Shown here: in pieces, positions 1 through 64,000 of the stretch
Numbering within the stretch: the first letter of the stretch is position 1
Layout of the letters: every line of letters starts with the position of its first letter
From: Halomonas sp. JB37
GTDB taxonomy: Bacteria > Pseudomonadota > Gammaproteobacteria > Pseudomonadales > Halomonadaceae
NCBI RefSeq assembly: GCF_002332255.1
Contig: NZ_NRGW01000001.1
Location: 2,356,001-2,420,000 of the forward strand
Direction of reading: 5' to 3'
Length of the DNA: 64,000 nucleotides
Made by a program: the position numbers and the translations under genes
Notes under the pieces: model-generated
The model's database searches: none
What the model saw: the letters and a program-made list of their open reading frames with translations, nothing else
Told to the model about the DNA's origin: nothing

Positions 1-662
1 AAGTAGGGATTAATTTTCAGCTCGCGTCCTATCGTGCTGGGTAAGGTCGGGCGATCCAGTGCCCTGGCCTTTTCACACTCCTGTAAGGCGTGTTTGACAT
101 CATCATTATCAGGGTCCGCAGCACGAGCAAACGCAAGATTCGCTTGTGTGTACTCATGGGCTGCAAAGACCAGCGTATCTTCTGGGAGTTCCGCAAATTG
201 TTTCAACGCTGTGAACATTTGTTCCGGAGTGCCTTCAAATAAACGGCCACAGCCAGCGCAGAAAAGTGTGTCACCACAAAACAGCAGGGCAGGGATGCCC
301 GGCGTAAAATAGCTGATATGGTCAAGCGTGTGGCCGGGCGTCGCCATGACTTCAAATAACCGCCCCATAATGCGGATTTGGTCGCCATCCTCCACAAACT
401 CATCAATACCTTGAATGGTGGGGTTGTTGGGGCCGATCACATGCGGAGAATAACGTTTGATCAATTCGGCTAGGCCGCCGGTATGATCATGATGGTGATG
501 AGTAATCAGAATGCTCTCTAGGCGTAGCGACTCTCGCTCCAGAAACTCGATTACAGGGGCGGCTTCACCCGGGTCCACCACGCAAACGTTTTGACTGGTA
601 TCTTGTCTTAATAGCCAAATATAGTTGTCGCTAAGGGCTGGAATCGGTGTCACGCTCATCAT
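1..662 (-). CDS. gloB: hydroxyacylglutathione hydrolase (glyoxalase II), 3' end outside window
   Basis: Hydrolyses S-lactoylglutathione to D-lactate and glutathione, the second step of methylglyoxal detoxification in the cytoplasm. The reading frame is open from the window edge and encodes about 220 residues of a family of about 255. Seen: metallo-beta-lactamase zinc motif ITHHHHDHTGG, later GHTLDH, FCGDTLF and FAAHEYT, which supply the two-metal ligands. The protein starts MMSVTPIPALSDNYIW. The upstream ATG lies 8 nt after an AAGGATC ribosome site; a second ATG follows at once. It is divergent from the methyltransferase gene, as in the gloB-yafS neighbourhood of enterobacteria. Only the C-terminus is missing because of the window edge. 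Confidence 0.95.
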   Translation of the reverse strand, partial: MMSVTPIPALSDNYIWLLRQDTSQNVCVVDPGEAAPVIEFLERESLRLESILITHHHHDHTGGLAELIKRYSPHVIGPNNPTIQGIDEFVEDGDQIRIMGRLFEVMATPGHTLDHISYFTPGIPALLFCGDTLFCAGCGRLFEGTPEQMFTALKQFAELPEDTLVFAAHEYTQANLAFARAADPDNDDVKHALQECEKARALDRPTLPSTIGRELKINPY

Positions 663-804
663 CGGCGAGATCCTTTAAGTGTCAAAAAATAGAGCTGGTA
701 AAAAGAACGTATAAATGTAAAACGCAGCTAGAAATGCAAAACATGGCGCTAAATTGGTGCTTAAAAGGCGCTAAAAGCCGTTACTTTGGAGGGAAGTGCT
801 GTTC

Positions 805-1617
805 ATGTCAAATTCGACGACGGCTACAACACTCGCCAAGCGCTTGATAAATAGCCAGACGTATTGGCAAAGCGAGGCCGGTCGCTCGCTTTGGGAGTCT
901 CAGCGGGCGTGTCTTGGACCTGTGGCTGAAACGCGAGTGGGCGGGCACAGTTTGGAAATGGGCATGGGGCCTGCAATGCTGACAATGTCAGCCATTCCGC
1001 ATGCCATACGCTGGTCGCCAACTCGCCAGCTAGCGCATTCAGATACGACCTTGGTGTGCCCGCCTGATCAACTGGCACTGCCAGACCGCTGTTTAGACGT
1101 GATGGTTATTCACCACTGGCTTGAGCATCTGCCGGATGCTCATCTGACGCTCAAAGAGGCTGCTCGGGTAACGGCTGATAATGGCATTTTAGTGCTTTTT
1201 GGCTTTAATCCTATTGGCGTCAGTGGGCTTGTCCGCCAGTTGCGTAAACGCCAGCAGCAGTACCCTTGGAGTGGCGAGTGGCGTTCGTCGAACCGCCTTC
1301 GCGACTGGTTGGCGTTTGTCGACTTTGATGTTCAGCGCGTAGACTATTGCTGCTTTAGAGGGCGCATAAACGCCAAGTGTGGTGAGTATTGGGAGTCTTT
1401 GGGGCGTCGGCATAACCTGCCACTCGGTGAAAGCTATATGATTCTTGCCCGGCGCAAGCAGCGCCAGGCGCCCGTTCAGCGCCTGAGATTTGGATTAAAA
1501 GCACCGGCGTCTCCGGCGTCATTAGGCGTTACCCGCTCTGGCTCATCCGCTCACTTGCAATCCTATCAAGAGCATCAGGCTCCAACGCATTCAAAGAGAG
1601 ATCAAGAGATTGACTAA
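805..1617 (+). CDS. class I SAM-dependent methyltransferase, YafS-like
   Basis: Putative S-adenosylmethionine-dependent methyltransferase of unknown substrate. Seen: a weakened glycine motif (SLEMGMGP, near residue 50) and the post-motif [14 protein letters not shown], which matches the LHH..EH pattern of Methyltransf_11 proteins. The last 50 residues are Ser/Ala/Gln rich and look disordered. Its place between gloB and rnhA-dnaQ matches E. coli yafS. The ATG at 805 follows GGAGGGAAG; an in-frame GTG at 796 sits too close to that site. Its last codons overlap rnhA, which suggests translational coupling. Confidence 0.8.
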
Positions 1618-2080
1618 TAAGGCTGCCGAGCACCTACCCTGTGTGACGGTGTATACCGATGGCGCTTGCCGGGGTAATCCTGGCCCCGGTGGCTGGGGCG
1701 TCGTGCTGGCGAGTGGTGAGCATGAAAAGACCTTAAAAGGCTATGAGGCAGATACGACTAATAACCGTATGGAATTGATGGCCGCGATTATGGCGCTACG
1801 CACACTCAATACACGCTGCGAAGTGGCGCTGTGGACTGACTCTCAGTACGTGCGCCAAGGTATCACTCAGTGGATTCATAACTGGATCAAGCGGGGGTGG
1901 AAAACTGCCGCCAAGCAGCCAGTTAAAAATGCCGAGCTATGGAAAACCCTTCACGAAGAGACTCAGCGCCATCAAGTGGCGTGGCATTGGGTGAAAGGGC
2001 ATAGCGGCCATCCCGGCAATGAGCACGCCGACACGCTGGCCAATGAGGCTATCGATGAGCACCAGAAGAGGAAAGTGTGA
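1610..2080 (+). CDS. rnhA: ribonuclease HI
   Basis: Degrades the RNA strand of RNA-DNA hybrids (R-loops, primers). Seen: [16 protein letters not shown] with the first catalytic Asp, NNRMELMAA with the Glu, LWTDSQYV with the second Asp, and [14 protein letters not shown] with the His and last Asp, so the DEDD set is complete. 156 residues, the usual length. The only start that keeps the N-terminal strand is TTG at 1610, inside the end of the preceding methyltransferase gene. A rare start plus overlap suggests coupled, low-level translation. The TGA shares its A with the dnaQ ATG. Confidence 0.96.
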
Positions 2081-2817
2081 TGCGGCAAGTCATCTTAGAT
2101 ACTGAAACGACGGGTATTGACCCTAAAGATGGGCATCGCTTAGTTGAGATTGGTGCCGTGGAGATGGTTAATCGTCGTTTCACTGGACGTACCTACCACC
2201 AGTATATAAATCCTGAGCGTCATATCGATGCTGAAGTAGTGGCTATTCACGGTATTGATAACGCTAAAATAGCCAATGAGCCGGTGTTTGCCAAAATAGC
2301 CGATGAGTTTTGGGCGTTTATTGAGGGCGCTGAGTTGGTGATCCATAACGCGCCCTTTGACGTGGGCTTTATAGATCATGAGCTCGGCATGCTTAATAAG
2401 CAGCGCAGCGGTTTGTCATTAGGGCCTGTTCGTGAGCACTGCGGCGTTCTTGATACGCTGACGATGGCTAGGAAAATGCATCCTGGTCAGCGCAATAGCC
2501 TTGATGCGCTGTGCAAACGCTACGATATTGATAATGGTCACCGTGTGCTGCACGGCGCTTTGTTAGACGCCGAAATCCTCGCTGACGTATATCTAGCGAT
2601 GACGGGCGGGCAGACGGCGCTGACATTAGATGCCGCCTCTGCCTCCGAGCAGCAGCAAACCGACACCTCTAGTGAAGGGCTGTCGATTCAACGTTTAACG
2701 CTAACCCCCGGTCAACTGAGCGTGGTTCGCCCCACCGAGCAGGAACAAGCAGCGCATGAAGCTAAGTGTGAAGCACACCAGCTGACTTGGTTTGAGGACG
2801 CAAGTAACGATGCTTAG
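2080..2817 (+). CDS. dnaQ: DNA polymerase III epsilon subunit, 3'-5' proofreading exonuclease
   Basis: Proofreading exonuclease of the replicative polymerase. Seen: ExoI motif LDTETTGID near residue 7, ExoII region VIHNAPFDVGF, and ExoIII HGALLDAEILADVYLAM with the catalytic His and Asp. The C-terminal 60 residues, rich in Gln/Ala, should hold the polymerase-binding segment. 245 residues, as usual. ATG at 2080 overlaps the rnhA stop and follows AGAGGAAA; an in-frame GTG lies 3 nt upstream. It is followed by nudC with an 8-nt overlap, so yafS-like/rnhA/dnaQ/nudC form one tight transcription unit. Confidence 0.96.
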   Translation: MRQVILDTETTGIDPKDGHRLVEIGAVEMVNRRFTGRTYHQYINPERHIDAEVVAIHGIDNAKIANEPVFAKIADEFWAFIEGAELVIHNAPFDVGFIDHELGMLNKQRSGLSLGPVREHCGVLDTLTMARKMHPGQRNSLDALCKRYDIDNGHRVLHGALLDAEILADVYLAMTGGQTALTLDAASASEQQQTDTSSEGLSIQRLTLTPGQLSVVRPTEQEQAAHEAKCEAHQLTWFEDASNDA

Positions 2818-3589
2818 GCGAGAAATTCCCTATGATGAGCAGGCAGGGCGTGTTATTCGGCTATCGCGCAGCTTATTGGCGCCTGCTCCGTTAAGCGGCA
2901 GTGATCAACTCACTCCGTTACAGCCTTTTCAGCCCTGGACCGAGCAGATGCAGCCGCTGTGCTATTGGGATGATGAACCCGTAGCCCTGCTTGTGGAGGC
3001 CCAGGCTGAAAGTGGTTGGATTGATGGTCGTCAGTGGATGAGCGAGCTGCCCACCGCATGGTTTAGCCTGCTATCGACAGCCTTACAGGTAGGCGCATGG
3101 TTAGAAAATCATCGTTTCTGTAGCCGCTGTGGGGCTTCTGCCACCAAACTGGCTGCCGAATTTGCGATGCACTGCAACGCCTGCGGACATCGTAATTATC
3201 CGCGCATTTCGCCGTGCATTATTACCTTGGTGACCAGCGGTGAGGCGATGCTCCTTGCTCGCAGCCCGCGTTTTCCACCTGGCCGCTATTCGACCCTGGC
3301 TGGATTTATTGAGCCAGGTGAGTCTGCAGAAGAGGCCGTGCATCGAGAGGTATTTGAGGAAGTGGGGGTGCATATTGATCAACTACGCTACCACCAAAGT
3401 CAGGCGTGGCCTTTCCCTCATTCACTGATGTTTGGCTACTTTGCCGAAGCAACGACGCGACGCATACGTATTGACGGTGTCGAAATCAGCGATGCGGCGT
3501 GGTTTTCCCCTCGTCAGCTGCCGTCTTTGCCACCGCCGTATTCGATATCGCGTGAACTTATCGAGACACATTTAGCACGCTGGCGCTGA
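2810..3589 (+). CDS. nudC: NADH pyrophosphatase / NAD-capped RNA hydrolase
   Basis: Nudix hydrolase that cleaves NAD(H) and removes NAD caps from RNA. Seen: a CxxC..CxxC zinc ribbon (CSRCG near residue 105, CNACGHRNYPR after it), then the Nudix box GFIEPGESAEEAVHREVFEEVGV (GX5EX7REUXEEXGU complete). The SQAWPFPHSLMFGY segment typical of NudC follows. The ATG at 2810 overlaps dnaQ; a TTG at 2792 is in frame but less likely. Last gene of the rnhA-dnaQ unit. Confidence 0.95.
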   Translation: MLRREIPYDEQAGRVIRLSRSLLAPAPLSGSDQLTPLQPFQPWTEQMQPLCYWDDEPVALLVEAQAESGWIDGRQWMSELPTAWFSLLSTALQVGAWLENHRFCSRCGASATKLAAEFAMHCNACGHRNYPRISPCIITLVTSGEAMLLARSPRFPPGRYSTLAGFIEPGESAEEAVHREVFEEVGVHIDQLRYHQSQAWPFPHSLMFGYFAEATTRRIRIDGVEISDAAWFSPRQLPSLPPPYSISRELIETHLARWR

Positions 3590-3613
3590 AAAACGCCGCG
3601 TGCTTAAACATGC

Positions 3614-3928
3614 TTACTTGCTAGGAAACAGGCTGGTCAGTTTAGTGGCCAGCATCACATTGCCGGTTGCTTTTAGCTTTCCAGTCATGAACGCAGTCAT
3701 GCCGTTGATGTCGCCATTCATGATGCCTTTCAGCGTCTCGGTGCTTAGGCTTAAGCTGACGGAAGGGTCATCGTGTTCGCCTTCTTGAACATCAAGCGCG
3801 CCATCTTGAATGTTCAGATAGTGGCTGCCCGCATCTGAGAAATGAAATTGAAAAATTTCGTTCATCCCCTTGGCGGCTTCTGGATTGAAACGTGCTTTCA
3901 GCTTATCAAGGGTAGTCGTTGACATCAT
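3614..3928 (-). CDS. SCP2 sterol-binding domain protein
   Basis: Small cytoplasmic single-domain protein of the sterol carrier protein 2 fold, which offers a hydrophobic pocket for lipids or acyl chains; the bacterial ligand is usually unknown. Seen: 104 residues with LNIQDGALDVQEGEHDDPSVSLSLSTETLKGIMNGDINGMTAFMTGKLKATGNV, the SCP2 signature region. Starts ATGATG; the second ATG (3925) is better spaced from a weak GCGAG site. It faces nudC tail-to-tail and stands alone. Confidence 0.85.
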   Translation of the reverse strand: MMSTTTLDKLKARFNPEAAKGMNEIFQFHFSDAGSHYLNIQDGALDVQEGEHDDPSVSLSLSTETLKGIMNGDINGMTAFMTGKLKATGNVMLATKLTSLFPSK

Positions 3929-4111
3929 AAATCTCGCAAGTAAGTAGATAAATTAGCTTAAGGTTATCGATAGTAGTTCAAAGAAACAATCGGATATGGG
4001 ACGAGACTATTTCATACGTGCGTTTCAATCAAGCGCTACAATTATGCGTCTTTAGGATACATGTGAGCATTGTCTCTGTTTTAGAATTTAATTACCTAGT
4101 GGAGAACGTAA

Positions 4112-5155
4112 ATGAGTGAATGGGTTGCAGAATTAGGTACGTTTTTAGTCCAGACAGCCATCGTGATAGCGATGCTGGTGATTGGTTTATTGCTCGTAAC
4201 TCGCTCTAGGCAAGCTAAAGAGCGTGGTCTGACGCTTCGTGTTGAGCCGCTTAATGACCAGCGATTGGATCGTAGCCGCCGCCTGCGTTTGGCCACTGCG
4301 CTGCCTTCTGCGCGTAAAAAGCTGCTAAAAACATTTCGTCAAAATGAGAAAAAGCGCTTAAAGGTTCAAAAAAACGATCAACAAGCGCCACCAGCATCTC
4401 GTGTATGGGTGTTGGATTTTTATGGTGATTTAAAAGCCTCACAAACCGAGCATTTTGCTCAAGAGATCTCCGCCATTATCGACGTGGCTAGTGAAGAGGA
4501 TGAAGTGGTGATCCGGCTGGAGTCAGCGGGCGGCTTAGTGCATGCCTATGGCTTAGCGGCTGCACAGATGGACCGGCTAAGTGCTGCGGGCCTTATTACG
4601 ACGGTATGCATCGATAAAGTGGCGGCCAGCGGTGGCTATATGATGGCCTGTACCGCGCAGCATATTAAGGCTGCTCCTTTTGCTGTTATTGGATCGATAG
4701 GCGTTGTGGCGCAAGTGCCTAACATCCATAGACTGCTCAAAAAGCACGATATTGATGTCGAGTTGCTAACCGCGGGAAAATATAAGCGTACGTTGACCGT
4801 ACTTGGTGAAAATACCGATGAAGGCAAAGACAAGTTCTTGGATGATTTAGAGAACACCCATCGATTATTTAAACACTATGTTACAGAGCGTCGTCCCACC
4901 ATGGACATTGACTCGCTGGCCACCGGTGAAATTTGGTACGGCAGTGAGGCATTGCCCCAGCTGCTTGTCGATAGCGTAGGGACCAGCGAAGCCTATTTGA
5001 CAGAGCGTATGGCGCAGGTACAGGTTTATACCGTCAAGCTTGAGGCGCCTAAAACAATGAGCCGGAAGCTTGGCTTAGCCGTTTCAGCGGGTGTCGAAAC
5101 AGCAGCGCTCAAGGCACTGGGACTGATCGAGGCGGCTGGATGGCAGCGCCGCTAG
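4112..5155 (+). CDS. sohB: inner-membrane peptidase SohB (S49 family)
   Basis: Membrane-anchored serine peptidase related to signal peptide peptidase SppA. Seen: an N-terminal membrane segment (about residues 9-28, TFLVQTAIVIAMLVIGLLLV), a basic stretch, then the S49 domain with IRLESAGGLVHAYG, nucleophile motif KVAASGGYMMA (Ser about 173) and the Lys-containing LLTAGKYKRTLT. 347 residues, as in other SohB proteins. ATG 4112 follows GTGGAGAACGTAA. It converges with the ArsR gene, 3 bp apart and with no clear terminator. Confidence 0.93.
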   Translation: MSEWVAELGTFLVQTAIVIAMLVIGLLLVTRSRQAKERGLTLRVEPLNDQRLDRSRRLRLATALPSARKKLLKTFRQNEKKRLKVQKNDQQAPPASRVWVLDFYGDLKASQTEHFAQEISAIIDVASEEDEVVIRLESAGGLVHAYGLAAAQMDRLSAAGLITTVCIDKVAASGGYMMACTAQHIKAAPFAVIGSIGVVAQVPNIHRLLKKHDIDVELLTAGKYKRTLTVLGENTDEGKDKFLDDLENTHRLFKHYVTERRPTMDIDSLATGEIWYGSEALPQLLVDSVGTSEAYLTERMAQVQVYTVKLEAPKTMSRKLGLAVSAGVETAALKALGLIEAAGWQRR

Positions 5156-5158
5156 CAC

Positions 5159-5479
5159 TCATTCTGAGTAGTGGTGCGCCAATGCATCAAGAATGGCTTT
5201 GGCGCTTTCACTGCTTAATGAATAGTAGATGGTTTGTGATTCTCGGCGTGTGCTGACCAACTCATCACGCCTCAATATCGCTAAATGTTGGGATAGAGCT
5301 GACTGACTCAAGGCAAGCTGTTGATTTATTTGAGTAACTGACAGCTCTTTTTCAGCAAGTAAGCACAGTATTTGTAAGCGTTTTTCGTTTGCCAATGCTT
5401 TCAGTAAGCTGGTTCCCGCCTCAATAGCTCGGCAGTTGTGTTCAAGCAAACGTGTCGCGGCGCTTGTAGAAGCAGACAT
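5159..5479 (-). CDS. ArsR-family winged-helix transcriptional regulator
   Basis: Small dimeric repressor of the ArsR/SmtB family. Seen: ALANEKRLQILCLLAEKELSVTQINQQLALSQSALSQHLAILRRDELVSTRRESQTIYYSL, a complete winged helix. The classical ELCVCDL arsenic-site motif is absent: at that place the sequence reads ELSVTQI. The only Cys residues, in HNCRAIEA and ILCLL, give no metal-site signature, so a redox or thiol sensor is as likely as a metal sensor. ATG follows GGAGATCAC. Divergent from prpE across about 290 bp. Confidence 0.88.
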   Translation of the reverse strand: MSASTSAATRLLEHNCRAIEAGTSLLKALANEKRLQILCLLAEKELSVTQINQQLALSQSALSQHLAILRRDELVSTRRESQTIYYSLSSESAKAILDALAHHYSE

Positions 5480-5495
5480 AGTGATCTCCTCGCCT

Positions 5496-5540
5496 ACACT
5501 GTTACATAAGCTTATTTATATGCATTGTTATAATTTATCT
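5496..5540. promoter_or_regulatory. AT-rich promoter/operator region of the ArsR gene
   Basis: Just upstream of the ArsR start, an AT-rich stretch contains the exact palindrome ATAAGCTTAT (5506-5515), followed by TATATGCATTGTTATAATT. ArsR proteins usually bind such dyads over their own promoter. Autoregulation is inferred from position only. Confidence 0.35.
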
Positions 5541-5655
5541 CGGCATCGTCGCGTCGCGAAGATCAAGTTGTTTAATGATCAGTAATTTAGCGAGTTTTGT
5601 CCAAGGCTTTGTTTAACGGTTTATCAATGGTAAGTCCTTTGGTGCATTGTCGACA

Positions 5656-5682
5656 ATAGAAGGGAGTGTTGCATCCTTCTAT
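5656..5682. other. hairpin in the ArsR-prpE intergenic region
   Basis: Inverted repeat ATAGAAGG / CCTTCTAT with an 11-nt loop, about 90 nt upstream of prpE. It could be a leader structure or a protein-binding site. The rest of 5541-5770 shows nothing else that I can name. Confidence 0.3.
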
Positions 5683-5770
5683 GGCACGTTAGCCGATAGT
5701 ATGAGGGTGCTAAGGCGATTTACTTTATACAGTGTCAACAATGCGTTTGCATAATAACGATGAGAACACT

Positions 5771-7681
5771 ATGAGTCGCTACCACAATGCTTTCCAGCAG
5801 TCGGTTGAACACCCTGAAACATTTTGGGCCGAGGAGGCTAAACGTATCCCCTGGTACACGATGCCCCGCACGATACTCAGCTATGACGATCAGCATCACG
5901 CACGCTGGTTCAGCGATGGAGAAATGAACCTTTGCTATGCAGCTTTGGATTACCACGTTGAGCAGGGCAGAGGTGATCAAGCGGCCATTTTCTGGGATTC
6001 CCCCGCCACGCAGTCTAAGCAAACTATCAGCTATCGGGACTTGCGTGATCGCGTCGCTCATTTCGCCGGTGCCTTAGCCCAGCTAGGCGTTGAAAAGGGT
6101 GATCGTGTCATTATTTATATGCCTATGATTCCCGAGGCATTGATTGCGATGTATGCCTGTGCACGGTTGGGGGCAGTTCATTCGGTCGTCTTTGGGGGCT
6201 TTGCACCCCATGAGCTGGCCGCACGTATTGAAGACGCTGAGCCCAAGGTGGTGGTCGCGGCCTCGTGTGGCATCGAACTAGGTAAAGTGCTGCCTTATAA
6301 ACCGATGATTGATCAGGCGATTACTCTCAGTGCTCATAAGCCAAACGCTTGTGTCGTTTACCAGCGCGCAGCGCATCAGGCACCGCTAGGCGCTAACGAC
6401 TATGACTGGAATCAGTTAGTCGCAGGAGCGCCATTTGCCGATTGTGTCCCGGTGAAGGGCACTGACCCGCTCTATATACTTTACACCTCAGGTACGACCG
6501 GTAAGCCCAAGGGTGTGGTGCGTGACACCGGTGGATACGCGGTGGCATTGGCGTATTCAATGGAGGCTATTTATGCCATGAAGCCCGGTGAAGTGTTTTT
6601 CACCGCATCCGATGTAGGCTGGGTGGTCGGTCATTCTTATATTGTTTACGCCCCCTTACTGCTGGGTTGCACGACTGTTGTATATGAAGGTAAGCCGGTT
6701 AAAACACCCGATGCAGGCAGCTTCTGGCGTTTAATTGAAGAGTATCAAGTCACCAGCTTCTTCACGGCGCCCACTGCATTCAGGGCAATGAAAAAAGAAG
6801 ATCCCGATGCCGAGCTGCTGAAAAAATATGATATCAGTAGCCTGAAGCATCTTTACGTCGCCGGTGAGCGGCTTGATCCTCCGACGTTTCATTGGCTTGA
6901 TGACTTGCTTGAAGTGCCGGTTATTGATCACTGGTGGCAAACTGAAACCGGCTGGCCGATTGCGGCAAATTTGCCTGGTATCGAACCGATGCTGACCAAA
7001 GCCGGTTCCGCGACGTACCCTGTACCAGGTTTCAATGTGCAGGTGCTTAACCGCGAAGGAGGCCAAGCTGAGCCTATGGAGCAGGGCAGTGTCGTCATTA
7101 AGCAGCCGATGCCTCCAGGCTGCTTAATTGGCGTATGGCGAGACCCTCAGCGTTTCCACTCGGCGTATATGGCGGCGTTTCCCGGCTACTATTTAACCGG
7201 TGATGGCGGCTATTTTGATGAGCAGGGCTATTTGTTTATTATGGGCCGTACCGACGATGTTATTAATGTTGCAGGGCATCGGCTTTCTACTGGAGAGATA
7301 GAAGAAGTGGTGGGTGCACATCCTGCCGTCGCAGAGTGTGCGGTAATTGGTATTCATGATGAGCTGAAAGGGCAACTGCCTATCGGGCTGGTGATTCCCA
7401 AAGATGGCTTCACAGGCGATGAGGCGACTCTGGAGGCAGAGCTAATCGCTCGAGTTCGTGAGCACATTGGGCCTATTGCCTGTTTCAAGCAGGTGTTAGT
7501 GGTTGATCGATTGCCTAAAACTCGCTCGGGTAAGATCTTGAGAAAGCTGCTGCGTACGATTGCTGATGGAAAAGAGTTTGGTATTCCTTCTACCATTGAT
7601 GACCCTGCTAGCTTGGCCGATATTCATACGACTATGCGCCAGCGTTCGGTGGGTGCCGCCGACAAAGCTACGCCGCTTTGA
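5771..7681 (+). CDS. prpE: propionate-CoA ligase
   Basis: Activates propionate (and related short acids) to the acyl-CoA via an acyl-adenylate. Seen: P-loop YTSGTTGKPKGVVRD, HWWQTETGWPI, YLTGDGGYFDEQGYLFIMGRTDDVINVAGHRLSTGEIEE, and PKTRSGKILRK with the adenylation Lys, a known target of Pat acetylation in related enzymes. Starts at 5741 (ATG) or 5732 (GTG) are possible, but ATG 5771 gives MSRYHNAFQQSVEHPETFWAE, which aligns with the family N-terminus and yields 636 residues. No other prp genes are nearby. Acs is excluded because VVRD and the overall pattern fit PrpE. Confidence 0.88.
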   Translation: MSRYHNAFQQSVEHPETFWAEEAKRIPWYTMPRTILSYDDQHHARWFSDGEMNLCYAALDYHVEQGRGDQAAIFWDSPATQSKQTISYRDLRDRVAHFAGALAQLGVEKGDRVIIYMPMIPEALIAMYACARLGAVHSVVFGGFAPHELAARIEDAEPKVVVAASCGIELGKVLPYKPMIDQAITLSAHKPNACVVYQRAAHQAPLGANDYDWNQLVAGAPFADCVPVKGTDPLYILYTSGTTGKPKGVVRDTGGYAVALAYSMEAIYAMKPGEVFFTASDVGWVVGHSYIVYAPLLLGCTTVVYEGKPVKTPDAGSFWRLIEEYQVTSFFTAPTAFRAMKKEDPDAELLKKYDISSLKHLYVAGERLDPPTFHWLDDLLEVPVIDHWWQTETGWPIAANLPGIEPMLTKAGSATYPVPGFNVQVLNREGGQAEPMEQGSVVIKQPMPPGCLIGVWRDPQRFHSAYMAAFPGYYLTGDGGYFDEQGYLFIMGRTDDVINVAGHRLSTGEIEEVVGAHPAVAECAVIGIHDELKGQLPIGLVIPKDGFTGDEATLEAELIARVREHIGPIACFKQVLVVDRLPKTRSGKILRKLLRTIADGKEFGIPSTIDDPASLADIHTTMRQRSVGAADKATPL

Positions 7682-7693
7682 TTGATGCCATAC

Positions 7694-7720
7694 GCCGCTC
7701 ACGTAGTTGAGCGGCTTTCA
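7694..7720 (+). terminator. prpE terminator
   Basis: Inverted repeat GCCGCTCA / TGAGCGGC with a 6-nt loop followed by a short TTT run, 12 nt after the prpE stop. Confidence 0.6.
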
Positions 7721-7775
7721 TTGCGCGGTAGAAGCCGTATAATGCTGCCCCCTAGCGCCACCTTGCGCTAATGAC

Positions 7776-7816
7776 CTCGAGGGTTCCCTAACCCCTCTTC
7801 TTATGTACAAAAAGGC
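7776..7816 (+). promoter_or_regulatory. candidate preQ1-I riboswitch upstream of yhhQ
   Basis: Seen: stem GAGGG (7779-7783) / CCCTC (7793-7797), a 9-nt C/T-rich loop TTCCCTAAC, then an A-rich tail ending AAAAAGG (7809-7815). The tail AGG can pair with CCT in the loop, giving the H-type pseudoknot of preQ1-I aptamers. That tail is also the ribosome site of the gene starting at 7825, so ligand binding would hide it. PreQ1-I elements upstream of COG1738/YhhQ transporters are established. The segment between stem and tail (about 15 nt) is longer than in the smallest members, hence moderate confidence. Confidence 0.55.
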
Positions 7817-7824
7817 TTATCGAC

Positions 7825-8493
7825 ATGTTCGCATTGAGTGACGCTCAGCACCGCCGCTGCTTATTAGTAATGGTGGCCTTTCACATTGGCATTATTGCCG
7901 CCAGTAATTATCTTGTTCAGTTGCCGTTTACGCTGTTTGGATTTCATACCACCTGGGGAGCCTTCAGCTTTCCGTTTATTTTTTTAGCCACTGATTTAAC
8001 AGTGCGCTTATTTGGCAAAGGGCCCGCCCGCGCTATCATTCTTCGCGTTATGCTTCCTGCCCTGGTGGTGTCCTACGTGGTCTCAGTTGTGTTTCCACGG
8101 GGGAGCTTTGCCGGTATTGCAGCGCTTTCTGAATGGAATCTATTTGTCGCTCGCATCGCGCTCGCTAGCTTCTTAGCCTATGTGATAGGTCAGCTGCTTG
8201 ATGTCCAGGTGTTTGACCGTTTACGCCAGTTATCCTGGTGGGTCGCGCCAGTGTGTTCAACGGTGCTGGGTAACCTTGCCGATACGTTCGCATTTTTCTC
8301 TACGGCGTTTTACAACAGCCCTGATCCGTTTATGGCGGCCCATTGGGTTGAAATTGCCGCCGTCGACTATGCAATCAAATTAGCGATCAGCCTGTTATTC
8401 TTCTTGCCACTGTATGGCCTGCTACTCGCCTGGTTATCGCGCCGTTTAGTTGTTTGGACAGGGCAGGTAGATAGCGTGCCGCGCACTGCCTAA
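7825..8493 (+). CDS. yhhQ: queuosine precursor (preQ0/preQ1) transporter, YhhQ family
   Basis: Integral inner-membrane protein that takes up 7-cyano- or 7-aminomethyl-7-deazaguanine for queuosine modification of tRNA. Seen: 222 residues with about six membrane segments; signature region FGFHTTWGAFSFPFIFLATDLTVRLFGKGPAR, and VCSTVLGNLADTFAFFSTAF with conserved Asn/Asp. Start ATG 7825 lies 9 nt after AAAAAGG, which is part of the candidate riboswitch. The RNA element and transporter support each other's identification. Confidence 0.92.
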   Translation: MFALSDAQHRRCLLVMVAFHIGIIAASNYLVQLPFTLFGFHTTWGAFSFPFIFLATDLTVRLFGKGPARAIILRVMLPALVVSYVVSVVFPRGSFAGIAALSEWNLFVARIALASFLAYVIGQLLDVQVFDRLRQLSWWVAPVCSTVLGNLADTFAFFSTAFYNSPDPFMAAHWVEIAAVDYAIKLAISLLFFLPLYGLLLAWLSRRLVVWTGQVDSVPRTA

Positions 8494-8535
8494 AAACATT
8501 GTTTGTAAAAACATTGCTAAGACATAGGAGCTTGC

Positions 8536-9339
8536 ATGACTGACGCTGCCATCGTTGATCTCCACTGTATTGATATGCCCGCTGATGAGAATGCCTCTGA
8601 CGCTACTCCGCTGGTGATAATTCACGGCTTGCTAGGAAGTGCTGACAACTGGCGCTCGCATTTGAAAGCGTGGCAGCGCACGCGTCGGGTCATTGCTGTC
8701 GACCTGCGCAACCATGGCAGGTCTCCTCATGCTGAGGGCATGCGCTACGCAATGATGGCGGACGATGTTATAGCACTGCTCGACAGCCTTTCAATTGAGC
8801 GTGCGCATGTGCTGGGCCACTCAATGGGGGGCAAAGTAGCAATGAGCTTGGCCCGCCTGTCGCCTGAGCGGGTTGTTTCGCTGATCGTTGCCGACATAGC
8901 GCCAGTCGCGTATGAGCATGGCCACGATGATGTGTTTGCCGCACTCGAAAGCGTTCGTGAAGGTAAGCCTAAAACGCGCAGTGAGGCCGATGTAATGTTG
9001 GGCGAACATGTCGACTCTCGCCCCACGCGGCTTTTCTTAGCGACTAACCTGGTGCGTAACGACGATAACGTGATGGCGTTAAGAGTGGGGCTAGATCAGA
9101 TCAAACGGGGTTATAGCGATATTATTGGCGAGCCGGACGGTGAGCAACCCTACGAAGGGCCGACGCTGGTGCTGCGTGGGGCTGATTCCCCTTATGTCGC
9201 TGACGCCATGATACCCGCACTACGTGAGGTAATGCCCAGCGCACGCGTCGTAACGCTTAAGAATGCCGGTCATTGGCTGCACGCCGATCAGCCTGAGGCT
9301 TTCCAGCAGGCCGTTGAGATTTTTTTAAACGCTCAATAA
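8536..9339 (+). CDS. alpha/beta-hydrolase, YbfF-like esterase
   Basis: Cytoplasmic esterase of the alpha/beta-hydrolase fold, similar to E. coli YbfF (acyl-CoA/short ester hydrolase). Seen: oxyanion HGLLGSADNWRSH, nucleophile elbow LGHSMGGKVAM (Ser near residue 97), LVLRGADSPYV with the acid region, and NAGHWLHADQPEAF with the catalytic His. 267 residues. TAGGAG precedes the ATG by about 6 nt. It is 42 nt downstream of yhhQ in the same direction; no functional link is visible. Confidence 0.85.
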   Translation: MTDAAIVDLHCIDMPADENASDATPLVIIHGLLGSADNWRSHLKAWQRTRRVIAVDLRNHGRSPHAEGMRYAMMADDVIALLDSLSIERAHVLGHSMGGKVAMSLARLSPERVVSLIVADIAPVAYEHGHDDVFAALESVREGKPKTRSEADVMLGEHVDSRPTRLFLATNLVRNDDNVMALRVGLDQIKRGYSDIIGEPDGEQPYEGPTLVLRGADSPYVADAMIPALREVMPSARVVTLKNAGHWLHADQPEAFQQAVEIFLNAQ

Positions 9340-9351
9340 GCGAGATGGCGA

Positions 9352-10737
9352 TCAAAGCTCTGTAACGGTAAGTCCATATTGCTCTGGATGACGCAAAAAA
9401 CGGTTTAAAATTCGATAGCTATCAACATCAAAGAGCGTGGGGGTATCGGCTAACGCTCTGGCTTGTTCAATGCTCGCCGCGCTACCGAGGTAGCACCACT
9501 GGCGAACCACGTGCCAGGCAGGAGGGGAGTTGCCTGTCGGGCGCTCTTCAATAGCAATGCTGCCAGGCCAAGGCCATGCATTGATTTGCAGTTGCTGTAA
9601 CGCGCCCTTTGCGCGCTGTGTGTGAGCAACTATGGGTTCTTGCCCGTTACACGCTCCATTGCACTTGCCCAGCTGGTTAGCAAAACAGCGGCCCTTTCCC
9701 TTCTCAAGTCCCATAACGCGTGGGCAAAGCTGGTGTTCCTCAACGATTGAGCGAAGTGCCTTCTTAGCATCCGTTGCATTGCGAAATAAACCATACAGCT
9801 TTTTACTCTGTGGTTGGTTGAGGGCGCTACCGCTAATGAGCTCAGGGCAGTTTGCGCCTTCCGGCCAATGCCAGGTCGCCAGTTTTCCCTGTTTGCGTAG
9901 CTGCCGATTCATAATGGGCATTAATCTTTTCACTAGCTGCGCTTCGCGCAATTGAGCGCCTAGATCGCCGGCTGCCTCCTCCCATTCAATCTGCTGAACC
10001 TGTTGCGCCAAGCGCATCTCTTTATCGTCCTGGTGGTCACGCTGAAAGTGGCCCAGCACGCGGCTGCGCAGATTAATGCTTTTACCCACGTAGAGTGGCA
10101 GTCGATTGTGGCCATAAAATAAATAAACACCCGGCGTGGCGGGTAATCCTTCGAGTTGAGCGCTATCAAGATGCGCAGGCAGCGTGCGGTGGCGCTGCTC
10201 TTCATTAAGAAGGTTCTGCCACGTATCGGTACTGTGTTCCTTCTGCCAGGCCTGCCATAGGGACCACAGCGCATTGACATCGTCACCAGCCCGATGATGG
10301 CGAAGGGGAATGATATCGTAACGGCTGAGTAATGCTTTGAGATTATGCTGCCGCTCTTGAGGCGCTAATCGCCGCGACATGCGTAGCGTGCAGATAATCG
10401 ATGTGCGGTAATCCAGACCTGCGCGTTTAAATTCGTTGCGTAAAAAACTGTAGTCAAAGCGTGCGTTATGCGCGACTAAATGCCCATCGCCAAGCCACTC
10501 GCGCAGCGGCTTAGCTATCTGCACAAATCGTGGGGCGCTGCTTAGCATGCGATCATCTATACCGGTCAGCTGGCTAATTTGTGCCGGGACCTTACCCTCT
10601 GGGTAGATCAAGCTCGACCAACGATCAATCACCTCGCCGTTAGCAATTTTTAATGCCGCTATTTCGGTAATACGGTCACGTGTCGCGCGTGTTCCCGTTG
10701 TTTCTAAATCAATAAAAATGAGGGCGTTTTCGCTCAT
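9352..10737 (-). CDS. DnaQ-like 3'-5' exonuclease fused to a GIY-YIG endonuclease domain
   Basis: Two nuclease domains in one 461-residue protein. Residues about 5-165 are a DEDDh exonuclease (FIDLETTGTRATRDRITEIAAL, LVAHNARFDYSFL, HHRAGDDVNALWSL). Residues about 200-280 are a UvrC/Cho-like GIY-YIG domain (GVYLFYGHNRLPLYVGKSINLRSRVLGHF). The last 170 residues carry four Cys (CPRV, CFANQLGKCNGACNG) as in UvrC-type cysteine clusters. The architecture is known in other bacteria, but its role is not settled; DNA repair incision plus trimming is the natural inference. Converges with the esterase gene. Confidence 0.85.
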   Translation of the reverse strand: MSENALIFIDLETTGTRATRDRITEIAALKIANGEVIDRWSSLIYPEGKVPAQISQLTGIDDRMLSSAPRFVQIAKPLREWLGDGHLVAHNARFDYSFLRNEFKRAGLDYRTSIICTLRMSRRLAPQERQHNLKALLSRYDIIPLRHHRAGDDVNALWSLWQAWQKEHSTDTWQNLLNEEQRHRTLPAHLDSAQLEGLPATPGVYLFYGHNRLPLYVGKSINLRSRVLGHFQRDHQDDKEMRLAQQVQQIEWEEAAGDLGAQLREAQLVKRLMPIMNRQLRKQGKLATWHWPEGANCPELISGSALNQPQSKKLYGLFRNATDAKKALRSIVEEHQLCPRVMGLEKGKGRCFANQLGKCNGACNGQEPIVAHTQRAKGALQQLQINAWPWPGSIAIEERPTGNSPPAWHVVRQWCYLGSAASIEQARALADTPTLFDVDSYRILNRFLRHPEQYGLTVTEL

Positions 10738-10763
10738 GCGCCTCCCAAGCGATAAGTAAGCAG

Positions 10764-11900
10764 TTAGAGTACATGTGGGTCTACTGCCAAACGTGAGAGA
10801 GGGAGCGTGTCGTCTATAAGGCCCATTTGCAGCAAGTAAGTTTCAAATGCGGTGTAGCGGTGACTGTCAACGGCGGCAGGGCTCAGTGCCATGCGGCGTA
10901 AGATATCCTGCCAGGCGGCCGCGTTGATGTCATTGTCGAGCACGGGATGAGTGGCGGTTAATAGCGCCCATGCTGCGTCATGGTTTTCAACTATCCAATT
11001 GCTGGCCTCTTCAATAGCGGTTGTGAAGCGTGACCACGTATCTGCGCGGCGCACGACGGAATCACTGTTCGCGAGCACCACTAGCCCATCGTGGCGAGGG
11101 ATGTCCAGCTCCTCAAAGCGTATCAAGTGCGTGGTAATCCCTTCGGTTGCTAGCTGCGGCGGTAGGTAGTGAAAGAAACCATCAGCCACTGCGTCTGCCT
11201 GGCCCTCTCTCAATGCTCTTGTCGGATCAAAGTGTAAATTCTGAGGGGCAGAAAAATCATCTGTTTGTTGTACAGAGCGCGGCACTAGTCGTGGGATACT
11301 TAAATTAAGTCCTTCGCGGGTGGTGTAGCCATAATGCAATCCCGCTAGATTTTTTGCGTTATCAAGCTGCTCAGGCCCCATTACGACTACCGCTGTTAAT
11401 GCTGTTTCAATCAGTGTCGCAATTCGAATAATAGGGGCGCCTTCATGGGCATAAAGGTGTAGCAAAGGCTGGCGCGTTAACGCTAAATCTACCTCCCCGG
11501 CCGTTAGTAGTTTGATAGCGATAGATGGATCTGCCGGTGACTGAATGTCTACCTCAAGGCCTTGAGCGGCATAGTAGCCACGTTCTTTGGCCACCACGAG
11601 CGCTGCATGCTGGGGGCTTAAGTACCAATCCAGCATTAGCGTAATGTTTTTTAATGGCGGTGGCTCTAGCGCAGGCGCCGGTGTCAGGGCCATGGTCGGC
11701 ACTTCATCTTCGCTGACATCCTCAATAGGAGTCCACAGTGAAGGTGGCACTACCACAACGGTTTCTAGCGTCAGCGGAATCGCTGTCTGGTCGTTTTTCT
11801 GATCGTCGCTGTCAGCGTGACAAACGGAAGTGAAGAGCAACAAAGTGACAATAACGGTGAGTAACGCAAAGTGCCACTGGCGTGATCGGCAGCGCAGCAT
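10764..11900 (-). CDS. NMT1/THI5-type ABC transporter substrate-binding protein (orphan)
   Basis: Periplasmic solute-binding protein of the NMT1/SsuA-ThiY class, which binds pyrimidine precursors, sulfonates or similar small molecules. Seen: a signal peptide with basic start (MLRCRSRQWHFALL), hydrophobic core and cleavage near SVCHA/DS. An acidic/proline-rich linker precedes the domain, which reads LMLDWYLSPQHAALVVAKERGYYAAQGLEVDI, then AGEVDLALTRQPLLHLY. ATG 11900 follows GGAG; a TTG at 11915 is also in frame. No permease or ATPase gene is adjacent, so the partner and ligand are unknown. Confidence 0.8.
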   Translation of the reverse strand: MLRCRSRQWHFALLTVIVTLLLFTSVCHADSDDQKNDQTAIPLTLETVVVVPPSLWTPIEDVSEDEVPTMALTPAPALEPPPLKNITLMLDWYLSPQHAALVVAKERGYYAAQGLEVDIQSPADPSIAIKLLTAGEVDLALTRQPLLHLYAHEGAPIIRIATLIETALTAVVVMGPEQLDNAKNLAGLHYGYTTREGLNLSIPRLVPRSVQQTDDFSAPQNLHFDPTRALREGQADAVADGFFHYLPPQLATEGITTHLIRFEELDIPRHDGLVVLANSDSVVRRADTWSRFTTAIEEASNWIVENHDAAWALLTATHPVLDNDINAAAWQDILRRMALSPAAVDSHRYTAFETYLLQMGLIDDTLPLSRLAVDPHVL

Positions 11901-12052
11901 AGTCAGTAACTCCAAATCTTGTGACGGCGAAGTGTAGCCGCCGAGTAAAGCTCCTGACCAGCCCTTTAGGCATAAGCGTAAGCCGTCAAGACACAGTAAA
12001 TTAAATGGTTACATGCAATAATAGCGCTGTATTGAAGTAGAGGCAGAGAGTC

Positions 12053-13759
12053 ATGGATGCAATTTATATGTTCTTTTTGGTGGGCGGCGCGCTGATGGCG
12101 CTGAGCATCTTGGCAAGCCGCTTATCTTCAATGATGGGTGTACCTGTACTACTTATTTTCCTAGGGCTGGGCATGCTGGCGGGTGAAGAGGGCGTGCTTG
12201 GTGTGGTGTTTGATGATTACTCCATGGCGTTTGCTATTGGTCATCTCGCGCTTGCCATGATCTTGTTAGATGGCGGCTTGCGTACTCGCCTTAAAACCTT
12301 CCGGGTTGGTTTTAAACCGGCACTTTCTTTGGCCACGTTTGGCGTTTTTATCACCAGTGGTATCGTTGGCTTAATCGCGATGTGGATTTTTGATCTCACG
12401 CTGGTGCAGGGGTTATTAGTCGGTGCGATTGTTGGTTCGACCGATGCTGCTGCCGTATTTTCAATGCTTAGTGGCAGCGGCGTTAATCTTAATGAGCGGG
12501 TAGGGGCTACGCTTGAAATAGAGTCAGGCACCAACGACCCGATGGCGATTTTCCTGACGCTAATGTTGGTGGAGTTGCTGGTAGGTGAGATTGGCGGCCC
12601 AACGGACACGCTGCTATTTTTCATTTCGCAATTTGGAATTGGCTTAATTGTTGGGATCGGCGGTGGCTGGCTAAGTGCCAAATTGCTGCGCTGGCTCGAC
12701 TTAGCACCGGGCCTTTATGCAATGTTAGCGCTGGCGTTAGGATTTAGCGTTTTCGGCTTCGCCAGCGTATTGGGCGGTAGCGGATTTTTGGCGATTTACC
12801 TAACCGGTCTGATGATTGGCAATCAGCCGGGGCGGCACCTCAATTTCATTTTGCCTGTACATGACGGCTTGGCATGGCTCAGTCAAATCGGCCTATTCTT
12901 GGTGCTGGGTTTATTAGTAACGCCCAGTGAGCTATGGGACGTAGCGCTGCCTGCCAGCTTGGTGGCGCTAGCGCTGATATTTATCGCTCGCCCATTGGCC
13001 GTGCTGATTGCTATTAAGCCATTTTTCAAATTCCGCTGGCGCGAAACCTTCTTCATATCCTGGGTAGGGTTGAGAGGCGCCGTTCCGATTGTGCTGGCCA
13101 TCTTCCCGGTTATAGGCGGGGTCGAAAATGCCTCTCTGTACTTTAACATCGCCTTTGCTGTTGTATTGATGTCACTGCTGATCCAGGGCGGCTCGCTAAC
13201 GCTAATGGCCCGGTACCTAAAGGTAGAGGTGCCGGTTGGCACCGTCCCCAACCGACGGGGTCCGCTGGGTATTTTGCCCGAAAATGACTTTGAGCTATTT
13301 GTTTATGGCGTAGAAAATCAAGATTTAGAAGACGTGCCTATTCGCCTGCTGCGTTTTCCTTCTGGGGCATTAATTTCTGCGCTGTTTCGTAATCACGCCA
13401 TGCTGCAACCGAAGGGCAGTACGCGCCTGCAACTGGGCGACGTGATTTGCGTTATTGGTCGCTCAGCGGATTTGAATACCCTTAATCGGTTGTTTAATGG
13501 TGATGCGAAACTAAAACAGGAGCGCGAGTTCTTCGGCACCTTTACGCTGGATGGCACCTCACTAATGCAAGATGTGGCCCTAGCCTATGGTTTAACGTTA
13601 AGCGACGGAGAGGCGAGCATAACGCTGGCTGAATTTGTTGCCATGCGCGTAGGAGGGCATCCAGTGCTAGGGGATGATGTGGACTGGCACGGCATTCACT
13701 GGGTAGTCAGCGAGATGGAAGGTGGAAACATTACTCGCGTTGGTATTCGATTGTACTAA
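12053..13759 (+). CDS. cvrA: potassium/proton antiporter, CvrA/NhaP2 family
   Basis: Inner-membrane CPA1 cation/proton antiporter with a cytoplasmic regulatory tail. Seen: about 12 membrane segments, motifs [24 protein letters not shown] and [14 protein letters not shown] (acidic residues of the ion path), and [13 protein letters not shown]. The soluble part contains a TrkA-C-like domain ([39 protein letters not shown], about residues 430-475) and a CorC/HlyC-like end. 568 residues. In a halophile it probably adjusts cytoplasmic potassium or volume. Substrate K+ versus Na+ cannot be told from sequence alone. Confidence 0.88.
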
Positions 13760-13764
13760 GGGCG

Positions 13765-13792
13765 TTGACTTACAAGGAAAAGCTGGTAGTAT
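13765..13792 (+). promoter_or_regulatory. sigma70-like promoter of tRNA-Ser
   Basis: TTGACT (13765-13770), 16-nt spacer, TAGTAT (13787-13792), ending 15 nt before the mature tRNA 5' end. Confidence 0.5.
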
Positions 13793-13807
13793 ATGCACGC
13801 ATAAGCC

Positions 13808-13898
13808 GGAGGGATGGCAGAGCGGTTGAATGCACCGGTCTTGAAAACCGACGTAGGTGAATAACCTACCCAGGGTTCGAATCCCTGTCCCTCCGCCA
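13808..13898 (+). tRNA. tRNA-Ser (anticodon TGA)
   Basis: Acceptor stem GGAGGGA pairs with TCCCTCC (13888-13894), then G and an encoded CCA. D-loop AGCGGTTGAA, anticodon loop CTTGAAA with anticodon TGA at 13842-13844. There is a long variable arm typical of class II tRNAs (GTAGGTGAATAACCTAC) and T-loop GGGTTCGAATCCC. The anticodon stem has one mismatch at its base (C-A). 91 nt. Confidence 0.97.
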
Positions 13899-13907
13899 CC
13901 TATTAGG

Positions 13908-13936
13908 AAAAAGCCGCTGATTTCAGCGGCTTTTTT
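13908..13936 (+). terminator. tRNA-Ser terminator
   Basis: Perfect hairpin GCCGCTGA / TCAGCGGC with a 2-nt loop, flanked by AAAAA and TTTTTT; works in either direction. The following 180 bp up to the LysR gene show nothing recognisable. Confidence 0.9.
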
Positions 13937-14116
13937 GTGTCTGTAACAAGGGAAATACAGTTGGGGAAATCCTATGCCTGCTTTGCAGCGAGAGAGTACC
14001 TTGGCTGCAAGTATCTGCGGCTCTTACAATTACGTTTGGGCCATCTCAATTAGGTTCAACTCAGAGCTGCCTTAGTTCAGCCTCGCTGGAGTGACGCACC
14101 ACAGAGAGATGCGGCC

Positions 14117-15013
14117 TTAAGATTGCAAACGCCTTCTGAGATCATCCAGTAGCCATTGTCCAGCATGCCCTAGGGGCCGGTTACGCTTATGCGCGGCATA
14201 AATTGTTAACCCTTCCTCAGGCGTTGGATCGTTCTCAATGCGCAGTGGTACCAAATTTCCAGCACTGACTGACTTCGCTATGAGATGTTCCGGCATGCGG
14301 CACCAACCGAAACCACCCAGCAGAAAATCTAGCCGTCGGCCAAGATCCGCGAAGCGCCAAATTCTTGCGCTTGCAAGCCCAAAGTTAGCGCTTCCTGGAT
14401 CGATCGGATCCGATAGAACGAGCTGAACATGTGGCTCCAGGTCGAGTTGCGTCGCCGCTCGTCCAAGTTGTGCCAGCGGATGCCCAGGAGCTACCACAGC
14501 CTGCATCCGAACGCGAAGCAGTGGATAGGCAGTCATATCATCCGGAATGGCAGGAAGCAGCAAGCAGATACCAATGGCTGCCGAGTCGCTTCTTAGCTTC
14601 CGCAGCGAACCTCCCAATCCTTCGGTCGAAAAATTGACGGGCAAATTCAGAAAGGTCTGGTTTAAGGCAGATAGGCTTTCGATGAGGGGTGCCGATGGAA
14701 CTAAAGGATCGATTGCAATGACAAGCTCTGGTTCCAATCCCATGCGCACTCCCATAGCGACTCCCTCAAACCTAGCGGCGCTTGCCAATACTAATCGCGC
14801 CTGCTCGACAAGCACTCGTCCTGTGTCCGTTAATACGGGACGGTAGCCACTACGCTCAAACAGCGAGACGCCCTGTATATCCTCAAGCGTCGCGATCGTT
14901 TGGCTAATTGCCGATTGGACGCGACCCAGTTTCCGGCCCGCCGCTGAAAAGCTTCCCTCATCAGCAATCGTCACTAAAACGCGTAGCTGATCAAGTGTAA
15001 GGCTTTCTATCAA
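14117..15013 (-). CDS. LysR-family transcriptional regulator
   Basis: DNA-binding regulator, probably controlling the divergent azoreductase gene. Seen: N-terminal helix-turn-helix LDQLRVLVTIADEGSFSAAGRKLGRVQSAISQTIATLEDIQGVSLFERSGYRPVLT (residues about 6-62), followed by a two-lobe effector domain ending with WLLDDLRRRLQS. 298 residues, as usual. The start is TTG at 15013, preceded by GAGGAG at about 9 nt. The effector is unknown; quinones or azo-like aromatics would fit the neighbour. Confidence 0.92.
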   Translation of the reverse strand: MIESLTLDQLRVLVTIADEGSFSAAGRKLGRVQSAISQTIATLEDIQGVSLFERSGYRPVLTDTGRVLVEQARLVLASAARFEGVAMGVRMGLEPELVIAIDPLVPSAPLIESLSALNQTFLNLPVNFSTEGLGGSLRKLRSDSAAIGICLLLPAIPDDMTAYPLLRVRMQAVVAPGHPLAQLGRAATQLDLEPHVQLVLSDPIDPGSANFGLASARIWRFADLGRRLDFLLGGFGWCRMPEHLIAKSVSAGNLVPLRIENDPTPEEGLTIYAAHKRNRPLGHAGQWLLDDLRRRLQS

Positions 15014-15053
15014 AGTGGATTCTCCTCAATCTCTATCATAAAAACCGATTGAC

Positions 15054-15071
15054 TTAATCATAATTTAATCA
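15054..15071. promoter_or_regulatory. direct repeat in the LysR-azoR divergent promoter
   Basis: TTAATCA occurs at 15054-15060 and again at 15065-15071, one helical turn (11 bp) apart, in the middle of the 158-bp divergent region. The position suits a LysR or other regulator site; binding is inferred. Confidence 0.35.
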
Positions 15072-15171
15072 CTTCCGGTAATTAACAAATGTCTTTATAT
15101 TTTCCAAACACACTCATTTGGAGAGACACGCCGATACGGCGCTATCTTCTTTACTTTTTTGGGGATTTAAA

Positions 15172-15789
15172 ATGGAAAAGCTTTTGGTTATAGAAGCTAG
15201 CCCTCGCGGTGAAAGCTCAGTATCACACAACATGGCGCGGAGATTTGTACAAGAGTGGGAAACCGCTCACTCTGATGGTGTCATCATCAACCGCAACCTT
15301 TTGGAGACAGGACTTCGGTTCGTTGACGCTGCATGGCTACAAGCCTACTTCACACCTGTGGATAAACATTCACCCGAAATGGCTGCCGCATTGCAGCTTT
15401 CAGACGAACTTGTTGCGGAATTGCTCGCCGCTGATCACATCGTTATTGCAACACCTGTTTACAATTACAATGTTCCGGCTGTCCTGAAGGCTTGGGTGGA
15501 TCACATTGTTCGTAAGGGTTTGACGCTTGGCTTTGATGGAAGCGGTTTAGTGACTGGCAAGAAGGCGACTGTACTGATCGCATCTGGAGGTGTATACACT
15601 GAGGGCTCACCCATTAAGAACCGCGATATCGCAACTCAATATTTGCGTCTGGTACTGAATGTCATTGGTATTTCCGACGTAACGCTAGTGGCTGGAGGTG
15701 GGGCAAAGGCGGTAGATCTAGGCGAGGAAAGCATGGCGAGCTTCGTGGAAAAGCTCGGCAAGCAGCTTGAATGGGCTTCTAAAGTTTAA
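15172..15789 (+). CDS. azoR: FMN-dependent NADH-azoreductase (quinone reductase)
   Basis: Flavodoxin-like homodimeric reductase that uses NADH and FMN to reduce quinones and azo compounds by two electrons. Seen: [23 protein letters not shown] (FMN phosphate loop), [29 protein letters not shown], and [16 protein letters not shown] 15172 follows GGGGA; a TTG at 15118 would add 18 unrelated residues. 205 residues. Divergent from the LysR gene. A paralogue with clearly different sequence lies at 57647-58267. Confidence 0.93.
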
Positions 15790-15927
15790 TATCAGGCAGT
15801 CCGGCATACGGCCTGTGCTGTTTATCGATATGCTGAAAGTTGCCAGTTTAATCGGCAGCAACGCTTATAAGCGCGAGTAGATGGCCAGCACTATTTTGAG
15901 CGAGAAGCTTGATATTTCGGTTTGTCA

Positions 15928-16414
15928 GGCGTGAAACAACCGGATGCCGAAAGACGTAAAGTTGTGGCTATCAATCTGGCCGATGCCGAATTGGCGACCG
16001 AGCTTGTCATACCTGAGAATAAGGATGTCATGAACGATGCGGCCCTGTTCGGCGTACATCTGCTGACAGACTTATCTCTGTGATGCGCATACTCAGATGC
16101 GCCGCTTCACGCTTGATGGTACTGCTGACGGCACGGATCAACTGCCAGGGATAGGCAGCGCTAAAGCTTGGCACCGAGCGGGACAGTTGGAGAACAAGCA
16201 GAATGTCTTTGATGATTTTATCGCGGTCAGTGAGTTCCTTATAACGCAAGGCATCACGATGGAAACTGGTTTGGTTGTCCAGGGCGAATCCAATGGTGGG
16301 CTGGTAGTGGATGCTGTAGTGAACCAACGACCAGACCTTTATGCGGCAGCCTTACCTGGCAGGAAACTCAGCGACCGTTTTGGGGCATCGGTTTCCGCGC
16401 TTCGTGTACAGTAG
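15928..16414 (+). pseudogene. decayed prolyl oligopeptidase (S9A)
   Basis: Two reading frames together resemble the middle and catalytic parts of prolyl endopeptidase. 15928-16082 encodes RRKVVAINLADAEL..LVIPENKDVMNDAALFGVHLL. A frame change near 16080 leads into DAHTQMRRFTLDGTADG. The stretch WHRAGQLENKQNVFDDFIAVSEFLI, then QGESNGGLVVDAV (active-site Ser) and NQRPDLYAAALPG follows. The N-terminal propeller, the end of the catalytic domain and the catalytic Asp/His are missing. 15790-15927 and 16415-16589 hold nothing I can name. Confidence 0.75.
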
Positions 16415-16589
16415 ACCAAGTGTACCGGCTGTCACTACTTCGTAATCCGCGAAGATACGATTGATGCACGTGATCTGTTGCAACACTTTGAGCGAAACCA
16501 TACTTATTTGTCTCTTTTTAACCTGGCGTGGGTGCGGATCGCCTACATAAACAGCCGAAGGATCAACCCTTGCTCATTCTCATTCAACA

Positions 16590-17270
16590 TTATGACTGAC
16601 TCCCCAAAAGTCGTTTTTTTCGAGTGCGAAGGTCGTCTTGTTCTAGAGCCGCCGAAAATATTGGCCTCCAGCTAAGAATGTGGTGCTGCAAGAGTGTAAT
16701 AAGCTCGCCCGTCTCACCGGCATCAATAAGTTCAATAATGCTGTAATGCTCCCCGACTGATTCACGTTGTCGGTCCACCCCTGCACCCGAGCGAATACCG
16801 AAGAGGCGCATCCTATCTCGAAGGGAGAGTGCTGTCTTGGCTAACAGTTCATTTCCAGACGCCATGAACATGGCGTTGTGAAAGGAACGGTCGGCGACAA
16901 GATAAGCACGAACATCATCCTCCTTGACGGCACGTTCGATTTCGCGGGCATAGTGTTTTAGCGGTTCTGTGTCGCATGGCGTATCGGCCATCATCAATTT
17001 TGCGGCCTGTATTTCTAAAAGATCGCGCATAGCGAAAAGATCGTGCAGCTCCTTCATCGACGGTCGCGAAACCCTAAAGCCTTTATTTCTAACAGGCTCG
17101 ACCAACCCGGAATTTGCCAATTCGAGCAATGCTTCACGAACGGGAGTCGTTGAAACATCGAGCTCAGCTGATAATGCAGGGACGGAGTAGAGCGTCCCTG
17201 GAAGGCTCTCACCTGAAATGATTTCGGAGCGAAGCTGCTTCAGGATGCGCTCGCGAAGATTCTGTTGCAT
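16590..17270 (-). CDS. GntR-family regulator, FCD (FadR-type) subfamily
   Basis: Ligand-responsive repressor or activator. Seen: winged helix ERILKQLRSEIISGESLPGTLYSVPALSAELDVSTTPVREALLELANSGLVEPVRNKGFRV (about residues 8-65), then the all-helical FCD domain with the metal-binding pattern DRSFHNAMFMASGN, EHYSIIELIDAGE and LLQHHI. FCD proteins usually sense organic acids. ATG 17270 is chosen; an in-frame GTG at 17282 would add four residues and no strong ribosome site decides. Divergent from the molybdopterin fusion gene with a large palindrome between, so it very likely controls that gene. Confidence 0.9.
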   Translation of the reverse strand: MQQNLRERILKQLRSEIISGESLPGTLYSVPALSAELDVSTTPVREALLELANSGLVEPVRNKGFRVSRPSMKELHDLFAMRDLLEIQAAKLMMADTPCDTEPLKHYAREIERAVKEDDVRAYLVADRSFHNAMFMASGNELLAKTALSLRDRMRLFGIRSGAGVDRQRESVGEHYSIIELIDAGETGELITLLQHHILSWRPIFSAALEQDDLRTRKKRLLGSQS

Positions 17271-17324
17271 TGGCGTGTTCACTCAGATTTTTGGATGCAT
17301 TTTTTCAATGATAATTCGTTACCT

Positions 17325-17353
17325 TTGACAAGGCCAGAATCCAAATGCATTAT
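17325..17353 (+). promoter_or_regulatory. sigma70-like promoter for the molybdopterin fusion gene
   Basis: Perfect -35 TTGACA (17325-17330), 17-nt spacer, CATTAT (17348-17353) as -10. The -10 lies inside the 36-bp palindrome, an arrangement that lets a bound protein block polymerase. Confidence 0.55.
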
Positions 17354-17378
17354 TGTAGCGCGCTACAATAATGCATTT
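17343..17378. promoter_or_regulatory. exact 36-bp palindrome, probable GntR operator
   Basis: Arm AAATGCATTATTGTAGCG (17343-17360) is followed directly by its exact reverse complement (17361-17378), with no spacer or mismatch. It overlaps the putative -10 of the fusion gene and ends 19 nt before its ATG. The outer half ATGCATTT recurs at 17295-17302 nearer the GntR gene. FCD regulators bind short dyads, so a single dimer would cover only the core; the extra length suggests two dimers or a cruciform. Confidence 0.75.
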
Positions 17379-17397
17379 AAAAGTGCGAGGTCGACTC

Positions 17398-20300
17398 ATG
17401 ACTGAACAAAGGTTCAAGGGATATTGCACGCTCTGCCGTTCACGCTGTGGCTCAGAGACGGTTGTGCGTGGTAACCGTGTTGTGTCTATTGAGCCCTTGC
17501 GTGACCACCCAACTGGCGGTGCTCTTTGCGCGAAGGGGCGAGCTTCTCCCGAGATGGTTCACAGTCCTGAGAGGCTACGCACTCCTTTACGGCGAATTTC
17601 TCCCAAAGGCGCTCCGAACCCCAAATGGGAGGCAATTTCTTGGAACGATGCGCTTGACGAAGTTGCTAGCCATCTGGGTGACATCAGGGACGTAGACGGT
17701 CCCGAAGCGGTTGCTTTTGCGATTACCACGCCGAGCGGTACCCCCATGGTGGATAGTTTCGAGTGGGTTGAACGTTTCGTTAGGTGCTTCGGCTCGCCCA
17801 ATCTTATCTACGCCGTTGAGGTTTGTGGCTGGCACAAGGACTATGCCCATGAACTAACCTTCGGACGCGGCATCGGTTTTGCCGACTATGAAAATGCCGA
17901 CGTTATCCTCCTTTGGGGTCATAATCCGGCAAGGACATGGCTTGCCCAGGCTAGTCGAATTGCCGAAGCTCGCAGCCGAGGCGCGAAGGTTGTCGTCATT
18001 GACCCCAAGCCAAATGGATCTGGGCAGCAAGCCGACGTTTGGCTGCGAGTGCGTCCAGGAGCTGATTCGGCGATCGCGATGGGCGCCATCCGCCATCTAA
18101 TCAAAACGAACACCTATAATGATGCGTTTGTCCGCCGGTGGACAAACGCCTGCGTGCTGGTCAACCAGCAAACGGGCCATCTTGTCCGCGCGGAAGATCT
18201 CTGGGGCGGGGAAGGGCCCAAGCATCTTGTTGTGGTCGATAAGAGTGGAGTACCGCGAAGATTCGATCCTTGGGCCTCTGAAGCAATGGCTGATGATTTC
18301 AAACTCAACCATGAACTTCGGCTGACCGATCGAAACGGTACCGAATTTATCGCCAAGACGGTTTACTCCTTGCTTGAGGAAACTGCCGAACCTTTTACAC
18401 CGGCACATGTCGCTGACGTCAGTTGGGTAGATAGGTCCGCACTTATACAGTTTTACGCCTTACTCGAGGGTAATCCAAAGCTGGCATACCATTCTTGGAC
18501 GGGGGTCGGGCAACATACCAATGCCACTGCCATCGAGCGTGCCATTGCGAGTATGTATGCCTTGACGGGCGCGTGCGATATACCTGGCGGAAATATATGG
18601 CCGACACCGCCACCGACGCGTACCGTCAATCAGCTTTCACTGTTACCGAAAGGGCAGAAGGAGAAGGCCCTTGGACTTTCTGAGCTGCCCCTTGGACCTC
18701 CATCCCGCGGATGGATTACCGCCCGCGATTTCAGCCGTGCAGCTACCGAACATTTACCTTACCGAGTTCGGGCATTGATGAGCTTCGGTACTAACTTTGT
18801 GGTATCGCAGGCTGATGCTGAGCGCAATCTGGCGGCGTTACGCGCATTAGACTTCCATGTACACGCGGACATTTTCATGAACCCGACAGCGGAGTGTGCT
18901 GACATCATACTACCGGTGAATTTGTCCCCAGAGCGTGATGCATTAAAAATCGGTTTCGAAATCAATCAGGCGGCGGTTGAGACCCTCCAGTTTCGCCCCA
19001 AAATGATCGATTGTGAGTTCGATGCTCGCGCCGACTATGACATTGTTTTCGATCTTGCCTGCCGTCTGGGTCTTGAGGTGGATTTCTTTGGCGGTAGCAT
19101 AGAGGCGGGGTGGAATTGGCAGCTTGAGCCATTGGGAGTGACGGTCAATCAATTGCGACAATCCCCCGGCGGAAAGAGGTTTCCCCAACCATCGTCATTG
19201 CAGAAACATGGCCAGCTCGCGCTAAAGGATAGGCTTAAAGGATTTCCTACTAGCTCGGGGCTTGTCGAACTCTATTCTGAGCAACTTCTAGACATTCACT
19301 ACCCCGCCATTGCCTGCCATGTCGAGCCTTTGGAAAGCCCAATGCACGCGGATAGCAAGGGAGCGAACTTCCCTCTTACATTGACTACTGCAAAATCCGG
19401 CTGGTTCGTGCACAGCTCTCATCGGCATATTACGTCCCTCCGTAAGAAATCACCTGACCCCATGATAGAAGTTAGCGGGACGCTTGCGCGTTCACGTGGG
19501 CTGTCCGAAGGAGACTGGGCCTATGTCGCGACCACTGCCGGTAAAGCTCTGCTGCGGGTGAAACTGAATGAGGCGCTGGACGATCGTGTGGTTCTGGCTG
19601 AATTTGGCTGGTGGCAGTCTTCGCTAGCTCTTAACCGTGCTGAAACTCCAGTATCTGGTCCAAACACAAGTAATATAAATGCGGTACTGAGCGATACAGC
19701 ACACGATCCTGTCAGCGGTTCAGTTCCATTGCGTGCCATCCAGTGCGAAATCAGCCCGCACCCAACCCGGAATATCGGGCGTTGGAACGGTTGGCGTGAT
19801 TTCAACATTGTTCGAATACGGCCAGAGGGTAGCAATATCATCGCTATTGAACTGGCACCTGCGGACGGTCAGGCCCTGCCGGAGTTTCTGCCAGGGCAAT
19901 ATGTCGCTACCAGAGTCGGCCCAGATGGCCCAGCCCGTTCCTATTCATTGACCGGCTCTGGCTTGTTCTCCAACACACTATCGATTGCCGTTCGGCGTCA
20001 GGGCACAGACCTCGAAGGGCTGGAAGGAAAATCGCTCTCGGCTTCCCTTCATAAATTATCTATCGGTGACGGCCTCCAGCTTGAATCTCCAGCCGGGGTG
20101 TTTAATCCTCCAACGCATGGTGACCGACCCATTGTCTTCATCGCAGCTGGTATTGGCATCACACCGTTTATCAGTGCACTGGAACGCCTCGTGGCCGAAA
20201 GTGGAAACACTGAAATCATGTTGCTTCATGGATGCCGAAGTGGGGACGAGCACCCCTTTTCAAACAGGCTAAAAGAGTTTCGTACGGCGCTGCCTAATCT

Positions 20301-20796
20301 GCATAGCATCACCGCATATTCTGCTCCTCTACCGTCCGATGAGATTGGCAAGGATTACACGGTTCACGGTCGGGTAGATTTTTCGGCGGTCACTCTGCTC
20401 CAGTCAAGAAGACCACTCATCTACATCTGTGGATCCCCTGGCTTCATTGACAGTGCGAACCAGGCGATGAAAGCACTAGGCATTCCGGCGTTTGACATCA
20501 TGTTCGAGGCCTTTACCTCGCCTAACCCTGTTCCCCTTGAGTTACAGCCTCAAATCGTTCACGTAGCAGGAACAGGGAATAGCTTTGAGTGGCGACCAGA
20601 AATGGGCTCGATCCTTGACGCCGCCCTTGAGCATGGCTTTTCGCTACCGAGCGGTTGTCGCGTCGGTCAATGTGAGAGCTGTATCTGCGAGCTTATTGAT
20701 GGAGAAGTCGCGCATCTTAGCGGCAGCGAATTGGAAGCAAATCAGTGTTTAACCTGTCAGGCCGTGCCGTTGACAGAGATTACAATCGCCACGTAA
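17398..20796 (+). CDS. molybdopterin oxidoreductase fused to FAD/NAD reductase and 2Fe-2S ferredoxin
   Basis: An apparently self-sufficient redox enzyme of 1132 residues. Residues 10-44: [4Fe-4S] cysteines C10, C13, C17, C44. About 60-620: molybdopterin domain of the DMSO-reductase superfamily, with Cys143 (VCGWHK) as probable Mo ligand and IERAIASMYALTGACDIPGGN. About 655-760: molydopterin-binding domain. About 800-1030: FNR-type FAD/NAD module (RSYSLTG near 847, IAAGIGITPF near 915). About 1050-1132: plant-type ferredoxin (C1087, C1092, C1095, C1117 or C1120). NAD(P)H electrons would flow through FAD and 2Fe-2S to Mo. No Tat signal, so cytoplasmic. Substrate unknown. Start ATG 17398 has GAGG upstream; an ATG at 17371 lies inside the palindrome. 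Confidence 0.88.
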   Translation: MTEQRFKGYCTLCRSRCGSETVVRGNRVVSIEPLRDHPTGGALCAKGRASPEMVHSPERLRTPLRRISPKGAPNPKWEAISWNDALDEVASHLGDIRDVDGPEAVAFAITTPSGTPMVDSFEWVERFVRCFGSPNLIYAVEVCGWHKDYAHELTFGRGIGFADYENADVILLWGHNPARTWLAQASRIAEARSRGAKVVVIDPKPNGSGQQADVWLRVRPGADSAIAMGAIRHLIKTNTYNDAFVRRWTNACVLVNQQTGHLVRAEDLWGGEGPKHLVVVDKSGVPRRFDPWASEAMADDFKLNHELRLTDRNGTEFIAKTVYSLLEETAEPFTPAHVADVSWVDRSALIQFYALLEGNPKLAYHSWTGVGQHTNATAIERAIASMYALTGACDIPGGNIWPTPPPTRTVNQLSLLPKGQKEKALGLSELPLGPPSRGWITARDFSRAATEHLPYRVRALMSFGTNFVVSQADAERNLAALRALDFHVHADIFMNPTAECADIILPVNLSPERDALKIGFEINQAAVETLQFRPKMIDCEFDARADYDIVFDLACRLGLEVDFFGGSIEAGWNWQLEPLGVTVNQLRQSPGGKRFPQPSSLQKHGQLALKDRLKGFPTSSGLVELYSEQLLDIHYPAIACHVEPLESPMHADSKGANFPLTLTTAKSGWFVHSSHRHITSLRKKSPDPMIEVSGTLARSRGLSEGDWAYVATTAGKALLRVKLNEALDDRVVLAEFGWWQSSLALNRAETPVSGPNTSNINAVLSDTAHDPVSGSVPLRAIQCEISPHPTRNIGRWNGWRDFNIVRIRPEGSNIIAIELAPADGQALPEFLPGQYVATRVGPDGPARSYSLTGSGLFSNTLSIAVRRQGTDLEGLEGKSLSASLHKLSIGDGLQLESPAGVFNPPTHGDRPIVFIAAGIGITPFISALERLVAESGNTEIMLLHGCRSGDEHPFSNRLKEFRTALPNLHSITAYSAPLPSDEIGKDYTVHGRVDFSAVTLLQSRRPLIYICGSPGFIDSANQAMKALGIPAFDIMFEAFTSPNPVPLELQPQIVHVAGTGNSFEWRPEMGSILDAALEHGFSLPSGCRVGQCESCICELIDGEVAHLSGSELEANQCLTCQAVPLTEITIAT

Positions 20797-21105
20797 GAAT
20801 AAAACAAAAAGGAGGTAAATGAAGTGTGCACTCCAAGACGAGATCCCAAGTCAGCCCAAGCGGGAAATGAGAACATGGTTATGCGCTTATCACGCGTCAT
20901 GGTCTCACCCTGTGGTCTGCTCGTGAAATAGTGCTAGCAGAGAAAGGAGCATAGTACTACCAGAGGAAGGGTATTCGTCGATGTCTGCCGGATGGTGGAA
21001 CACCAGCATATCGATTGGGATAACACTATAAAAACTGACCAGCGCCACTCTGACCTACCGTCATCATCGCGGTATTAATCACTGACCTCCAGGCGGAACC
21101 ACATC
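20797..21105. other. intergenic region with a strong but apparently orphan ribosome site
   Basis: 309 bp between the fusion gene and the transporter. AAAGGAGG at about 20808-20815 sits 3 nt before ATG 20819, which opens a 35-codon frame (MKCALQDEIPSQ..., stop 20924-20926) resembling nothing I know. A second purine-rich patch (GAGAAAGGAGC near 20942, AGAGGAAGGG near 20961) precedes another short frame. The region may be the scar of a deleted gene between fusion enzyme and transporter. Confidence 0.4.
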
Positions 21106-22422
21106 ATGTTTAAAACATTCACTAACGGCTTTGTTAACGCGTTTGATCGCTACATGCCCGACCCGCTAATTCTGGTACTTTTCATCACATTAATTGTGTT
21201 CTTAGCTGGCATTGTTTTTCAAGGCCAAGCACCTGTGGCAATGCTCGGCTATTGGCAAGATGGGTTTTGGAATCTGCTAAGTTTTGCAATGCAGATGACG
21301 CTTATTCTTGTGGCAGGGTTCTCTGTAGCGCGTACGCCAGTATTTATGGGGCTGGTAGATCGTATCGCTGGCGTAGCGAAAACGCCTGGACGTGCCATTT
21401 TAACAGTGAGTTTCACAACGTTAGTCCTATGCTGGATTAACTGGGGCATGGGCCTAGTGGCTGGTGCAATTCTTGCCCGCGAATTGGCCCGGCGAGTCGA
21501 AGGTGTCGACTATCGACTATTGGTGGCCAGTGCCTATGCGGGCTTCATCAGCTTTCATGCTGGCCTATCAGGGTCAGCAACGCTACTTATTGCAACGCCA
21601 GGGCACTTTCTTGAAGATCAGATCGGTTTGATCCCGACCAGCGAAACAATCTTCAGTGCACTGAACCTAAGTATATGCGCGGCGATCCTTATCGTGTTAC
21701 CGCTGACCTGCCGCTTATTGATGTGGGGTATCGATAAGCCTGTGACTGTAAATTCTGACAACCTAAAAGAAGACGTCGTTAAGGACAGCCCATCAGAGGC
21801 GCTGCGTCCGGCTGAACGTTTAGAGCGGTCCAAGACATTAGCATGGGTAAGTGCGGCATTGGGCTTTGCTTCGGTGGTCGTTTATGCCGTAAATGGGGGT
21901 GGCCTCAATCTAAACATCATCATCTTCGTGCTCATTTTTCTAGGCTTGGCTCTGCACGCTAGCGCACGCAGCTTTCTTGCCGCTATCGATGAGGCGGCGC
22001 GCGGGGTTTCCGGCGTGCTTATCCAGTTTCCGTTCTATGCTGGGATTATGGGCATGATGAGTGCTTCAGGTCTGGGGGCTGAGTTAGCACAAGCGTTTGC
22101 CAATATTTCGACGCCTGGCACATTGCCGTTTGTGAGTTTTCTATCGGCGGGCATACTCAATATCTTCATTCCATCGGGAGGAGGGCAATGGGCGGTTCAA
22201 GGGCCTATTCTTGTCGAGGCGGCCCAGTCGCTAAACGCAGATCTCGCGGACGTTGTTATCGCGTTTGTGTGGGGTGATGCTTGGACCAATTTGATTCAGC
22301 CATTCTGGGCACTGCCCGTATTGGCAATTGCTGGGCTCAAGGCGCGCGATATTATGGGTTTCTGCGTGATAATGATGGGCACAACAGGCGTCGCGATTTC
22401 CGCCATATTGTTGTTATTTTGA
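21106..22422 (+). CDS. short-chain fatty acid transporter, AtoE family
   Basis: Inner-membrane permease of the AtoE/SCFA family (DUF2074 type), which carries short carboxylates. Seen: 438 residues, about 11 hydrophobic segments, LVAGFSVARTPVFMGLVDRIAGVAKTPGRAI, WINWGMGLVAGAILARELARR, HAGLSGSATLLIATPGH, and FIPSGGGQWAVQGPILVEAA, the family hallmark. It is co-directional with the molybdopterin fusion gene 309 bp upstream and probably supplies its substrate or removes a product. The true substrate is not shown by sequence. Confidence 0.88.
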   Translation: MFKTFTNGFVNAFDRYMPDPLILVLFITLIVFLAGIVFQGQAPVAMLGYWQDGFWNLLSFAMQMTLILVAGFSVARTPVFMGLVDRIAGVAKTPGRAILTVSFTTLVLCWINWGMGLVAGAILARELARRVEGVDYRLLVASAYAGFISFHAGLSGSATLLIATPGHFLEDQIGLIPTSETIFSALNLSICAAILIVLPLTCRLLMWGIDKPVTVNSDNLKEDVVKDSPSEALRPAERLERSKTLAWVSAALGFASVVVYAVNGGGLNLNIIIFVLIFLGLALHASARSFLAAIDEAARGVSGVLIQFPFYAGIMGMMSASGLGAELAQAFANISTPGTLPFVSFLSAGILNIFIPSGGGQWAVQGPILVEAAQSLNADLADVVIAFVWGDAWTNLIQPFWALPVLAIAGLKARDIMGFCVIMMGTTGVAISAILLLF

Positions 22423-22866
22423 AAAAAAAACGGGACAGAGTTCGTTTGGCCTACCTGTGTCGAAGCGCTATGTTTTCTGGTATTTCGTGATATTTATTTG
22501 CCTCTAGCTTTCACAAGGTTGTTGTTAATATAGCGCTTCATTGCTGGGGTTACTTGCTAGATAGCGTCCTGGGCAGTCTGTTCATTGTGCCGCTGCAGTA
22601 GAGCAAAGGCTCAAATTCGCTTTCCCATCTGGAGATACTCAACCTCGCCAACGACAGTGGTATAGGCGCGACCCGTATAGTTCACTCATAGAAGCCACTT
22701 TAATGCCTCTGACTCGCCAGGGGCATTTTTTTCTAAAATTCTCCTGTGTGCACGAGCTATCTTTCATTAAGAGTCATTTAGTCACTTATCTTTTCATCAT
22801 CCTTGGTTGAACCTATTCTTCTGCTTGTTGCTCAATAGATATGGGTACGGCAAAAGGAGATCTGCC
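22423..22866. other. intergenic region with possible minus-strand gene remnant
   Basis: 444 bp. On the minus strand, roughly 22680 down to 22505, a frame reads YLQMGKRI*AFALLQRHNEQTAQDAI*QVTPAMKRYINNNLVKARGK* (* marks stops); it looks like a broken C-terminal coding piece of unknown family. The frame also contains VVGEVEY. A hairpin at 22704-22732 is listed separately. No intact gene is seen. Confidence 0.35.
22704..22732 (+). terminator. rho-independent terminator
   Basis: Stem TGCCTCTG / CAGGGGCA (one G-T pair), 6-nt loop, then a run of T residues to about 22732. Confidence 0.7.
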
Positions 22867-23076
22867 ATGAACAGTGTAGATAAGTGCCAAAAGTGCGGTA
22901 AGGAATACAACCCCGACGTTGAGATCGAATCTAAAGCGACACCTACATGTGATTCTTGTGGGGCAGCGCTTTTTGAGCCAACCGCGGAAGCAGACTTTGA
23001 AAGAGAAGGTGAGGAACATCTTATTGAAAAAGGGCTGCGAAAAATCGCGGGTGAAATAACAGGCGATAAGAATTAA
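22867..23076 (+). CDS. small zinc-ribbon protein
   Basis: 69 residues. Seen: CQKCGKEYNPDVEIESKATPTCDSCGAALFEP, two CxxC knuckles spaced as in a zinc ribbon, followed by an acidic helical tail (EADFEREGEEHLIEKGLRKIAGEITGDKN). ATG 22867 follows AAAGGAGA at a good distance. Function unknown; a nucleic acid- or protein-binding accessory factor is possible. Stands alone after a terminator. Confidence 0.75.
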   Translation: MNSVDKCQKCGKEYNPDVEIESKATPTCDSCGAALFEPTAEADFEREGEEHLIEKGLRKIAGEITGDKN

Positions 23077-23212
23077 TTCCGTGGCTAGGATTTAATCTTT
23101 CCTATCATTTACCTCTAATGTCGACTTCTAAGCCCCTACGCTTGTCGCGGTGGGGGGCTTAGAGCTTTGCTGAAAAGGCTTCTAGCTTTCTAGAGAACCC
23201 GGCTGAGCCGTA

Positions 23213-23383
23213 TCAAAAACCAGACGTATTAATCTTTGTCCCTCGCATACAGTCACCGTAGGCCATCGTGTCGCCCATTTTTTCTGCTACATCGCGGCAA
23301 TCTGCGGTTCGTGATGAAGAAGGACCTGAGCTGCAGCCTGCCAGCAGTACGGCAATTAAACACAGTGGAATGAGTGCTTTCAT
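23213..23383 (-). CDS. small lipoprotein
   Basis: 56 residues, MKALIPLCLIAVLLAGCSSGPSSSRTADCRDVAEKMGDTMAYGDCMRGTKINTSGF read in parts: type II signal peptide with lipobox LLAGC (lipidated Cys17), then a short secreted part with three Cys (17, 29, 45). AAGGAG lies 7 nt before the ATG. No Asp follows the lipidated Cys (Ser instead), so an outer-membrane location is expected. Function unknown. Confidence 0.75.
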   Translation of the reverse strand: MKALIPLCLIAVLLAGCSSGPSSSRTADCRDVAEKMGDTMAYGDCMRGTKINTSGF

Positions 23384-23612
23384 GGATAACTCCTTATCAG
23401 TTAAATAATCCTGCTACATTTAACAGCATCTATGCGGTCTATGTCGATTGGCTAAAATTTATGCGTGCGAATGCGAAGCATATCTCCGCCATTGATATGC
23501 GAATATTCCTCAGAGCCGTAAAATGGCAATCAACCATCGGGTCTGCTCGTGACGGAACGTCAACGTAGGCACTAGTGTCTTAGCTGAAATATTCTTTAAC
23601 GAGGAGTGGCGT

Positions 23613-23795
23613 ATGGAGCGTGTATTCGCATGGGATCATCGACGCGAGCAAGTGGTTTATCGTATTCCAGGGCATACGCATGATGATGGTAGAGAAGATA
23701 GCGACTTCTCACCTGTCTGGCTGCCGAGCAGCGAGTCAGAGTTGCCGGATGGCATCTCCGTCGATGACCTGCGAAAAGTAACCGTTAAGGATTGA
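23613..23795 (+). CDS. small hypothetical protein
   Basis: 60 residues, acidic and charged, without signal peptide or membrane segment: begins MERVFAWDHRREQVVYRIPG and ends with DGISVDDLRKVTVKD. GAGGAGTGGCG precedes the ATG, which is the main support that it is translated. Family not recognised. Confidence 0.55.
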   Translation: MERVFAWDHRREQVVYRIPGHTHDDGREDSDFSPVWLPSSESELPDGISVDDLRKVTVKD

Positions 23796-24012
23796 TTCTA
23801 TCGATGGAAAAATACCAATCCTGCTGAAGCGGACCACCTGATACAGGCGTTAAGTATTTGAGAGACAGATAATTGTGAATAGGAATATCATTCAAAAGTC
23901 TTCTAAGAGCGGTTAACATTATTTAATTCACGTTAGGCCCCGTTGTTTATCTAAAAATAATCGTTATTATGCTGTCAGCTTGATGCTATTAATTCACTAA
24001 GGAAGATCTACC

Positions 24013-24174
24013 ATGTTGAAAGGATTGATTGTCTGCTTTGCGGTGCTATTTGCTCAATTGGCAGTGTTGCATGTGATCGATGCACGTCTATATAGCTCTC
24101 CTCAAGATGCCCGTCAAACGGCAGTCACGACCGTGACCGCCCACAAAGATGATGAAGAAGAAGCACAAAGTTAA
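24013..24174 (+). CDS. small single-pass membrane protein
   Basis: 53 residues: one hydrophobic segment (LKGLIVCFAVLFAQLAVLHVI) and a cytoplasmic or periplasmic tail ending in an acidic run KDDEEEAQS. AAGGAAGATCT precedes ATG 24013 and TAA is at 24172-24174. Function unknown; the segment could also be an uncleaved signal anchor. Confidence 0.5.
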   Translation: MLKGLIVCFAVLFAQLAVLHVIDARLYSSPQDARQTAVTTVTAHKDDEEEAQS

Positions 24175-24242
24175 ATAATTCTTCCATCAGACGATGACCT
24201 AGTGGCACGGCTCGCGTCACTAGGTGTTCGTAAGAGTTAGAT

Positions 24243-24500
24243 TTATTTAGGTATCTCATTTAGCCAGCCTTTAAACGTTGCCCACGAACGCTGGTCGGCG
24301 TTTTCTCGGTAGGCAGCGCTTCCAAACACGCTAAATGCGTGCGGGGCACCGAAATAAATACCGACTTCGTAGGCAATGCCCGCTGTTTCAAGCTCACCTG
24401 TGAGTAGTGCAACGTCGAATTACCATTTGCGTAGACGACAAGTACTTGCGTCTGGAACTCAGTAACGGCATTCTTGTCCGTCGGTAGAATACTATTAGGG
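24243..24500 (-). pseudogene. C-terminal remnant of a dienelactone hydrolase family gene
   Basis: Read on the minus strand, one frame gives EFQTQVLVVYANGN and, after a frame change near 24425, another gives FDVALLTGELETAGIAYEVG and GAPHAFSVFGSAAYRENADQRSWATFKGWLNEI followed by TAA (24243-24245). These match the last third of DLH-family hydrolases: LVLHGADD region, ELEAAG, the catalytic His in GHAF, and AxxRSW. The N-terminal two thirds with the nucleophile Cys are absent. It abuts the yccA start. Confidence 0.75.
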
Positions 24501-24511
24501 AGCATTAACAC

Positions 24512-25192
24512 ATGGCTTACAACGACTCACGTATGGCACGCCCCCAGTCCGGTGGTGTGGCAAACAGTGTCAGTACGAATAAAGTATTGCGTAATACCTA
24601 CGCACTGCTGGCGATGACACTCTTGTTTTCGGCAGTAACAGCGGGTGCCGCTGTTGCAATGGGCATCCAGCAAATGAACATTATCGTGTTCTTTGTCGGT
24701 GCTTATGGACTGATGTTCCTTGTCCATAAAACGGCGAATTCAGCGACAGGGTTGCTGGCTACGTTTGCGTTTACGGGGTTCATGGGCTTTACCCTTGGGC
24801 CGATTCTTTCTGCCTACCTAACGCTCCCAAACGGCGGTGCATTGATCATGAATGCGCTTGCTATGACCGGGCTTACGTTTGTTGGTTTGTCCGCTGTGGC
24901 ACTTACGACCAAAAAGGATTTTAGCTTTTTAAGTAATTTCCTGATGGCTGGTGCCATCGTGCTGATTCTTGCCATGGTCGCGGGTATCTTCTTCAATATT
25001 CCCGCGCTGTCACTAATGGTATCTGCAGGCTTTGTACTGTTTGCTTCAGCTGCCATTCTGTATCAAACCAGTGAAATCATTCACCGCGCTGGTGAGACTA
25101 ACTACATTCTCGCTACCGTGACGCTTTACGTATCCATCTACAATCTGTTTATTAGCCTCCTGTCGATTCTGGGCATTATGAGTAACGACTGA
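24512..25192 (+). CDS. yccA: Bax inhibitor-1 / YccA family membrane protein
   Basis: Seven-helix inner-membrane protein; E. coli YccA is a substrate and modulator of the FtsH protease. Seen: 226 residues, soluble N-terminus MAYNDSRMARPQSGG, about seven membrane segments, GFMGFTLGPILSAYL (UPF0005 signature), and LYVSIYNLFISLLSILGI at the end. GGGAG lies about 10 nt before the ATG. Monocistronic, with a strong terminator after it. Confidence 0.9.
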   Translation: MAYNDSRMARPQSGGVANSVSTNKVLRNTYALLAMTLLFSAVTAGAAVAMGIQQMNIIVFFVGAYGLMFLVHKTANSATGLLATFAFTGFMGFTLGPILSAYLTLPNGGALIMNALAMTGLTFVGLSAVALTTKKDFSFLSNFLMAGAIVLILAMVAGIFFNIPALSLMVSAGFVLFASAAILYQTSEIIHRAGETNYILATVTLYVSIYNLFISLLSILGIMSND

Positions 25193-25215
25193 TTTTAAAC
25201 AGCGTTAGACGATAG

Positions 25216-25249
25216 GACAGGCCCTTTTGGAGGGCCTGTCTTTTTTTTT
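25216..25249 (+). terminator. yccA terminator
   Basis: Perfect 9-bp stem GACAGGCCC / GGGCCTGTC, 7-nt loop, nine T residues. Confidence 0.95.
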
Positions 25250-25274
25250 GAGCTAGCTGTGACTAGGTATTAAG

Positions 25275-25667
25275 ATGATGCAGTACGGTTTACTGGTGAT
25301 GGGCGCCCCTTATAGCAGTCCTGCACCGCATTCTGCTTTACGTTTTGCCCACGCAGCTATTGCGCGGGGGCATCGGTTAGCGGGAGTTTTTTTCTATCAC
25401 GACGGTGTTCATAATGCGTCTTCACTAATGGCACCTCCGCAGGATGAACTCAATCTCAATGAAGCTTGGCTCGAGCTTCATCGCCTACATGACGTACAAT
25501 TAGATGTCTGTATTGCCGCAGCGTTGCGTCGAGGGCTAATGAGCGAATCAGAAGCGCAGCGGCATGGTAAGCAAGTCTTTAATATTGAAAAGCCCTTTGA
25601 ATTAACCGGCCTTGGACAATTGCTTGAATTACAGCAGCGGTCTGACCGGTTTATTACTTTTGCTTAA
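25275..25667 (+). CDS. tusD: sulfurtransferase TusD
   Basis: Part of the TusBCD complex that passes persulfide sulfur from TusA to TusE for 2-thiouridine in tRNA. Seen: DsrE-like fold, GVFFYHDGVHNA, and the sulfur-carrying Cys in LDVCIAAALRRG (about residue 77). 130 residues; an ATGATG start makes 25278 equally possible. First gene of tusDCBE, all in tight succession. Confidence 0.93.
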   Translation: MMQYGLLVMGAPYSSPAPHSALRFAHAAIARGHRLAGVFFYHDGVHNASSLMAPPQDELNLNEAWLELHRLHDVQLDVCIAAALRRGLMSESEAQRHGKQVFNIEKPFELTGLGQLLELQQRSDRFITFA

Positions 25668-25678
25668 AAGGGGAGTCA

Positions 25679-26044
25679 ATGGCGACACCTGACACACTGC
25701 TGGTGATTATTCGCCATGCACCTCACGGCTCTAGTTGGTTGCGTGAAGGGTTAGATGCAGCACTGGTTGCAGCGGCTTTTGGGCAGCCGGTGGAGCTGCT
25801 ATTTATGGGGCAGGGTATAATGGCACTATTAAAAGGGCAGGGTAGTGGCGCGCCAGGTCAGAAAGCCTCGCTGCCAACAATCGATATGCTAGAAATGTAC
25901 GATATTGATAAACTCTGGGTGCCTAAAGAGGCACTACAAAACCTAGATATATCCACAGATGCGCTTGTCGACGGCGTAACGTTAATAGCGAATGTAGATA
26001 TACCTGATTTATTGCAGCAACACGCCAAAATACTTAGCTTTTAG
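25679..26044 (+). CDS. tusC: sulfurtransferase complex subunit TusC
   Basis: DsrF-like subunit of the TusBCD heterohexamer. Seen: LLVIIRHAPHGSSWLREGLDAALVAAAFGQPVELLFMGQGIMALL and DIDKLWVPKEAL. 121 residues, the usual length. AAAGGGGAG precedes ATG 25679. It lies 11 bp after tusD and 13 bp before the chosen tusB start. Confidence 0.92.
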   Translation: MATPDTLLVIIRHAPHGSSWLREGLDAALVAAAFGQPVELLFMGQGIMALLKGQGSGAPGQKASLPTIDMLEMYDIDKLWVPKEALQNLDISTDALVDGVTLIANVDIPDLLQQHAKILSF

Positions 26045-26057
26045 TGAGGCAATGACC

Positions 26058-26345
26058 ATGTTACACATCCTCACCAATACGCCAGATAGTAGTGCATTTA
26101 CTCAAATGCAGCATGCGGTAGGGGCTCAAGATACAGTGCTATTGGTTGAAGAGGCGGTGACAGCCGCTCTTAATCCTACTTGGAGCGCATGGCAGCACTT
26201 CCATCAGCGTATCTATTTGCTTTCTGAAGACCTTACTTCTAGAGGCCTTGCAAACATAGCTGCTGATAATGGACTACCTACTGTAGATGTAGACGGTTTT
26301 GTAGTATTGACAGAGCAGAATGAAAAAACAGTAACGTGGTATTAA
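26058..26345 (+). CDS. tusB: sulfurtransferase complex subunit TusB
   Basis: DsrH-like subunit of the TusBCD complex. Seen: MLHILTNTPDSSAFTQMQ, LLVEEAVTAAL, and IYLLSEDLTSRGL, as in the family. The second ATG (26058) is 8 nt from GAGG and gives the canonical MLHIL start; ATG 26052 is too close to that site. 95 residues. Confidence 0.9.
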   Translation: MLHILTNTPDSSAFTQMQHAVGAQDTVLLVEEAVTAALNPTWSAWQHFHQRIYLLSEDLTSRGLANIAADNGLPTVDVDGFVVLTEQNEKTVTWY

Positions 26346-26347
26346 GC

Positions 26348-26698
26348 ATGTCTATCGGAAAAGTATACCGTTATCTTGACTTAGAAAAAAAATGGGGCCT
26401 CGATCCTGAAGGATATCTAGTTAACCAAACGGACTGGAGTAAATCAGTGGCTGAGTTAATGGCCAATGAAGAAGGTTTGCCGTTAACGCCTGCACACTGG
26501 GAAATAATTGATGTCGTCCGGGCTTTTTATCAGCGCTATGAAATGGCACCGGCGATGAGGCCGTTGGTAAAAGCAACCAAAACGGCACTGGGTGAAGAGA
26601 AGGGGCGTTCTATCTACTTGATGCAGCTTTTCCCAGGCAGCCCACCTAAAAGAATTGCCCGGTTAGCCGGTTTGCCAAAGCCGACTAATTGCCTCTAA
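26348..26698 (+). CDS. tusE: sulfur carrier TusE (DsrC family)
   Basis: Takes sulfur from TusD and hands it to MnmA for tRNA 2-thiouridine. Seen: GYLVNQTDWSKSVAELMANEEGLPLTPAHWEIIDVVRAFYQRYEMAPAMRPLVK, the DsrC signature, and the C-terminal arm ending GLPKPTNCL with the penultimate Cys that carries the sulfur. The second arm Cys of true DsrC is absent, which favours TusE. ATG 26348 lies 2 nt after the tusB stop, so it is translationally linked. 116 residues. Confidence 0.93.
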   Translation: MSIGKVYRYLDLEKKWGLDPEGYLVNQTDWSKSVAELMANEEGLPLTPAHWEIIDVVRAFYQRYEMAPAMRPLVKATKTALGEEKGRSIYLMQLFPGSPPKRIARLAGLPKPTNCL

Positions 26699-26717
26699 CA
26701 CGCATTTTTCTATCACG

Positions 26718-27350
26718 TTAAGCAACATCGCCGCGCGTACACACCGAAAGCACCACTGCATCGCTATGGCTGGTCGACACGAGCGCATGGCCCATATCAC
26801 TATCGAAGTAGATACTATCGCCTTCGGCTAAGACTAGCGGGGCATAAAACTCGGTGTGGAGCATGATATCGCCATGCAGCACCATTAAAAATTCTTCGCC
26901 ATCATGGCGCACCCATTGTTGATACTCATCGAAACTGCGGGCGCGTACGATAGTTTTGAAGGGGATCATGCGCTTTTGGGCTAGCTGATGCCCGAGCAAT
27001 TCATGTTCGTAGGTAGGCGTAGGATGTAGCTGGCCTTTACCTTTACGGGTTAAATCGCGACGGCCCATGGTGTAACGCTCACGCTTAGGTGGCGTCAGCA
27101 GTTGGGGCAGGTCAATGTTCAGGCCCGTCGTCAGTTTCTGCACCACGCTAAAGGTAGGTGACACTTGATCATTCTCAATTTTAGACAGCGTTGAACGCGC
27201 AAGCCCTGTACGTTGGCTTACATCTTCCAGCGTCCATTGGTTAGCAAGACGAATTTGCTTGAGTCGTTCGCCCAGGCGCAGCGGTTCAACAAACGGTTTG
27301 CTTCCCGATGCAATACGCAGCGCGGCATGCTCTTCAGTAGTTGCGGTCAT
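26718..27350 (-). CDS. XRE-family regulator with C-terminal cupin domain
   Basis: Transcriptional regulator that joins a lambda-repressor-like HTH (LGERLKQIRLANQWTLEDVSQRTGLARSTLSKIENDQVSPTFSVVQKLTTGLNIDL, about residues 27-82) to a cupin (FLMVLHGDIMLHTEFYAPLVLAEGDSIYFDSDMGHALVS, about 150-195). This class often controls amino acid, polyamine or osmolyte metabolism. 210 residues. It converges with tusE and sits 3' of the HDAC-like gene, 100 bp away on the same strand. Target and ligand unknown. Confidence 0.9.
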   Translation of the reverse strand: MTATTEEHAALRIASGSKPFVEPLRLGERLKQIRLANQWTLEDVSQRTGLARSTLSKIENDQVSPTFSVVQKLTTGLNIDLPQLLTPPKRERYTMGRRDLTRKGKGQLHPTPTYEHELLGHQLAQKRMIPFKTIVRARSFDEYQQWVRHDGEEFLMVLHGDIMLHTEFYAPLVLAEGDSIYFDSDMGHALVSTSHSDAVVLSVCTRGDVA

Positions 27351-27450
27351 AAATCGTCACATTGGCTGCGTTAACGTGGGGCATTTGAATATAAATATGA
27401 TACCACAGCTCAAACTCACTCCCATTAGCCAGGCCCAATAGAGTCGGGCC

Positions 27451-28392
27451 TTAAGGCACTTCGGCGAAGGGCAGACCAAGCAACGCTTTTAGATGCGCCT
27501 CGACACCACTGGCTAACGATTTTGGGTTATAGCCACCTTCAAGCACCGAAACAATGCGGTTATCGGCGTATCGTGTAGCGATTTCCATAGCAAGATGAGT
27601 GATCCAGTAAAAGTCTTCATCCTCCAAGCAAATGTCGCCCATTGGATCATCACGATGGGCATCAAAGCCTGCAGATATCATAACTAAATCTGGCTTAAAA
27701 GCATGCAAAGCGGGCATCCAATGGCTTTCGATAATGCGCCGGAACTCGGGCCCATCGGTGCCTGCTTCTAATGGCGTATTCACAACGTTTTGCCACTCAC
27801 TGCGCAGATAGCGCCACGGATAAAACGGGTATTGGAAGCTTGTGCAAATAAGAATGTCAGGATCGTTTTTGAAAATATCAATCGTGCCGTTGCACTGGTG
27901 CACATCAAAATCCAGTATGGCAATACGCTTTGCACCATATTTTTCGCGGGCATGGGCTGCGCCAACGGCAATATTATTATAAAAACAGAAGCCCATCGCA
28001 TCGCTGGCTTCCGCATGATGCCCAGGCGGCCTAACGGCACAAAACACATTATCTGCCTGGCACTTAAAAACCTGATCAACCCCTTTAATAACAGCGCCGG
28101 CAGCCATTCTAGCGGCTTGCAGGCTGTCAGGATTCATCATGGTATCGTCATCCAATGCGATGATGCCTTCTTTGGGTAAACACTTTTCCAGCGAGCGAAG
28201 ATGACGCAAGGGGTGTACCCTGGCTAATGCCTCTTCACTCGCTTCTTTAGCGTCAGCCTGCATGGTCTGCTGTAGTAAACCAGCAAGCGATAGGTGGGCG
28301 CGAATAGCCTCCAGACGCTGTGGGCTTTCCGGATGCTCTGGCCCCATATGATGCAATGAGCAATCGGGGTGGGTAAGGTAGGCGGTAATCAT
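27451..28392 (-). CDS. histone deacetylase family protein (AcuC-like lysine deacetylase)
   Basis: Zinc-dependent amidohydrolase of the HDAC superfamily, 313 residues. Seen: catalytic His pair in RPPGHHAEAS (H125, H126), zinc ligands D163 and H165 in DFDVHQCNGT and D244 in SAGFDAHRDDP, transition-state Tyr288 in LEGGYNP. The normally conserved HHGNGT is changed to HQCNGT, placing Gln166 and Cys167 beside the metal. Members deacetylate lysines (AcuC on acetyl-CoA synthetase) or polyamines. Divergent from the Pat acetyltransferase gene across 104 bp, which favours protein deacetylation. Confidence 0.88.
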   Translation of the reverse strand: MITAYLTHPDCSLHHMGPEHPESPQRLEAIRAHLSLAGLLQQTMQADAKEASEEALARVHPLRHLRSLEKCLPKEGIIALDDDTMMNPDSLQAARMAAGAVIKGVDQVFKCQADNVFCAVRPPGHHAEASDAMGFCFYNNIAVGAAHAREKYGAKRIAILDFDVHQCNGTIDIFKNDPDILICTSFQYPFYPWRYLRSEWQNVVNTPLEAGTDGPEFRRIIESHWMPALHAFKPDLVMISAGFDAHRDDPMGDICLEDEDFYWITHLAMEIATRYADNRIVSVLEGGYNPKSLASGVEAHLKALLGLPFAEVP

Positions 28393-28496
28393 TCAAGCGC
28401 TCCATTATTATTGATGACACCTTAATCGCCTCCAGGCCCTACGCGACAGTCTCAATAAGTCGTACAGCCGCTATTTATGTCAGGGGAGATCCCTTT

Positions 28497-31244
28497 GTGA
28501 GCACGCGCTTCTTACACCATTTTTTTCAACCTCGTACACTCGCGGTGTTTGGTGCCTCTGAAAAGCCCTCATCGCTGGGCGGTTTAGTGCTGAGAAACAT
28601 TCAAGAGGGCGGCTTCAAAGGGTCGCTATGGGCCGTGAACTTGAAAGGCTATGCTCAGGTATTCGGAGTCCCGTGTGTTAGCCGCGTAAGTGAGCTGCCC
28701 GAAGTGCCCGACCTAGCCGTGGTGTGCTCACCTATTGAGGGTATACCCAGTTTAATTAAAAAGCTTGGGCAAGCAGGTGTCAAAGCCGCTCTGGTACTGT
28801 CTGGCGGTGCTTATCTGGATCGTGATAAGGGCAATAAAGGCTCTATCCGTGAAAGGATGTTGAGTGCGGCTCGCGTTTCGGGTATTCGGGTATTGGGTCC
28901 TGAATGCATGGGGCTGATTGTACCGGGCAAAAATCTTAATGTTTCTTACGCCAGTCAGCCGGTAAAAGCGGGGCGTGTCGCTTATTTGGGCCAGTCCGGC
29001 ATGCTGGCCAATGCAATGATAGATTGGGCCGCTGGGCGAGATGTAGGCTTTTCGCATCTAATTACGGTTGGCGATAGCGTAGACGTTCTATTGCCGGATC
29101 TTATTGATTACGTTAATCAATACTCGCCAGCTCAGGCTATATTGCTACACCTCGAGCGGGTTAATGATGCCCAGCATTTTATGACGGCCGTGCGCGATGC
29201 ATCGCGTAATCGCTTAGTGCTGGCGATAAAAAGCGGGCGCACGCCCGAATCTGACATTTCGGGCATGGCGCCAACGCCCGGCATTGCGAATCGCGATGTG
29301 GTATTTGATGCTGCCTTTGCCCGGGCTGGCGTTGTGCGCGTTGATGATTCTGATGAGCTGCTTGATGCACTAGAAACGCTTTCACGCATGAAACCCCTGA
29401 AGGGGGATCGCCTGGCCATTGTCTCGAACGGATTGGGGCCAGCCATGCTAGCTATCGATAAGCTGATTAGCGCTGGCGGTAAGTTAGCCGAATTTAGCGC
29501 TGAAACGCAGGCGGCGTTGCATCTTAGCCAGGTCGATATGAGTAAGCCGGGAGAGAACCCGGTGGATTTAGGCGGCAATGCGTCGCCAGAGCGATTTGTT
29601 CAAGCGCTAGAAATTGTCGCATCTGATGCCAATGTCGATGCCGTACTGGTCGTTCACGCGCCCACTCGTATGGCGCCATCGCTCGTCACGGCACAAGTGT
29701 TGATTGATAATCGTAAGAAGTTTCGTCGCAACTTACTGACCAGTTGGATGGGCCTAAAAGAAGCTCTGAATGCACGTCATATATGTAATTTAGCCGGAAT
29801 CCCTACCTACATTTCACCGGAGAAAGCCGTTAAGGCCTTCATGCACATGGTGATCTACCAGCGTGTTCAGGCGCTGCTGCAGGAAATTCCGCCCAGCTTA
29901 CCTTTTTCAACGAGCCCTGAAATACGCGCTCAGTGCCGCACGCTCATCAAGCAGGCAAAAGAACAGGGCCGGCAAACGTTAACTCACTCTGAAACTGCTC
30001 AAGTGCTTGAGGCATACGGTATTCCCACGGCACCCAGCGTGTATTTATCTAGCCCTGAAGAAGCGCTTGAAAAAGCCGTAAGCATTTCGGGAAGCAAAGC
30101 CCTCAAGGTTGTCCATGAAGGCAATTGCCGTCCTTATCGCTACCGTAAGCATCCGCATAAAATTTCTGCAGGCTTGTTGCAGGATTTAGAAACCCCAGAG
30201 CAGGTGGCTGAGGGTATTCGTCAGCTGGGCGATAAAGTCGCGGAAAAATTCCCGGAGTATGCGATCCGCGAATACTGTTTGCAGCCCATGCAGCGCGGCA
30301 AGCATTCCATGCAGATCTGCGCAGGAATTACCCGTGATCCGGTGTTTGGTCCCCTTATTGTCTTTGGTATCGGCGGTTATAAGGTCAATGTCTTGGCTGA
30401 TCGCCAGGTAGCACTGCCGCCGCTGAACATGAGCCTAGCCGCCGACGTAGTGGGCAGAACGCATGCGGCCTCGTTAATCCGCGAACACTCCGCCGACCCT
30501 GAGCGGGATATACAGCATCTGTGCCAAATGCTGGTTAAATTATCGCAGATGGCGTCAGATCTTAGCGATCTACGCGGGCTTGAAGTGAATCCGCTAATAC
30601 TTAATCGCGATGGTATGATCGCCGTTGATTTCGCAATGGATCTAGGTACGCCGTCGCGCTTTGCGATCATGCCTTATCCAGAAGAACTACGTGAATGGAT
30701 GACGCTAAAAAATGGCTGGAAGGTCGAGGTCAGGCCTATTCGTGCTGAAGATGCGCATTTAATTACCACGTTCCACCGCCAGCTTTCAGAAGAGAGCATT
30801 CGCTTTCGCTACTTCCACAATAAATCCAATTTAACGCAGCGTGATTTGTCGATTTTGTCGCATATCAATTACGACCGCCAGATGGCCTTTATCGCTGAAT
30901 ATTTAGGTGAAGACGATAACAAAGAGATGCTTGGCGTGGCGCGGGTGTGGAACGACCCTGACAATATTCGTACCGAGTTTTCAATCATCATTCGTGATGA
31001 CCTGCAGGGGCTCGGCATTGGCAGCCTGTTAATGAAGAAGATGATCGACTACTGCACTAACATCGGCACCCTGGAAATGATCGGCAAAATCATGGTCGAT
31101 AACCATCCGATGCGGGCCTTGATGAAACACTTAGGTTTTAAATGCCGTTACAACATGGAAGAGCAGGTGATTGATGCCGTGCTACGCCTCAATGAACCTG
31201 AAAGTGAGTGGCAGCGGCATCGCCTTGAGAGCCTGCCAGACTAA
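28497..31244 (+). CDS. pat: protein lysine acetyltransferase Pat (YfiQ/PatZ type)
   Basis: Acetylates lysines of acyl-CoA synthetases and other enzymes, turning Acs/PrpE off. Seen: CoA-binding domain (about 10-110, LAVFGASEKPSSLGGLVLRNI), succinyl-CoA ligase-like domains, ATP-grasp region (about 490-700) and a C-terminal GNAT domain (about 730-890) with LQGLGIGSLLMKKMIDYC for acetyl-CoA. 915 residues, typical of the long-NDP-forming-like Pat. GTG start at 28497 is 8 nt from GGGGAG. PrpE in this window is a plausible target. Confidence 0.92.
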   Translation: MSTRFLHHFFQPRTLAVFGASEKPSSLGGLVLRNIQEGGFKGSLWAVNLKGYAQVFGVPCVSRVSELPEVPDLAVVCSPIEGIPSLIKKLGQAGVKAALVLSGGAYLDRDKGNKGSIRERMLSAARVSGIRVLGPECMGLIVPGKNLNVSYASQPVKAGRVAYLGQSGMLANAMIDWAAGRDVGFSHLITVGDSVDVLLPDLIDYVNQYSPAQAILLHLERVNDAQHFMTAVRDASRNRLVLAIKSGRTPESDISGMAPTPGIANRDVVFDAAFARAGVVRVDDSDELLDALETLSRMKPLKGDRLAIVSNGLGPAMLAIDKLISAGGKLAEFSAETQAALHLSQVDMSKPGENPVDLGGNASPERFVQALEIVASDANVDAVLVVHAPTRMAPSLVTAQVLIDNRKKFRRNLLTSWMGLKEALNARHICNLAGIPTYISPEKAVKAFMHMVIYQRVQALLQEIPPSLPFSTSPEIRAQCRTLIKQAKEQGRQTLTHSETAQVLEAYGIPTAPSVYLSSPEEALEKAVSISGSKALKVVHEGNCRPYRYRKHPHKISAGLLQDLETPEQVAEGIRQLGDKVAEKFPEYAIREYCLQPMQRGKHSMQICAGITRDPVFGPLIVFGIGGYKVNVLADRQVALPPLNMSLAADVVGRTHAASLIREHSADPERDIQHLCQMLVKLSQMASDLSDLRGLEVNPLILNRDGMIAVDFAMDLGTPSRFAIMPYPEELREWMTLKNGWKVEVRPIRAEDAHLITTFHRQLSEESIRFRYFHNKSNLTQRDLSILSHINYDRQMAFIAEYLGEDDNKEMLGVARVWNDPDNIRTEFSIIIRDDLQGLGIGSLLMKKMIDYCTNIGTLEMIGKIMVDNHPMRALMKHLGFKCRYNMEEQVIDAVLRLNEPESEWQRHRLESLPD

Positions 31245-31249
31245 CCGCG

Positions 31250-31281
31250 AAAAGGCCTGCAGCTAGCTCTGTAGGCCTTTT
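31250..31281. terminator. bidirectional terminator between pat and pdxH
   Basis: Stem AAAAGGCCTGCAG / CTGTAGGCCTTTT (one G-T pair), 6-nt loop. A tract on one arm and T tract on the other serve both converging genes. Confidence 0.85.
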
Positions 31282-31307
31282 GAACACTGTTTTATGTACT
31301 TGGCTAG

Positions 31308-31952
31308 TTAAGGCGCTAAGCGAAAGCGGCTCCACTCATGGCTATCGCGACGCTCAAACCGCAGCCGGTCGTGCAAACGGCTGGGCTGGCCTTGCCAAAA
31401 CTCGATCATGTCAGGTGCTACGCGGTAGCCGCCCCAGTGAATTGGGCGCGGTATATCTTGTCCGTCGTAGGCTTGTTCAAAGCGCTTTTGACGCTCTTCA
31501 ATCCAGTTACGCCCTGGAATCACAACGCTTTGCGTAGCAATCCAGGCACCAAGCTGGCTCCCGCGCGGGCGGCTGGCAAAATACTCATCTGACTCTTCGG
31601 TGGGTATCCGCTCAACGAGTCCTTCGATACGGACTTGCCGGGAAAGTGATGGCCACCAAAACGTCATCGCCGCGTAGGGCACATTGCTTAACTCACTACC
31701 CTTATGGCTATGGTAGTTGGTGAAAAACACCATTCCGCGTTCATCAAAGCCTTTTAACAGCACTACCCGTGCGTGAGGCCTGCCTTGGCTATCCACACTC
31801 GCCAGCGTCATGGCATTGCCATCCTGGCCTTCTTTTTCCAGGGCGAGAGTGAACCATTCATCAAATAGTACAAAAGGATCGTTGGGTGCCAGCGACTCAT
31901 CTAGCCTGCCGCCTTCATAATCACGCCTAATATCGGCTATGTTACGTGTCAT
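31308..31952 (-). CDS. pdxH: pyridoxamine/pyridoxine 5'-phosphate oxidase
   Basis: FMN enzyme making pyridoxal 5'-phosphate. Seen: RPHARVVLLKGFDERGMVFFTNYHSHKGSELSNVPYAAMTFWWPSLSRQVRIEGLVERI (FMN- and substrate-binding), SRPRGSQLGAWIA, PIHWGGYRVAPDMIEFWQGQPSRLHDRLRFER (C-terminal dimer signature). 214 residues. AGGGAGAG precedes the ATG. Monocistronic. Confidence 0.96.
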   Translation of the reverse strand: MTRNIADIRRDYEGGRLDESLAPNDPFVLFDEWFTLALEKEGQDGNAMTLASVDSQGRPHARVVLLKGFDERGMVFFTNYHSHKGSELSNVPYAAMTFWWPSLSRQVRIEGLVERIPTEESDEYFASRPRGSQLGAWIATQSVVIPGRNWIEERQKRFEQAYDGQDIPRPIHWGGYRVAPDMIEFWQGQPSRLHDRLRFERRDSHEWSRFRLAP

Positions 31953-32104
31953 CGAATGACTCTCCCTTGAATTTCATCCATGGTCGCCGGTTTCACCTCA
32001 AAGCTCAAACCGCTACTCTCGATTCTCAAAGAATTTAGAGCGATCCACTTGGCTTTCGCCAGCAAGTGAGTACAGCGTTATTTTTGATAGAACTGTTAAT
32101 AGAA

Positions 32105-33135
<1,031 letters not shown>

Positions 33136-33177
33136 TCATAAAAGCGGTCTTGGTAAATACAGATAAGCCTATCTGTC

Positions 33178-33657
33178 CTATGGTACCAGAGCTACCGGCA
33201 ATGCTGGGTAGGAGGCAAGCGCAGTTCGTGTACCTGGACGGCGCAAGTAAACCCAGGCACGAGTGCCGTCCTCAAGAGTTATAGTCCTACGATCGTAGCG
33301 TACGCCCAGTCGTTCATAGCGGTCTAGGCGGCGCAATTCAGCGGCGTCTATAGTGAGTAGCAGCCCATTGACTTGACTCCCGGGCTGGGACGAAAGGTCG
33401 AGACCATTGCGCTGATAACCCACAAGCACGGCGTCTTCAGGAGAGCCGAAACTCCCCATGACGGCCAGGCGCACCGGAGCATAGCGCAGCGTACCGTATA
33501 CAAAGACCTGATGGATGCGCTGCTCGATGTCGTCTAGATCGTCTGGGCGATCATAAAACCATGGGCTGAGCATGGTTAGCCACAGCCATCCTGCCATGCC
33601 CACAATCCCCACACCGCTGCCGATCGCTAGGCGTTTCAACCAAACTGTTTTAGCCAA
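33178..33657 (-). CDS. membrane-anchored gamma-glutamylcyclotransferase-like (AIG2 fold) protein
   Basis: 159 residues: an N-terminal membrane anchor (LAIGSGVGIVGMAGWLWLTML), then a GGCT/AIG2-like domain with VFVYGTLRYAPVRLAVMG, GYQRNGLDL, QVNGLLLTIDAAELRRLDRYERLGVRYDRRTITL. The catalytic Glu of the fold is probably that in RYERLG. Family enzymes release 5-oxoproline from gamma-glutamyl compounds; the substrate here is unknown, and the anchor would place the domain at the periplasmic face. Confidence 0.78.
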   Translation of the reverse strand: MAKTVWLKRLAIGSGVGIVGMAGWLWLTMLSPWFYDRPDDLDDIEQRIHQVFVYGTLRYAPVRLAVMGSFGSPEDAVLVGYQRNGLDLSSQPGSQVNGLLLTIDAAELRRLDRYERLGVRYDRRTITLEDGTRAWVYLRRPGTRTALASYPALPVALVP

Positions 33658-33815
33658 AACAGAGTGCCTCTCACTGAATGGTAAATAAGTGCAGGCATAG
33701 CTTGGCGCTCTGAATAGATGATGACAAGCCCTATGTTATCGACTTATTTAATCTGTTTAAGCACAGTCTTCGAGTTTGTTAGGATAGTCATTAGACCCTG
33801 TCAGAGGAGCCTGCA

Positions 33816-34406
33816 ATGAATCAGCCACTTCGTGATGATATGGATTTTCGAGCTCTCGTCGGTGATGTTAGGCCGCTACCGGCAAGTAACCGCGCCGATC
33901 CTACTGCTCATCGTCAATGTCCTTCTGACGCTCAGCTGGCACGGCGTGAGTGGGCAGAAGAAGAGCGAGGAGCGCGCAATTTTTTATCCGACGACTTTGT
34001 CGACCTGCTTCCTCCTTTTGATCCTATCGAGTATCGCCGTGAGGGCATACAGCAGGGCGTTGTCGATAAATTAAAGCACGGCGGTTATAGCGTTCAGTCC
34101 CAGCTCCATCTGCTCAGGCGTCCTTTAAGCGAGTGTCGGCGGCTGCTTTTTCCTTTTATTCAGGAAGCCTATGCCCACGATTTACGCTCGGTGCTGATCG
34201 TGCATGGCCGCGGGCGTGAGATTGATAGTCCGGCTAACGTTCTGCGCTCTTATCTTGCCAAGTGGCTCAGCCAATTTGAGGAAGTGCAGGCGTATGTATC
34301 AGCCCAGCCGTCTGAAGGAGGGCTAGGCGCCACGTGGGTAATGCTGCGTAAAAGCGATCGCGCTAAAGCCAATAACCGCGAGCGCCAGCAAAAGAGACGT
34401 GGCTAA
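33816..34406 (+). CDS. smrA: Smr-domain endonuclease SmrA
   Basis: Small MutS-related domain protein; E. coli SmrA nicks DNA. Seen: N-terminal basic/acidic region, then the Smr domain (about 95-185) with LHLLRRPLSECRRLLFPFIQEAYAHDLRSVLIVHGRGREIDSPANVLRSYLAKWL. The first motif is LHLL instead of the usual LDLHG, as in other SmrA proteins. GAGGAGCC precedes ATG 33816. 196 residues. Confidence 0.88.
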   Translation: MNQPLRDDMDFRALVGDVRPLPASNRADPTAHRQCPSDAQLARREWAEEERGARNFLSDDFVDLLPPFDPIEYRREGIQQGVVDKLKHGGYSVQSQLHLLRRPLSECRRLLFPFIQEAYAHDLRSVLIVHGRGREIDSPANVLRSYLAKWLSQFEEVQAYVSAQPSEGGLGATWVMLRKSDRAKANNRERQQKRRG

Positions 34407-34444
34407 TTGAATTAGATTCATCACAAGATGCTATTATTGTAACA

Positions 34445-34464
34445 TTAAGCCATTTTAAGCCATT
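34445..34464. repeat. 10-bp tandem direct repeat upstream of hipB
   Basis: TTAAGCCATT occurs twice head to tail (34445-34454, 34455-34464), about 135 bp before hipB. Could be part of the control region or chance in AT-rich DNA. Confidence 0.5.
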
Positions 34465-34540
34465 AATGTCCTTGTTTTAGATCTTTAAAAACTGATGGCT
34501 TGATATTAATTGATCTACTTAATAACCATGCTTCATAATG

Positions 34541-34561
34541 TGCTATATTTAGATCATAGCA
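34541..34561. promoter_or_regulatory. inverted repeat, candidate HipB operator
   Basis: TGCTAT - 9 bp - ATAGCA, 37 bp before the hipB start. HipB of E. coli binds spaced dyads of this size (TATCC-N8-GGATA); the bases differ here. Autoregulation is inferred. Confidence 0.5.
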
Positions 34562-34598
34562 GATATTTTTTTCAACTATGTTCGCTTAAGAGCATCTT

Positions 34599-34928
34599 AT
34601 GATTACTGAAAATAAATCACCCGCCGCGATTGCTGAAACGTTAGGGGAGCGCCTAAAGCAGGCGCGCCTCAATCATGACATGACGCAAGCAGAAGTAGCA
34701 GCTCTAGCGGGTTTATCCAGAAAGGTGGTGCTGAATGCTGAAAAGGGAAAAATCCAATTAGAAGGACTGGTAGCCATCATGATGGCTCTCGATATGACGG
34801 CCCAGCTAGAGCACTTTTTACCACCACAAACTATTTCACCACTGCAGCTTTCCAAGCTACAGAGCAAGCAGCGTCAGCGTGCCTCTGGCCAGAGAAAAAC
34901 CAAGGATGAGGAGCCGCTTGAATGGTAA
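34599..34928 (+). CDS. hipB: HipB-like antitoxin, XRE-family regulator
   Basis: DNA-binding antitoxin of the HipBA type II toxin-antitoxin system. Seen: LGERLKQARLNHDMTQAEVAALAGLSRKVVLNAEKGKIQLEGLVAIMMALDMTAQLEHFLPP, a complete HTH (about residues 16-72), then a basic C-terminal tail ending EEPLEW. The terminal Trp recalls the HipB tail important for its turnover in E. coli. 109 residues. Overlaps hipA by 7 nt. Confidence 0.88.
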   Translation: MITENKSPAAIAETLGERLKQARLNHDMTQAEVAALAGLSRKVVLNAEKGKIQLEGLVAIMMALDMTAQLEHFLPPQTISPLQLSKLQSKQRQRASGQRKTKDEEPLEW

Positions 34929-36238
34929 TGGAAGTTATCAACGTCAGCTATCTCGACCGCTACGTAGGGGCAGTGAGTTTCGATACTCGTACCGGCGTTG
35001 GTGCCTTTGAATACGATGGCGCCTTTATTAACGACGGCGTTGAGCTTTCTCCTATTAAAATGCCACTTGGCAAAAAAATATTCAGCTTTCCTGAGCTCAA
35101 TATTGAAACCTTCAAGGGCCTGCCAGGACTCATTGCCGACTCACTGCCCGATGACTTTGGTAATGCCGTGCTTAATGCATGGGTGGCCAGCAAAGGCGGG
35201 CAGGCTGGCGATATTACGCCGCTGCAAAGGCTGCAATATACCGGCAAGCGGGGCATGGGAGCGCTGGAGTATTCGCCCGCCACGAAATTAAAAAGTCTCA
35301 ATGCCTCCGCTCACGTTGAAATAGCCACCTTAGTCGGCATTGCGCAGGAAATACTCGATAGCCGATCAACCTTTTCCGTTGAGCTTAACAAAGACGGCCA
35401 GGAAGACAGAGAAGCCATGATGGCACTACTGTCTGTCGGAATGAGTGCTGGAGGCGCTCGTCCTAAAGCGGTTCTGGCGTTTAATCAGGATTTCACCCAA
35501 GTGCGCTCGGGACAAACACGCGTACCGGGTGGGTTTGCTCACTTTCTAATGAAGTTTGATGGTGTCAGTGAGCATAATAAAAATCGTGAGACGTTTGGCG
35601 ACCCGCTAGGCTATGGTGCCATGGAGTACGTTTATCACCTGTTAGCGAAAGCCTGCGGCATTGAGATGATGCCTTGTAAGCTGATTAATGAAGGTCCGCG
35701 GCGTCACTTTATAACGCAACGGTTTGATCGAATCGGCAATCGTAAACTGCACGTACAAACCCTGAACGGCATAGCCCACGTTGACTATAAAAAACCAGGC
35801 TCATTCTCATACGCTGAATTATTTGGTGTGGCGAGACAGCTACAGCTTTCTGCCGCAGATGCCGAACAGCTCTTTAGACGCATGGTTTTTAATATAGTGG
35901 CTAGAAACCATGATGATCATGCGAAAAATTTTGCATTTATGCTGAAAGGGGGAGCCTGGTCACTTTCACCAGCCTATGACCTTGCTTACAGCTACAAACC
36001 GGGGAGCCCGTGGGTGAACAGCCACTGGATGAGCCTCAATGGTAAGCGCGACCATTTCTCTCGCAGTGACCTTTATTCGCTAGAAAGGCTGAGCCCTTTG
36101 TTTACCCGCAAAAAAATCAACGCCATGATTGATGAAACCATTGCACACGTTGCCCAGTGGCGAAAGCTTGCCGGCGAACACGGCGTGCCGGAATCATTGA
36201 TAGACGAAGTGGCGTCAAACCTTAGGCTCGCGCTTTAA
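34922..36238 (+). CDS. hipA: HipA-like serine/threonine kinase toxin
   Basis: Toxin kinase; E. coli HipA phosphorylates glutamyl-tRNA synthetase and stops translation. Seen: N-subdomain VSYLDRYVGAVSFDTRTGVGAFEYDGAFI, P-loop-like SAGGARPKAVLAF (about 175-187), catalytic NIVARNHDDHAKNFAFM (about 324-340), and metal-binding SPAYDLAYS (about 350). 438 residues, intact, with all kinase residues. GAGGAG is 8 nt before ATG 34922; a second ATG is at 34928. The target here is unknown. Confidence 0.9.
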   Translation: MVMEVINVSYLDRYVGAVSFDTRTGVGAFEYDGAFINDGVELSPIKMPLGKKIFSFPELNIETFKGLPGLIADSLPDDFGNAVLNAWVASKGGQAGDITPLQRLQYTGKRGMGALEYSPATKLKSLNASAHVEIATLVGIAQEILDSRSTFSVELNKDGQEDREAMMALLSVGMSAGGARPKAVLAFNQDFTQVRSGQTRVPGGFAHFLMKFDGVSEHNKNRETFGDPLGYGAMEYVYHLLAKACGIEMMPCKLINEGPRRHFITQRFDRIGNRKLHVQTLNGIAHVDYKKPGSFSYAELFGVARQLQLSAADAEQLFRRMVFNIVARNHDDHAKNFAFMLKGGAWSLSPAYDLAYSYKPGSPWVNSHWMSLNGKRDHFSRSDLYSLERLSPLFTRKKINAMIDETIAHVAQWRKLAGEHGVPESLIDEVASNLRLAL

Positions 36239-36242
36239 AATC

Positions 36243-36274
36243 AAAAAAAACGGCAAAGGCGCTGGGCCTTTGCC
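36243..36274 (-). terminator. terminator of the cysI-DUF934 operon (may also serve hipA)
   Basis: Perfect stem GGCAAAGGC / GCCTTTGCC with a 5-nt loop. Read on the minus strand it is followed by eight T residues; on the plus side it lies 13 bp after hipA but lacks T residues. Confidence 0.85.
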
Positions 36275-36289
36275 GGCTGATACTCAATG

Positions 36290-36871
36290 TTACTTGCTGG
36301 CAACTAAGCGGCGTTCAAACAACGCCTGGCGCTCTTCAACATCCGTTTGATAACGAACGCTAAAAGCATTCAGCGCACGCAAGGCATCTTCTGGATGCTG
36401 GTCGTCGCGCAGGGCCATTGACGTAAAGCCACAGCGGCGCATGTAGTCCAATTGATCAACCAAGACATCGCCGACGGCACGCACTTCACCTGCGTAGTGA
36501 AAGCGCTCACGCAGCAATCGAGCGACCGTGTAGCCGCGCCCGTCGGTAAAGGCAGGAAAATCAATCGCAATGGCCGCCACACTGCCGATCTGCTCACTCA
36601 GCGCGGGGGTTAATTCGGTATCACTGGTAAGCAGCGGCGCCAGTTCAGCATCTTCTTGATTCGCTTGCCATAACGCCAGCGGTACAAACGCAGGGCGCTG
36701 TTCAGGCAAGGTATCGGTGTCATAGGAGACGCACCAGGCGTTCTCGGCCGCTAGCTCGCCATTCACAATTAAATGATCAGCGTGCACCGGCGTCTGCTCT
36801 AGCACCTCCGCCTCATCATTGAGCGCGTCTGTCGTTGGGGTGCTTTTATTTGGCATGCTCTTATTTGGCAT
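36290..36871 (-). CDS. DUF934 protein of sulfite reduction
   Basis: About 193 residues. Seen: AAIAIDFPAFTDGRGYTVARLLRERFHYAGEVRAVGDVLVDQLDYMRRCGFTSMAL, the DUF934 core (PF06073). The family is consistently encoded after NirA-type sulfite reductases, as here, and is thought to help that enzyme, but the biochemical role is unproven. The start region carries a 15-bp duplication giving MPNKSMPNKST. The ATG at 36871 is 7 nt from AAGGAG; both lie inside the 3' end of cysI. Confidence 0.88.
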   Translation of the reverse strand: MPNKSMPNKSTPTTDALNDEAEVLEQTPVHADHLIVNGELAAENAWCVSYDTDTLPEQRPAFVPLALWQANQEDAELAPLLTSDTELTPALSEQIGSVAAIAIDFPAFTDGRGYTVARLLRERFHYAGEVRAVGDVLVDQLDYMRRCGFTSMALRDDQHPEDALRALNAFSVRYQTDVEERQALFERRLVASK

Positions 36872-38513
36872 AAACATGCTCCTTGAAGGGTTTTAGGCCA
36901 ATACGACGGTAAGTATCTAAGAAGCGCTCGTCTTCATGGCGCTGGTCCACATAGACCGCCAATACTTTTTCGACCACGTCAGGTACATCTTGGCGGAAGA
37001 ATGAAGGGCCCAAAATTTTTCCCAGCGAGGCATCGTCGGTAGAGTTACCGCCAATCGATATCTGATAGTACTCTTCACCCTTTTTATCGACGCCCAAAAT
37101 ACCGATATGGCCGACATGGTGATGCCCGCAGGCATTCATGCAGCCAGATATATTCAGATCCAGAGGGCCAAGGTCATACAAGAAATCCAGGTCTTCAAAA
37201 CGTTCCTGCAGCGCTTGTGCGATAGGAATAGACACTGCGTTGGCTAAGCTGCAGTAGTCGCCGCCTGGGCAGCAAATAATATCGTTGAGCGTTCCTACCG
37301 TAGGGTTCGCCATGCCGAGCGCGTCTAGCTCTTGCCAAAGCGCCTGCATTTCATCGACAGGAACATCGGACAGCACTAAGTTCTGTTCATGCGTCACGCG
37401 CACTTCGCCAAAGCTGTAGCGGTCAGCCAAATCTGCGACGGCTTCCATCTGATCAGCGGTGACGTCACCCGGGGCATGCTCTCGGCGTTTAGACAACGTC
37501 ACCGCTTTATAACCAGCCACCTTGTGATTAGTGACGTTGTTGGTCACAAAGCGCGCAAAACTGCGATTATCCGCGCGCAGGCGATCAAAATCTTCAGTGG
37601 CTGAGGCGGCTACTGGACGGCGATCAGGCTCAGGGAAGTGGTCTTTAGCGGCGTCGACAGCGGCTTGATTAAGCGTTTGAGGGCCGTCTTTTAAGTGCGC
37701 CCACTCTTCATCTACCCGGCGGCGGAATTCATCAATCCCAAGCGCTTTAACGAGAATTTTGATCCGCGCTTTGAACTTGTTGTCGCGCCGGCCGAACTGA
37801 TTGTAAACCCGTACACAGGCTTCCAGATACGTCAGCAAGTGCTGCCAAGGCAGGTCTTCACGCACTACGTCAGCAATCATGGGCGTTCGGCCTAAGCCGC
37901 CACCGGCCAATACTTTAATGCGCAGTTCACCCTCGGCGTTGTACCAAAAGCGCAGACCAATATCATGCACTTGAATCGCTGCGCGGTCTTGCGCTGCACC
38001 GCTAACCGCGATTTTAAACTTACGGGGCAAATAAGCGAATTCGGGGTGCAGGGTAGACCACTGGCGGATTAGTTCGCACCAGGCGCGCGGATCTTCCACT
38101 TCATCATTGGCGATACCCGCGAACTGATCGCTGGTCGTGTTACGAATGCAGTTGCCGCTCGTTTGAATCGCGTGCATCTGAACCTTGGCGAGATCGGCCA
38201 AGATATCCGGCACATCTTCGAGAGCCGGCCAGTTCAGCTGTAAATTTTGACGCGTGGTAAAATGGCCGTAGCCACGGTCATAGCGGCGAGTAATCTCAGC
38301 CAGGGCACGCAGCTGATGGCCAGCCAGCATGCCATAGGGAATTGCAATGCGCAGCATTGGCGCATGCCGTTGAATATAAAGGCCGTTTTGCAACCGTAAC
38401 GGACGGAACTCTTCTTCGCCCAAACGCCCAGCGCGATAGCGTTCCATTTGGTCGCGAAACTGAGCGACACGCTCATCAACCAGCGTTTGGTCGTGAATAT
38501 CATAACGGTACAT
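36861..38513 (-). CDS. cysI: sulfite reductase, siroheme/[4Fe-4S] hemoprotein (NirA/CysI type)
   Basis: Six-electron reduction of sulfite to sulfide in cysteine synthesis. Seen: two ferredoxin-like halves (ITRRYDRGYGHFTTRQNLQLNWP and LADRYSFGEVRVTHEQNLVLSDV), substrate Arg/Lys-rich segments, and the cluster ligands CPGGDYC (about 414-420) and GCMNACGHHHVG (about 459-463). 550 residues. The companion is DUF934 rather than a CysJ flavoprotein, so electrons may come from ferredoxin or another donor. A nitrite reductase role is possible but less likely without nitrate genes nearby. Confidence 0.88.
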   Translation of the reverse strand: MYRYDIHDQTLVDERVAQFRDQMERYRAGRLGEEEFRPLRLQNGLYIQRHAPMLRIAIPYGMLAGHQLRALAEITRRYDRGYGHFTTRQNLQLNWPALEDVPDILADLAKVQMHAIQTSGNCIRNTTSDQFAGIANDEVEDPRAWCELIRQWSTLHPEFAYLPRKFKIAVSGAAQDRAAIQVHDIGLRFWYNAEGELRIKVLAGGGLGRTPMIADVVREDLPWQHLLTYLEACVRVYNQFGRRDNKFKARIKILVKALGIDEFRRRVDEEWAHLKDGPQTLNQAAVDAAKDHFPEPDRRPVAASATEDFDRLRADNRSFARFVTNNVTNHKVAGYKAVTLSKRREHAPGDVTADQMEAVADLADRYSFGEVRVTHEQNLVLSDVPVDEMQALWQELDALGMANPTVGTLNDIICCPGGDYCSLANAVSIPIAQALQERFEDLDFLYDLGPLDLNISGCMNACGHHHVGHIGILGVDKKGEEYYQISIGGNSTDDASLGKILGPSFFRQDVPDVVEKVLAVYVDQRHEDERFLDTYRRIGLKPFKEHVYAK

Positions 38514-38634
38514 GTGGCACGATCCTGCTAAAAAGCGAAATGGTCACGTTGAGACGGGGGTTAGCGTAGTACCACCTTAACGCGGGCGTCATATTCTACA
38601 AAAGAATATATAATTATCTTTTTAGTTCTAAAAG

Positions 38635-39966
38635 CTATTTAAAATCCATTGAGGCCCAGCGACGGCGCTGCCAGACCCACACAAATCCGATCGAGTTAAC
38701 CAGCCGGTATAATAACTGCACCAGCCATACACCCAATAAGCCATGTCCTAAGTCAATACCAACCCACCAGGCCAGCGGTAGAAAAAACAACCACTGCATA
38801 CCCAGGGTTAGAATCATGACAGTACGTTGAGCGCCAGCGCCCATTAACGCCTGAGCAAGCACCAGCGCCGCCGCATCCATAACGATCATCACACCGGTTA
38901 GCTGAAGCGGCACGGCGCCCATTGCGATGAGTTCTGGGCTGCTAAAAAAAGCGCTAAGTATCTTTTCAGGCATTAGCAGCATAGGCAGCGCCAACAATAA
39001 CAGCAGCAGCCAGGCCACGCGAAGCGCATCCAGACCCCACTGATGCGCTTCGCGCTGGGCATCTCGCCCTAGGGCTTCGCCCACTAAGCTCATCGCGGCA
39101 ACGCCGATGCCGACACCCGGTAAAATCAGCAGGAGCGATAGATTAATTAGGACATGCCCAACAGCAACGCTAGCGGTGCCTAGCTGACTTAATAGCCAGA
39201 ATAAAACGGCATAGCCCGCAGCGAACCAAAGCTGCTGGATAGAATGCGGTATGGCTAATGCGAGCGTTGAGCGTAGCGTGGCGAAGCTAGGCAGACATGT
39301 CAAAAAATGCGTATTGAATGCACTTTTCAAGCTAATCCGGCTCCACACTACCAAGCCGACAAAAAGCGATAGGGTCGTGCCTGCACCGGCACCGCTGGCC
39401 CCCATTTGCGGCAGGCCGGCAACGCCGTAGATCAAGCCCGCACTAGCGACGACATTCAGCAGGTGCACCGCCACAATAATCTGCAAATAAAGCTGCGTCT
39501 GCTGACGACCGTTCCAGTAGCCACGAAAGCATAGCGTTAGCGCAATGGCTGGTAACGAGATGATCCGCCAACGAAAGTAGTTAACGGCAACCTCATGTAC
39601 ATCCAGCGCCGAGGTGATAAAGCCAATTAAAAGAGGCGCCTGCCACCATGCCAATATCGACAGCGGAAGCGCCACAGCAGCGCCTATCATTAACCCTGAC
39701 TGCAGCGGATGGCAGCGTTCTGTGGCAGATACGTCGGCGCGCTGAGCCGTCTGTGACTGCACGCTAGAGGAGAGGCCAAAGACAACAGCGGTGAGCATAA
39801 ACATCGCGTAGCCGCCAACGCCAACACCGGCCAATGCGACTTCACCCAGCCGTCCTACAAGCGCCGCGTCGATCAAGTTGAGCACGCTTTGTGACAGCAT
39901 GCCCAACATAATCGGCAGGGCTAGGCGAATTACCTTACCGTGACGGCGAGTGACAAACAGACCCAT
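38635..39966 (-). CDS. MATE-family multidrug/toxin exporter
   Basis: Twelve-helix Na+- or H+-driven efflux protein. Seen: IRLALPIMLGMLSQSVLNLIDAALVGRLGEVALAGVGVGGYAMFM (MATE N-lobe signature), GVAGLPQMGASGAGAGTTLSL, AIPHSIQQLWFAAGYAVLFWLLSQLGTASVAVGHVLINLS, GVGIGVAAMSLVGEALGRDA. ATG 39966 gives 443 residues; a TTG at 39975 overlaps the metH stop region. Directly downstream of metH on the same strand with no gap, likely co-transcribed. Substrate unknown. Confidence 0.9.
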   Translation of the reverse strand: MGLFVTRRHGKVIRLALPIMLGMLSQSVLNLIDAALVGRLGEVALAGVGVGGYAMFMLTAVVFGLSSSVQSQTAQRADVSATERCHPLQSGLMIGAAVALPLSILAWWQAPLLIGFITSALDVHEVAVNYFRWRIISLPAIALTLCFRGYWNGRQQTQLYLQIIVAVHLLNVVASAGLIYGVAGLPQMGASGAGAGTTLSLFVGLVVWSRISLKSAFNTHFLTCLPSFATLRSTLALAIPHSIQQLWFAAGYAVLFWLLSQLGTASVAVGHVLINLSLLLILPGVGIGVAAMSLVGEALGRDAQREAHQWGLDALRVAWLLLLLLALPMLLMPEKILSAFFSSPELIAMGAVPLQLTGVMIVMDAAALVLAQALMGAGAQRTVMILTLGMQWLFFLPLAWWVGIDLGHGLLGVWLVQLLYRLVNSIGFVWVWQRRRWASMDFK

Positions 39967-39975
39967 CGATGCCAA

Positions 39976-42900
39976 TCAGCTTGGGTCGTAGGAAAGCACC
40001 GGTGAAAGCCAGCGCTCCATCTCCTCAAGCGGCATGGGCTTACGGGCAGCGATTGCCTCAACCTGGTCACGGGTGATTTTGCCGGTCGAGAAATATTTCG
40101 ACTGCGGATGAGCAAAGTACCAGCCCGCAACAGCGGCAGCAGGCCACATAGCAAAGCTTTCAGTTAATGCTAGGCCGGTATTCTCAGTCGCATTGAGCAT
40201 TCTAAACAGCGTGGCTTTCTCAGTATGATCAGGGCAGGCCGGGTAGCCGGGAGCAGGGCGAATACCCTGGTATTTCTCAGCAATTAACGCATCGTTATCT
40301 AACACTTCTTCTGGCACATAGCCCCAGAACTCCTTACGTACACGCTCATGCATACGTTCGGCAAAAGCTTCTGCGAGTCGATCCGTTAATGCCTGGACCA
40401 TAATCGCGTTATAGTCGTCACCCGCCGCCCCATAGGCTTTAGACAGCTCATCGACACCGTGGCCGGTGGTCACCGCGAAGCCGCCAATCCAGTCGGCTTT
40501 GCCGCTTTCCTTGGGGGCGATAAAGTCAGCCAAGCTGTAGCAAATGCCGTCGCGGCCTTTTGTGGTTTGCTGGCGAATATGATGGAGGCGCTCAACGACC
40601 TCGCTGCGCGACTCGTCGGCATAAACCTCAATCACGTCATCGTCAACGCTATTGGCAGGCCAAAGCCCGATAACGCCCCGTGCCTGCACGCGCTTTTCAT
40701 CGATTAGCTTGCGCAACATGCTTTTCGCGTCTTCAAACAGGTTACGAGCAGCTTCACCAACAACGTCATCATTGAGAATCTTGGGATACTTACCCGCGAG
40801 CTGCCAGCTCATGAAGAAGGGCGTCCAGTCGATAAACGCTACAAGCTCTTCGAGATCATAGTTATCGAATGTTTTTAATCCGACCATCGTGGGTTGAGCG
40901 GGCGTATGGTTGCTCCAGTCAGTGCGAAAGCGTCGCTTGCGTGCTTGGGTATAATCGAGGTCTGCCGCTTTAGGGCGGCGCTTAGCGTTACGCTCACGAA
41001 CTTTTTCATACTCTTCGCGAATTTCAGCCACATAGGTGGGCTTTTGAGCAGAAGAGAGCAGCCGCCCCGCGACGCCTACTGCGCGCGAGGCATCGGTGAC
41101 ATAAATGACCGGGTGCTCATATTGAGGCTCAATTTTGACCGCTGTGTGGGCCTTAGATGTCGTTGCACCACCAATCAGCAGCGGTAAATCCATGCCGCGG
41201 CGCTGCATTTCTTTAGCCACACTAACCATTTCATCCAGCGACGGCGTAATGAGGCCGGATAGGCCGATAATATCGGCGTTATGATCCTTCGCTGCCTGCA
41301 AAATTTTATCGGCGGGCACCATCACGCCAAGATCAATCACTTCGTAGTTATTACACTGCAGCACCACGCCGACAATGTTTTTGCCAATATCGTGAACATC
41401 GCCTTTTACCGTCGCCATCACGATCTTGCCTTTGGCTTTCACCTTTTCGCTTTTCTCGGCTTCAATAAAAGGAATCAGATAAGCCACCGCCTGCTTCATC
41501 ACCCGCGCGGACTTAACGACCTGGGGCAAAAACATTTTCCCGTCGCCGAAGAGGTCGCCAACGACATTCATACCGTCCATTAACGGACCTTCGATGACTT
41601 CGATAGGGCGCTCGGCCTGGCTACGAGCTTCTTCAGCATCGCCTTCTATATAAACCGTAATACCTTTCACAAGCGCGTGTTCAATACGCTTATTGACCGG
41701 CCAGCTACGCCATTCAAGGTCTTCTTTTTTGGGCCCGCCGCTACCGTCCCCTTTAAACTTATCGGCAATATCGAGCAGGCGCTCAGTACCGTCGCTGCGG
41801 CGGTTTAACACCACATCTTCAACCGCATCACGCAGCTCTGCAGGCAAGTCGTCGTAAACGGCTAGCTGGCCCGCATTGACGATGCCCATGCTGAGACCCG
41901 CACGGATCGCATGATATAGAAACGCCGAGTGAATCGCTTCGCGCACCGCATTATTGCCGCGAAACGAGAACGAAACATTGGAAACGCCGCCTGAAATCAT
42001 GGCGTGGGGCAGGTTGTCACGAATCCATTGAGTAGCTTCAATAAAGTCGACCGCGTAGTTATTGTGCTCTTCAATACCTGTCGCGATCGCAAAAATATTA
42101 GGATCAAAAATAATGTCTTCAGCAGGGAAGCCAATCTCGTCCACCAGCAAACGATAGGCACGCTGACAAATTTCCGTTTTACGCGCAAAAGTATCCGCTT
42201 GGCCTTCTTCATCAAAGGCCATTACGACGATAGCAGCACCAAAACGCCGGCATTTGGTCGCCTGCTCGCGAAAGGCGGCTTCTCCCTCTTTTAATGAAAT
42301 GGAGTTAACGACCGCCTTGCCTTGGACGCACTTCAGGCCTGCTTCGATGATCTCCCACTTGGAGGAGTCGATCATAATAGGCACACGGGCGATATCGGGT
42401 TCACCGGCAATTAGATTAAGAAAGCGCTCCATGGCTTCCTTAGATTCAAGCATGCCCTCGTCCATGTTGATATCAATCACCTGAGCGCCGTTCTCTACCT
42501 GCTCAAGGGCGACTTCTAACGCCGTGGTAAAATCTTCTTCAACAATCAACCGCTTAAAACGTGCCGAACCGGTGACGTTCGTACGCTCGCCAACGTTAAC
42601 GAATAACGAGTCGGCTTGAATATTGAACGGCTCAAGCCCTGATAAACGGCAGGCATGGCTAAGCTCGGGAACAACGCGGGGCGCCATATGGCGTACGGAG
42701 TCGGCAATGGCGCGAATATGGTCTGGCGTTGAACCGCAGCAGCCGCCAATGATGTTGACCATGCCGCTGGCAGCGAACTCACTGACAATCTCAGACATCT
42801 CCTCTGCTGTCTGATCATACTCGCCAAACTCGTTGGGAAGCCCAGCATTGGGGTGCGCCGAAACGAAGGTATCGGCCTTCTTGGAGAGTTCCTCCACATA

Positions 42901-43671
42901 AGGGCGCAGCTCCTCAGCACCTAGCGCGCAGTTTAGTCCTACGGAAAGCGGCTGAGCGTGGCGCACCGAGTTCCAAAACGCTTCAGTGGTTTGGCCCGAA
43001 AGCGTGCGCCCAGAGGCGTCTGTGATGGTGCCCGAAATCATCACTGGTAATCTTTCACCACGATCATCGAATAGCTCTTCGAGCGCATAAATGGCCGCTT
43101 TTGCGTTGAGTGTATCGAAGATCGTTTCGATCATAATCAGGTCAGCGCCGCCGGCAATAAGTGCTTCAGCAGCCTCATAGTAATTTTCGCGCAGCGCATC
43201 AAAGGTTACGTTGCGCTTGGCGGGATCATTAACATCTGGCGATAGAGAGGCCGTGCGCGACGTAGGGCCTAGCACGCCAGCAACATAGCGGGGCACGCCG
43301 GTTTCAGCCGCGACCGCATCGCAGACCTGGCGCGCCAGGCGTGCCGATTCGTAGTTGAGCTCTACGACCAGCGCTTCCATACCGTAATCAGACTGTGACA
43401 GCTGGGTACTGTTGAACGTATTGGTCTCAATAATATCAGCACCGGCCTCAAGATAGTCGCGATGAATTCGCGTGACTAAATCGGGGCAGGTGAGCGCTAG
43501 TAAATCGTTATTGCCTTTGAGATCCGAGGGCCAATCGCTGAATCGTTCTCCACGAAAATCTTCCTCACTCAGCGAGGCATTCTGCAGCATGGTACCCATG
43601 CCGCCGTCCAGAATCAGGATGCGTTGGGTAAGGCGCTGCGTGAGGGTTGCGATCAAAGCACTATCAGCCAT
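39976..43671 (-). CDS. metH: cobalamin-dependent methionine synthase
   Basis: Methylates homocysteine using methyltetrahydrofolate and B12. 1231 residues with all four modules: homocysteine-binding ([19 protein letters not shown]; zinc Cys in [10 protein letters not shown] and [12 protein letters not shown]), folate-binding ([20 protein letters not shown]), cobalamin-binding ([26 protein letters not shown] with the His ligand), and AdoMet reactivation ([15 protein letters not shown]). The MATE gene follows at once. The 307 bp upstream show no cobalamin or SAH riboswitch that I can recognise. Confidence 0.97.
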
Positions 43672-43978
43672 GGCAGGGGGAATTCTCCAGCGTCACAGTC
43701 GTCAAAGGGGATGTTGTTATCGTCGGAAAAGCAGCATCAGTGGTTAAGCGGCGCATAATGATAACAAAAGGCAGTACAAAAGGCCCCTCTAGGAGCCGCC
43801 AGACAATGCCGGTGGGACAGACAGGTGATCATCTACCGACAAAAGTAGTCTTTTAAATAGCCTACTAAATTACTCGGGATTGTGTCAGAGCGGTGTTTTG
43901 CTTACCATAGTAACAAATGACATGTGAAGTGGTTCAGTCATTAGGCTTAGCCACTACCACGGGAGGAAGACACCCCTC
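43672..43978. other. divergent promoter region of metH and nfuA
   Basis: 307 bp without a gene. AT-rich patches suit promoters for both genes; no riboswitch, clear palindrome or small gene was recognised. Confidence 0.4.
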
Positions 43979-44602
43979 ATGACCACGACTAGCGAAAACA
44001 ACACCAGCGTCGATACTCAAGGTATCGATATCACTGATAGTGCTCAGGAATATCTCTCCGAGTTGCTTGAAAAGCAAAACGTAGAAGGTATTGCAGTACG
44101 CATCTTCATTACCCAGCCAGGCACGCCGTACGCGGAAACCTGCCTGGCTTACTGCCGCCCCGGTGAAGAAGAACCCACCGATGTCACGCTGGAACTCGCG
44201 AAAATAAACGTTTTTCTCGATAAGAACAGCCTGGCCTTTCTGGAAGAGGCGGTCGTCGATTTTAACGCGGACCGCATGGGCGGCCAGCTGACGATCAAAG
44301 CACCGAACGCCAAAATGCCCAAGGTTAACGCAGATAGTCCGCTTGAAGACCGTATTAACTACGTTCTTTACAGCGAGATTAATCCCGGCCTGGCAGCACA
44401 CGGTGGTGAGATAAAGTTAATAGAGCTAACCGAGCAGCAATACGCGGTCTTAGCTTTCGGCGGCGGTTGCCAGGGCTGCTCAGCGGTTGATTTAACGCTG
44501 AAAGATGGGGTGGAGAAAACCTTGATGGAGCGCATTCCGGAGCTTGCCGGCATCCGCGACGTCACCGACCACTCTGATACCACCAACGCCTATTATCAGT
44601 AA
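43979..44602 (+). CDS. nfuA: Fe-S cluster carrier protein NfuA
   Basis: Delivers [4Fe-4S] clusters, especially under oxidative or iron stress. Seen: degenerate A-type domain ([16 protein letters not shown].. to about residue 100) that binds target proteins but lacks the A-type cysteines, then the Nfu domain with [25 protein letters not shown] (CxxC cluster site). 207 residues. GGGAGGAAG lies upstream of the ATG. Followed by a bidirectional terminator. Confidence 0.95.
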
Positions 44603-44663
44603 TATGGCAGCAATAGGCTGAAGCCGCTGTCATTGATTTATTGATAATCTATCGTTGTTGAGC

Positions 44664-44693
44664 AAAACACCCAGCCCCTGTGCTGGGTGTTTT
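44664..44693. terminator. bidirectional terminator between nfuA and the KfrA-like gene
   Basis: Perfect 12-bp stem AAAACACCCAGC / GCTGGGTGTTTT with a 6-nt loop; T tract at either end depending on strand. Confidence 0.88.
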
Positions 44694-44719
44694 CGTGAGC
44701 ATGGGAGCAAAATGGCCTA

Positions 44720-45769
44720 TCAGCGTTCTGGTGCCCCTGATTGAGGCGTTTTATCAGCAAGCGATGCTGGCAACTCCGTTAGTTGTTGCTGTAACGCCTC
44801 CATCCGGCTCCAAAGCTTTTCTTGCCACTCTTGTTGGAGCACGGCCTCGTTCTGCGCATGCAGCTGGGCCTGCTGATTTAGTGCTGTTTGAGCCTGGTTT
44901 AGCTGCTCCGTTAACGCTTGGTGCTGCTTCGTTAGCGTGGTGATTTGCTGCTCATGCTCGCTCACCTGCTGTTCTCGCTCACCGGCATCGAGCTGCGTTT
45001 GGTGAAGGGCCTGCTGCTTAACGTTTAATTCTTCGCTTAGCGCCTCTATACGTTGCTGGCTCTGAGCAAGGCGTTTTTGAAACGCCTTTTCCTCCTGAGT
45101 ACGTGTTTGCTGTGCCGCATCTAGCATCGCCATTAGCCTACCCTCAGCGGCTTCGTGGCGCTGCTCTTCTTGTCCAAGACGCTGCTCTGCGGCTAAACGC
45201 TGCTGGTTAAGCTCGTCCGCCTGAGCCTGCGCATTCTCCTCTGCCTGTTTCAGCAAGTTCTGATGCGCTTGTTTTAGCTGAACGCTTTCATCGCGCGCCG
45301 CTTGGGCTAGCTGTTGCCAGTGATGCTCGTTTGTCTGACTGGCCGCCAACTCACGATTGAGCGCTTCCATACGTTGCTCAACGTGGCGTAGATGTTCGGC
45401 GAGGGCGCTTTCACGCTGCTCGGCATCAGCCGCTTGTCGACCGGCTTCTTGCTCTGCCTGCTGGGCGGCCTCTACCTGTCGGTTGGCTTCTTCGCGGTAA
45501 TGCACTAGCGCTTGATTTGCGGCTTCTTGAGCTTCTTGCCATAGCTGACTAGCCGCCATCACCACAGCTTCGGGTACGCCCTTGGGCGGGGGAACATCGC
45601 GATTTTGTTCGCGCTCACTGCGCCATAGCCTGAAGTGCTCACTAATTGTCGTAAAGCTACCCGTGCCTAAGACATCGCGGATGCGCTGTACGCTGGGATT
45701 GTCGCCACGCGTCAGCAGCACATCTATGGCTTGCTGCACATCGCTGTACTGAATGCCGTTGCGGGCCAT
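44720..45769 (-). CDS. KfrA-like DNA-binding coiled-coil protein
   Basis: 349 residues. Residues about 1-115 match the plasmid KfrA N-terminal DNA-binding domain (MARNGIQYSDVQQAIDVLLTRGDNPSVQRIRDVLGTGSFTTISEHFRLWR). The rest is an almost unbroken coiled coil rich in Gln, Ala and Glu. Plasmid KfrA autoregulates and helps segregation; chromosomal copies are little studied. Divergent from a tyrosine recombinase, with two inverted repeats between them that are natural binding-site candidates. Confidence 0.85.
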   Translation of the reverse strand: MARNGIQYSDVQQAIDVLLTRGDNPSVQRIRDVLGTGSFTTISEHFRLWRSEREQNRDVPPPKGVPEAVVMAASQLWQEAQEAANQALVHYREEANRQVEAAQQAEQEAGRQAADAEQRESALAEHLRHVEQRMEALNRELAASQTNEHHWQQLAQAARDESVQLKQAHQNLLKQAEENAQAQADELNQQRLAAEQRLGQEEQRHEAAEGRLMAMLDAAQQTRTQEEKAFQKRLAQSQQRIEALSEELNVKQQALHQTQLDAGEREQQVSEHEQQITTLTKQHQALTEQLNQAQTALNQQAQLHAQNEAVLQQEWQEKLWSRMEALQQQLTELPASLADKTPQSGAPER

Positions 45770-45838
45770 CGAGCTTTCCTTTTTAGCTAAATTCGTATTC
45801 CTATTGTCGTGATAATTTACATAAAAGGCAATTATTAC

Positions 45839-45859
45839 ATATTACATTTTACGTAATAT
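45839..45859. promoter_or_regulatory. inverted repeat 1 in the KfrA-integrase intergenic region
   Basis: ATATTAC - 7 bp - GTAATAT, exact arms, about 70 bp upstream of the KfrA-like start. Candidate autoregulatory site. Confidence 0.5.
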
Positions 45860-45867
45860 TATTTATT

Positions 45868-45921
45868 TATCGATGTATAAATTCAAGATTACCCGTATTA
45901 TCTTGAATTTATACACCGATA
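45868..45921. repeat. large inverted repeat in the KfrA-integrase intergenic region
   Basis: Exact 16-bp arms TGTATAAATTCAAGAT (45874-45889) and ATCTTGAATTTATACA (45900-45915) around a 10-bp spacer. Pairing continues outward for five more positions after one mismatch, to 45868 and 45921. About 60 bp before the integrase start. The size and form suit either a regulator operator or a recombinase core site (two arms and a short spacer). Confidence 0.85.
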
Positions 45922-45982
45922 GATGCAGACTTTGCCCATAGTCATCTAGCAATTGCATAGCCAAAGAGAAGGGGATTATTCA

Positions 45983-47194
45983 ATGCCAGATAGACAGCCT
46001 CTTGCCGAAGCAGAATTTATAACGCTTAACAAAGTGTTAACAGCTGAGCCTGCTGGCGGCAGGATTGCTGCTGAAAATGATGCCCAGGCAGTCATGGCAT
46101 GGCTTAAGGAATACGAAGATAGCAGCCAAACGTTTAAGGCGTATCGGCGTGAATCTGAGCGGCTATTGCTTTGGTTAAGCAGCCAAGGGCTCACGCTGCC
46201 TGATATAAATCGTGAAACGCTACATCGTTTTGAAGCATTTCTTGCCGATCCACAGCCCAGCGAACAGTGGGTTGGCCCTTCAAAGCCACGCGTGCACCCA
46301 GCATGGCGCCCGTTTCGCGGCCCGTTATCACCACCTAGCCGGCGCCAGAGTCTCGTCATACTGCAAGGAATGTTTAGCTGGCTGGTGGAAGCAGGCTGGG
46401 TCAGCCATAACCCGTTTCGCTTGATGCGCGACAAATCAAGACGCCTGAACAACCAAACCCCGCGCATTGAGCGCTATTTGGAAAGCGAGCTATGGGCGTG
46501 GCTATGGCAATGGCTGAACATACCGTTAGAGAGTGGCAAAAATAGCCGCATTCATTTTGAACAGGCAAGACGACAGTTCATATTTGGCTTTGCCTATTTA
46601 CTTGCGCCACGCATTAGTGAAATGGCCGATGCCCGCATGGGTGATTTTCAACGCAGCGAAGGGCGCTGGTGGTGGTCCGTGGTGGGTAAAGGCAACAAGA
46701 TAGCGCGCATCCCGCTACCTGATGACATGCGGGCATGCCTGCACCAATGGCGCCAAGCGATTGGCTTGCCTGAGCAGACTAGCGAGCTGGAAGCTGTAGC
46801 ACCGGTGCTGCGCTCACTGGATGGGCAGCGCGGCCTTGGCCACAACCAGCTTTATCGCCTGATTCGCGCCACGTTCCAAAAGGCGGCGGATGCGCTTGAA
46901 GATCAAGGTGGCGAGCCTGTGCACGTTGCCACACTGCGCCGGGCGACACCACACTGGTTACGACATACCTCTATCACTCACCAAGCCCAGTCAGGCATTA
47001 GCCTAAGGCATTTAGCGGAAAGCGCCCGCCACGCTCGCTTAGAAACAACCTCACGCTATTTGCATAGTGAAGACAACGAGTGGCATCGCGAGCAGCAACG
47101 GCATCGATTACAGCACCCGCACGGTAATTCAGATACCAATGACTCCCTCAAGCCGCCGCTGAGTCGTTATAATAAGCAGATTGATAATCTCTAA
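45983..47194 (+). CDS. tyrosine recombinase / site-specific integrase
   Basis: 403 residues. N-terminal SAM-like core-binding domain (AVMAWLKEYEDSSQTFKAYRRESERLLLWLSSQGL.., about 30-150); catalytic domain with Arg in PRISEMADARMGDF (about 210), a Lys in VVGKGNKIARIPL, HWLRHTSITHQAQSG (His about 324, Arg about 327), HARLETTSRYLH (His, Tyr about 358). All catalytic residues present. AAGGGGA precedes ATG 45983. It is not in a prophage or island here, but paired with the KfrA-like gene. Confidence 0.88.
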   Translation: MPDRQPLAEAEFITLNKVLTAEPAGGRIAAENDAQAVMAWLKEYEDSSQTFKAYRRESERLLLWLSSQGLTLPDINRETLHRFEAFLADPQPSEQWVGPSKPRVHPAWRPFRGPLSPPSRRQSLVILQGMFSWLVEAGWVSHNPFRLMRDKSRRLNNQTPRIERYLESELWAWLWQWLNIPLESGKNSRIHFEQARRQFIFGFAYLLAPRISEMADARMGDFQRSEGRWWWSVVGKGNKIARIPLPDDMRACLHQWRQAIGLPEQTSELEAVAPVLRSLDGQRGLGHNQLYRLIRATFQKAADALEDQGGEPVHVATLRRATPHWLRHTSITHQAQSGISLRHLAESARHARLETTSRYLHSEDNEWHREQQRHRLQHPHGNSDTNDSLKPPLSRYNKQIDNL

Positions 47195-47238
47195 ACGAGA
47201 GCATTTAAGCAGGCAATCCCTATTTAGAAGGACATACC

Positions 47239-47655
47239 ATGAGCACTTCCGGCGCCGAACTGGCCCAGCAAGAGCTGATTGAAGATTTCGAGATATTCGA
47301 TAATTGGATGGATCGCTATCAATACATTATCGATATGGGCAAGCAGCTAACTGACTTCCCTGATGAATGGAAAATCGAGGAGCTTAAAATACAAGGCTGC
47401 CAGTCAAATGTATGGATGCGCCATGAAGAGCAGGGCGATAAGCTGATTTTCAAAGCAACGTCGGATGCCGCCATTGTCTCTGGCCTTATTGCGATACTGC
47501 TGCGCATTTACAGTGAACGAACGGCGGCTGAAATTCGCGCTACTGAGCCTCACTTTTTGGCCGACTTAGGGTTGGATAAACATCTTTCGCCCACGCGCAG
47601 CAATGGCTTGCACTCCATGCTAGAAAGAATTTATCTGGTTGCGCAGCAAAAATAG
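47239..47655 (+). CDS. sufE: cysteine desulfurase-enhancing protein SufE
   Basis: Accepts sulfur from the SufS/CsdA desulfurase for Fe-S assembly. Seen: LIEDFEIFDNWMDRYQYIIDMGKQL, and the active Cys in IQGCQSNVWM (about residue 54), then ATSDAAIVSGLIAILLRIYSERTAAEI and LGLDKHLSPTRSNGLHSML. 138 residues. AGAAGGACAT lies upstream. No suf operon is adjacent, so it could equally serve a CsdA-type desulfurase elsewhere (CsdE role). Confidence 0.92.
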   Translation: MSTSGAELAQQELIEDFEIFDNWMDRYQYIIDMGKQLTDFPDEWKIEELKIQGCQSNVWMRHEEQGDKLIFKATSDAAIVSGLIAILLRIYSERTAAEIRATEPHFLADLGLDKHLSPTRSNGLHSMLERIYLVAQQK

Positions 47656-47671
47656 CTGTAAGAAGAATTGC

Positions 47672-47989
47672 TTAGCGGGGAGGGTGCTCACAGCACGAGT
47701 CATCGTCCTCGCGGCAAAGTTGCTCACTTCGTCCCCCAGGAACAGGGTCCATGCCGCCTGCGTGGCCAGGATGGCATTTAACGATACGCTTAATTGCCAT
47801 CCAGCCGCCGGCAAGGGGGCCGTGCAGCTGAATAGCCTCAATTGTGTAAGATGAGCAGCTAGGCCAGAAACGGCAGCGAGGGCCTAGTAGCGGGCTAAGC
47901 GTATACTGATAAACTCTCACCAAGCCAATCATTACTTTCATTAACGCCCAGCGCGGGCCTGATCGCAGTGCTGATTTCCAGCTTGCCAT
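47672..47989 (-). CDS. yidD: membrane protein insertion efficiency factor YidD
   Basis: Small peripheral membrane protein that helps YidC-dependent insertion. Seen: [66 protein letters not shown], the full family signature. A later Met (about 47941) is nearer the family's usual start; the longer frame follows the hisI stop by 2 nt. It is normally encoded in rpmH-rnpA-yidD-yidC, so a place behind hisI is unusual. Confidence 0.92.
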
Positions 47990-47991
47990 TG

Positions 47992-48468
47992 CTAAGACTC
48001 GTGTTTTTTACCGTACAGTTGATCAGGGTCGATTAACGGCGTACTGGTAATTACGGCCTGATTTTCATCTATCGCAATATAGAAGCAGCTGCGACGACCG
48101 GTGTGGCAGGCAGGCCCCGTTTGATCGACGTACAGAAGGAGTGTGTCAGCATCGCAATCCAGTGCTGCGGATACTAACTGCTGCTGCTGACCCGATGACT
48201 CGCCTTTACGCCACAGTGTTTGCCGCGAGCGCGAGAAATAACAAACGCGATGAGTCGAGAGCGTCTCCTCTAATGCCGCGCGATTCATCCAGGCCATCAT
48301 CAATACTTCTTTTGAATCATGCTGCTGCGCAATGGCAGGAATCAAACCATCAGTATTGAATTTGACAGCGGCGAGAAGGGCGGCAACAGAAGGTAGGCTA
48401 TCGTCAGGTGACGCTCCCTCTAACTGCTTAAAGAGAGTATTTGGCGCAACCTGATCAAAACGGGACAT
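47992..48468 (-). CDS. hisI: phosphoribosyl-AMP cyclohydrolase
   Basis: Third step of histidine synthesis, opening the ring of PR-AMP; needs zinc and magnesium. Seen: [87 protein letters not shown] with the zinc Cys and magnesium Asp residues. 158 residues with an N-terminal extension of about 35. No hisE fusion. It stands outside a his operon, downstream of zur, on the same strand. Confidence 0.93.
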
Positions 48469-48492
48469 TGAATATACTCACTAGCAATTCGA

Positions 48493-48936
48493 TTAAGAAG
48501 TGGCTCGACAGCGCTGACAAAGCCCCTGTAGTTCAATAGTTTGGCGCTCGATCTTAAAGCCTTGCCGCTGAGCAAGCGCGACGAGCTGCTCGCTGATTTC
48601 ATCTAAATGCAGCTCTTCGACATAGCCACATTGACGACAGATCAGCAGTTGAAAACCGTGAGCATGCTCAGGACAGGCGCAGGCTACGTAGGCATTCAAA
48701 GATTCAATGCGGTGGACAAGCCCCTGATCAATCAAGAACTCCAAGGCACGATAAACCGTCGGCGGTCGAGCCGCGGCATGCTCAGTGGAAAGCTTATCAA
48801 GCAAATCATAAGCTTTCAGCCCACCGCCATTTTCAGCAATTAACTCCAATACTCGCCGACGAATGGGAGTAAATCGCACGCCACGGATATGGCACTGAGA
48901 TTCAGCCTGCTGCAGTAATGTATTCGCTTGGGTCAT
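48493..48936 (-). CDS. zur: zinc uptake regulator Zur (Fur family)
   Basis: Zinc-responsive repressor. Seen: winged helix GVRFTPIRRRVLELIAENGGGLKAYDLLDKLSTEHAAARPPTVYRALEFLIDQGLVHRIESLNAYVACACPEHAHGFQLLICRQCGYVEELH, with CPEHAHG and the structural zinc site CRQCG / CQRCRAT at the C-terminus. These features favour Zur over Fur. ATG 48936 chosen; a TTG two codons upstream is in frame. hisI follows after 24 bp. Confidence 0.88.
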   Translation of the reverse strand: MTQANTLLQQAESQCHIRGVRFTPIRRRVLELIAENGGGLKAYDLLDKLSTEHAAARPPTVYRALEFLIDQGLVHRIESLNAYVACACPEHAHGFQLLICRQCGYVEELHLDEISEQLVALAQRQGFKIERQTIELQGLCQRCRATS

Positions 48937-48986
48937 GGGCAACTCAGTGAACGCTGACAGCGCAAATTTCGACTAGAACCTAATGT

Positions 48987-49016
48987 TTATAGACCTAGTT
49001 TTTATAGACCTAGTTT
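48987..49016. repeat. 15-bp tandem direct repeat upstream of zur
   Basis: TTATAGACCTAGTTT occurs twice head to tail (48987-49001, 49002-49016); a degenerate third copy (CTAGAACCTAATG) lies just before. The repeat overlaps the stop codon of the ATP-grasp gene and sits in the zur promoter region. Confidence 0.7.
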
Positions 49017-50013
49017 ACGCATTCGCAGACGAGGTGTCTTTGCTTTCGACTAATTCGCTCTGGCGCGCAAAATGATGTTGTGCAAAGGCCACGCGCTCAA
49101 TAGTAGGCACATTGTCTGGCTGCTGCTCAATAAGATCAAGCCGGCGGCGCAAACCTTCGCCATTGGTCATTTGAATGGCAAGACCAGGGCGAGCGTTAAG
49201 CTCAAGCAGCATCGGACCATGCTCGCGATCCAACACCATGTCAGTACCTAGATAGCCTAGTCCCGTCATCTCATAACAGCCTGCCGCTAAATGAAGCAAC
49301 GTATCCCACTGAGGAACCACTAAGCTTGCTAAGTCGTGCCCCGTATCCGGATGGCTAAAACAAGGCATATCAAATTGAACGGCACGCAGTGCAGCGCCAG
49401 TGGCTATGTTTAAGCCAACACCCACCGCACCTTGGTGGAGGTTCGCTTTGCCATCGGATGCCGCGGTAGAAAGGCGCATCATCGCCATCACCGGATAGCC
49501 TTTGAAGACAATCACCCGTATATCGGGCACGCCTTCATAAGTGTAGTCCATCAAGCTTTCATCGAAGTTAATCAGCGTTTCAATCAAGGCCACATCAGGC
49601 GAGCCGCCCAGTGAATAGAGGCCAGAGAGAATGTTCGAGACATGACGCTCAATATCGGTAATGGACTGGCGCATACCGCTGGGCTTGATGAAACCGTCTT
49701 CATCAACATGCTCAATTACCAGTATGCCTTTACCGCCGCTGCCTTTGGCAGGCTTGATGACAAACCCGCCGTGCCCAGCCAACATTTCACTAATGTGCTT
49801 CACGCCAAACTGAGTGGTCACAGTACCGATCAGTTCTGGCGTGGTTATTCCATACTGCTGAGCCAACAGCTTAGTCTTGAGCTTGTCATCGACAAGCGGA
49901 TAAAGGCGACGACGGTTATAGCGGCCAATATAGCGAATATTGCGCCGATTCATACCGATAATACCTTTATCGCGCAGGCGCGTTGGCCAGGTCCAGTTTT
50001 TCAACCAACTCAT
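49015..50013 (-). CDS. RimK-related ATP-grasp ligase (alpha-L-glutamate ligase-like)
   Basis: Cytoplasmic ATP-grasp carboxylate-amine ligase of unknown substrate, 332 residues. Seen: MNRRNIRYIGRYNRRRLYPLVDDKLKTKLLAQQYGI, ATP-binding GGFVIKPAKGSGGKGILVIE, and the metal-binding GPMLLELNARPGLAIQMTN. Its start overlaps the preceding membrane protein by 4 nt (ATGA). Always found with the two genes upstream of it in marine and halophilic gammaproteobacteria as far as I know; product unknown. Confidence 0.85.
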   Translation of the reverse strand: MSWLKNWTWPTRLRDKGIIGMNRRNIRYIGRYNRRRLYPLVDDKLKTKLLAQQYGITTPELIGTVTTQFGVKHISEMLAGHGGFVIKPAKGSGGKGILVIEHVDEDGFIKPSGMRQSITDIERHVSNILSGLYSLGGSPDVALIETLINFDESLMDYTYEGVPDIRVIVFKGYPVMAMMRLSTAASDGKANLHQGAVGVGLNIATGAALRAVQFDMPCFSHPDTGHDLASLVVPQWDTLLHLAAGCYEMTGLGYLGTDMVLDREHGPMLLELNARPGLAIQMTNGEGLRRRLDLIEQQPDNVPTIERVAFAQHHFARQSELVESKDTSSANA

Positions 50014-51533
50014 GAAAGCTTCTCGTCGTCAGTAATTGGCTTAAAGCGGCGCAGCTCTAACAAACGATAACCGGTGTAATTACCCAGCAATAGAATCAGT
50101 GCCATCAGTATCAACTGCACACCTAAGAAGTTGAACGTGATATGGCGTACCCAAGGATTGTTCATCGCCAAGTAAGCAAGAACAGCCGTTACCAAGCTAC
50201 CGCCACCTTGAATTAGCACCTGCTTTGGACCTTCTTCCTCCCATAAAATCGACATGCGCTCGATAGTCCAAGCGAGAATAATCATCGGGAAGAAGGTGAT
50301 GGTAAGCCCTGCGCTGAGCCCCATACGGTAGGCCAATACGGTAAAGATCGAGATAATCGCAATGACCGTAATGATGACCGCCGACACCCTAGCTACCAAC
50401 AGTAAATTAAGATAGGACAGGTAGTTACGAATAATAAGGCCCATGGCAACGATCAGTAAAAAGCCGATCAATCCAGTGGTAAGAGAGATTTGAATGAAGG
50501 CGAGGGCAATCAGTACCGGCATGAAGGTACCGGATGTTTTAAGACCCACTAGCACTCTCAACAATACCACCATCAATGCACCAATCGGGATAAGCAAGAT
50601 AGTCTGGAATAGCGCCTGCTCTTCTAATGGCAGGCTATGGATAGAGAAATTCAGCAGCGTATCGTCAGAGTAATGATTACGCACCGCAGCGGATGCAGGC
50701 TGATCATGGGTCATCATTGAGAATGAAACCCGAGAATTCGTGCCGCCTTGAACTTCAAGCACCGCTCGGCCGCCTGTTTCCCAAAGCAGCAGGTTATCAG
50801 GCTTGCCTTGCTCGCCGGTAGCGGGATTGAAGATAGACCATTGCTCGCCGTCAGCGGCAAAGACTTGGATCCAGCTGCTTAGCGTTTGACGGCGACGGCC
50901 GTCCTCCAATATAAGACCGCTGACTTCACGGGCTAATACGCCGGACTGATTAAGCAGGCGTACTACCAGGGCTGCAGGGGCTTCTTGTGACAGCAGCAAC
51001 CGCGCACTTTCTTCCTGACGTTCGCCGTTAAGATCACGAATAAGCTCACGTGCAAAGGTAGCGTTATTAGCGCTGCGCGCCCAGGCCTGTTCAATTAGCT
51101 GGCTAGCAGCGGAATCATAGGGGCTTTCCCATGGCGTGGCGGCAGTTAATGTGGGCGGTGTTTGGATCGGAGAGCGTGCGTCTTGAGATACGAGCATCTG
51201 GACCGAGTAATACAGCTGCTGGCTACCCGCAGCGTTACGGATAGTCCACTGTGCCGTGCGACCTAACTCATCGGCCTGATAAGCAAGACCGTATCCTGAG
51301 GAAGCCGTGTTTTCGGTTAACACTCGATAGCCTGCTTGATGGGAAGGCAGCGCCATATCGACCTGCACAGGCCCATTCTGAGCGTTGAAGGTAATGCCCG
51401 CCTCAATTTCCCATACCTGGCGCTGTTCACCCGGTAGCCAGGGGATTTCGAACTGCACATGGCGATGCACGCTAGACGCAATACCAACAACCAATAAAAA
51501 GCCGACAATAATATAAAACATTAACCGGGACAT
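50010..51533 (-). CDS. inactive transglutaminase-like membrane protein (7TM type)
   Basis: 507 residues: an N-terminal anchor (MLFYIIVGFLLVVGIASSV-like region), a periplasmic domain of about 270 residues with a transglutaminase-like part (AARLLNQSGVLAREVSGLILEDGRRRQTLSSWIQVFAADGEQWSIFNPATGE) and a C-terminal bundle of six or seven helices from about residue 310 (TILLIPIGALMVVLLRVLVGLKTSGTFMPVLIALAFIQ). In a true transglutaminase the Cys-His-Asp triad would appear here; no Cys is seen, hence inactive. Couples translationally to the ATP-grasp gene. Confidence 0.83.
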   Translation of the reverse strand: MSRLMFYIIVGFLLVVGIASSVHRHVQFEIPWLPGEQRQVWEIEAGITFNAQNGPVQVDMALPSHQAGYRVLTENTASSGYGLAYQADELGRTAQWTIRNAAGSQQLYYSVQMLVSQDARSPIQTPPTLTAATPWESPYDSAASQLIEQAWARSANNATFARELIRDLNGERQEESARLLLSQEAPAALVVRLLNQSGVLAREVSGLILEDGRRRQTLSSWIQVFAADGEQWSIFNPATGEQGKPDNLLLWETGGRAVLEVQGGTNSRVSFSMMTHDQPASAAVRNHYSDDTLLNFSIHSLPLEEQALFQTILLIPIGALMVVLLRVLVGLKTSGTFMPVLIALAFIQISLTTGLIGFLLIVAMGLIIRNYLSYLNLLLVARVSAVIITVIAIISIFTVLAYRMGLSAGLTITFFPMIILAWTIERMSILWEEEGPKQVLIQGGGSLVTAVLAYLAMNNPWVRHITFNFLGVQLILMALILLLGNYTGYRLLELRRFKPITDDEKLS

Positions 51534-51570
51534 GCAGATTCCTTTCAGGGTAAAGCGCCAGGGAGATCAG

Positions 51571-52407
51571 TTACTCTTCGGTGTCGTCTTCATCAACCGC
51601 TTCATCTTCAGCAGCTTGATCGGGTGACTCGCCACCTGGAAACTCAGGTCGATCGTGCAAGAACGTATCGGCCACATCGATCAAAGCGATATCCATCAAG
51701 AATCGCCGACCAAGCAGCACAGGATAATCAAGGTGCGTTCGATCATTGAGGGTAAAATCAACGTTTTCACGTATCGGGCCCAGCGTCATTAATAATGAGA
51801 TAACCGGGCGTGACTCTTCGCCAGAGGCTTGAACAATGCGCACTCGACGAACTATCGGCGCTTCAATCCATTCATCTCGCTGAGCTTCAACGGCAATATC
51901 GTCCTCATTGAGCGCCAGTTTGAAACGTACCCAGTCTTCACCATCGCGCTCAAACCGCGTGATATCGGATGCAGACAAAGATGACGTATTAGCACCGGAA
52001 TCCACCCGCGCTTTAAGATAAGTCCCCATGCTGGGCAAACCCACCCATTCGCTGCGACCCAGCAGCGTTTTGGTGGTTAGGCTTTCATCGACTTCACATT
52101 CTTCGCGAATGATGACGGGCTCGTCATCGCGTGCTTCCAACTGCTGTACGTCTTGGCGCAGGTAGCGCAGAAGGCTGCCCACTTCACGCACATCCGCGGT
52201 TAAAACCTGCTGCTCATCAAGTTGACGCGACTGTAGCTCAGAGCGAGCATCGCATTGCTGCATCAGCTGGCTTTCTAGCTCAAGGATACGTGAATTGAAT
52301 GACGCCTCACTTAACGGCGGCGGGCCACTAGGTTCCGGCTGGGTTGCTGCACAGCCTGCGATTGAGAGCGACAAGCCAGCTACTAGCCACAAAACACCTG
52401 GGCGCAT
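51571..52407 (-). CDS. lipoprotein with retropepsin-like (RIMK-associated 'zinc protease') domain
   Basis: 278 residues from ATG 52407. Seen: lipobox LSIAGC (Cys19), a coiled stretch (RILELESQLMQQCDARSELQSRQLDEQQVL), then GLPSMGTYLKARVDSGANTSSLSASDITRFERDGEDWVRFKL and VLLGRRFLMDIALIDVADTFL, the PF05618 domain. Annotations call it an ATP-dependent zinc protease, but the visible DSGA motif is that of retropepsin-like aspartic peptidases. The tail is very acidic (AAEDEAVDEDDTEE). First gene of the triad, 38 bp before the membrane protein. Confidence 0.83.
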   Translation of the reverse strand: MRPGVLWLVAGLSLSIAGCAATQPEPSGPPPLSEASFNSRILELESQLMQQCDARSELQSRQLDEQQVLTADVREVGSLLRYLRQDVQQLEARDDEPVIIREECEVDESLTTKTLLGRSEWVGLPSMGTYLKARVDSGANTSSLSASDITRFERDGEDWVRFKLALNEDDIAVEAQRDEWIEAPIVRRVRIVQASGEESRPVISLLMTLGPIRENVDFTLNDRTHLDYPVLLGRRFLMDIALIDVADTFLHDRPEFPGGESPDQAAEDEAVDEDDTEE

Positions 52408-52801
52408 AACGAGTGATATCCTTGGACAATAAGTGGAAGGATGATAAGGAGAAGGGGGACTAGTGTCCAACGCCATTGAGGTTTTTCCAACACCTACTTT
52501 ACTTAGGGTGTCTTATGCGCAGTGACTACAGCTCATGAATCTGATCGAAGCAAGGAGGCCCAAGAGAGCGAGGTTATTAACAGAATCAGAGATATGCCGA
52601 CCCATGAAGCTTGTTCATATGGCTGAATATGTGCCACCGCGTGAACCGGCGGTGGATATTATAGCACTGCGTTAGAGGCCGCTAGCGTGACCGAGAATTA
52701 CCCGTCAAACAGCGCGCTTTTTCTTTTGAAAAGACGCGCTGTTCATCCCAAGCCTTATAGGAGTCGGCGTCGCCACCGACTATGCCAGATACGAGACTGG
52801 G
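52408..52801. other. intergenic region with hairpins
   Basis: 394 bp between dsbD and the lipoprotein gene. Hairpins: CCACCGC / GCGGTGG (52634-52655), CAGCGCG / CGCGCTG enclosing a C/T- and A-rich stem (52710-52741), AGTCGG / CCGACT (52762-52781). None has a good T tract. No coding sequence recognised. Confidence 0.45.
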
Positions 52802-54904
52802 TTAACCAGATTTGCTTGCTAACGCAGGTAAAACATTAGGGGCAAGAATCTGTGACAGAATTTCAGCCTCTGTATCGCCTGGGCCGTACCATAAGTAGAG
52901 AGGCACTCCTGAGCGGCCGTGTTGCTCTAAAAAAGCGGTGATGGCGGGGTCGCCATTGGTCCAGTCGCCCTTCATTGTGATCACGCCCGCATGCTCAAAT
53001 GCCTGCTGCGTGCTGGGCATATCGATTGCCCGCTGTTCGTTGATCTTACAGGTGACGCACCAATCTGCGGAAAAATAGACGAAGATGGCGTGTTCTTGTT
53101 GCCGAAGCTCGGCCAAGCGGCCCGCGTCGAAGTCGAGCGAGCGTGTTTCAGCTGAGTTAGTGAGCGCATTGCCCCTTTCGTCTTGCTGGGCAAAGGAACC
53201 CGGAACCAGGACGCTTCCCATCAACGTGAGTCCGGCCGCTAGTCCTGCCGGAAGCCAGCTTAATCGTTTGGCGCTGCGTTGGCGCAGTCCGGTGAACCAA
53301 AGCCCTATCGCCAGCAGCATTATCAGAGCGAGGCTCGCAATCATGCCGTTGTTGTTGAGCTGGCGGCCAAGCACCCAAGCCAAGGCTAGAGTGGTTAGAA
53401 ACATGGGGATGGCCATGATATGCCGGAAGCTTGCAAGCCAAGGGCCAGGGCGAGGAAGGCGGCGACGCAGCACCGGCACGAAGCCAAGCAGTAGAAAAGG
53501 CAGGGCAATGCCCAGGCCCAGGCCTGCGAAAACTGTCAGCGCGGCAACCGTGGGAAGTACCAAGGCTGCGCCAAGAGCCGTAGCCATAAAGGGGCCGGAG
53601 CAGGGCGTTGCGACGAAGGCAGCAAGCACGCCTGTCCAGAATGCACCGGCTACGCCATCCTGGCTTGCTAGCTTACCCCCGGCATTGATGGAGCCCAGCT
53701 CAAAAAGGCCTGCCAGGTTAAAGCCGATGGCTGCGGTCAACAGTGTCAGCACCACGATGACCCGTGGATCTTGCAGTTGAAATGCCCAGCCAACATGGAT
53801 GCCTGCTGCGCGCAGAGCAATAATGGCCGCGCCAAGTATTAAGCAAACGACAACCACTCCAGCGGTATAGGCTAATGCCTCGCGCCGGACTTCGCGCTCG
53901 CCACCGGATAAGCGCGCAAGGCTAAGCACTTTGAGGCTGAGGATCGGGAAAACGCAGGGCATGATATTGAGCAGAACACCGCCTAGCAGGGCACCGAGAA
54001 ATGCTGTCAGTAGTAAAGTAGAGCTACTTTGTACGCTGGCGGCTGCACTTACCACGTGCGTGCTATCACTATGGCTAACGAGTGCCAGGCCAATGCCGGT
54101 GCCCAATGACAGCAGCGCCTCGAACTCGTCAGTCGGGCTGCCTGCTTGCCAGGATTTTGCCAGCTTGGTTTCTACCATTAGCGTATCGCCTTCACGGCTA
54201 AATATCTGCTCAGAAGCGGGATCCACGATGTTGTCGGTGGCGACAAATAAGTGTGGATTGCTCAGCGCCACGCTAGCAGGAAGAGGGATGCTGACACGCA
54301 AATGGCTATCGTCGGTCGTCATGAAGCTGGCTGGTGAGCCTAGAGGCCTGGGCTGTGCTTGGCGCCATTCATCGAAGCGCGCTTTGCGCTCATCCGTAAT
54401 ATGGCCATCGCCTGCGATGAGCGTAATGGCAAGCGTTGATTGTTCGGGAACGCAGGCGTCAGCGCGGCAAGCAAGGTAGTTGAAAACAACGGAGATTGGT
54501 AGAGAGGTCCCCGGCGCCACCGAAGCATCTATTTCAACAGGGAGCAATAGCGCGTAAGGATGCTCAAAGACATGATTCATCAGGTCGCCGGTCATCAGCG
54601 TATGTGGGACCGGATAGGCGGCATCGCCCACGCTGACACCATCCGGCAATTGCCAGTCGAACTGCGGTGCCAGGCCAATACTGCCCGGCTGTTTCCAATA
54701 CCCATGCCAGCCGGATTGCGGCTCCATGAAAACGGCTAACGTGCTAGAGGCACCGGCAGCGGGTTGATCCGTTTCCGCGATCAAGCTGCTCTTGATCAGC
54801 ACATCGCCCGAGGTGCCGGGAAACCCTTGGGCTGCGCCGACTTGAGGAGTCAACATTAAAACCAAGCAAAAGAGGGCACAGTAGCGGTAAAGGAATAGGG
54901 GCAT
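52802..54904 (-). CDS. dsbD: protein-disulfide reductase, DsbD/ScsB type
   Basis: Moves reducing power from cytoplasmic thioredoxin to the periplasm. 700 residues: signal peptide (to VGAAQ), periplasmic N-domain with C-x4-C (NYLACRADACVPE, about 148-153), eight-helix core with NIMPCVFPILSLK (about 315) and FVATPCSGPFMATALG (about 433), C-terminal thioredoxin domain with DWCVTCKINE (about 616). N-domain text SSTLAVFMEPQSGWHGYWKQPGSIGL resembles ScsB more than E. coli DsbD. Encoded 77 bp after the twin thioredoxin gene. Confidence 0.9.
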   Translation of the reverse strand: MPLFLYRYCALFCLVLMLTPQVGAAQGFPGTSGDVLIKSSLIAETDQPAAGASSTLAVFMEPQSGWHGYWKQPGSIGLAPQFDWQLPDGVSVGDAAYPVPHTLMTGDLMNHVFEHPYALLLPVEIDASVAPGTSLPISVVFNYLACRADACVPEQSTLAITLIAGDGHITDERKARFDEWRQAQPRPLGSPASFMTTDDSHLRVSIPLPASVALSNPHLFVATDNIVDPASEQIFSREGDTLMVETKLAKSWQAGSPTDEFEALLSLGTGIGLALVSHSDSTHVVSAAASVQSSSTLLLTAFLGALLGGVLLNIMPCVFPILSLKVLSLARLSGGEREVRREALAYTAGVVVVCLILGAAIIALRAAGIHVGWAFQLQDPRVIVVLTLLTAAIGFNLAGLFELGSINAGGKLASQDGVAGAFWTGVLAAFVATPCSGPFMATALGAALVLPTVAALTVFAGLGLGIALPFLLLGFVPVLRRRLPRPGPWLASFRHIMAIPMFLTTLALAWVLGRQLNNNGMIASLALIMLLAIGLWFTGLRQRSAKRLSWLPAGLAAGLTLMGSVLVPGSFAQQDERGNALTNSAETRSLDFDAGRLAELRQQEHAIFVYFSADWCVTCKINEQRAIDMPSTQQAFEHAGVITMKGDWTNGDPAITAFLEQHGRSGVPLYLWYGPGDTEAEILSQILAPNVLPALASKSG

Positions 54905-54981
54905 TGGCTATCAGCCCGCTTGATACGGGCGGCTCCATTAAAGGGTATACCGCGCCGTGGCCTGCGCGAAATGGCGGTGGG

Positions 54982-56061
54982 CTATTGGCTGACACGCTCG
55001 ACAGCTTCGGCTAAGGCGGTGTCTTGTGGCCCAAGCTTTTCAGCTATCTTGCCGTCGGCATCAATTAGCACAACGGTTGGTATCTGTTGAATGCCGAAGC
55101 TACGGTGTATCTCGCCGTCTGCGTCGAGCAGCACGGGAATGGCCGTCTCAGTGGACTCGAGATAGCTTTCGACATCGGACTCTTTGGTCCAAAGGCCAGA
55201 AATAATGCCCACCCACTGTACATTGTCATCTTCGCTCAGTTGGTTGACGGTTTCGCGAACGCGTTGGCAAGCGGTGGCTGTGTCCGGCTGGCTCTCGGCA
55301 AGATAGGACTCACACCACGTGGCAAAGAACACCACACCCAGTGGCTTGTCTGACGTTGCTTGGGATAGGTCGATGGTATCGCCGTCACGCGTTGTGATGT
55401 TAAGGTTCGTAACCGTATCGCCCACCGTTAAGGCGCTGGTATCGATATCCCCGACGGCAACACCTTCGGTCGTTGCTGAGCTTGGATCAGTGGGTTCCAG
55501 CAATGCCTGTAGCGCCTCTTCCAATACCTTATCGTCACGATGGCCAATGTGAGTGATGTGACCACTGCGATCAATCAGTACGTGCTGCGGGGTGACTCGC
55601 AGATTCAGTGCTTCGGCCAGCGTGCCATCATCTATCGTGATAGGCATGGTCAGACCCATTTCCTCGCGGTACTCACGTGCGGACGCTTCGGTATCAGCGT
55701 AACCGGTGTTCACGGCGATGACCTGAATGTCATCACCATGCGCTTCCTGGAATGCCTGAAATCCTGGCATTTGCTGACGGCAGGGCACACACCAGGTTGC
55801 CCAGAACTTAATATACACCGGCTTGACGCCATACAGTGTGCTGAGATCAATGATGTCACCATCCAGCGTGGTAACGCTCAGCTCGGGCCCAGGTTGACCT
55901 ATTAGCGACTCACCAGCGGTTTTGGCACGCTGCTCGCCATCGGCATCCTGATCATAGACTTGATCGGTTGTTTGTTGATCGCCTGCTTGCACTGAGCCCA
56001 TATAGCCCACCAACAGGGCGAGCAGTATCGCAACGGAAAGTTTCATGTTTATTATCCGCAT
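54982..56061 (-). CDS. periplasmic tandem thioredoxin-like (TlpA/ResA) protein
   Basis: 359 residues: signal peptide (MKLSVAILLALLVGYMGSVQA), first redoxin domain with WATWCVPC (C91, C94) and VTPQHVLIDRSG, second domain from about 208 with FATWCESY (C250; the second Cys is Tyr253) and QQIPTVVLIDADG. A further Cys265 may form an alternative bond. Likely a substrate or partner of the DsbD/ScsB protein downstream. AAAGGA precedes ATG 56061. Substrate unknown. Confidence 0.85.
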   Translation of the reverse strand: MRIINMKLSVAILLALLVGYMGSVQAGDQQTTDQVYDQDADGEQRAKTAGESLIGQPGPELSVTTLDGDIIDLSTLYGVKPVYIKFWATWCVPCRQQMPGFQAFQEAHGDDIQVIAVNTGYADTEASAREYREEMGLTMPITIDDGTLAEALNLRVTPQHVLIDRSGHITHIGHRDDKVLEEALQALLEPTDPSSATTEGVAVGDIDTSALTVGDTVTNLNITTRDGDTIDLSQATSDKPLGVVFFATWCESYLAESQPDTATACQRVRETVNQLSEDDNVQWVGIISGLWTKESDVESYLESTETAIPVLLDADGEIHRSFGIQQIPTVVLIDADGKIAEKLGPQDTALAEAVERVSQ

Positions 56062-56210
56062 TGGTTTGATCCTTTTGGCAAATTGTCCGGGTCGGGTTCA
56101 GTCGTTCTGGGCTCATTTAAAGAATGAGTGAAAAGGTTCAGGCCGATAAAAGTAATATGATTGTGAGCGACGCCATGGTCTAAAAAAAGCACCAAGAATG
56201 ACGGATTTTT

Positions 56211-57632
56211 ATGTACCATGGCGTTATGGGCATACTTCGCTTTTCACTTGATCGCCAAGGCGAGCAATCTCTTTCAGAGCAAATACGTTTAAGCATCGCT
56301 GACGCCATTCGCCAGGGGTATTTGTATGAGGGCGCGCGGCTGCCTTCATGGCGTGATCTTGCGGCGCAGTTAGGCGTTTCGCGAGGCACCATTAAAACGG
56401 CTTATGATCGGCTAAGCGATGATCAGCTCGTCCTTTCAAAGGGGGCCGCCGGCACTTTTGTTAGCGCCGTACTCCCCTTGGCGCCACAAGTGACCGCTGC
56501 GACTTCGCGCTTGCCGCTGCCTGAGCTTTATCAGGATCTGGATAGCGCGCCCAAGCTGTTTCAAGTGGGCGTGCCAGCACAAGACGGGTTTCCCTTTAAG
56601 CATTGGTCACGCATCATGCTGCGCTGTACGCGACAAGCGGTGGCTGAGCCACTACGTTATCCAGACCCGCGCGGAGAGCACGTCTTACGCAAAGAAATTG
56701 CTGCCTATCTAGCCGTCTCCCGCGGGCTGCTCTGCTCTGCCGACCAAATTATCATTACCAATGGTTATGCGGGTGCGCTGGGCCTGGCATTGCACTTGCT
56801 GCGACTGGATTCACGCCAAGTGTGGGTTGAGAACCCCGGCTATCCACTGACGTGGCACGCCTTATCGCTAGCAGGATATATCCCGGTTCCCGTTCCAGTG
56901 GATGATCAGGGGATTTGTGTTGAGCAAGGGATAGCGCTGGCAGCAGATGCCCGTTTGGCGATTGTGACGCCAAGCCAGCAAGCCCCCTTGGGTGTACAGC
57001 TGTCGCTGGACCGGCGCCAAGCACTGCTAATATGGGCACAAGAAAAGGCTGGCTGGATCATCGAAGATGATTATCTAAGCGAGCTGCAGCTAAGCGGCCA
57101 AGCAACACCGGCACTGGCTTCGCTGGATCGAAACGGTAGGGTGATCCACATCGGTACGTTCAGTAAAACCATCAGCCCACGCTTGCGGCTAGGTTTTATG
57201 GTAGTGCCGGCCAGCTTGTCAGAGCGCGCTGGCGATACGGCGGCCGCTTTATCGCCAGCGTCTGGACTGCCTAGCCAACTCGCCGTGGCGGAGCTTCTGC
57301 GCGATGGCCATTACTTACGCCATATTCGGCGTATGAAGCGTTTGTATATACAGCGCCGGAATGCGCTGCTTGCGCTCATGAGCGCATCAGTTTCAGCCAA
57401 GAATATAGCGGGCCTGTCACTGTTGCTCAGCCTGGATGATGATGTTGACGACGTTGCTATTGCCGAGGCTGCGAAGGCCTTTAACTTAGCACCGGCACCG
57501 CTGTCACCCTGGTATGCCACGCAAACCAAAGCACGCAAAGGGTTGCTCTTGGGCGTGACCAATCTATCGAGTCCTGCACTCGAAGAGGGTTATCAGCAGT
57601 TGGCGGAACTTGTCGCTCGCCATCGATCCTAG
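56211..57632 (+). CDS. MocR-family regulator (GntR HTH fused to aminotransferase domain)
   Basis: 473 residues. N-terminal GntR winged helix (SLSEQIRLSIADAIRQGYLYEGARLPSWRDLAAQLGVSRGTIKTAYDRLSDDQLVLSKGAAGTFVS, about 18-85); fold-type I aminotransferase domain with IITNGYAGALGLALHLL, IIEDDYLSEL and the PLP Lys in GTFSKTISPRLRLGF. MocR proteins sense PLP or amino compounds. Its stop lies 14 bp from that of the convergent azoreductase, so target assignment is uncertain; no GABA or pdx genes adjoin. Confidence 0.9.
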   Translation: MYHGVMGILRFSLDRQGEQSLSEQIRLSIADAIRQGYLYEGARLPSWRDLAAQLGVSRGTIKTAYDRLSDDQLVLSKGAAGTFVSAVLPLAPQVTAATSRLPLPELYQDLDSAPKLFQVGVPAQDGFPFKHWSRIMLRCTRQAVAEPLRYPDPRGEHVLRKEIAAYLAVSRGLLCSADQIIITNGYAGALGLALHLLRLDSRQVWVENPGYPLTWHALSLAGYIPVPVPVDDQGICVEQGIALAADARLAIVTPSQQAPLGVQLSLDRRQALLIWAQEKAGWIIEDDYLSELQLSGQATPALASLDRNGRVIHIGTFSKTISPRLRLGFMVVPASLSERAGDTAAALSPASGLPSQLAVAELLRDGHYLRHIRRMKRLYIQRRNALLALMSASVSAKNIAGLSLLLSLDDDVDDVAIAEAAKAFNLAPAPLSPWYATQTKARKGLLLGVTNLSSPALEEGYQQLAELVARHRS

Positions 57633-57646
57633 TAGCTGGCTTTACG

Positions 57647-58267
57647 TTATGGCAGCGGGTTAGTCAGTACGCCAACCTCGACCAGCGCGGCCTGCGCCTG
57701 ATGCCATGCTTGAGTGATAGCGGGCTCACCAAACGCTAAACCCTGCAGATACACAAAGCGAATATCCTGAATGCCGATAGTGTTGAGAATAAGCGTGAGG
57801 TAAGGCGTCAGAAAATCCGGTTGCGGATTACCTCCCTGTAAGATGCCGCCAGCGCTCACCAGAATGGTGGTCGGACGATCTTGCAATAATCCCTGCTTGC
57901 CCTCAACCGAGGCGATAAACGTACGGTTAATACGTACCACATGGTCTATCCAAAGTTTCAGCGCAGCCGGTACGCTGAAGTTGTGCATCGGCATTGCGAT
58001 TAACAAGCGATCACTCTGCTCGAGCTCACTAATCATTTGCTCTGACTCTGTCAGGTCAGCATTGGGGCTGTCGCCGATGTTATAGCTAACGAGCGCAGAG
58101 GCGTAGCGGTGGGTCAGAGGCGACAGAGGGGCGGTTAGCAAATCACGTTCGATTAAACTCACTCTGGAATTTATGAGCATTTCCTCTGCCAGAATCTTTT
58201 CAGCCAGACGATAGCCTAACGCATACTTACCATGCGGGCTGGCATGAACGAATAAGATGTTATTCAT
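57647..58267 (-). CDS. FMN-dependent NADH-azoreductase family protein, second copy
   Basis: Flavodoxin-fold reductase, 206 residues. Seen: ILFVHASPHGKYALGYRLAEKIL, AMPMHNFSVPAALKLWIDHVVRINRTFIA, TTILVSAGGILQGG. It differs strongly from the azoR at 15172 (for example MPMHNFSVP versus TPVYNYNVP and the shorter loop), so it is an old paralogue with probably different substrate use. Converges with the MocR gene. The 293 bp upstream are AT-rich with no gene. Confidence 0.88.
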   Translation of the reverse strand: MNNILFVHASPHGKYALGYRLAEKILAEEMLINSRVSLIERDLLTAPLSPLTHRYASALVSYNIGDSPNADLTESEQMISELEQSDRLLIAMPMHNFSVPAALKLWIDHVVRINRTFIASVEGKQGLLQDRPTTILVSAGGILQGGNPQPDFLTPYLTLILNTIGIQDIRFVYLQGLAFGEPAITQAWHQAQAALVEVGVLTNPLP

Positions 58268-58560
58268 GACAAAATCCTATGAGCTATAATGAACAGCACA
58301 CCATATTTAACATAATATATATTAAGCGAACCAAAAGGAATGGCCAGAGAGCGCTGCGGTTTGTGATTCATGAGCGACGTCATTGAGCCTCAGTTTCTAT
58401 AAACCCCATCGCCGTTGAGTCTGTTGCCCTGAAGAAAAATCCACTATCTGAAATTTATTGCTGCTGTTGAGGTTCATAATCTCTTCTTTTTTATAGCGTG
58501 TCGAAAGCGTTTTATGGCTAGGCATTTGCTAAAGCGTTTATTGTTATAGGCGTCATTTGG
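58268..58560. other. intergenic region between proC-like and azoreductase genes
   Basis: 293 bp. The part next to the azoreductase start is AT-rich (ATATATATT near 58314) and should hold its promoter. The remainder shows nothing I can name. Confidence 0.35.
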
Positions 58561-59346
58561 TCAACACTTAACTGCACCGTAGGCGGCCTTCATCCCTTCC
58601 TGTACCGCATCGCGGAAACCATGCTGCAGCATGGCATTTAACCCTTCAGTAGTGGTTCCGCCATAATCTAAAAAGCGGGCCACCATGTCGGCAGGCGACG
58701 CGTTCTCATCCAGCATCAGTTGACTAGCGCCTGACAGCGTTTGCAGTACGCCGCGCTGGGCCACTGTTGGAGAAATTCCTTGTGTGATTGCATGCTGTAT
58801 CAGAGCATCAGCCAAGAGCGCAGGAAAAGCAGGGCCGCTGCCCGTTAACGCGGTCAGATAATCGATTTGCGATTCATCTTCTACTTCATCGCTTACGCCA
58901 CAGGCAGAAAACAGGCGCTGAACGAAAGCGCAATCTTCCGCGCTCAAGCCTGGCATTGCGCACCAAGGGGTATAGGAGCGCCCTACTGACGCAGCTGCGT
59001 TGGGCATGGCACGCACGATTCGATTGCTCCCCGTTGCCGCAGCCAGTGCGACTATTGGCACCTTGGCCATTAACGAAATCACCAGCCGATTTTCAAGTGA
59101 AAGCGTTAGTAGGGAAAACTGCTCAGGCCTCACAGACACCACGACGACCTCAGCAACTTCAAGCAGTGCGTCAGCGCTCTCGACACAGATCACTCCTGGC
59201 CAGTCCTGATAGCGGTTATGCTCTCGACTGGCCGTCACCACCAGCTGGTTTGGTGATATTAGTCCGCTAGATAACACTGAGCGGCCCAACGCACTGCCTA
59301 ACCAGCCGTTACCCCCGATAATGCCGAGCGTTAATATCGGTTTCAT
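58561..59346 (-). CDS. ProC-like pyrroline-5-carboxylate reductase family protein
   Basis: NAD(P)-dependent imine reductase family, 261 residues. Seen: nucleotide loop TLGIIGGNGWLGSALGRSVL, SVRPEQFSLLT, RAMPNAAASVGRSYTPWC, ALTGSGPAFPALLADALI, and FLDYGGTTTEGLNAML (P5C-reductase signature). Overlaps the TetR gene by 38 bp, with AGGAG 7 nt before its ATG, so the two are co-expressed. The deviating loop (GGNGWLG) and context suggest a paralogue acting on N-methylproline or related imines rather than the biosynthetic ProC. Confidence 0.83.
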   Translation of the reverse strand: MKPILTLGIIGGNGWLGSALGRSVLSSGLISPNQLVVTASREHNRYQDWPGVICVESADALLEVAEVVVVSVRPEQFSLLTLSLENRLVISLMAKVPIVALAAATGSNRIVRAMPNAAASVGRSYTPWCAMPGLSAEDCAFVQRLFSACGVSDEVEDESQIDYLTALTGSGPAFPALLADALIQHAITQGISPTVAQRGVLQTLSGASQLMLDENASPADMVARFLDYGGTTTEGLNAMLQHGFRDAVQEGMKAAYGAVKC

Positions 59347-59995
59347 CCGTCATCTCCTGTTGTGCCGCCATCTCTTTGGGCGTAAACCTCGCTCTATGCC
59401 GCGCAGCAAATCGCTCAAGATCGGCATGGGCGCACATCTGCCCGGTAAAAATATTAATGTACTGAGCCACTCGGCCGATCCGCGTATCTTGGGTCTCCTG
59501 GGTATGCATCGAGATATAGCCGATCTGAATCAAATAAACCGTGCGCGCACGGGTATCGGCTTCCAATGAGTCGTAGCCAAAGCGAATAAACATTTCTCGA
59601 AGTGCTTGCAGGCGTAGGTTATCGGCCTGGCTAACTCGCTTGGCAACCGCGAGATCTTGCAGACTCCAACTTCTGATGGCGTACTCAAACTCAGAATCAA
59701 ATACCGCCGGGTCAAACCAACAATCAAAGACATTGAGCGTGGCTTCCACGATAGAAGACGCATATTTCTCCGATTGCTCAATGACGGCCTGTGTATTTTG
59801 ACGCTCCCATCGCTGTAGCAGTGCAGTAAGCACCTCTTCGCGATCTTTAAATAACCAGTAAAAACTGGTTCGCGATGTCTTTAACTTCTTTGCTAACGGT
59901 ACGATCTTGACGGCACTGACCCCCGAGGCAATCAGCAGCTCGTAAGCAGTATCAATCCAAGCCGTTTGGTTAATCGTGTCGCGTCCATTTTTCAC
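59309..59995 (-). CDS. TetR-family transcriptional regulator
   Basis: 228 residues. Seen: TetR HTH WIDTAYELLIASGVSAVKIVPLAKKLKTSRTSFYWLFKDREEVLTALLQRWE (about 12-64), then a helical ligand domain. Start is GTG at 59995. Divergent from the demethylase-like gene with an exact dyad in between, and overlapping the ProC-like gene. Likely represses both units until a methylated substrate appears. Confidence 0.9.
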   Translation of the reverse strand: MKNGRDTINQTAWIDTAYELLIASGVSAVKIVPLAKKLKTSRTSFYWLFKDREEVLTALLQRWERQNTQAVIEQSEKYASSIVEATLNVFDCWFDPAVFDSEFEYAIRSWSLQDLAVAKRVSQADNLRLQALREMFIRFGYDSLEADTRARTVYLIQIGYISMHTQETQDTRIGRVAQYINIFTGQMCAHADLERFAARHRARFTPKEMAAQQEMTDETDINARHYRG

Positions 59996-60064
59996 GTATT
60001 TTTCTCTTTGCCATGCTGATGAAGTCGATCATATCAGGAAATCTGTCACCTTAATGTACATAAC

Positions 60065-60081
60065 TGTCAATTATATTGACA
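60065..60081. promoter_or_regulatory. dyad TGTCAA-N5-TTGACA, candidate TetR operator
   Basis: Exact inverted repeat in the divergent region 59996-60139. TTGACA itself is a consensus -35 box for the rightward gene, so repressor binding would block polymerase. Placement fits TetR autoregulation. Confidence 0.6.
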
Positions 60082-60139
60082 ATCTCGCACAGAGAGGGCT
60101 AGCGTGTGTCAACCATCAAAACAACAAGGGAAGACGACC

Positions 60140-62170
60140 GTGAAAAACGACCCTTTGCTACAGCCGTTACAACTAAAACATTTAACTCTGAAAAATCGGG
60201 TAATGCTGACCTCTCACGAACCGGCCTACCCCGAAGATGGCATGCCTAAAGAACTATACCGGGCTTATCATGTTGAACGTGCTAAGGCAGGTATTGCCCT
60301 GACCATGACGGCCGGATCGGCGGCGGTTTCCCGAGACAGTCCGCCGGTTTTTAACAATATCCTGGCGTATAAAGACGAAGTGGTGCCGTGGATGCGCGAT
60401 CTCACCGAGGCATGCCACGAACACGGTACGGCGGTAATGATTCAGCTAACGCACTTGGGCCGCCGTACCCGCTGGGATAAAGGTGATTGGCTACCGACCG
60501 TTTCGGCATCCAATCGTCGGGAAGCCTCCCACCGCGCCTACCCGAAAAAAGCCGAGCTTTGGGATATAGAACGGTTGATCAAGGATTACACCGATGCCGC
60601 CGAGCGCATGTACGCAGCGGGCTTGGACGGCATGGAAATCCAAGCGTACGGCCATCTGATGGATCAGTTCTGGTCGCCATTAACCAATGAGCTAGATGCG
60701 CCTTATGGAGGCAGCCTGGAAAATAGACTCCGGTTTACCTTTGAAGTGCTTCAGTGCATTCGCGAGCGCGTTGGCGAAAAGTTCTTGCTTGGCGTGCGCT
60801 ACACAGGTGACGAATGCCTGCCTGGCGGCTTCGATGCCCGGGATGGCATGACTATTTCTCACCGATTGAAAGACAGTGGCCTGGTAGATTTCCTCAATGT
60901 CGTCAAAGGGCACATTGATACCGACCCGGGTCTAACGGACGTAATTCCGATCCAGGGCATGCCCAGCGCACCCCACCTGGATTTTGCTGGCGATATCAAG
61001 CGCGAGGTCGATTTCCCCACTTTCCATGGAGCCAAAATTCAGGATGTTGCAACGGCTCGTCATGCAATTGCGTCCGGCAAGGTCGATATGATCGGCATGA
61101 CCCGTGCCCATATGGCCGACCCGCACCTGATGAAGAAAGTCATTGAGGGACGGGAAGAGGAGATCCGCCCCTGCGTGGGCGCCAACTATTGCCTGGACCG
61201 CATCTATCAGGGCGGCGCCGCGTACTGTATTCATAACGCCGCGACCGGCCGCGAAACCACCATGCCGCATACCATCCCCCCCGCTGATACCAAACGTAAG
61301 GTAGTGGTGATTGGCACAGGTCCAGGCGGGATGGAAGCCGCTCGCGTAGCTGCTGAGCGTGGACATGAAGTCGTCGTATTTGAAGCGGCAGATGCCCCCG
61401 GCGGGCAGGTTCGCTTAACGGCACAGAGCGAGCGCCGCCGAGAAATGATGGGTATTATCGACTGGCGCTTCGAGCGCTGTCAGGCAATGGGCGTCACGTT
61501 CCACTTCAATGTCTTTGCCGAACAGGATGAAGTGCTCGGCGAATCGCCGGACGTGGTCATTGTGGCGACGGGTGGGCAGCCTAATGAAGAGGCGCTTAAA
61601 GAGGGTAATGAGCTGGCAGTTACGGGTTGGGATCTGCTTTCAGGACATGTAACGCCAGGCAATAACGTACTAGTCTATGACGATGCCGGTGACCACACCG
61701 CCCTGCAAGCCGCTGAGATTATTGCTAAAGCAGGCGGCAAGGTCGAATACATGACAGCCGACCGCGCCCTGGCGCCAGAAGTCATGGCCATGAACCTGGT
61801 GCCCTATATGCGCACGTTACAAGTGCTGGATACCACATTCACTCCGACGTTCCGCCTGACAGGCATCAAACGCGATGGTAATGAGCTGGTTGCCTCTGTC
61901 AGCAGTGACTACACCAATGTTGCCAAAGAGCGGCGCGTGGATCAGGTCGTCGTTAACTTTGGCACCTTACCTATGGAAGATCTTTACGAAGAGTTGAAGC
62001 CGCTATCGAGCAATCAAGGTGCCGTCAACTATGAGAACCTGATTGTAGGCAAACCACAGCCTGTGGCTATCGAAGGACAGTTCCAGCTATTCAGGATTGG
62101 GGATGCTATTTCGCATCGAAATACCCACGCAGCAATTTATGATGCCCTTCGCATCGTGAAAGACCTGTAG
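60140..62170 (+). CDS. NADH:flavin oxidoreductase, N-methylproline/dimethylglycine demethylase-like (DgcA/Stc2-type)
   Basis: Old-yellow-enzyme/trimethylamine dehydrogenase-like protein, 676 residues. N-terminal FMN barrel (LQPLQLKHLTLKNRVMLTSHEPAY, MIQLTHLGRRTRWDKGDW, MDQFWSPLTNELDAPYGGSLENRLRF), cluster cysteines in CVGANYCLDRIYQGGAAYC (about 346-364), FAD/NAD domain (VVVIGTGPGGMEAARVAAERGHEVVVFE, about 388). Closest by eye to DgcA dimethylglycine and N-methylproline demethylases. GTG 60140, 6 nt after AAGGGAAG, reproduces the family N-terminus; GTG 60104 is in frame upstream. Would use electron-transfer flavoprotein or oxygen. Confidence 0.85.
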   Translation: MKNDPLLQPLQLKHLTLKNRVMLTSHEPAYPEDGMPKELYRAYHVERAKAGIALTMTAGSAAVSRDSPPVFNNILAYKDEVVPWMRDLTEACHEHGTAVMIQLTHLGRRTRWDKGDWLPTVSASNRREASHRAYPKKAELWDIERLIKDYTDAAERMYAAGLDGMEIQAYGHLMDQFWSPLTNELDAPYGGSLENRLRFTFEVLQCIRERVGEKFLLGVRYTGDECLPGGFDARDGMTISHRLKDSGLVDFLNVVKGHIDTDPGLTDVIPIQGMPSAPHLDFAGDIKREVDFPTFHGAKIQDVATARHAIASGKVDMIGMTRAHMADPHLMKKVIEGREEEIRPCVGANYCLDRIYQGGAAYCIHNAATGRETTMPHTIPPADTKRKVVVIGTGPGGMEAARVAAERGHEVVVFEAADAPGGQVRLTAQSERRREMMGIIDWRFERCQAMGVTFHFNVFAEQDEVLGESPDVVIVATGGQPNEEALKEGNELAVTGWDLLSGHVTPGNNVLVYDDAGDHTALQAAEIIAKAGGKVEYMTADRALAPEVMAMNLVPYMRTLQVLDTTFTPTFRLTGIKRDGNELVASVSSDYTNVAKERRVDQVVVNFGTLPMEDLYEELKPLSSNQGAVNYENLIVGKPQPVAIEGQFQLFRIGDAISHRNTHAAIYDALRIVKDL

Positions 62171-62531
62171 AATCCTGGCGCTTAAGTGAGCCGGTTTCGA
62201 CCGGTTCACTATATAGTTCCGTCAGAAACTTTTGAATTATTTTTGTATTAAAGCTAGCGGCTCGGCACAGACATAAAGCGTGTATCGTCAAAACAGTAAA
62301 GGGGTTCGATAAAATCTAGGTGTGTAAATACGATAAAATGAGGGAAACCAAATCAGTTACTATTCTAGAATTTACTTTAAATTTTTTTAGCAATTGATGT
62401 AAAAAAAGCTGCTAAACATCTGATCTATAGTGAACCAAGTTTAGTGCTTTGCTTGATTGTCTACTCTATGCTGGATAAATATGCCCACCACCCGTATACA
62501 AACACGCAGGCTTCATACAGGAAACATCCAC
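62171..62531. other. intergenic region with hairpin
   Basis: 361 bp. GTGAGCCGGT / ACCGGTTCAC (62186-62209, one mismatch, TTCG loop) may end the demethylase transcript, though no T tract follows. The rest is AT-rich and probably holds the promoter of the lipoprotein gene. Confidence 0.5.
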
Positions 62532-63068
62532 ATGGTTCGATCACTACGCTTGGGCTTGTTTACACTGCTTTTTTTACTGGTTGGCTGTGCTGGCGTTGAT
62601 GTTGAAGACTACGCAGATTCTGATCCGCGCCTGGATATCGCCGAATACTTTACCGGCACTACCCGCGCTTGGGGCATGGTGCAGGATTACTCAGGCGAGG
62701 TACAGCGACGTTTCAGCGTTGATGTCGAGGGCAGCTATGAAAATGACACGCTGACGCTGGACGAGTCTTTTGTCTTCTCAGATGGTCAAACCGACCGCCG
62801 GGTTTGGACATTTAAGCGCATTGACGAGCACCACTGGATCGGCACAGCTAGCGATGTTGAAGGTCCCGTCGAAGCCCGTCAGTACGGCCATGCTTTCCAT
62901 ATGCGCTATCCACTCGAAATTGAAGCCAGTGGACGGATGATAACCTTCACCATGGATGACTGGATGTACCTGCAGCAAGACGGCCGCTTAATCAATCGTA
63001 CCGCTATGCGCAAATTTGGCCTGACATTCGGCGAAATCACCCTGGCATTTGAGAAAATTGATCGCTGA
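62532..63068 (+). CDS. DUF3833 lipoprotein
   Basis: 178 residues. Type II signal peptide with lipobox LLVGC (near residue 19), then DIAEYFTGTTRAWGMVQDYSGEVQRRFSVDVEGSYENDTLTLDESFVFSDGQTDRRVWTF, the DUF3833 core; a beta-rich, lipocalin-like fold is plausible but unproven. ATG 62532 follows AGGAAAC; upstream ATGs would hide the signal peptide. Function unknown. Confidence 0.85.
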   Translation: MVRSLRLGLFTLLFLLVGCAGVDVEDYADSDPRLDIAEYFTGTTRAWGMVQDYSGEVQRRFSVDVEGSYENDTLTLDESFVFSDGQTDRRVWTFKRIDEHHWIGTASDVEGPVEARQYGHAFHMRYPLEIEASGRMITFTMDDWMYLQQDGRLINRTAMRKFGLTFGEITLAFEKIDR

Positions 63069-63093
63069 TAAACGTTTATTTATTCACTAACAA

Positions 63094-63126
63094 AAAAGCA
63101 GCCTGCTCTTCAGCAAGGCTGCTTTT
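63094..63126. terminator. bidirectional terminator between DUF3833 gene and ectC
   Basis: Stem AAAAGCAGCCT / AGGCTGCTTTT with a 10-nt loop that itself may pair; strong T tract on the ectC (minus) side. Confidence 0.85.
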
Positions 63127-63181
63127 CCCATTTCATACTGACGCTTACCTAAATACGGACCTTTTATCTAGCAGGTGCATT

Positions 63182-63574
63182 TTATTCAGAAGCGGTGTAA
63201 GAGCCGTCTTCTTGATGAACTTCATTACCGGTAATCGGCGGTGTAAATACACAAGCAACCGTCATGCCTTTCTCTTTACCACGCAGCAGATGCTCATCGT
63301 GCTGGTCTAGCATGTAGACATCGCCTGCTTTGATCGGCCAAATTTTGCCATCGGCTAAAGTTTCTACTTCGCCTTCACCTTCATAACAAAACACCGCTTC
63401 GTAATGGTTTTTGTAATGAATGTGCGTCTCAGTACCGGGGAAAATGCGGGTAATGTGGAACGAGAAACCTGCATTATCGTTGGCTAAAATAAGGCGAGTA
63501 CTGTCCCAGTTACCGTTTTCGGCGGTCACAAGACGTTCTGTTTTACGCGCTTCTTCAAGGTTACGAACGATCAT
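63182..63574 (-). CDS. ectC: L-ectoine synthase
   Basis: Cyclises N-gamma-acetyl-2,4-diaminobutyrate to the compatible solute ectoine. Cupin-fold enzyme, 130 residues. Seen: [73 protein letters not shown], with iron ligands Glu, Tyr, His in the cupin motifs ([23 protein letters not shown]). GGAG is 8 nt before ATG 63574. Follows ectB by 95 bp with the same direction. Confidence 0.97.
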
Positions 63575-63669
63575 AAAAGTACTCCGTTTCAAAGTGACTG
63601 GCGGTTACCAGCCACTATATCCCCAATTAAAAAACGTACTGCTATCGTCTTAATTTACGTAACAACAGC

Positions 63670-64000
<331 letters not shown>

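Follow-up and report, generated by a model that had tools for sequence, protein, structure and literature searches.

The locus under study lies within the window, the whole 64,000-nucleotide stretch of DNA that was analysed, and comprises three genes. A GntR/FCD regulator gene (positions 16590–17282, minus strand; 230 aa) is divergent from a gene encoding a Mo-bisPGD/FAD-NAD/2Fe-2S fusion oxidoreductase (17371–20796, plus strand; 1141 aa, or 1132 aa from an ATG at 17398), and beyond the latter lies a gene for an AtoE/SCFA_trans family carrier (21106–22422, plus strand; 438 aa). The open reading frame list confirmed all three at the positions given in an earlier note on this DNA. No known RNA family reached the gathering threshold between positions 15800 and 24600. 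The regulator scored above the Pfam cut-offs for both FCD (74.4 bits) and the GntR HTH (49.3 bits), and orthologues stand at the equivalent position in L001, L003 and L047 (79, 63 and 65% identity, respectively). Upstream of the fusion gene we read by eye a promoter-like pair on the plus strand, TTGACA (17325–17330) and CATTAT (17348–17353), with 17-nt spacing; TTGACA is invariant across the window, L001, L003 and L047. A 36-bp perfect palindrome (17343–17378) is a candidate FCD operator, and shorter inverted repeats are found in the same intergenic gap of L001, L003 and L047. Since the palindrome covers the first ATG, the fusion protein probably starts at 17398.

The earlier note had described the fusion as one polypeptide holding a [4Fe-4S]/Mo domain, an FAD/NAD reductase and a 2Fe-2S ferredoxin, and this is borne out by Pfam domains and invariant cysteines. 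The Mo part (approximately 17398–19746) contains Molybdop_Fe4S4, Molybdopterin and Molydop_binding, in that order and all above their Pfam cut-offs, as in the DMSO reductase (Mo-bisPGD) superfamily, and the protein is predicted to bind Mo or W with two pyranopterins. In the FAD/NAD (approximately 19765–20532) and ferredoxin (approximately 20557–20793) parts, which like the Mo part are encoded on the plus strand, NAD_binding_1 and Fer2 also pass; FAD_binding_6 falls slightly short of its cut-off (20.2 versus 21.1), and the FAD domain is backed by matches to flavohemoglobin and phthalate dioxygenase reductase. In an alignment of 16 members of the fusion family, C10, C13, C17 and C44 are invariant and can be read as the [4Fe-4S] ligands; C1087, C1092, C1095, C1117 and C1120 are likewise invariant, and four of them can be read as 2Fe-2S ligands. 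Cys143 (codon 17824–17826, plus strand), again invariant in the 16 members, aligns with a Cys of acetylene hydratase and thiosulfate reductase at a position that we take to be that of the metal ligand, and is likely to have this role in the fusion. As full-length members were found at 37–76% identity in several classes, the domain fusion is not a product of chance. A structure prediction from a four-row alignment (mean pLDDT 46.1, pTM 0.31) was set aside.

The closest PDB sequence to the fusion family is acetylene hydratase (2e7z; 299.2 bits with the family profile), which also has a [4Fe-4S] domain and a Cys in the metal-ligand place but, unlike the fusion, has no fused FAD/NAD and ferredoxin parts. 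The acetylene hydratase reaction involves no redox change. Thiosulfate/polysulfide reductase (2vpw) and the formate dehydrogenases (7qv7 and 1aa6) have the superfamily, the [4Fe-4S] cluster, Mo-bisPGD and the Cys ligand in common with the fusion, whereas their electron-transfer partners are separate. The C-terminal third of the fusion is matched by phthalate dioxygenase reductase (2pia), with which it shares FAD, NAD(P) and a C-terminal 2Fe-2S ferredoxin, and by the reductase domain of flavohemoglobin (1cqx), with which it shares FAD and NAD(P); these serve oxygenases or a globin, while the module of the fusion serves a Mo centre. Some signs point to an ordinary member of a known family (assimilatory nitrate reductase, formate dehydrogenase or acetylene hydratase) to which a reductase has been fused: among NCBIfam models formate dehydrogenase alpha (TIGR01591) scores highest, the best PDB match is acetylene hydratase and one plasmid copy is annotated nasC. 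However, the fusion passed no cut-off among the best 25 NCBIfam models listed, and its scores with TIGR01591 (222.9 bits versus 666.25) and the NasC model NF047855 (129.8 bits versus 1100) were far too low. Acetylene hydratase has a catalytic Asp following its second cluster Cys; 2e7z shows this Asp, whereas the 16 family members have Arg or Lys there. Similarly, a His directly after the Sec/Cys ligand is a marker of formate dehydrogenase alpha, and the position holds His in FdhF but Gly, Asn or Thr throughout the 16-member alignment. The three other superfamily proteins of the window's own genome fell outside the fusion family on long branches in a tree that gives a rough result. With curated cut-offs unreached and diagnostic residues missing, all three identities were rejected, and membership of a known family is highly improbable. 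These results support the earlier proposal that the Mo/FAD/2Fe-2S enzyme is self-sufficient and undescribed, and they place it outside the characterised families tested, which included the assimilatory nitrate reductases.

Neighbouring genes were counted within a 3-kb radius at 32 fusion loci and 17 loci of unfused relatives, the counts covering the families that were searched for. FCD matches were accepted at E ≤ 1e-15, LysR at ≥ 35% identity and Ldh_2 genes of the L048 type at ≥ 40%; from the unfused set these filters removed an Ldh_2-family gene beside the stand-alone Mo gene of control L039 (24.5% identical) and weaker FCD matches in L020, L079, L090 and L091. The weaker match in L020 adjoins the Mo gene; this locus has a two-gene arrangement in which the ferredoxin-type reductase is encoded separately, in the adjoining gene. 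L013, annotated as two overlapping genes, and L014, with its Mo gene in two pieces, were counted as fusions. L021 and L032, whose Mo genes are nearly identical, were both counted, and L053, very likely the L001 contig again, was not. Of 26 plasmid records with ≥ 80% coverage, 16 were read and 10 were left out (H8, H12, H14, H17–H19, H21–H23 and H26; by genus mostly further copies of those read), as was the context of G438 (internal stop), G1039 and G1172. Neighbours of L032 and L036 may be missing because their contigs are short, and L083 has a masked stretch upstream. The unfused loci L079, L081, L087, L088 and L091, which a name filter passed over, are in the neighbour count and absent from the trees.

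The carrier of the window scored 468.1 bits with PF02667 (SCFA_trans; cut-off 27) and fell below the cut-off of TIGR00366 (466.3 bits versus 575.75). An AtoE gene was found within 3 kb at 14/32 fusion loci versus 0/17 unfused loci, and, within the window's family, accompanied the fusion in eight of the ten genomes that hold it. The AtoE genes beside fusions belong to two very distant subtypes, and gene order varies among loci while the gene set stays together. The association between permease and fusion drawn in the earlier note is therefore genuine and recurs in other genomes. Its proposal of control from a divergent FCD regulator is supported in part, FCD being the local regulator in the window: after the E-value filter, an FCD gene was found within 3 kb of the fusion at 5/32 loci, and since a LysR regulator stands there in 11/32, FCD does not define the module.

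A partner that the earlier note had missed is the best clue to the chemistry. An imino-acid reductase gene is present at 11 of the 32 fusion loci: nine are OCD-type, one is an extra ProC and one is Ldh_2-type. OCD-type genes lie within 3 kb of nine fusions and of none of the 17 unfused relatives, and all nine scored 390–425 bits against the 322-bit equivalog cut-off of NF004793, the delta1-pyrroline-2-carboxylate/delta1-piperideine-2-carboxylate reductase model, which covers the six-membered imine too. The OCD-type partner in the Paraburkholderia relative L008 lies at 12926–13867 of that locus. The extra ProC, in L001 (fusion 76% identical), is in line with the FCD gene and passes TIGR00112 (231.6 versus 196.75). 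The Ldh_2/MLD2-type partner, seen at one locus (L048), is weak evidence, as the unfused control L039 also has an Ldh_2-family neighbour; it scored 304.1 bits with PF02615, passed no NCBIfam cut-off and belongs to a superfamily that has other substrates. No imino-acid reductase gene was found beside the fusion in the window; a single OCD-family gene, which passes the NF004793 cut-off, lies elsewhere in the genome of the window. An L-aspartate-dehydrogenase-like gene in L007, part of a transport operon at a distance of 7 kb from the fusion, passed no NCBIfam cut-off and was not counted. PMC4113996 attributes the reduction of proline ketimine to enzymes of the OCD and MLD2 superfamilies, and an enzyme of one or the other performs the last step to L-proline in the trans-3-hydroxyproline pathway. 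This step is of the type that we propose below, whereas the imine comes from hydroxyproline dehydration there and would come from the Mo enzyme here. PMC12899673 places proC next to hypD, whose product is pyrroline-5-carboxylate, which offers a precedent for a dedicated ProC beside the enzyme that makes its substrate.

Neither AtoE nor the reductase families sought were found at 15/32 fusion loci, so function may differ between clades. A tree test of whether AtoE and imino-acid reductases go together had four independent pairs to draw on, taken from starred branches, and with a median p of 1 it spoke neither for nor against such a coupling. The 15 loci would suit a detoxifying or respiratory-type reductase (of an S-oxide, N-oxide, chlorate or metal oxyanion) whose AtoE and reductase neighbours are loosely linked or separate, as would plasmid copies that adjoin metal-resistance genes (L011 and L021) or a nitric oxide reductase gene (L009). 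The recurrence of AtoE and OCD-type genes beside fusions in distant clades, in changed order and with two AtoE subtypes, together with their absence from the unfused loci, speaks against such a role, which we consider quite unlikely.

The domain make-up, the conserved cluster residues, the repeated gene association and the families of the OCD and ProC partners are shown by these analyses; the reaction direction, substrate, product, transport and regulation that follow are inferred. Tentatively, an NAD(P)H-driven Mo reductase may yield a pyrroline-carboxylate that is then reduced to proline, with pyrrole-2-carboxylate as the preferred substrate. Sensing of the acid and control over the promoter would fall to the FCD (or LysR) protein, and the AtoE carrier would import a small nitrogen-containing monocarboxylate that the Mo centre reduces. 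As for the earlier suggestion of organic-acid uptake with reductive or hydroxylating handling, the term "short carboxylate" is too imprecise, and reduction is more likely than hydroxylation. The fusion would be a cytoplasmic NAD(P)H-dependent Mo (or W) reductase, with hydride entering at FAD and electrons then moving singly, by way of the 2Fe-2S and 4Fe-4S clusters, to a Cys-ligated Mo-bisPGD centre. Its product would be a proline-like cyclic imino acid, either delta1-pyrroline-2-carboxylate or delta1-pyrroline-5-carboxylate, and an imino-acid reductase, whether dedicated or housekeeping, would convert this to L-proline. Two-electron reduction of pyrrole-2-carboxylate across C4–C5 and tautomerisation would provide the OCD-type substrate, and reduction across C2–C3 that of ProC, so a single substrate could explain unrelated partner reductases.

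Since ProC oxidation of 3,4-dehydroproline is described in PMC12899673 as irreversible or quasi-irreversible, presumably by aromatisation, the first NAD(P)H reduction of the pyrrole acid is probably uphill. It is rather unlikely that, in full, a new Mo (or W) enzyme class dearomatises pyrrole-2-carboxylate with electrons from NAD(P)H, needing neither ATP nor a partner protein, while a coupled proline-imine reductase pulls this step to L-proline. We know of no enzyme of the DMSO reductase superfamily that reduces a pyrrole. Our literature search found no description of a Mo-enzyme route from pyrrole-2-carboxylate to proline, and the available portions of the literature on known pyrrole-2-carboxylate enzymes contain no reductive route: the prFMN enzyme HudA (PMC7976604) decarboxylates this shared candidate substrate and a flavin-dependent oxygenase of Arthrobacter Py1 (cited in PMC12899673) oxygenates it. 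Nitroguanidine, suggested as a substrate by Variovorax and a shooting-range isolate, was dropped when a two-term literature search for it gave 0 papers.

The uphill step would be avoided if the Mo centre deoxygenated an oxime acid, an N-hydroxy amino acid or a pyrroline nitrone, leaving an imine for the OCD-type enzyme or ProC. Oxygen removal, as by N-oxide and oxime reductases, is the common chemistry of the DMSO reductase superfamily, a cyclic imine product would suit the same partner reductases, and oxime acids, being small monocarboxylates, might be accepted by an AtoE-type carrier. However, no nitrone or oxime acid common in nature is known to us that could account for the ProC partner, to which a linear imine is unsuited, and no result here points specifically to N–O chemistry, which we judge unlikely. 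The same substrate, carrier and OCD partner could also serve an oxidative direction that is free of the uphill step, in which the Mo centre hydroxylates pyrrole-2-carboxylate with water, electrons pass to NAD+ and the OCD-type enzyme converts the oxo-pyrroline to pyroglutamate without net redox change. Water-derived hydroxylation occurs in the superfamily, where ethylbenzene dehydrogenase is a distant match to the fusion family. This direction is improbable, as NAD(P)H is the usual electron source of such FAD/2Fe-2S modules, the nearest matches to the reductase part are NAD(P)H-using reductases, and the ProC in L001 would be left unexplained.

To our knowledge, a one-protein NAD(P)H-to-Mo reductase, as we prefer to read the fusion, is unusual in its superfamily, and because it needs no partner subunit it should be easy to study. 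If its substrate is the aromatic pyrrole acid, a biological dearomatisation would be driven by nothing more than NAD(P)H with a bis-pterin metal centre, and pyrrole-2-carboxylate, otherwise known to be decarboxylated or oxygenated, would be salvaged reductively. Pyrrole-2-carboxylate arises as a by-product of hydroxyproline breakdown, and such a route would bear on the recovery of nitrogen from these by-products and from pyrrole natural products. Proline racemase superfamily genes are present in 10 of 12 fusion genomes and are not discriminating.

The three genes of the earlier note, a divergent FCD regulator, a Mo/FAD/2Fe-2S fusion enzyme and an AtoE-family carrier, were present as it had described, and the fusion was found to occupy a single open frame at 17371-20796 (+). 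Within this frame, Pfam placed, in order, [4Fe-4S], molybdopterin, dinucleotide-binding, FAD/NAD and 2Fe-2S ferredoxin domains. The second ATG, at 17398, is approximately the point from which close relatives align, and a start there accounts for the length of 1132 residues reported previously. The C-terminal third resembles the reductase domains of phthalate dioxygenase reductase and flavohemoglobin. The simplest reading is that a single chain makes up a complete reductase driven by NAD(P)H. In an alignment of 16 members the cluster cysteines and C143 were invariant, and C143 aligned with the metal-ligating Cys of thiosulfate reductase and acetylene hydratase.

The Mo domain is a member of the DMSO reductase superfamily. 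It passed no characterised-family cut-off among the best 25 of 42 NCBIfam models; as far as could be tested, the enzyme family is uncharacterised. The best of these models, formate dehydrogenase alpha, reached 222.9 bits versus a cut-off of 666.25, and NasC reached 129.8 bits versus 1100. Against the family profile, acetylene hydratase was the nearest PDB sequence, at 299.2 bits. Acetylene hydratase has Asp after the second cluster Cys, whereas the 16 members have Arg or Lys at this position; likewise, FdhF has His after the metal ligand where these members have Gly, Asn or Thr. In a Mo-domain tree the 31 fused rows formed one group (97/90) versus 12 unfused rows, with one change of state. New domain fusions of molybdoproteins have been tabulated (PMC6147048); the part of that table examined does not name this fusion.

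Matches were found in 10/275 genomes of the window's family, in 5/370 of an even draw of its class (full length in G268 and the window's own genome) and in 5/397 of an even draw of the phylum, among them the unfused G667; these counts include the window's own genome. Using the protein of the Paraburkholderia relative L008 as query, 18/387 genomes in the class of genome G596, a count that does not take in the window's genome, had a match, and 16 of the 18 (16/387 genomes) were stand-alone Mo proteins of ~780 residues. Neighbours of stand-alone Mo-domain relatives of this size (~780 aa; L079-L091) vary between loci. Members occur in Rhodococcus as well as in the Alpha-, Beta- and Gammaproteobacteria, and 26 of 72,556 plasmid records carry ≥80% of the fusion at 37–45% identity.

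Genes within 3 kb of 32 fusion loci were compared with those at 17 control loci of stand-alone or two-gene relatives. An AtoE gene, which in the window lies downstream of the fusion (SCFA_trans, 468.1 bits), was found at 14/32 fusion loci versus 0/17 controls, demonstrating that the association noted in the window is real. The regulatory assignment held in part: a divergent GntR/FCD gene lies upstream of the fusion in the window and one occurs at 5/32 fusion loci (weaker FCD matches near 4/17 controls were filtered out), but it is replaceable, as LysR is found at 11/32. Upstream of the fusion, TTGACA (17325-17330) is followed after 17 nt by CATTAT (17348-17353), and a 36-bp perfect palindrome (17343-17378) overlaps both CATTAT and the first ATG. 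TTGACA is conserved in three relatives, whose corresponding intergenic gaps contain shorter inverted repeats. This layout fits a promoter that the FCD protein would repress and the substrate acid would release.

The ten family genomes with a fusion have two or three full-length AtoE genes each, other than G932, which has one plus fragments. AtoE adjoins the fusion in 8/10, the exceptions being G692 and G932. Two AtoE subtypes, separated by ~six changes per column (3.0 + 2.9 around the midpoint), occur beside fusions; locus L003 is near the window in the Mo tree but has the other subtype, and L002 and L031 belong to a different Mo clade yet have the window's. Gene order also varies between fusion loci. 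The tree requires at least six changes of state for AtoE and at least eight for the imino-acid reductase, so links to either have been made or lost repeatedly. In the window, 309 bp (20797-21105) separate the Mo gene from AtoE; in L001, a relative 76% identical to the window's fusion, the earliest possible AtoE start lies ~25 bp from the Mo gene. In L051 (2737-16330) and L052 (2647-16355) a LysR-Mo-AtoE set is flanked, as if inserted, by two long genes, which by eye we take to be recB- and recC-like.

The most useful addition is a link to imino-acid reductases. With it, the loosely defined organic-acid module becomes testable, the prediction being a molybdenum reductase with a product that leads into proline. 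Proline ketimine reductases are described as members of the OCD and MLD2 superfamilies (PMC4113996). An OCD-type gene was present at 9/32 fusion loci versus 0/17 controls, and all nine scored above the 322-bit equivalog cut-off of NF004793, the delta1-pyrroline-2-carboxylate / delta1-piperideine-2-carboxylate reductase. L001 alone had a ProC gene (1/32 versus 0/17); it is above the TIGR00112 cut-off and is an extra copy, since G948, which is very probably the genome of L001, has a better-scoring ProC. The single Ldh_2-type neighbour (L048; 1/32) carries little weight because, without the 40% identity filter, a control (L039; 1/17) also has one. The L039 gene, at 11201-12319 (-), adjoins a stand-alone Mo relative and is 24.5% identical to that of L048. 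In total, 11/32 fusion loci had a reductase, 17/32 had AtoE or a reductase and 15/32 had neither.

In the window's genome no imino-acid reductase gene of these types adjoins the fusion, and its only gene of the OCD family, which is of the NF004793 type, lies elsewhere. A second ProC-like protein, encoded within the window at 58579-59322 (-), scored 168.7 bits to TIGR00112, below the cut-off of 196.75; the genome's better ProC is encoded elsewhere. Beside the FCD gene, a 115-aa stop-to-stop piece at 16067-16411 (+) matches Peptidase_S9 of the prolyl oligopeptidase family (64.7 bits, residues 32–100) and is a decayed remnant; its position near a putative proline module may be coincidental.

Cyclic imines of the proline type are the substrates of the partner reductases, and small monocarboxylates are the cargo of the carrier family. 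Both would be suited by pyrrole-2-carboxylate, which is a flat monocarboxylate whose nitrogen is uncharged. Addition of two electrons and two protons across C4–C5, followed by tautomerisation, would give delta1-pyrroline-2-carboxylate, the OCD-type substrate, while addition across C2–C3 would give delta1-pyrroline-5-carboxylate, the ProC substrate. These two possible products would account for the unrelated partner reductases, and loci without an adjoining reductase, such as the window, could use enzymes encoded elsewhere. By rough estimate from gas-phase data, four-electron reduction to proline has a potential of ~-0.27 V and is favourable with NAD(P)H; for the initial two-electron step the figure is ~-0.4 V, which is uphill, so a coupled imine reductase would be useful. 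Against this scheme, ProC oxidation of 3,4-dehydroproline is described as irreversible or quasi-irreversible, presumably via aromatisation (PMC12899673). We consider the chances about even that the fusion product is a proline-type imino acid, and regard pyrrole-2-carboxylate as a tentative candidate substrate. The full case, NAD(P)H-driven Mo/W dearomatisation of pyrrole-2-carboxylate with a coupled reductase yielding L-proline, is rather unlikely as a whole.

Among the matches listed in the PMC literature, no paper described such a module or pyrrole-2-carboxylate reduction. No molybdenum enzyme is named in the survey of genes next to proC in section 2.8 of PMC12899673, and pyrrole-2-carboxylate is known as the substrate of a prFMN decarboxylase (PMC7976604).

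On plasmids of Enterobacter (L011) and Raoultella (L021), the fusion adjoins genes for a metal-transporting P-type ATPase and a metal-responsive regulator, and the 3 kb around it contain no AtoE or imino-acid reductase gene. A copy on a Sphingobium yanoikuyae plasmid (L009, 3956-15537) is flanked by two IS6100 transposase genes, and the flanked segment also has genes annotated as nitric-oxide reductase, patatin-like protein and 3-hydroxybutyrate dehydrogenase.
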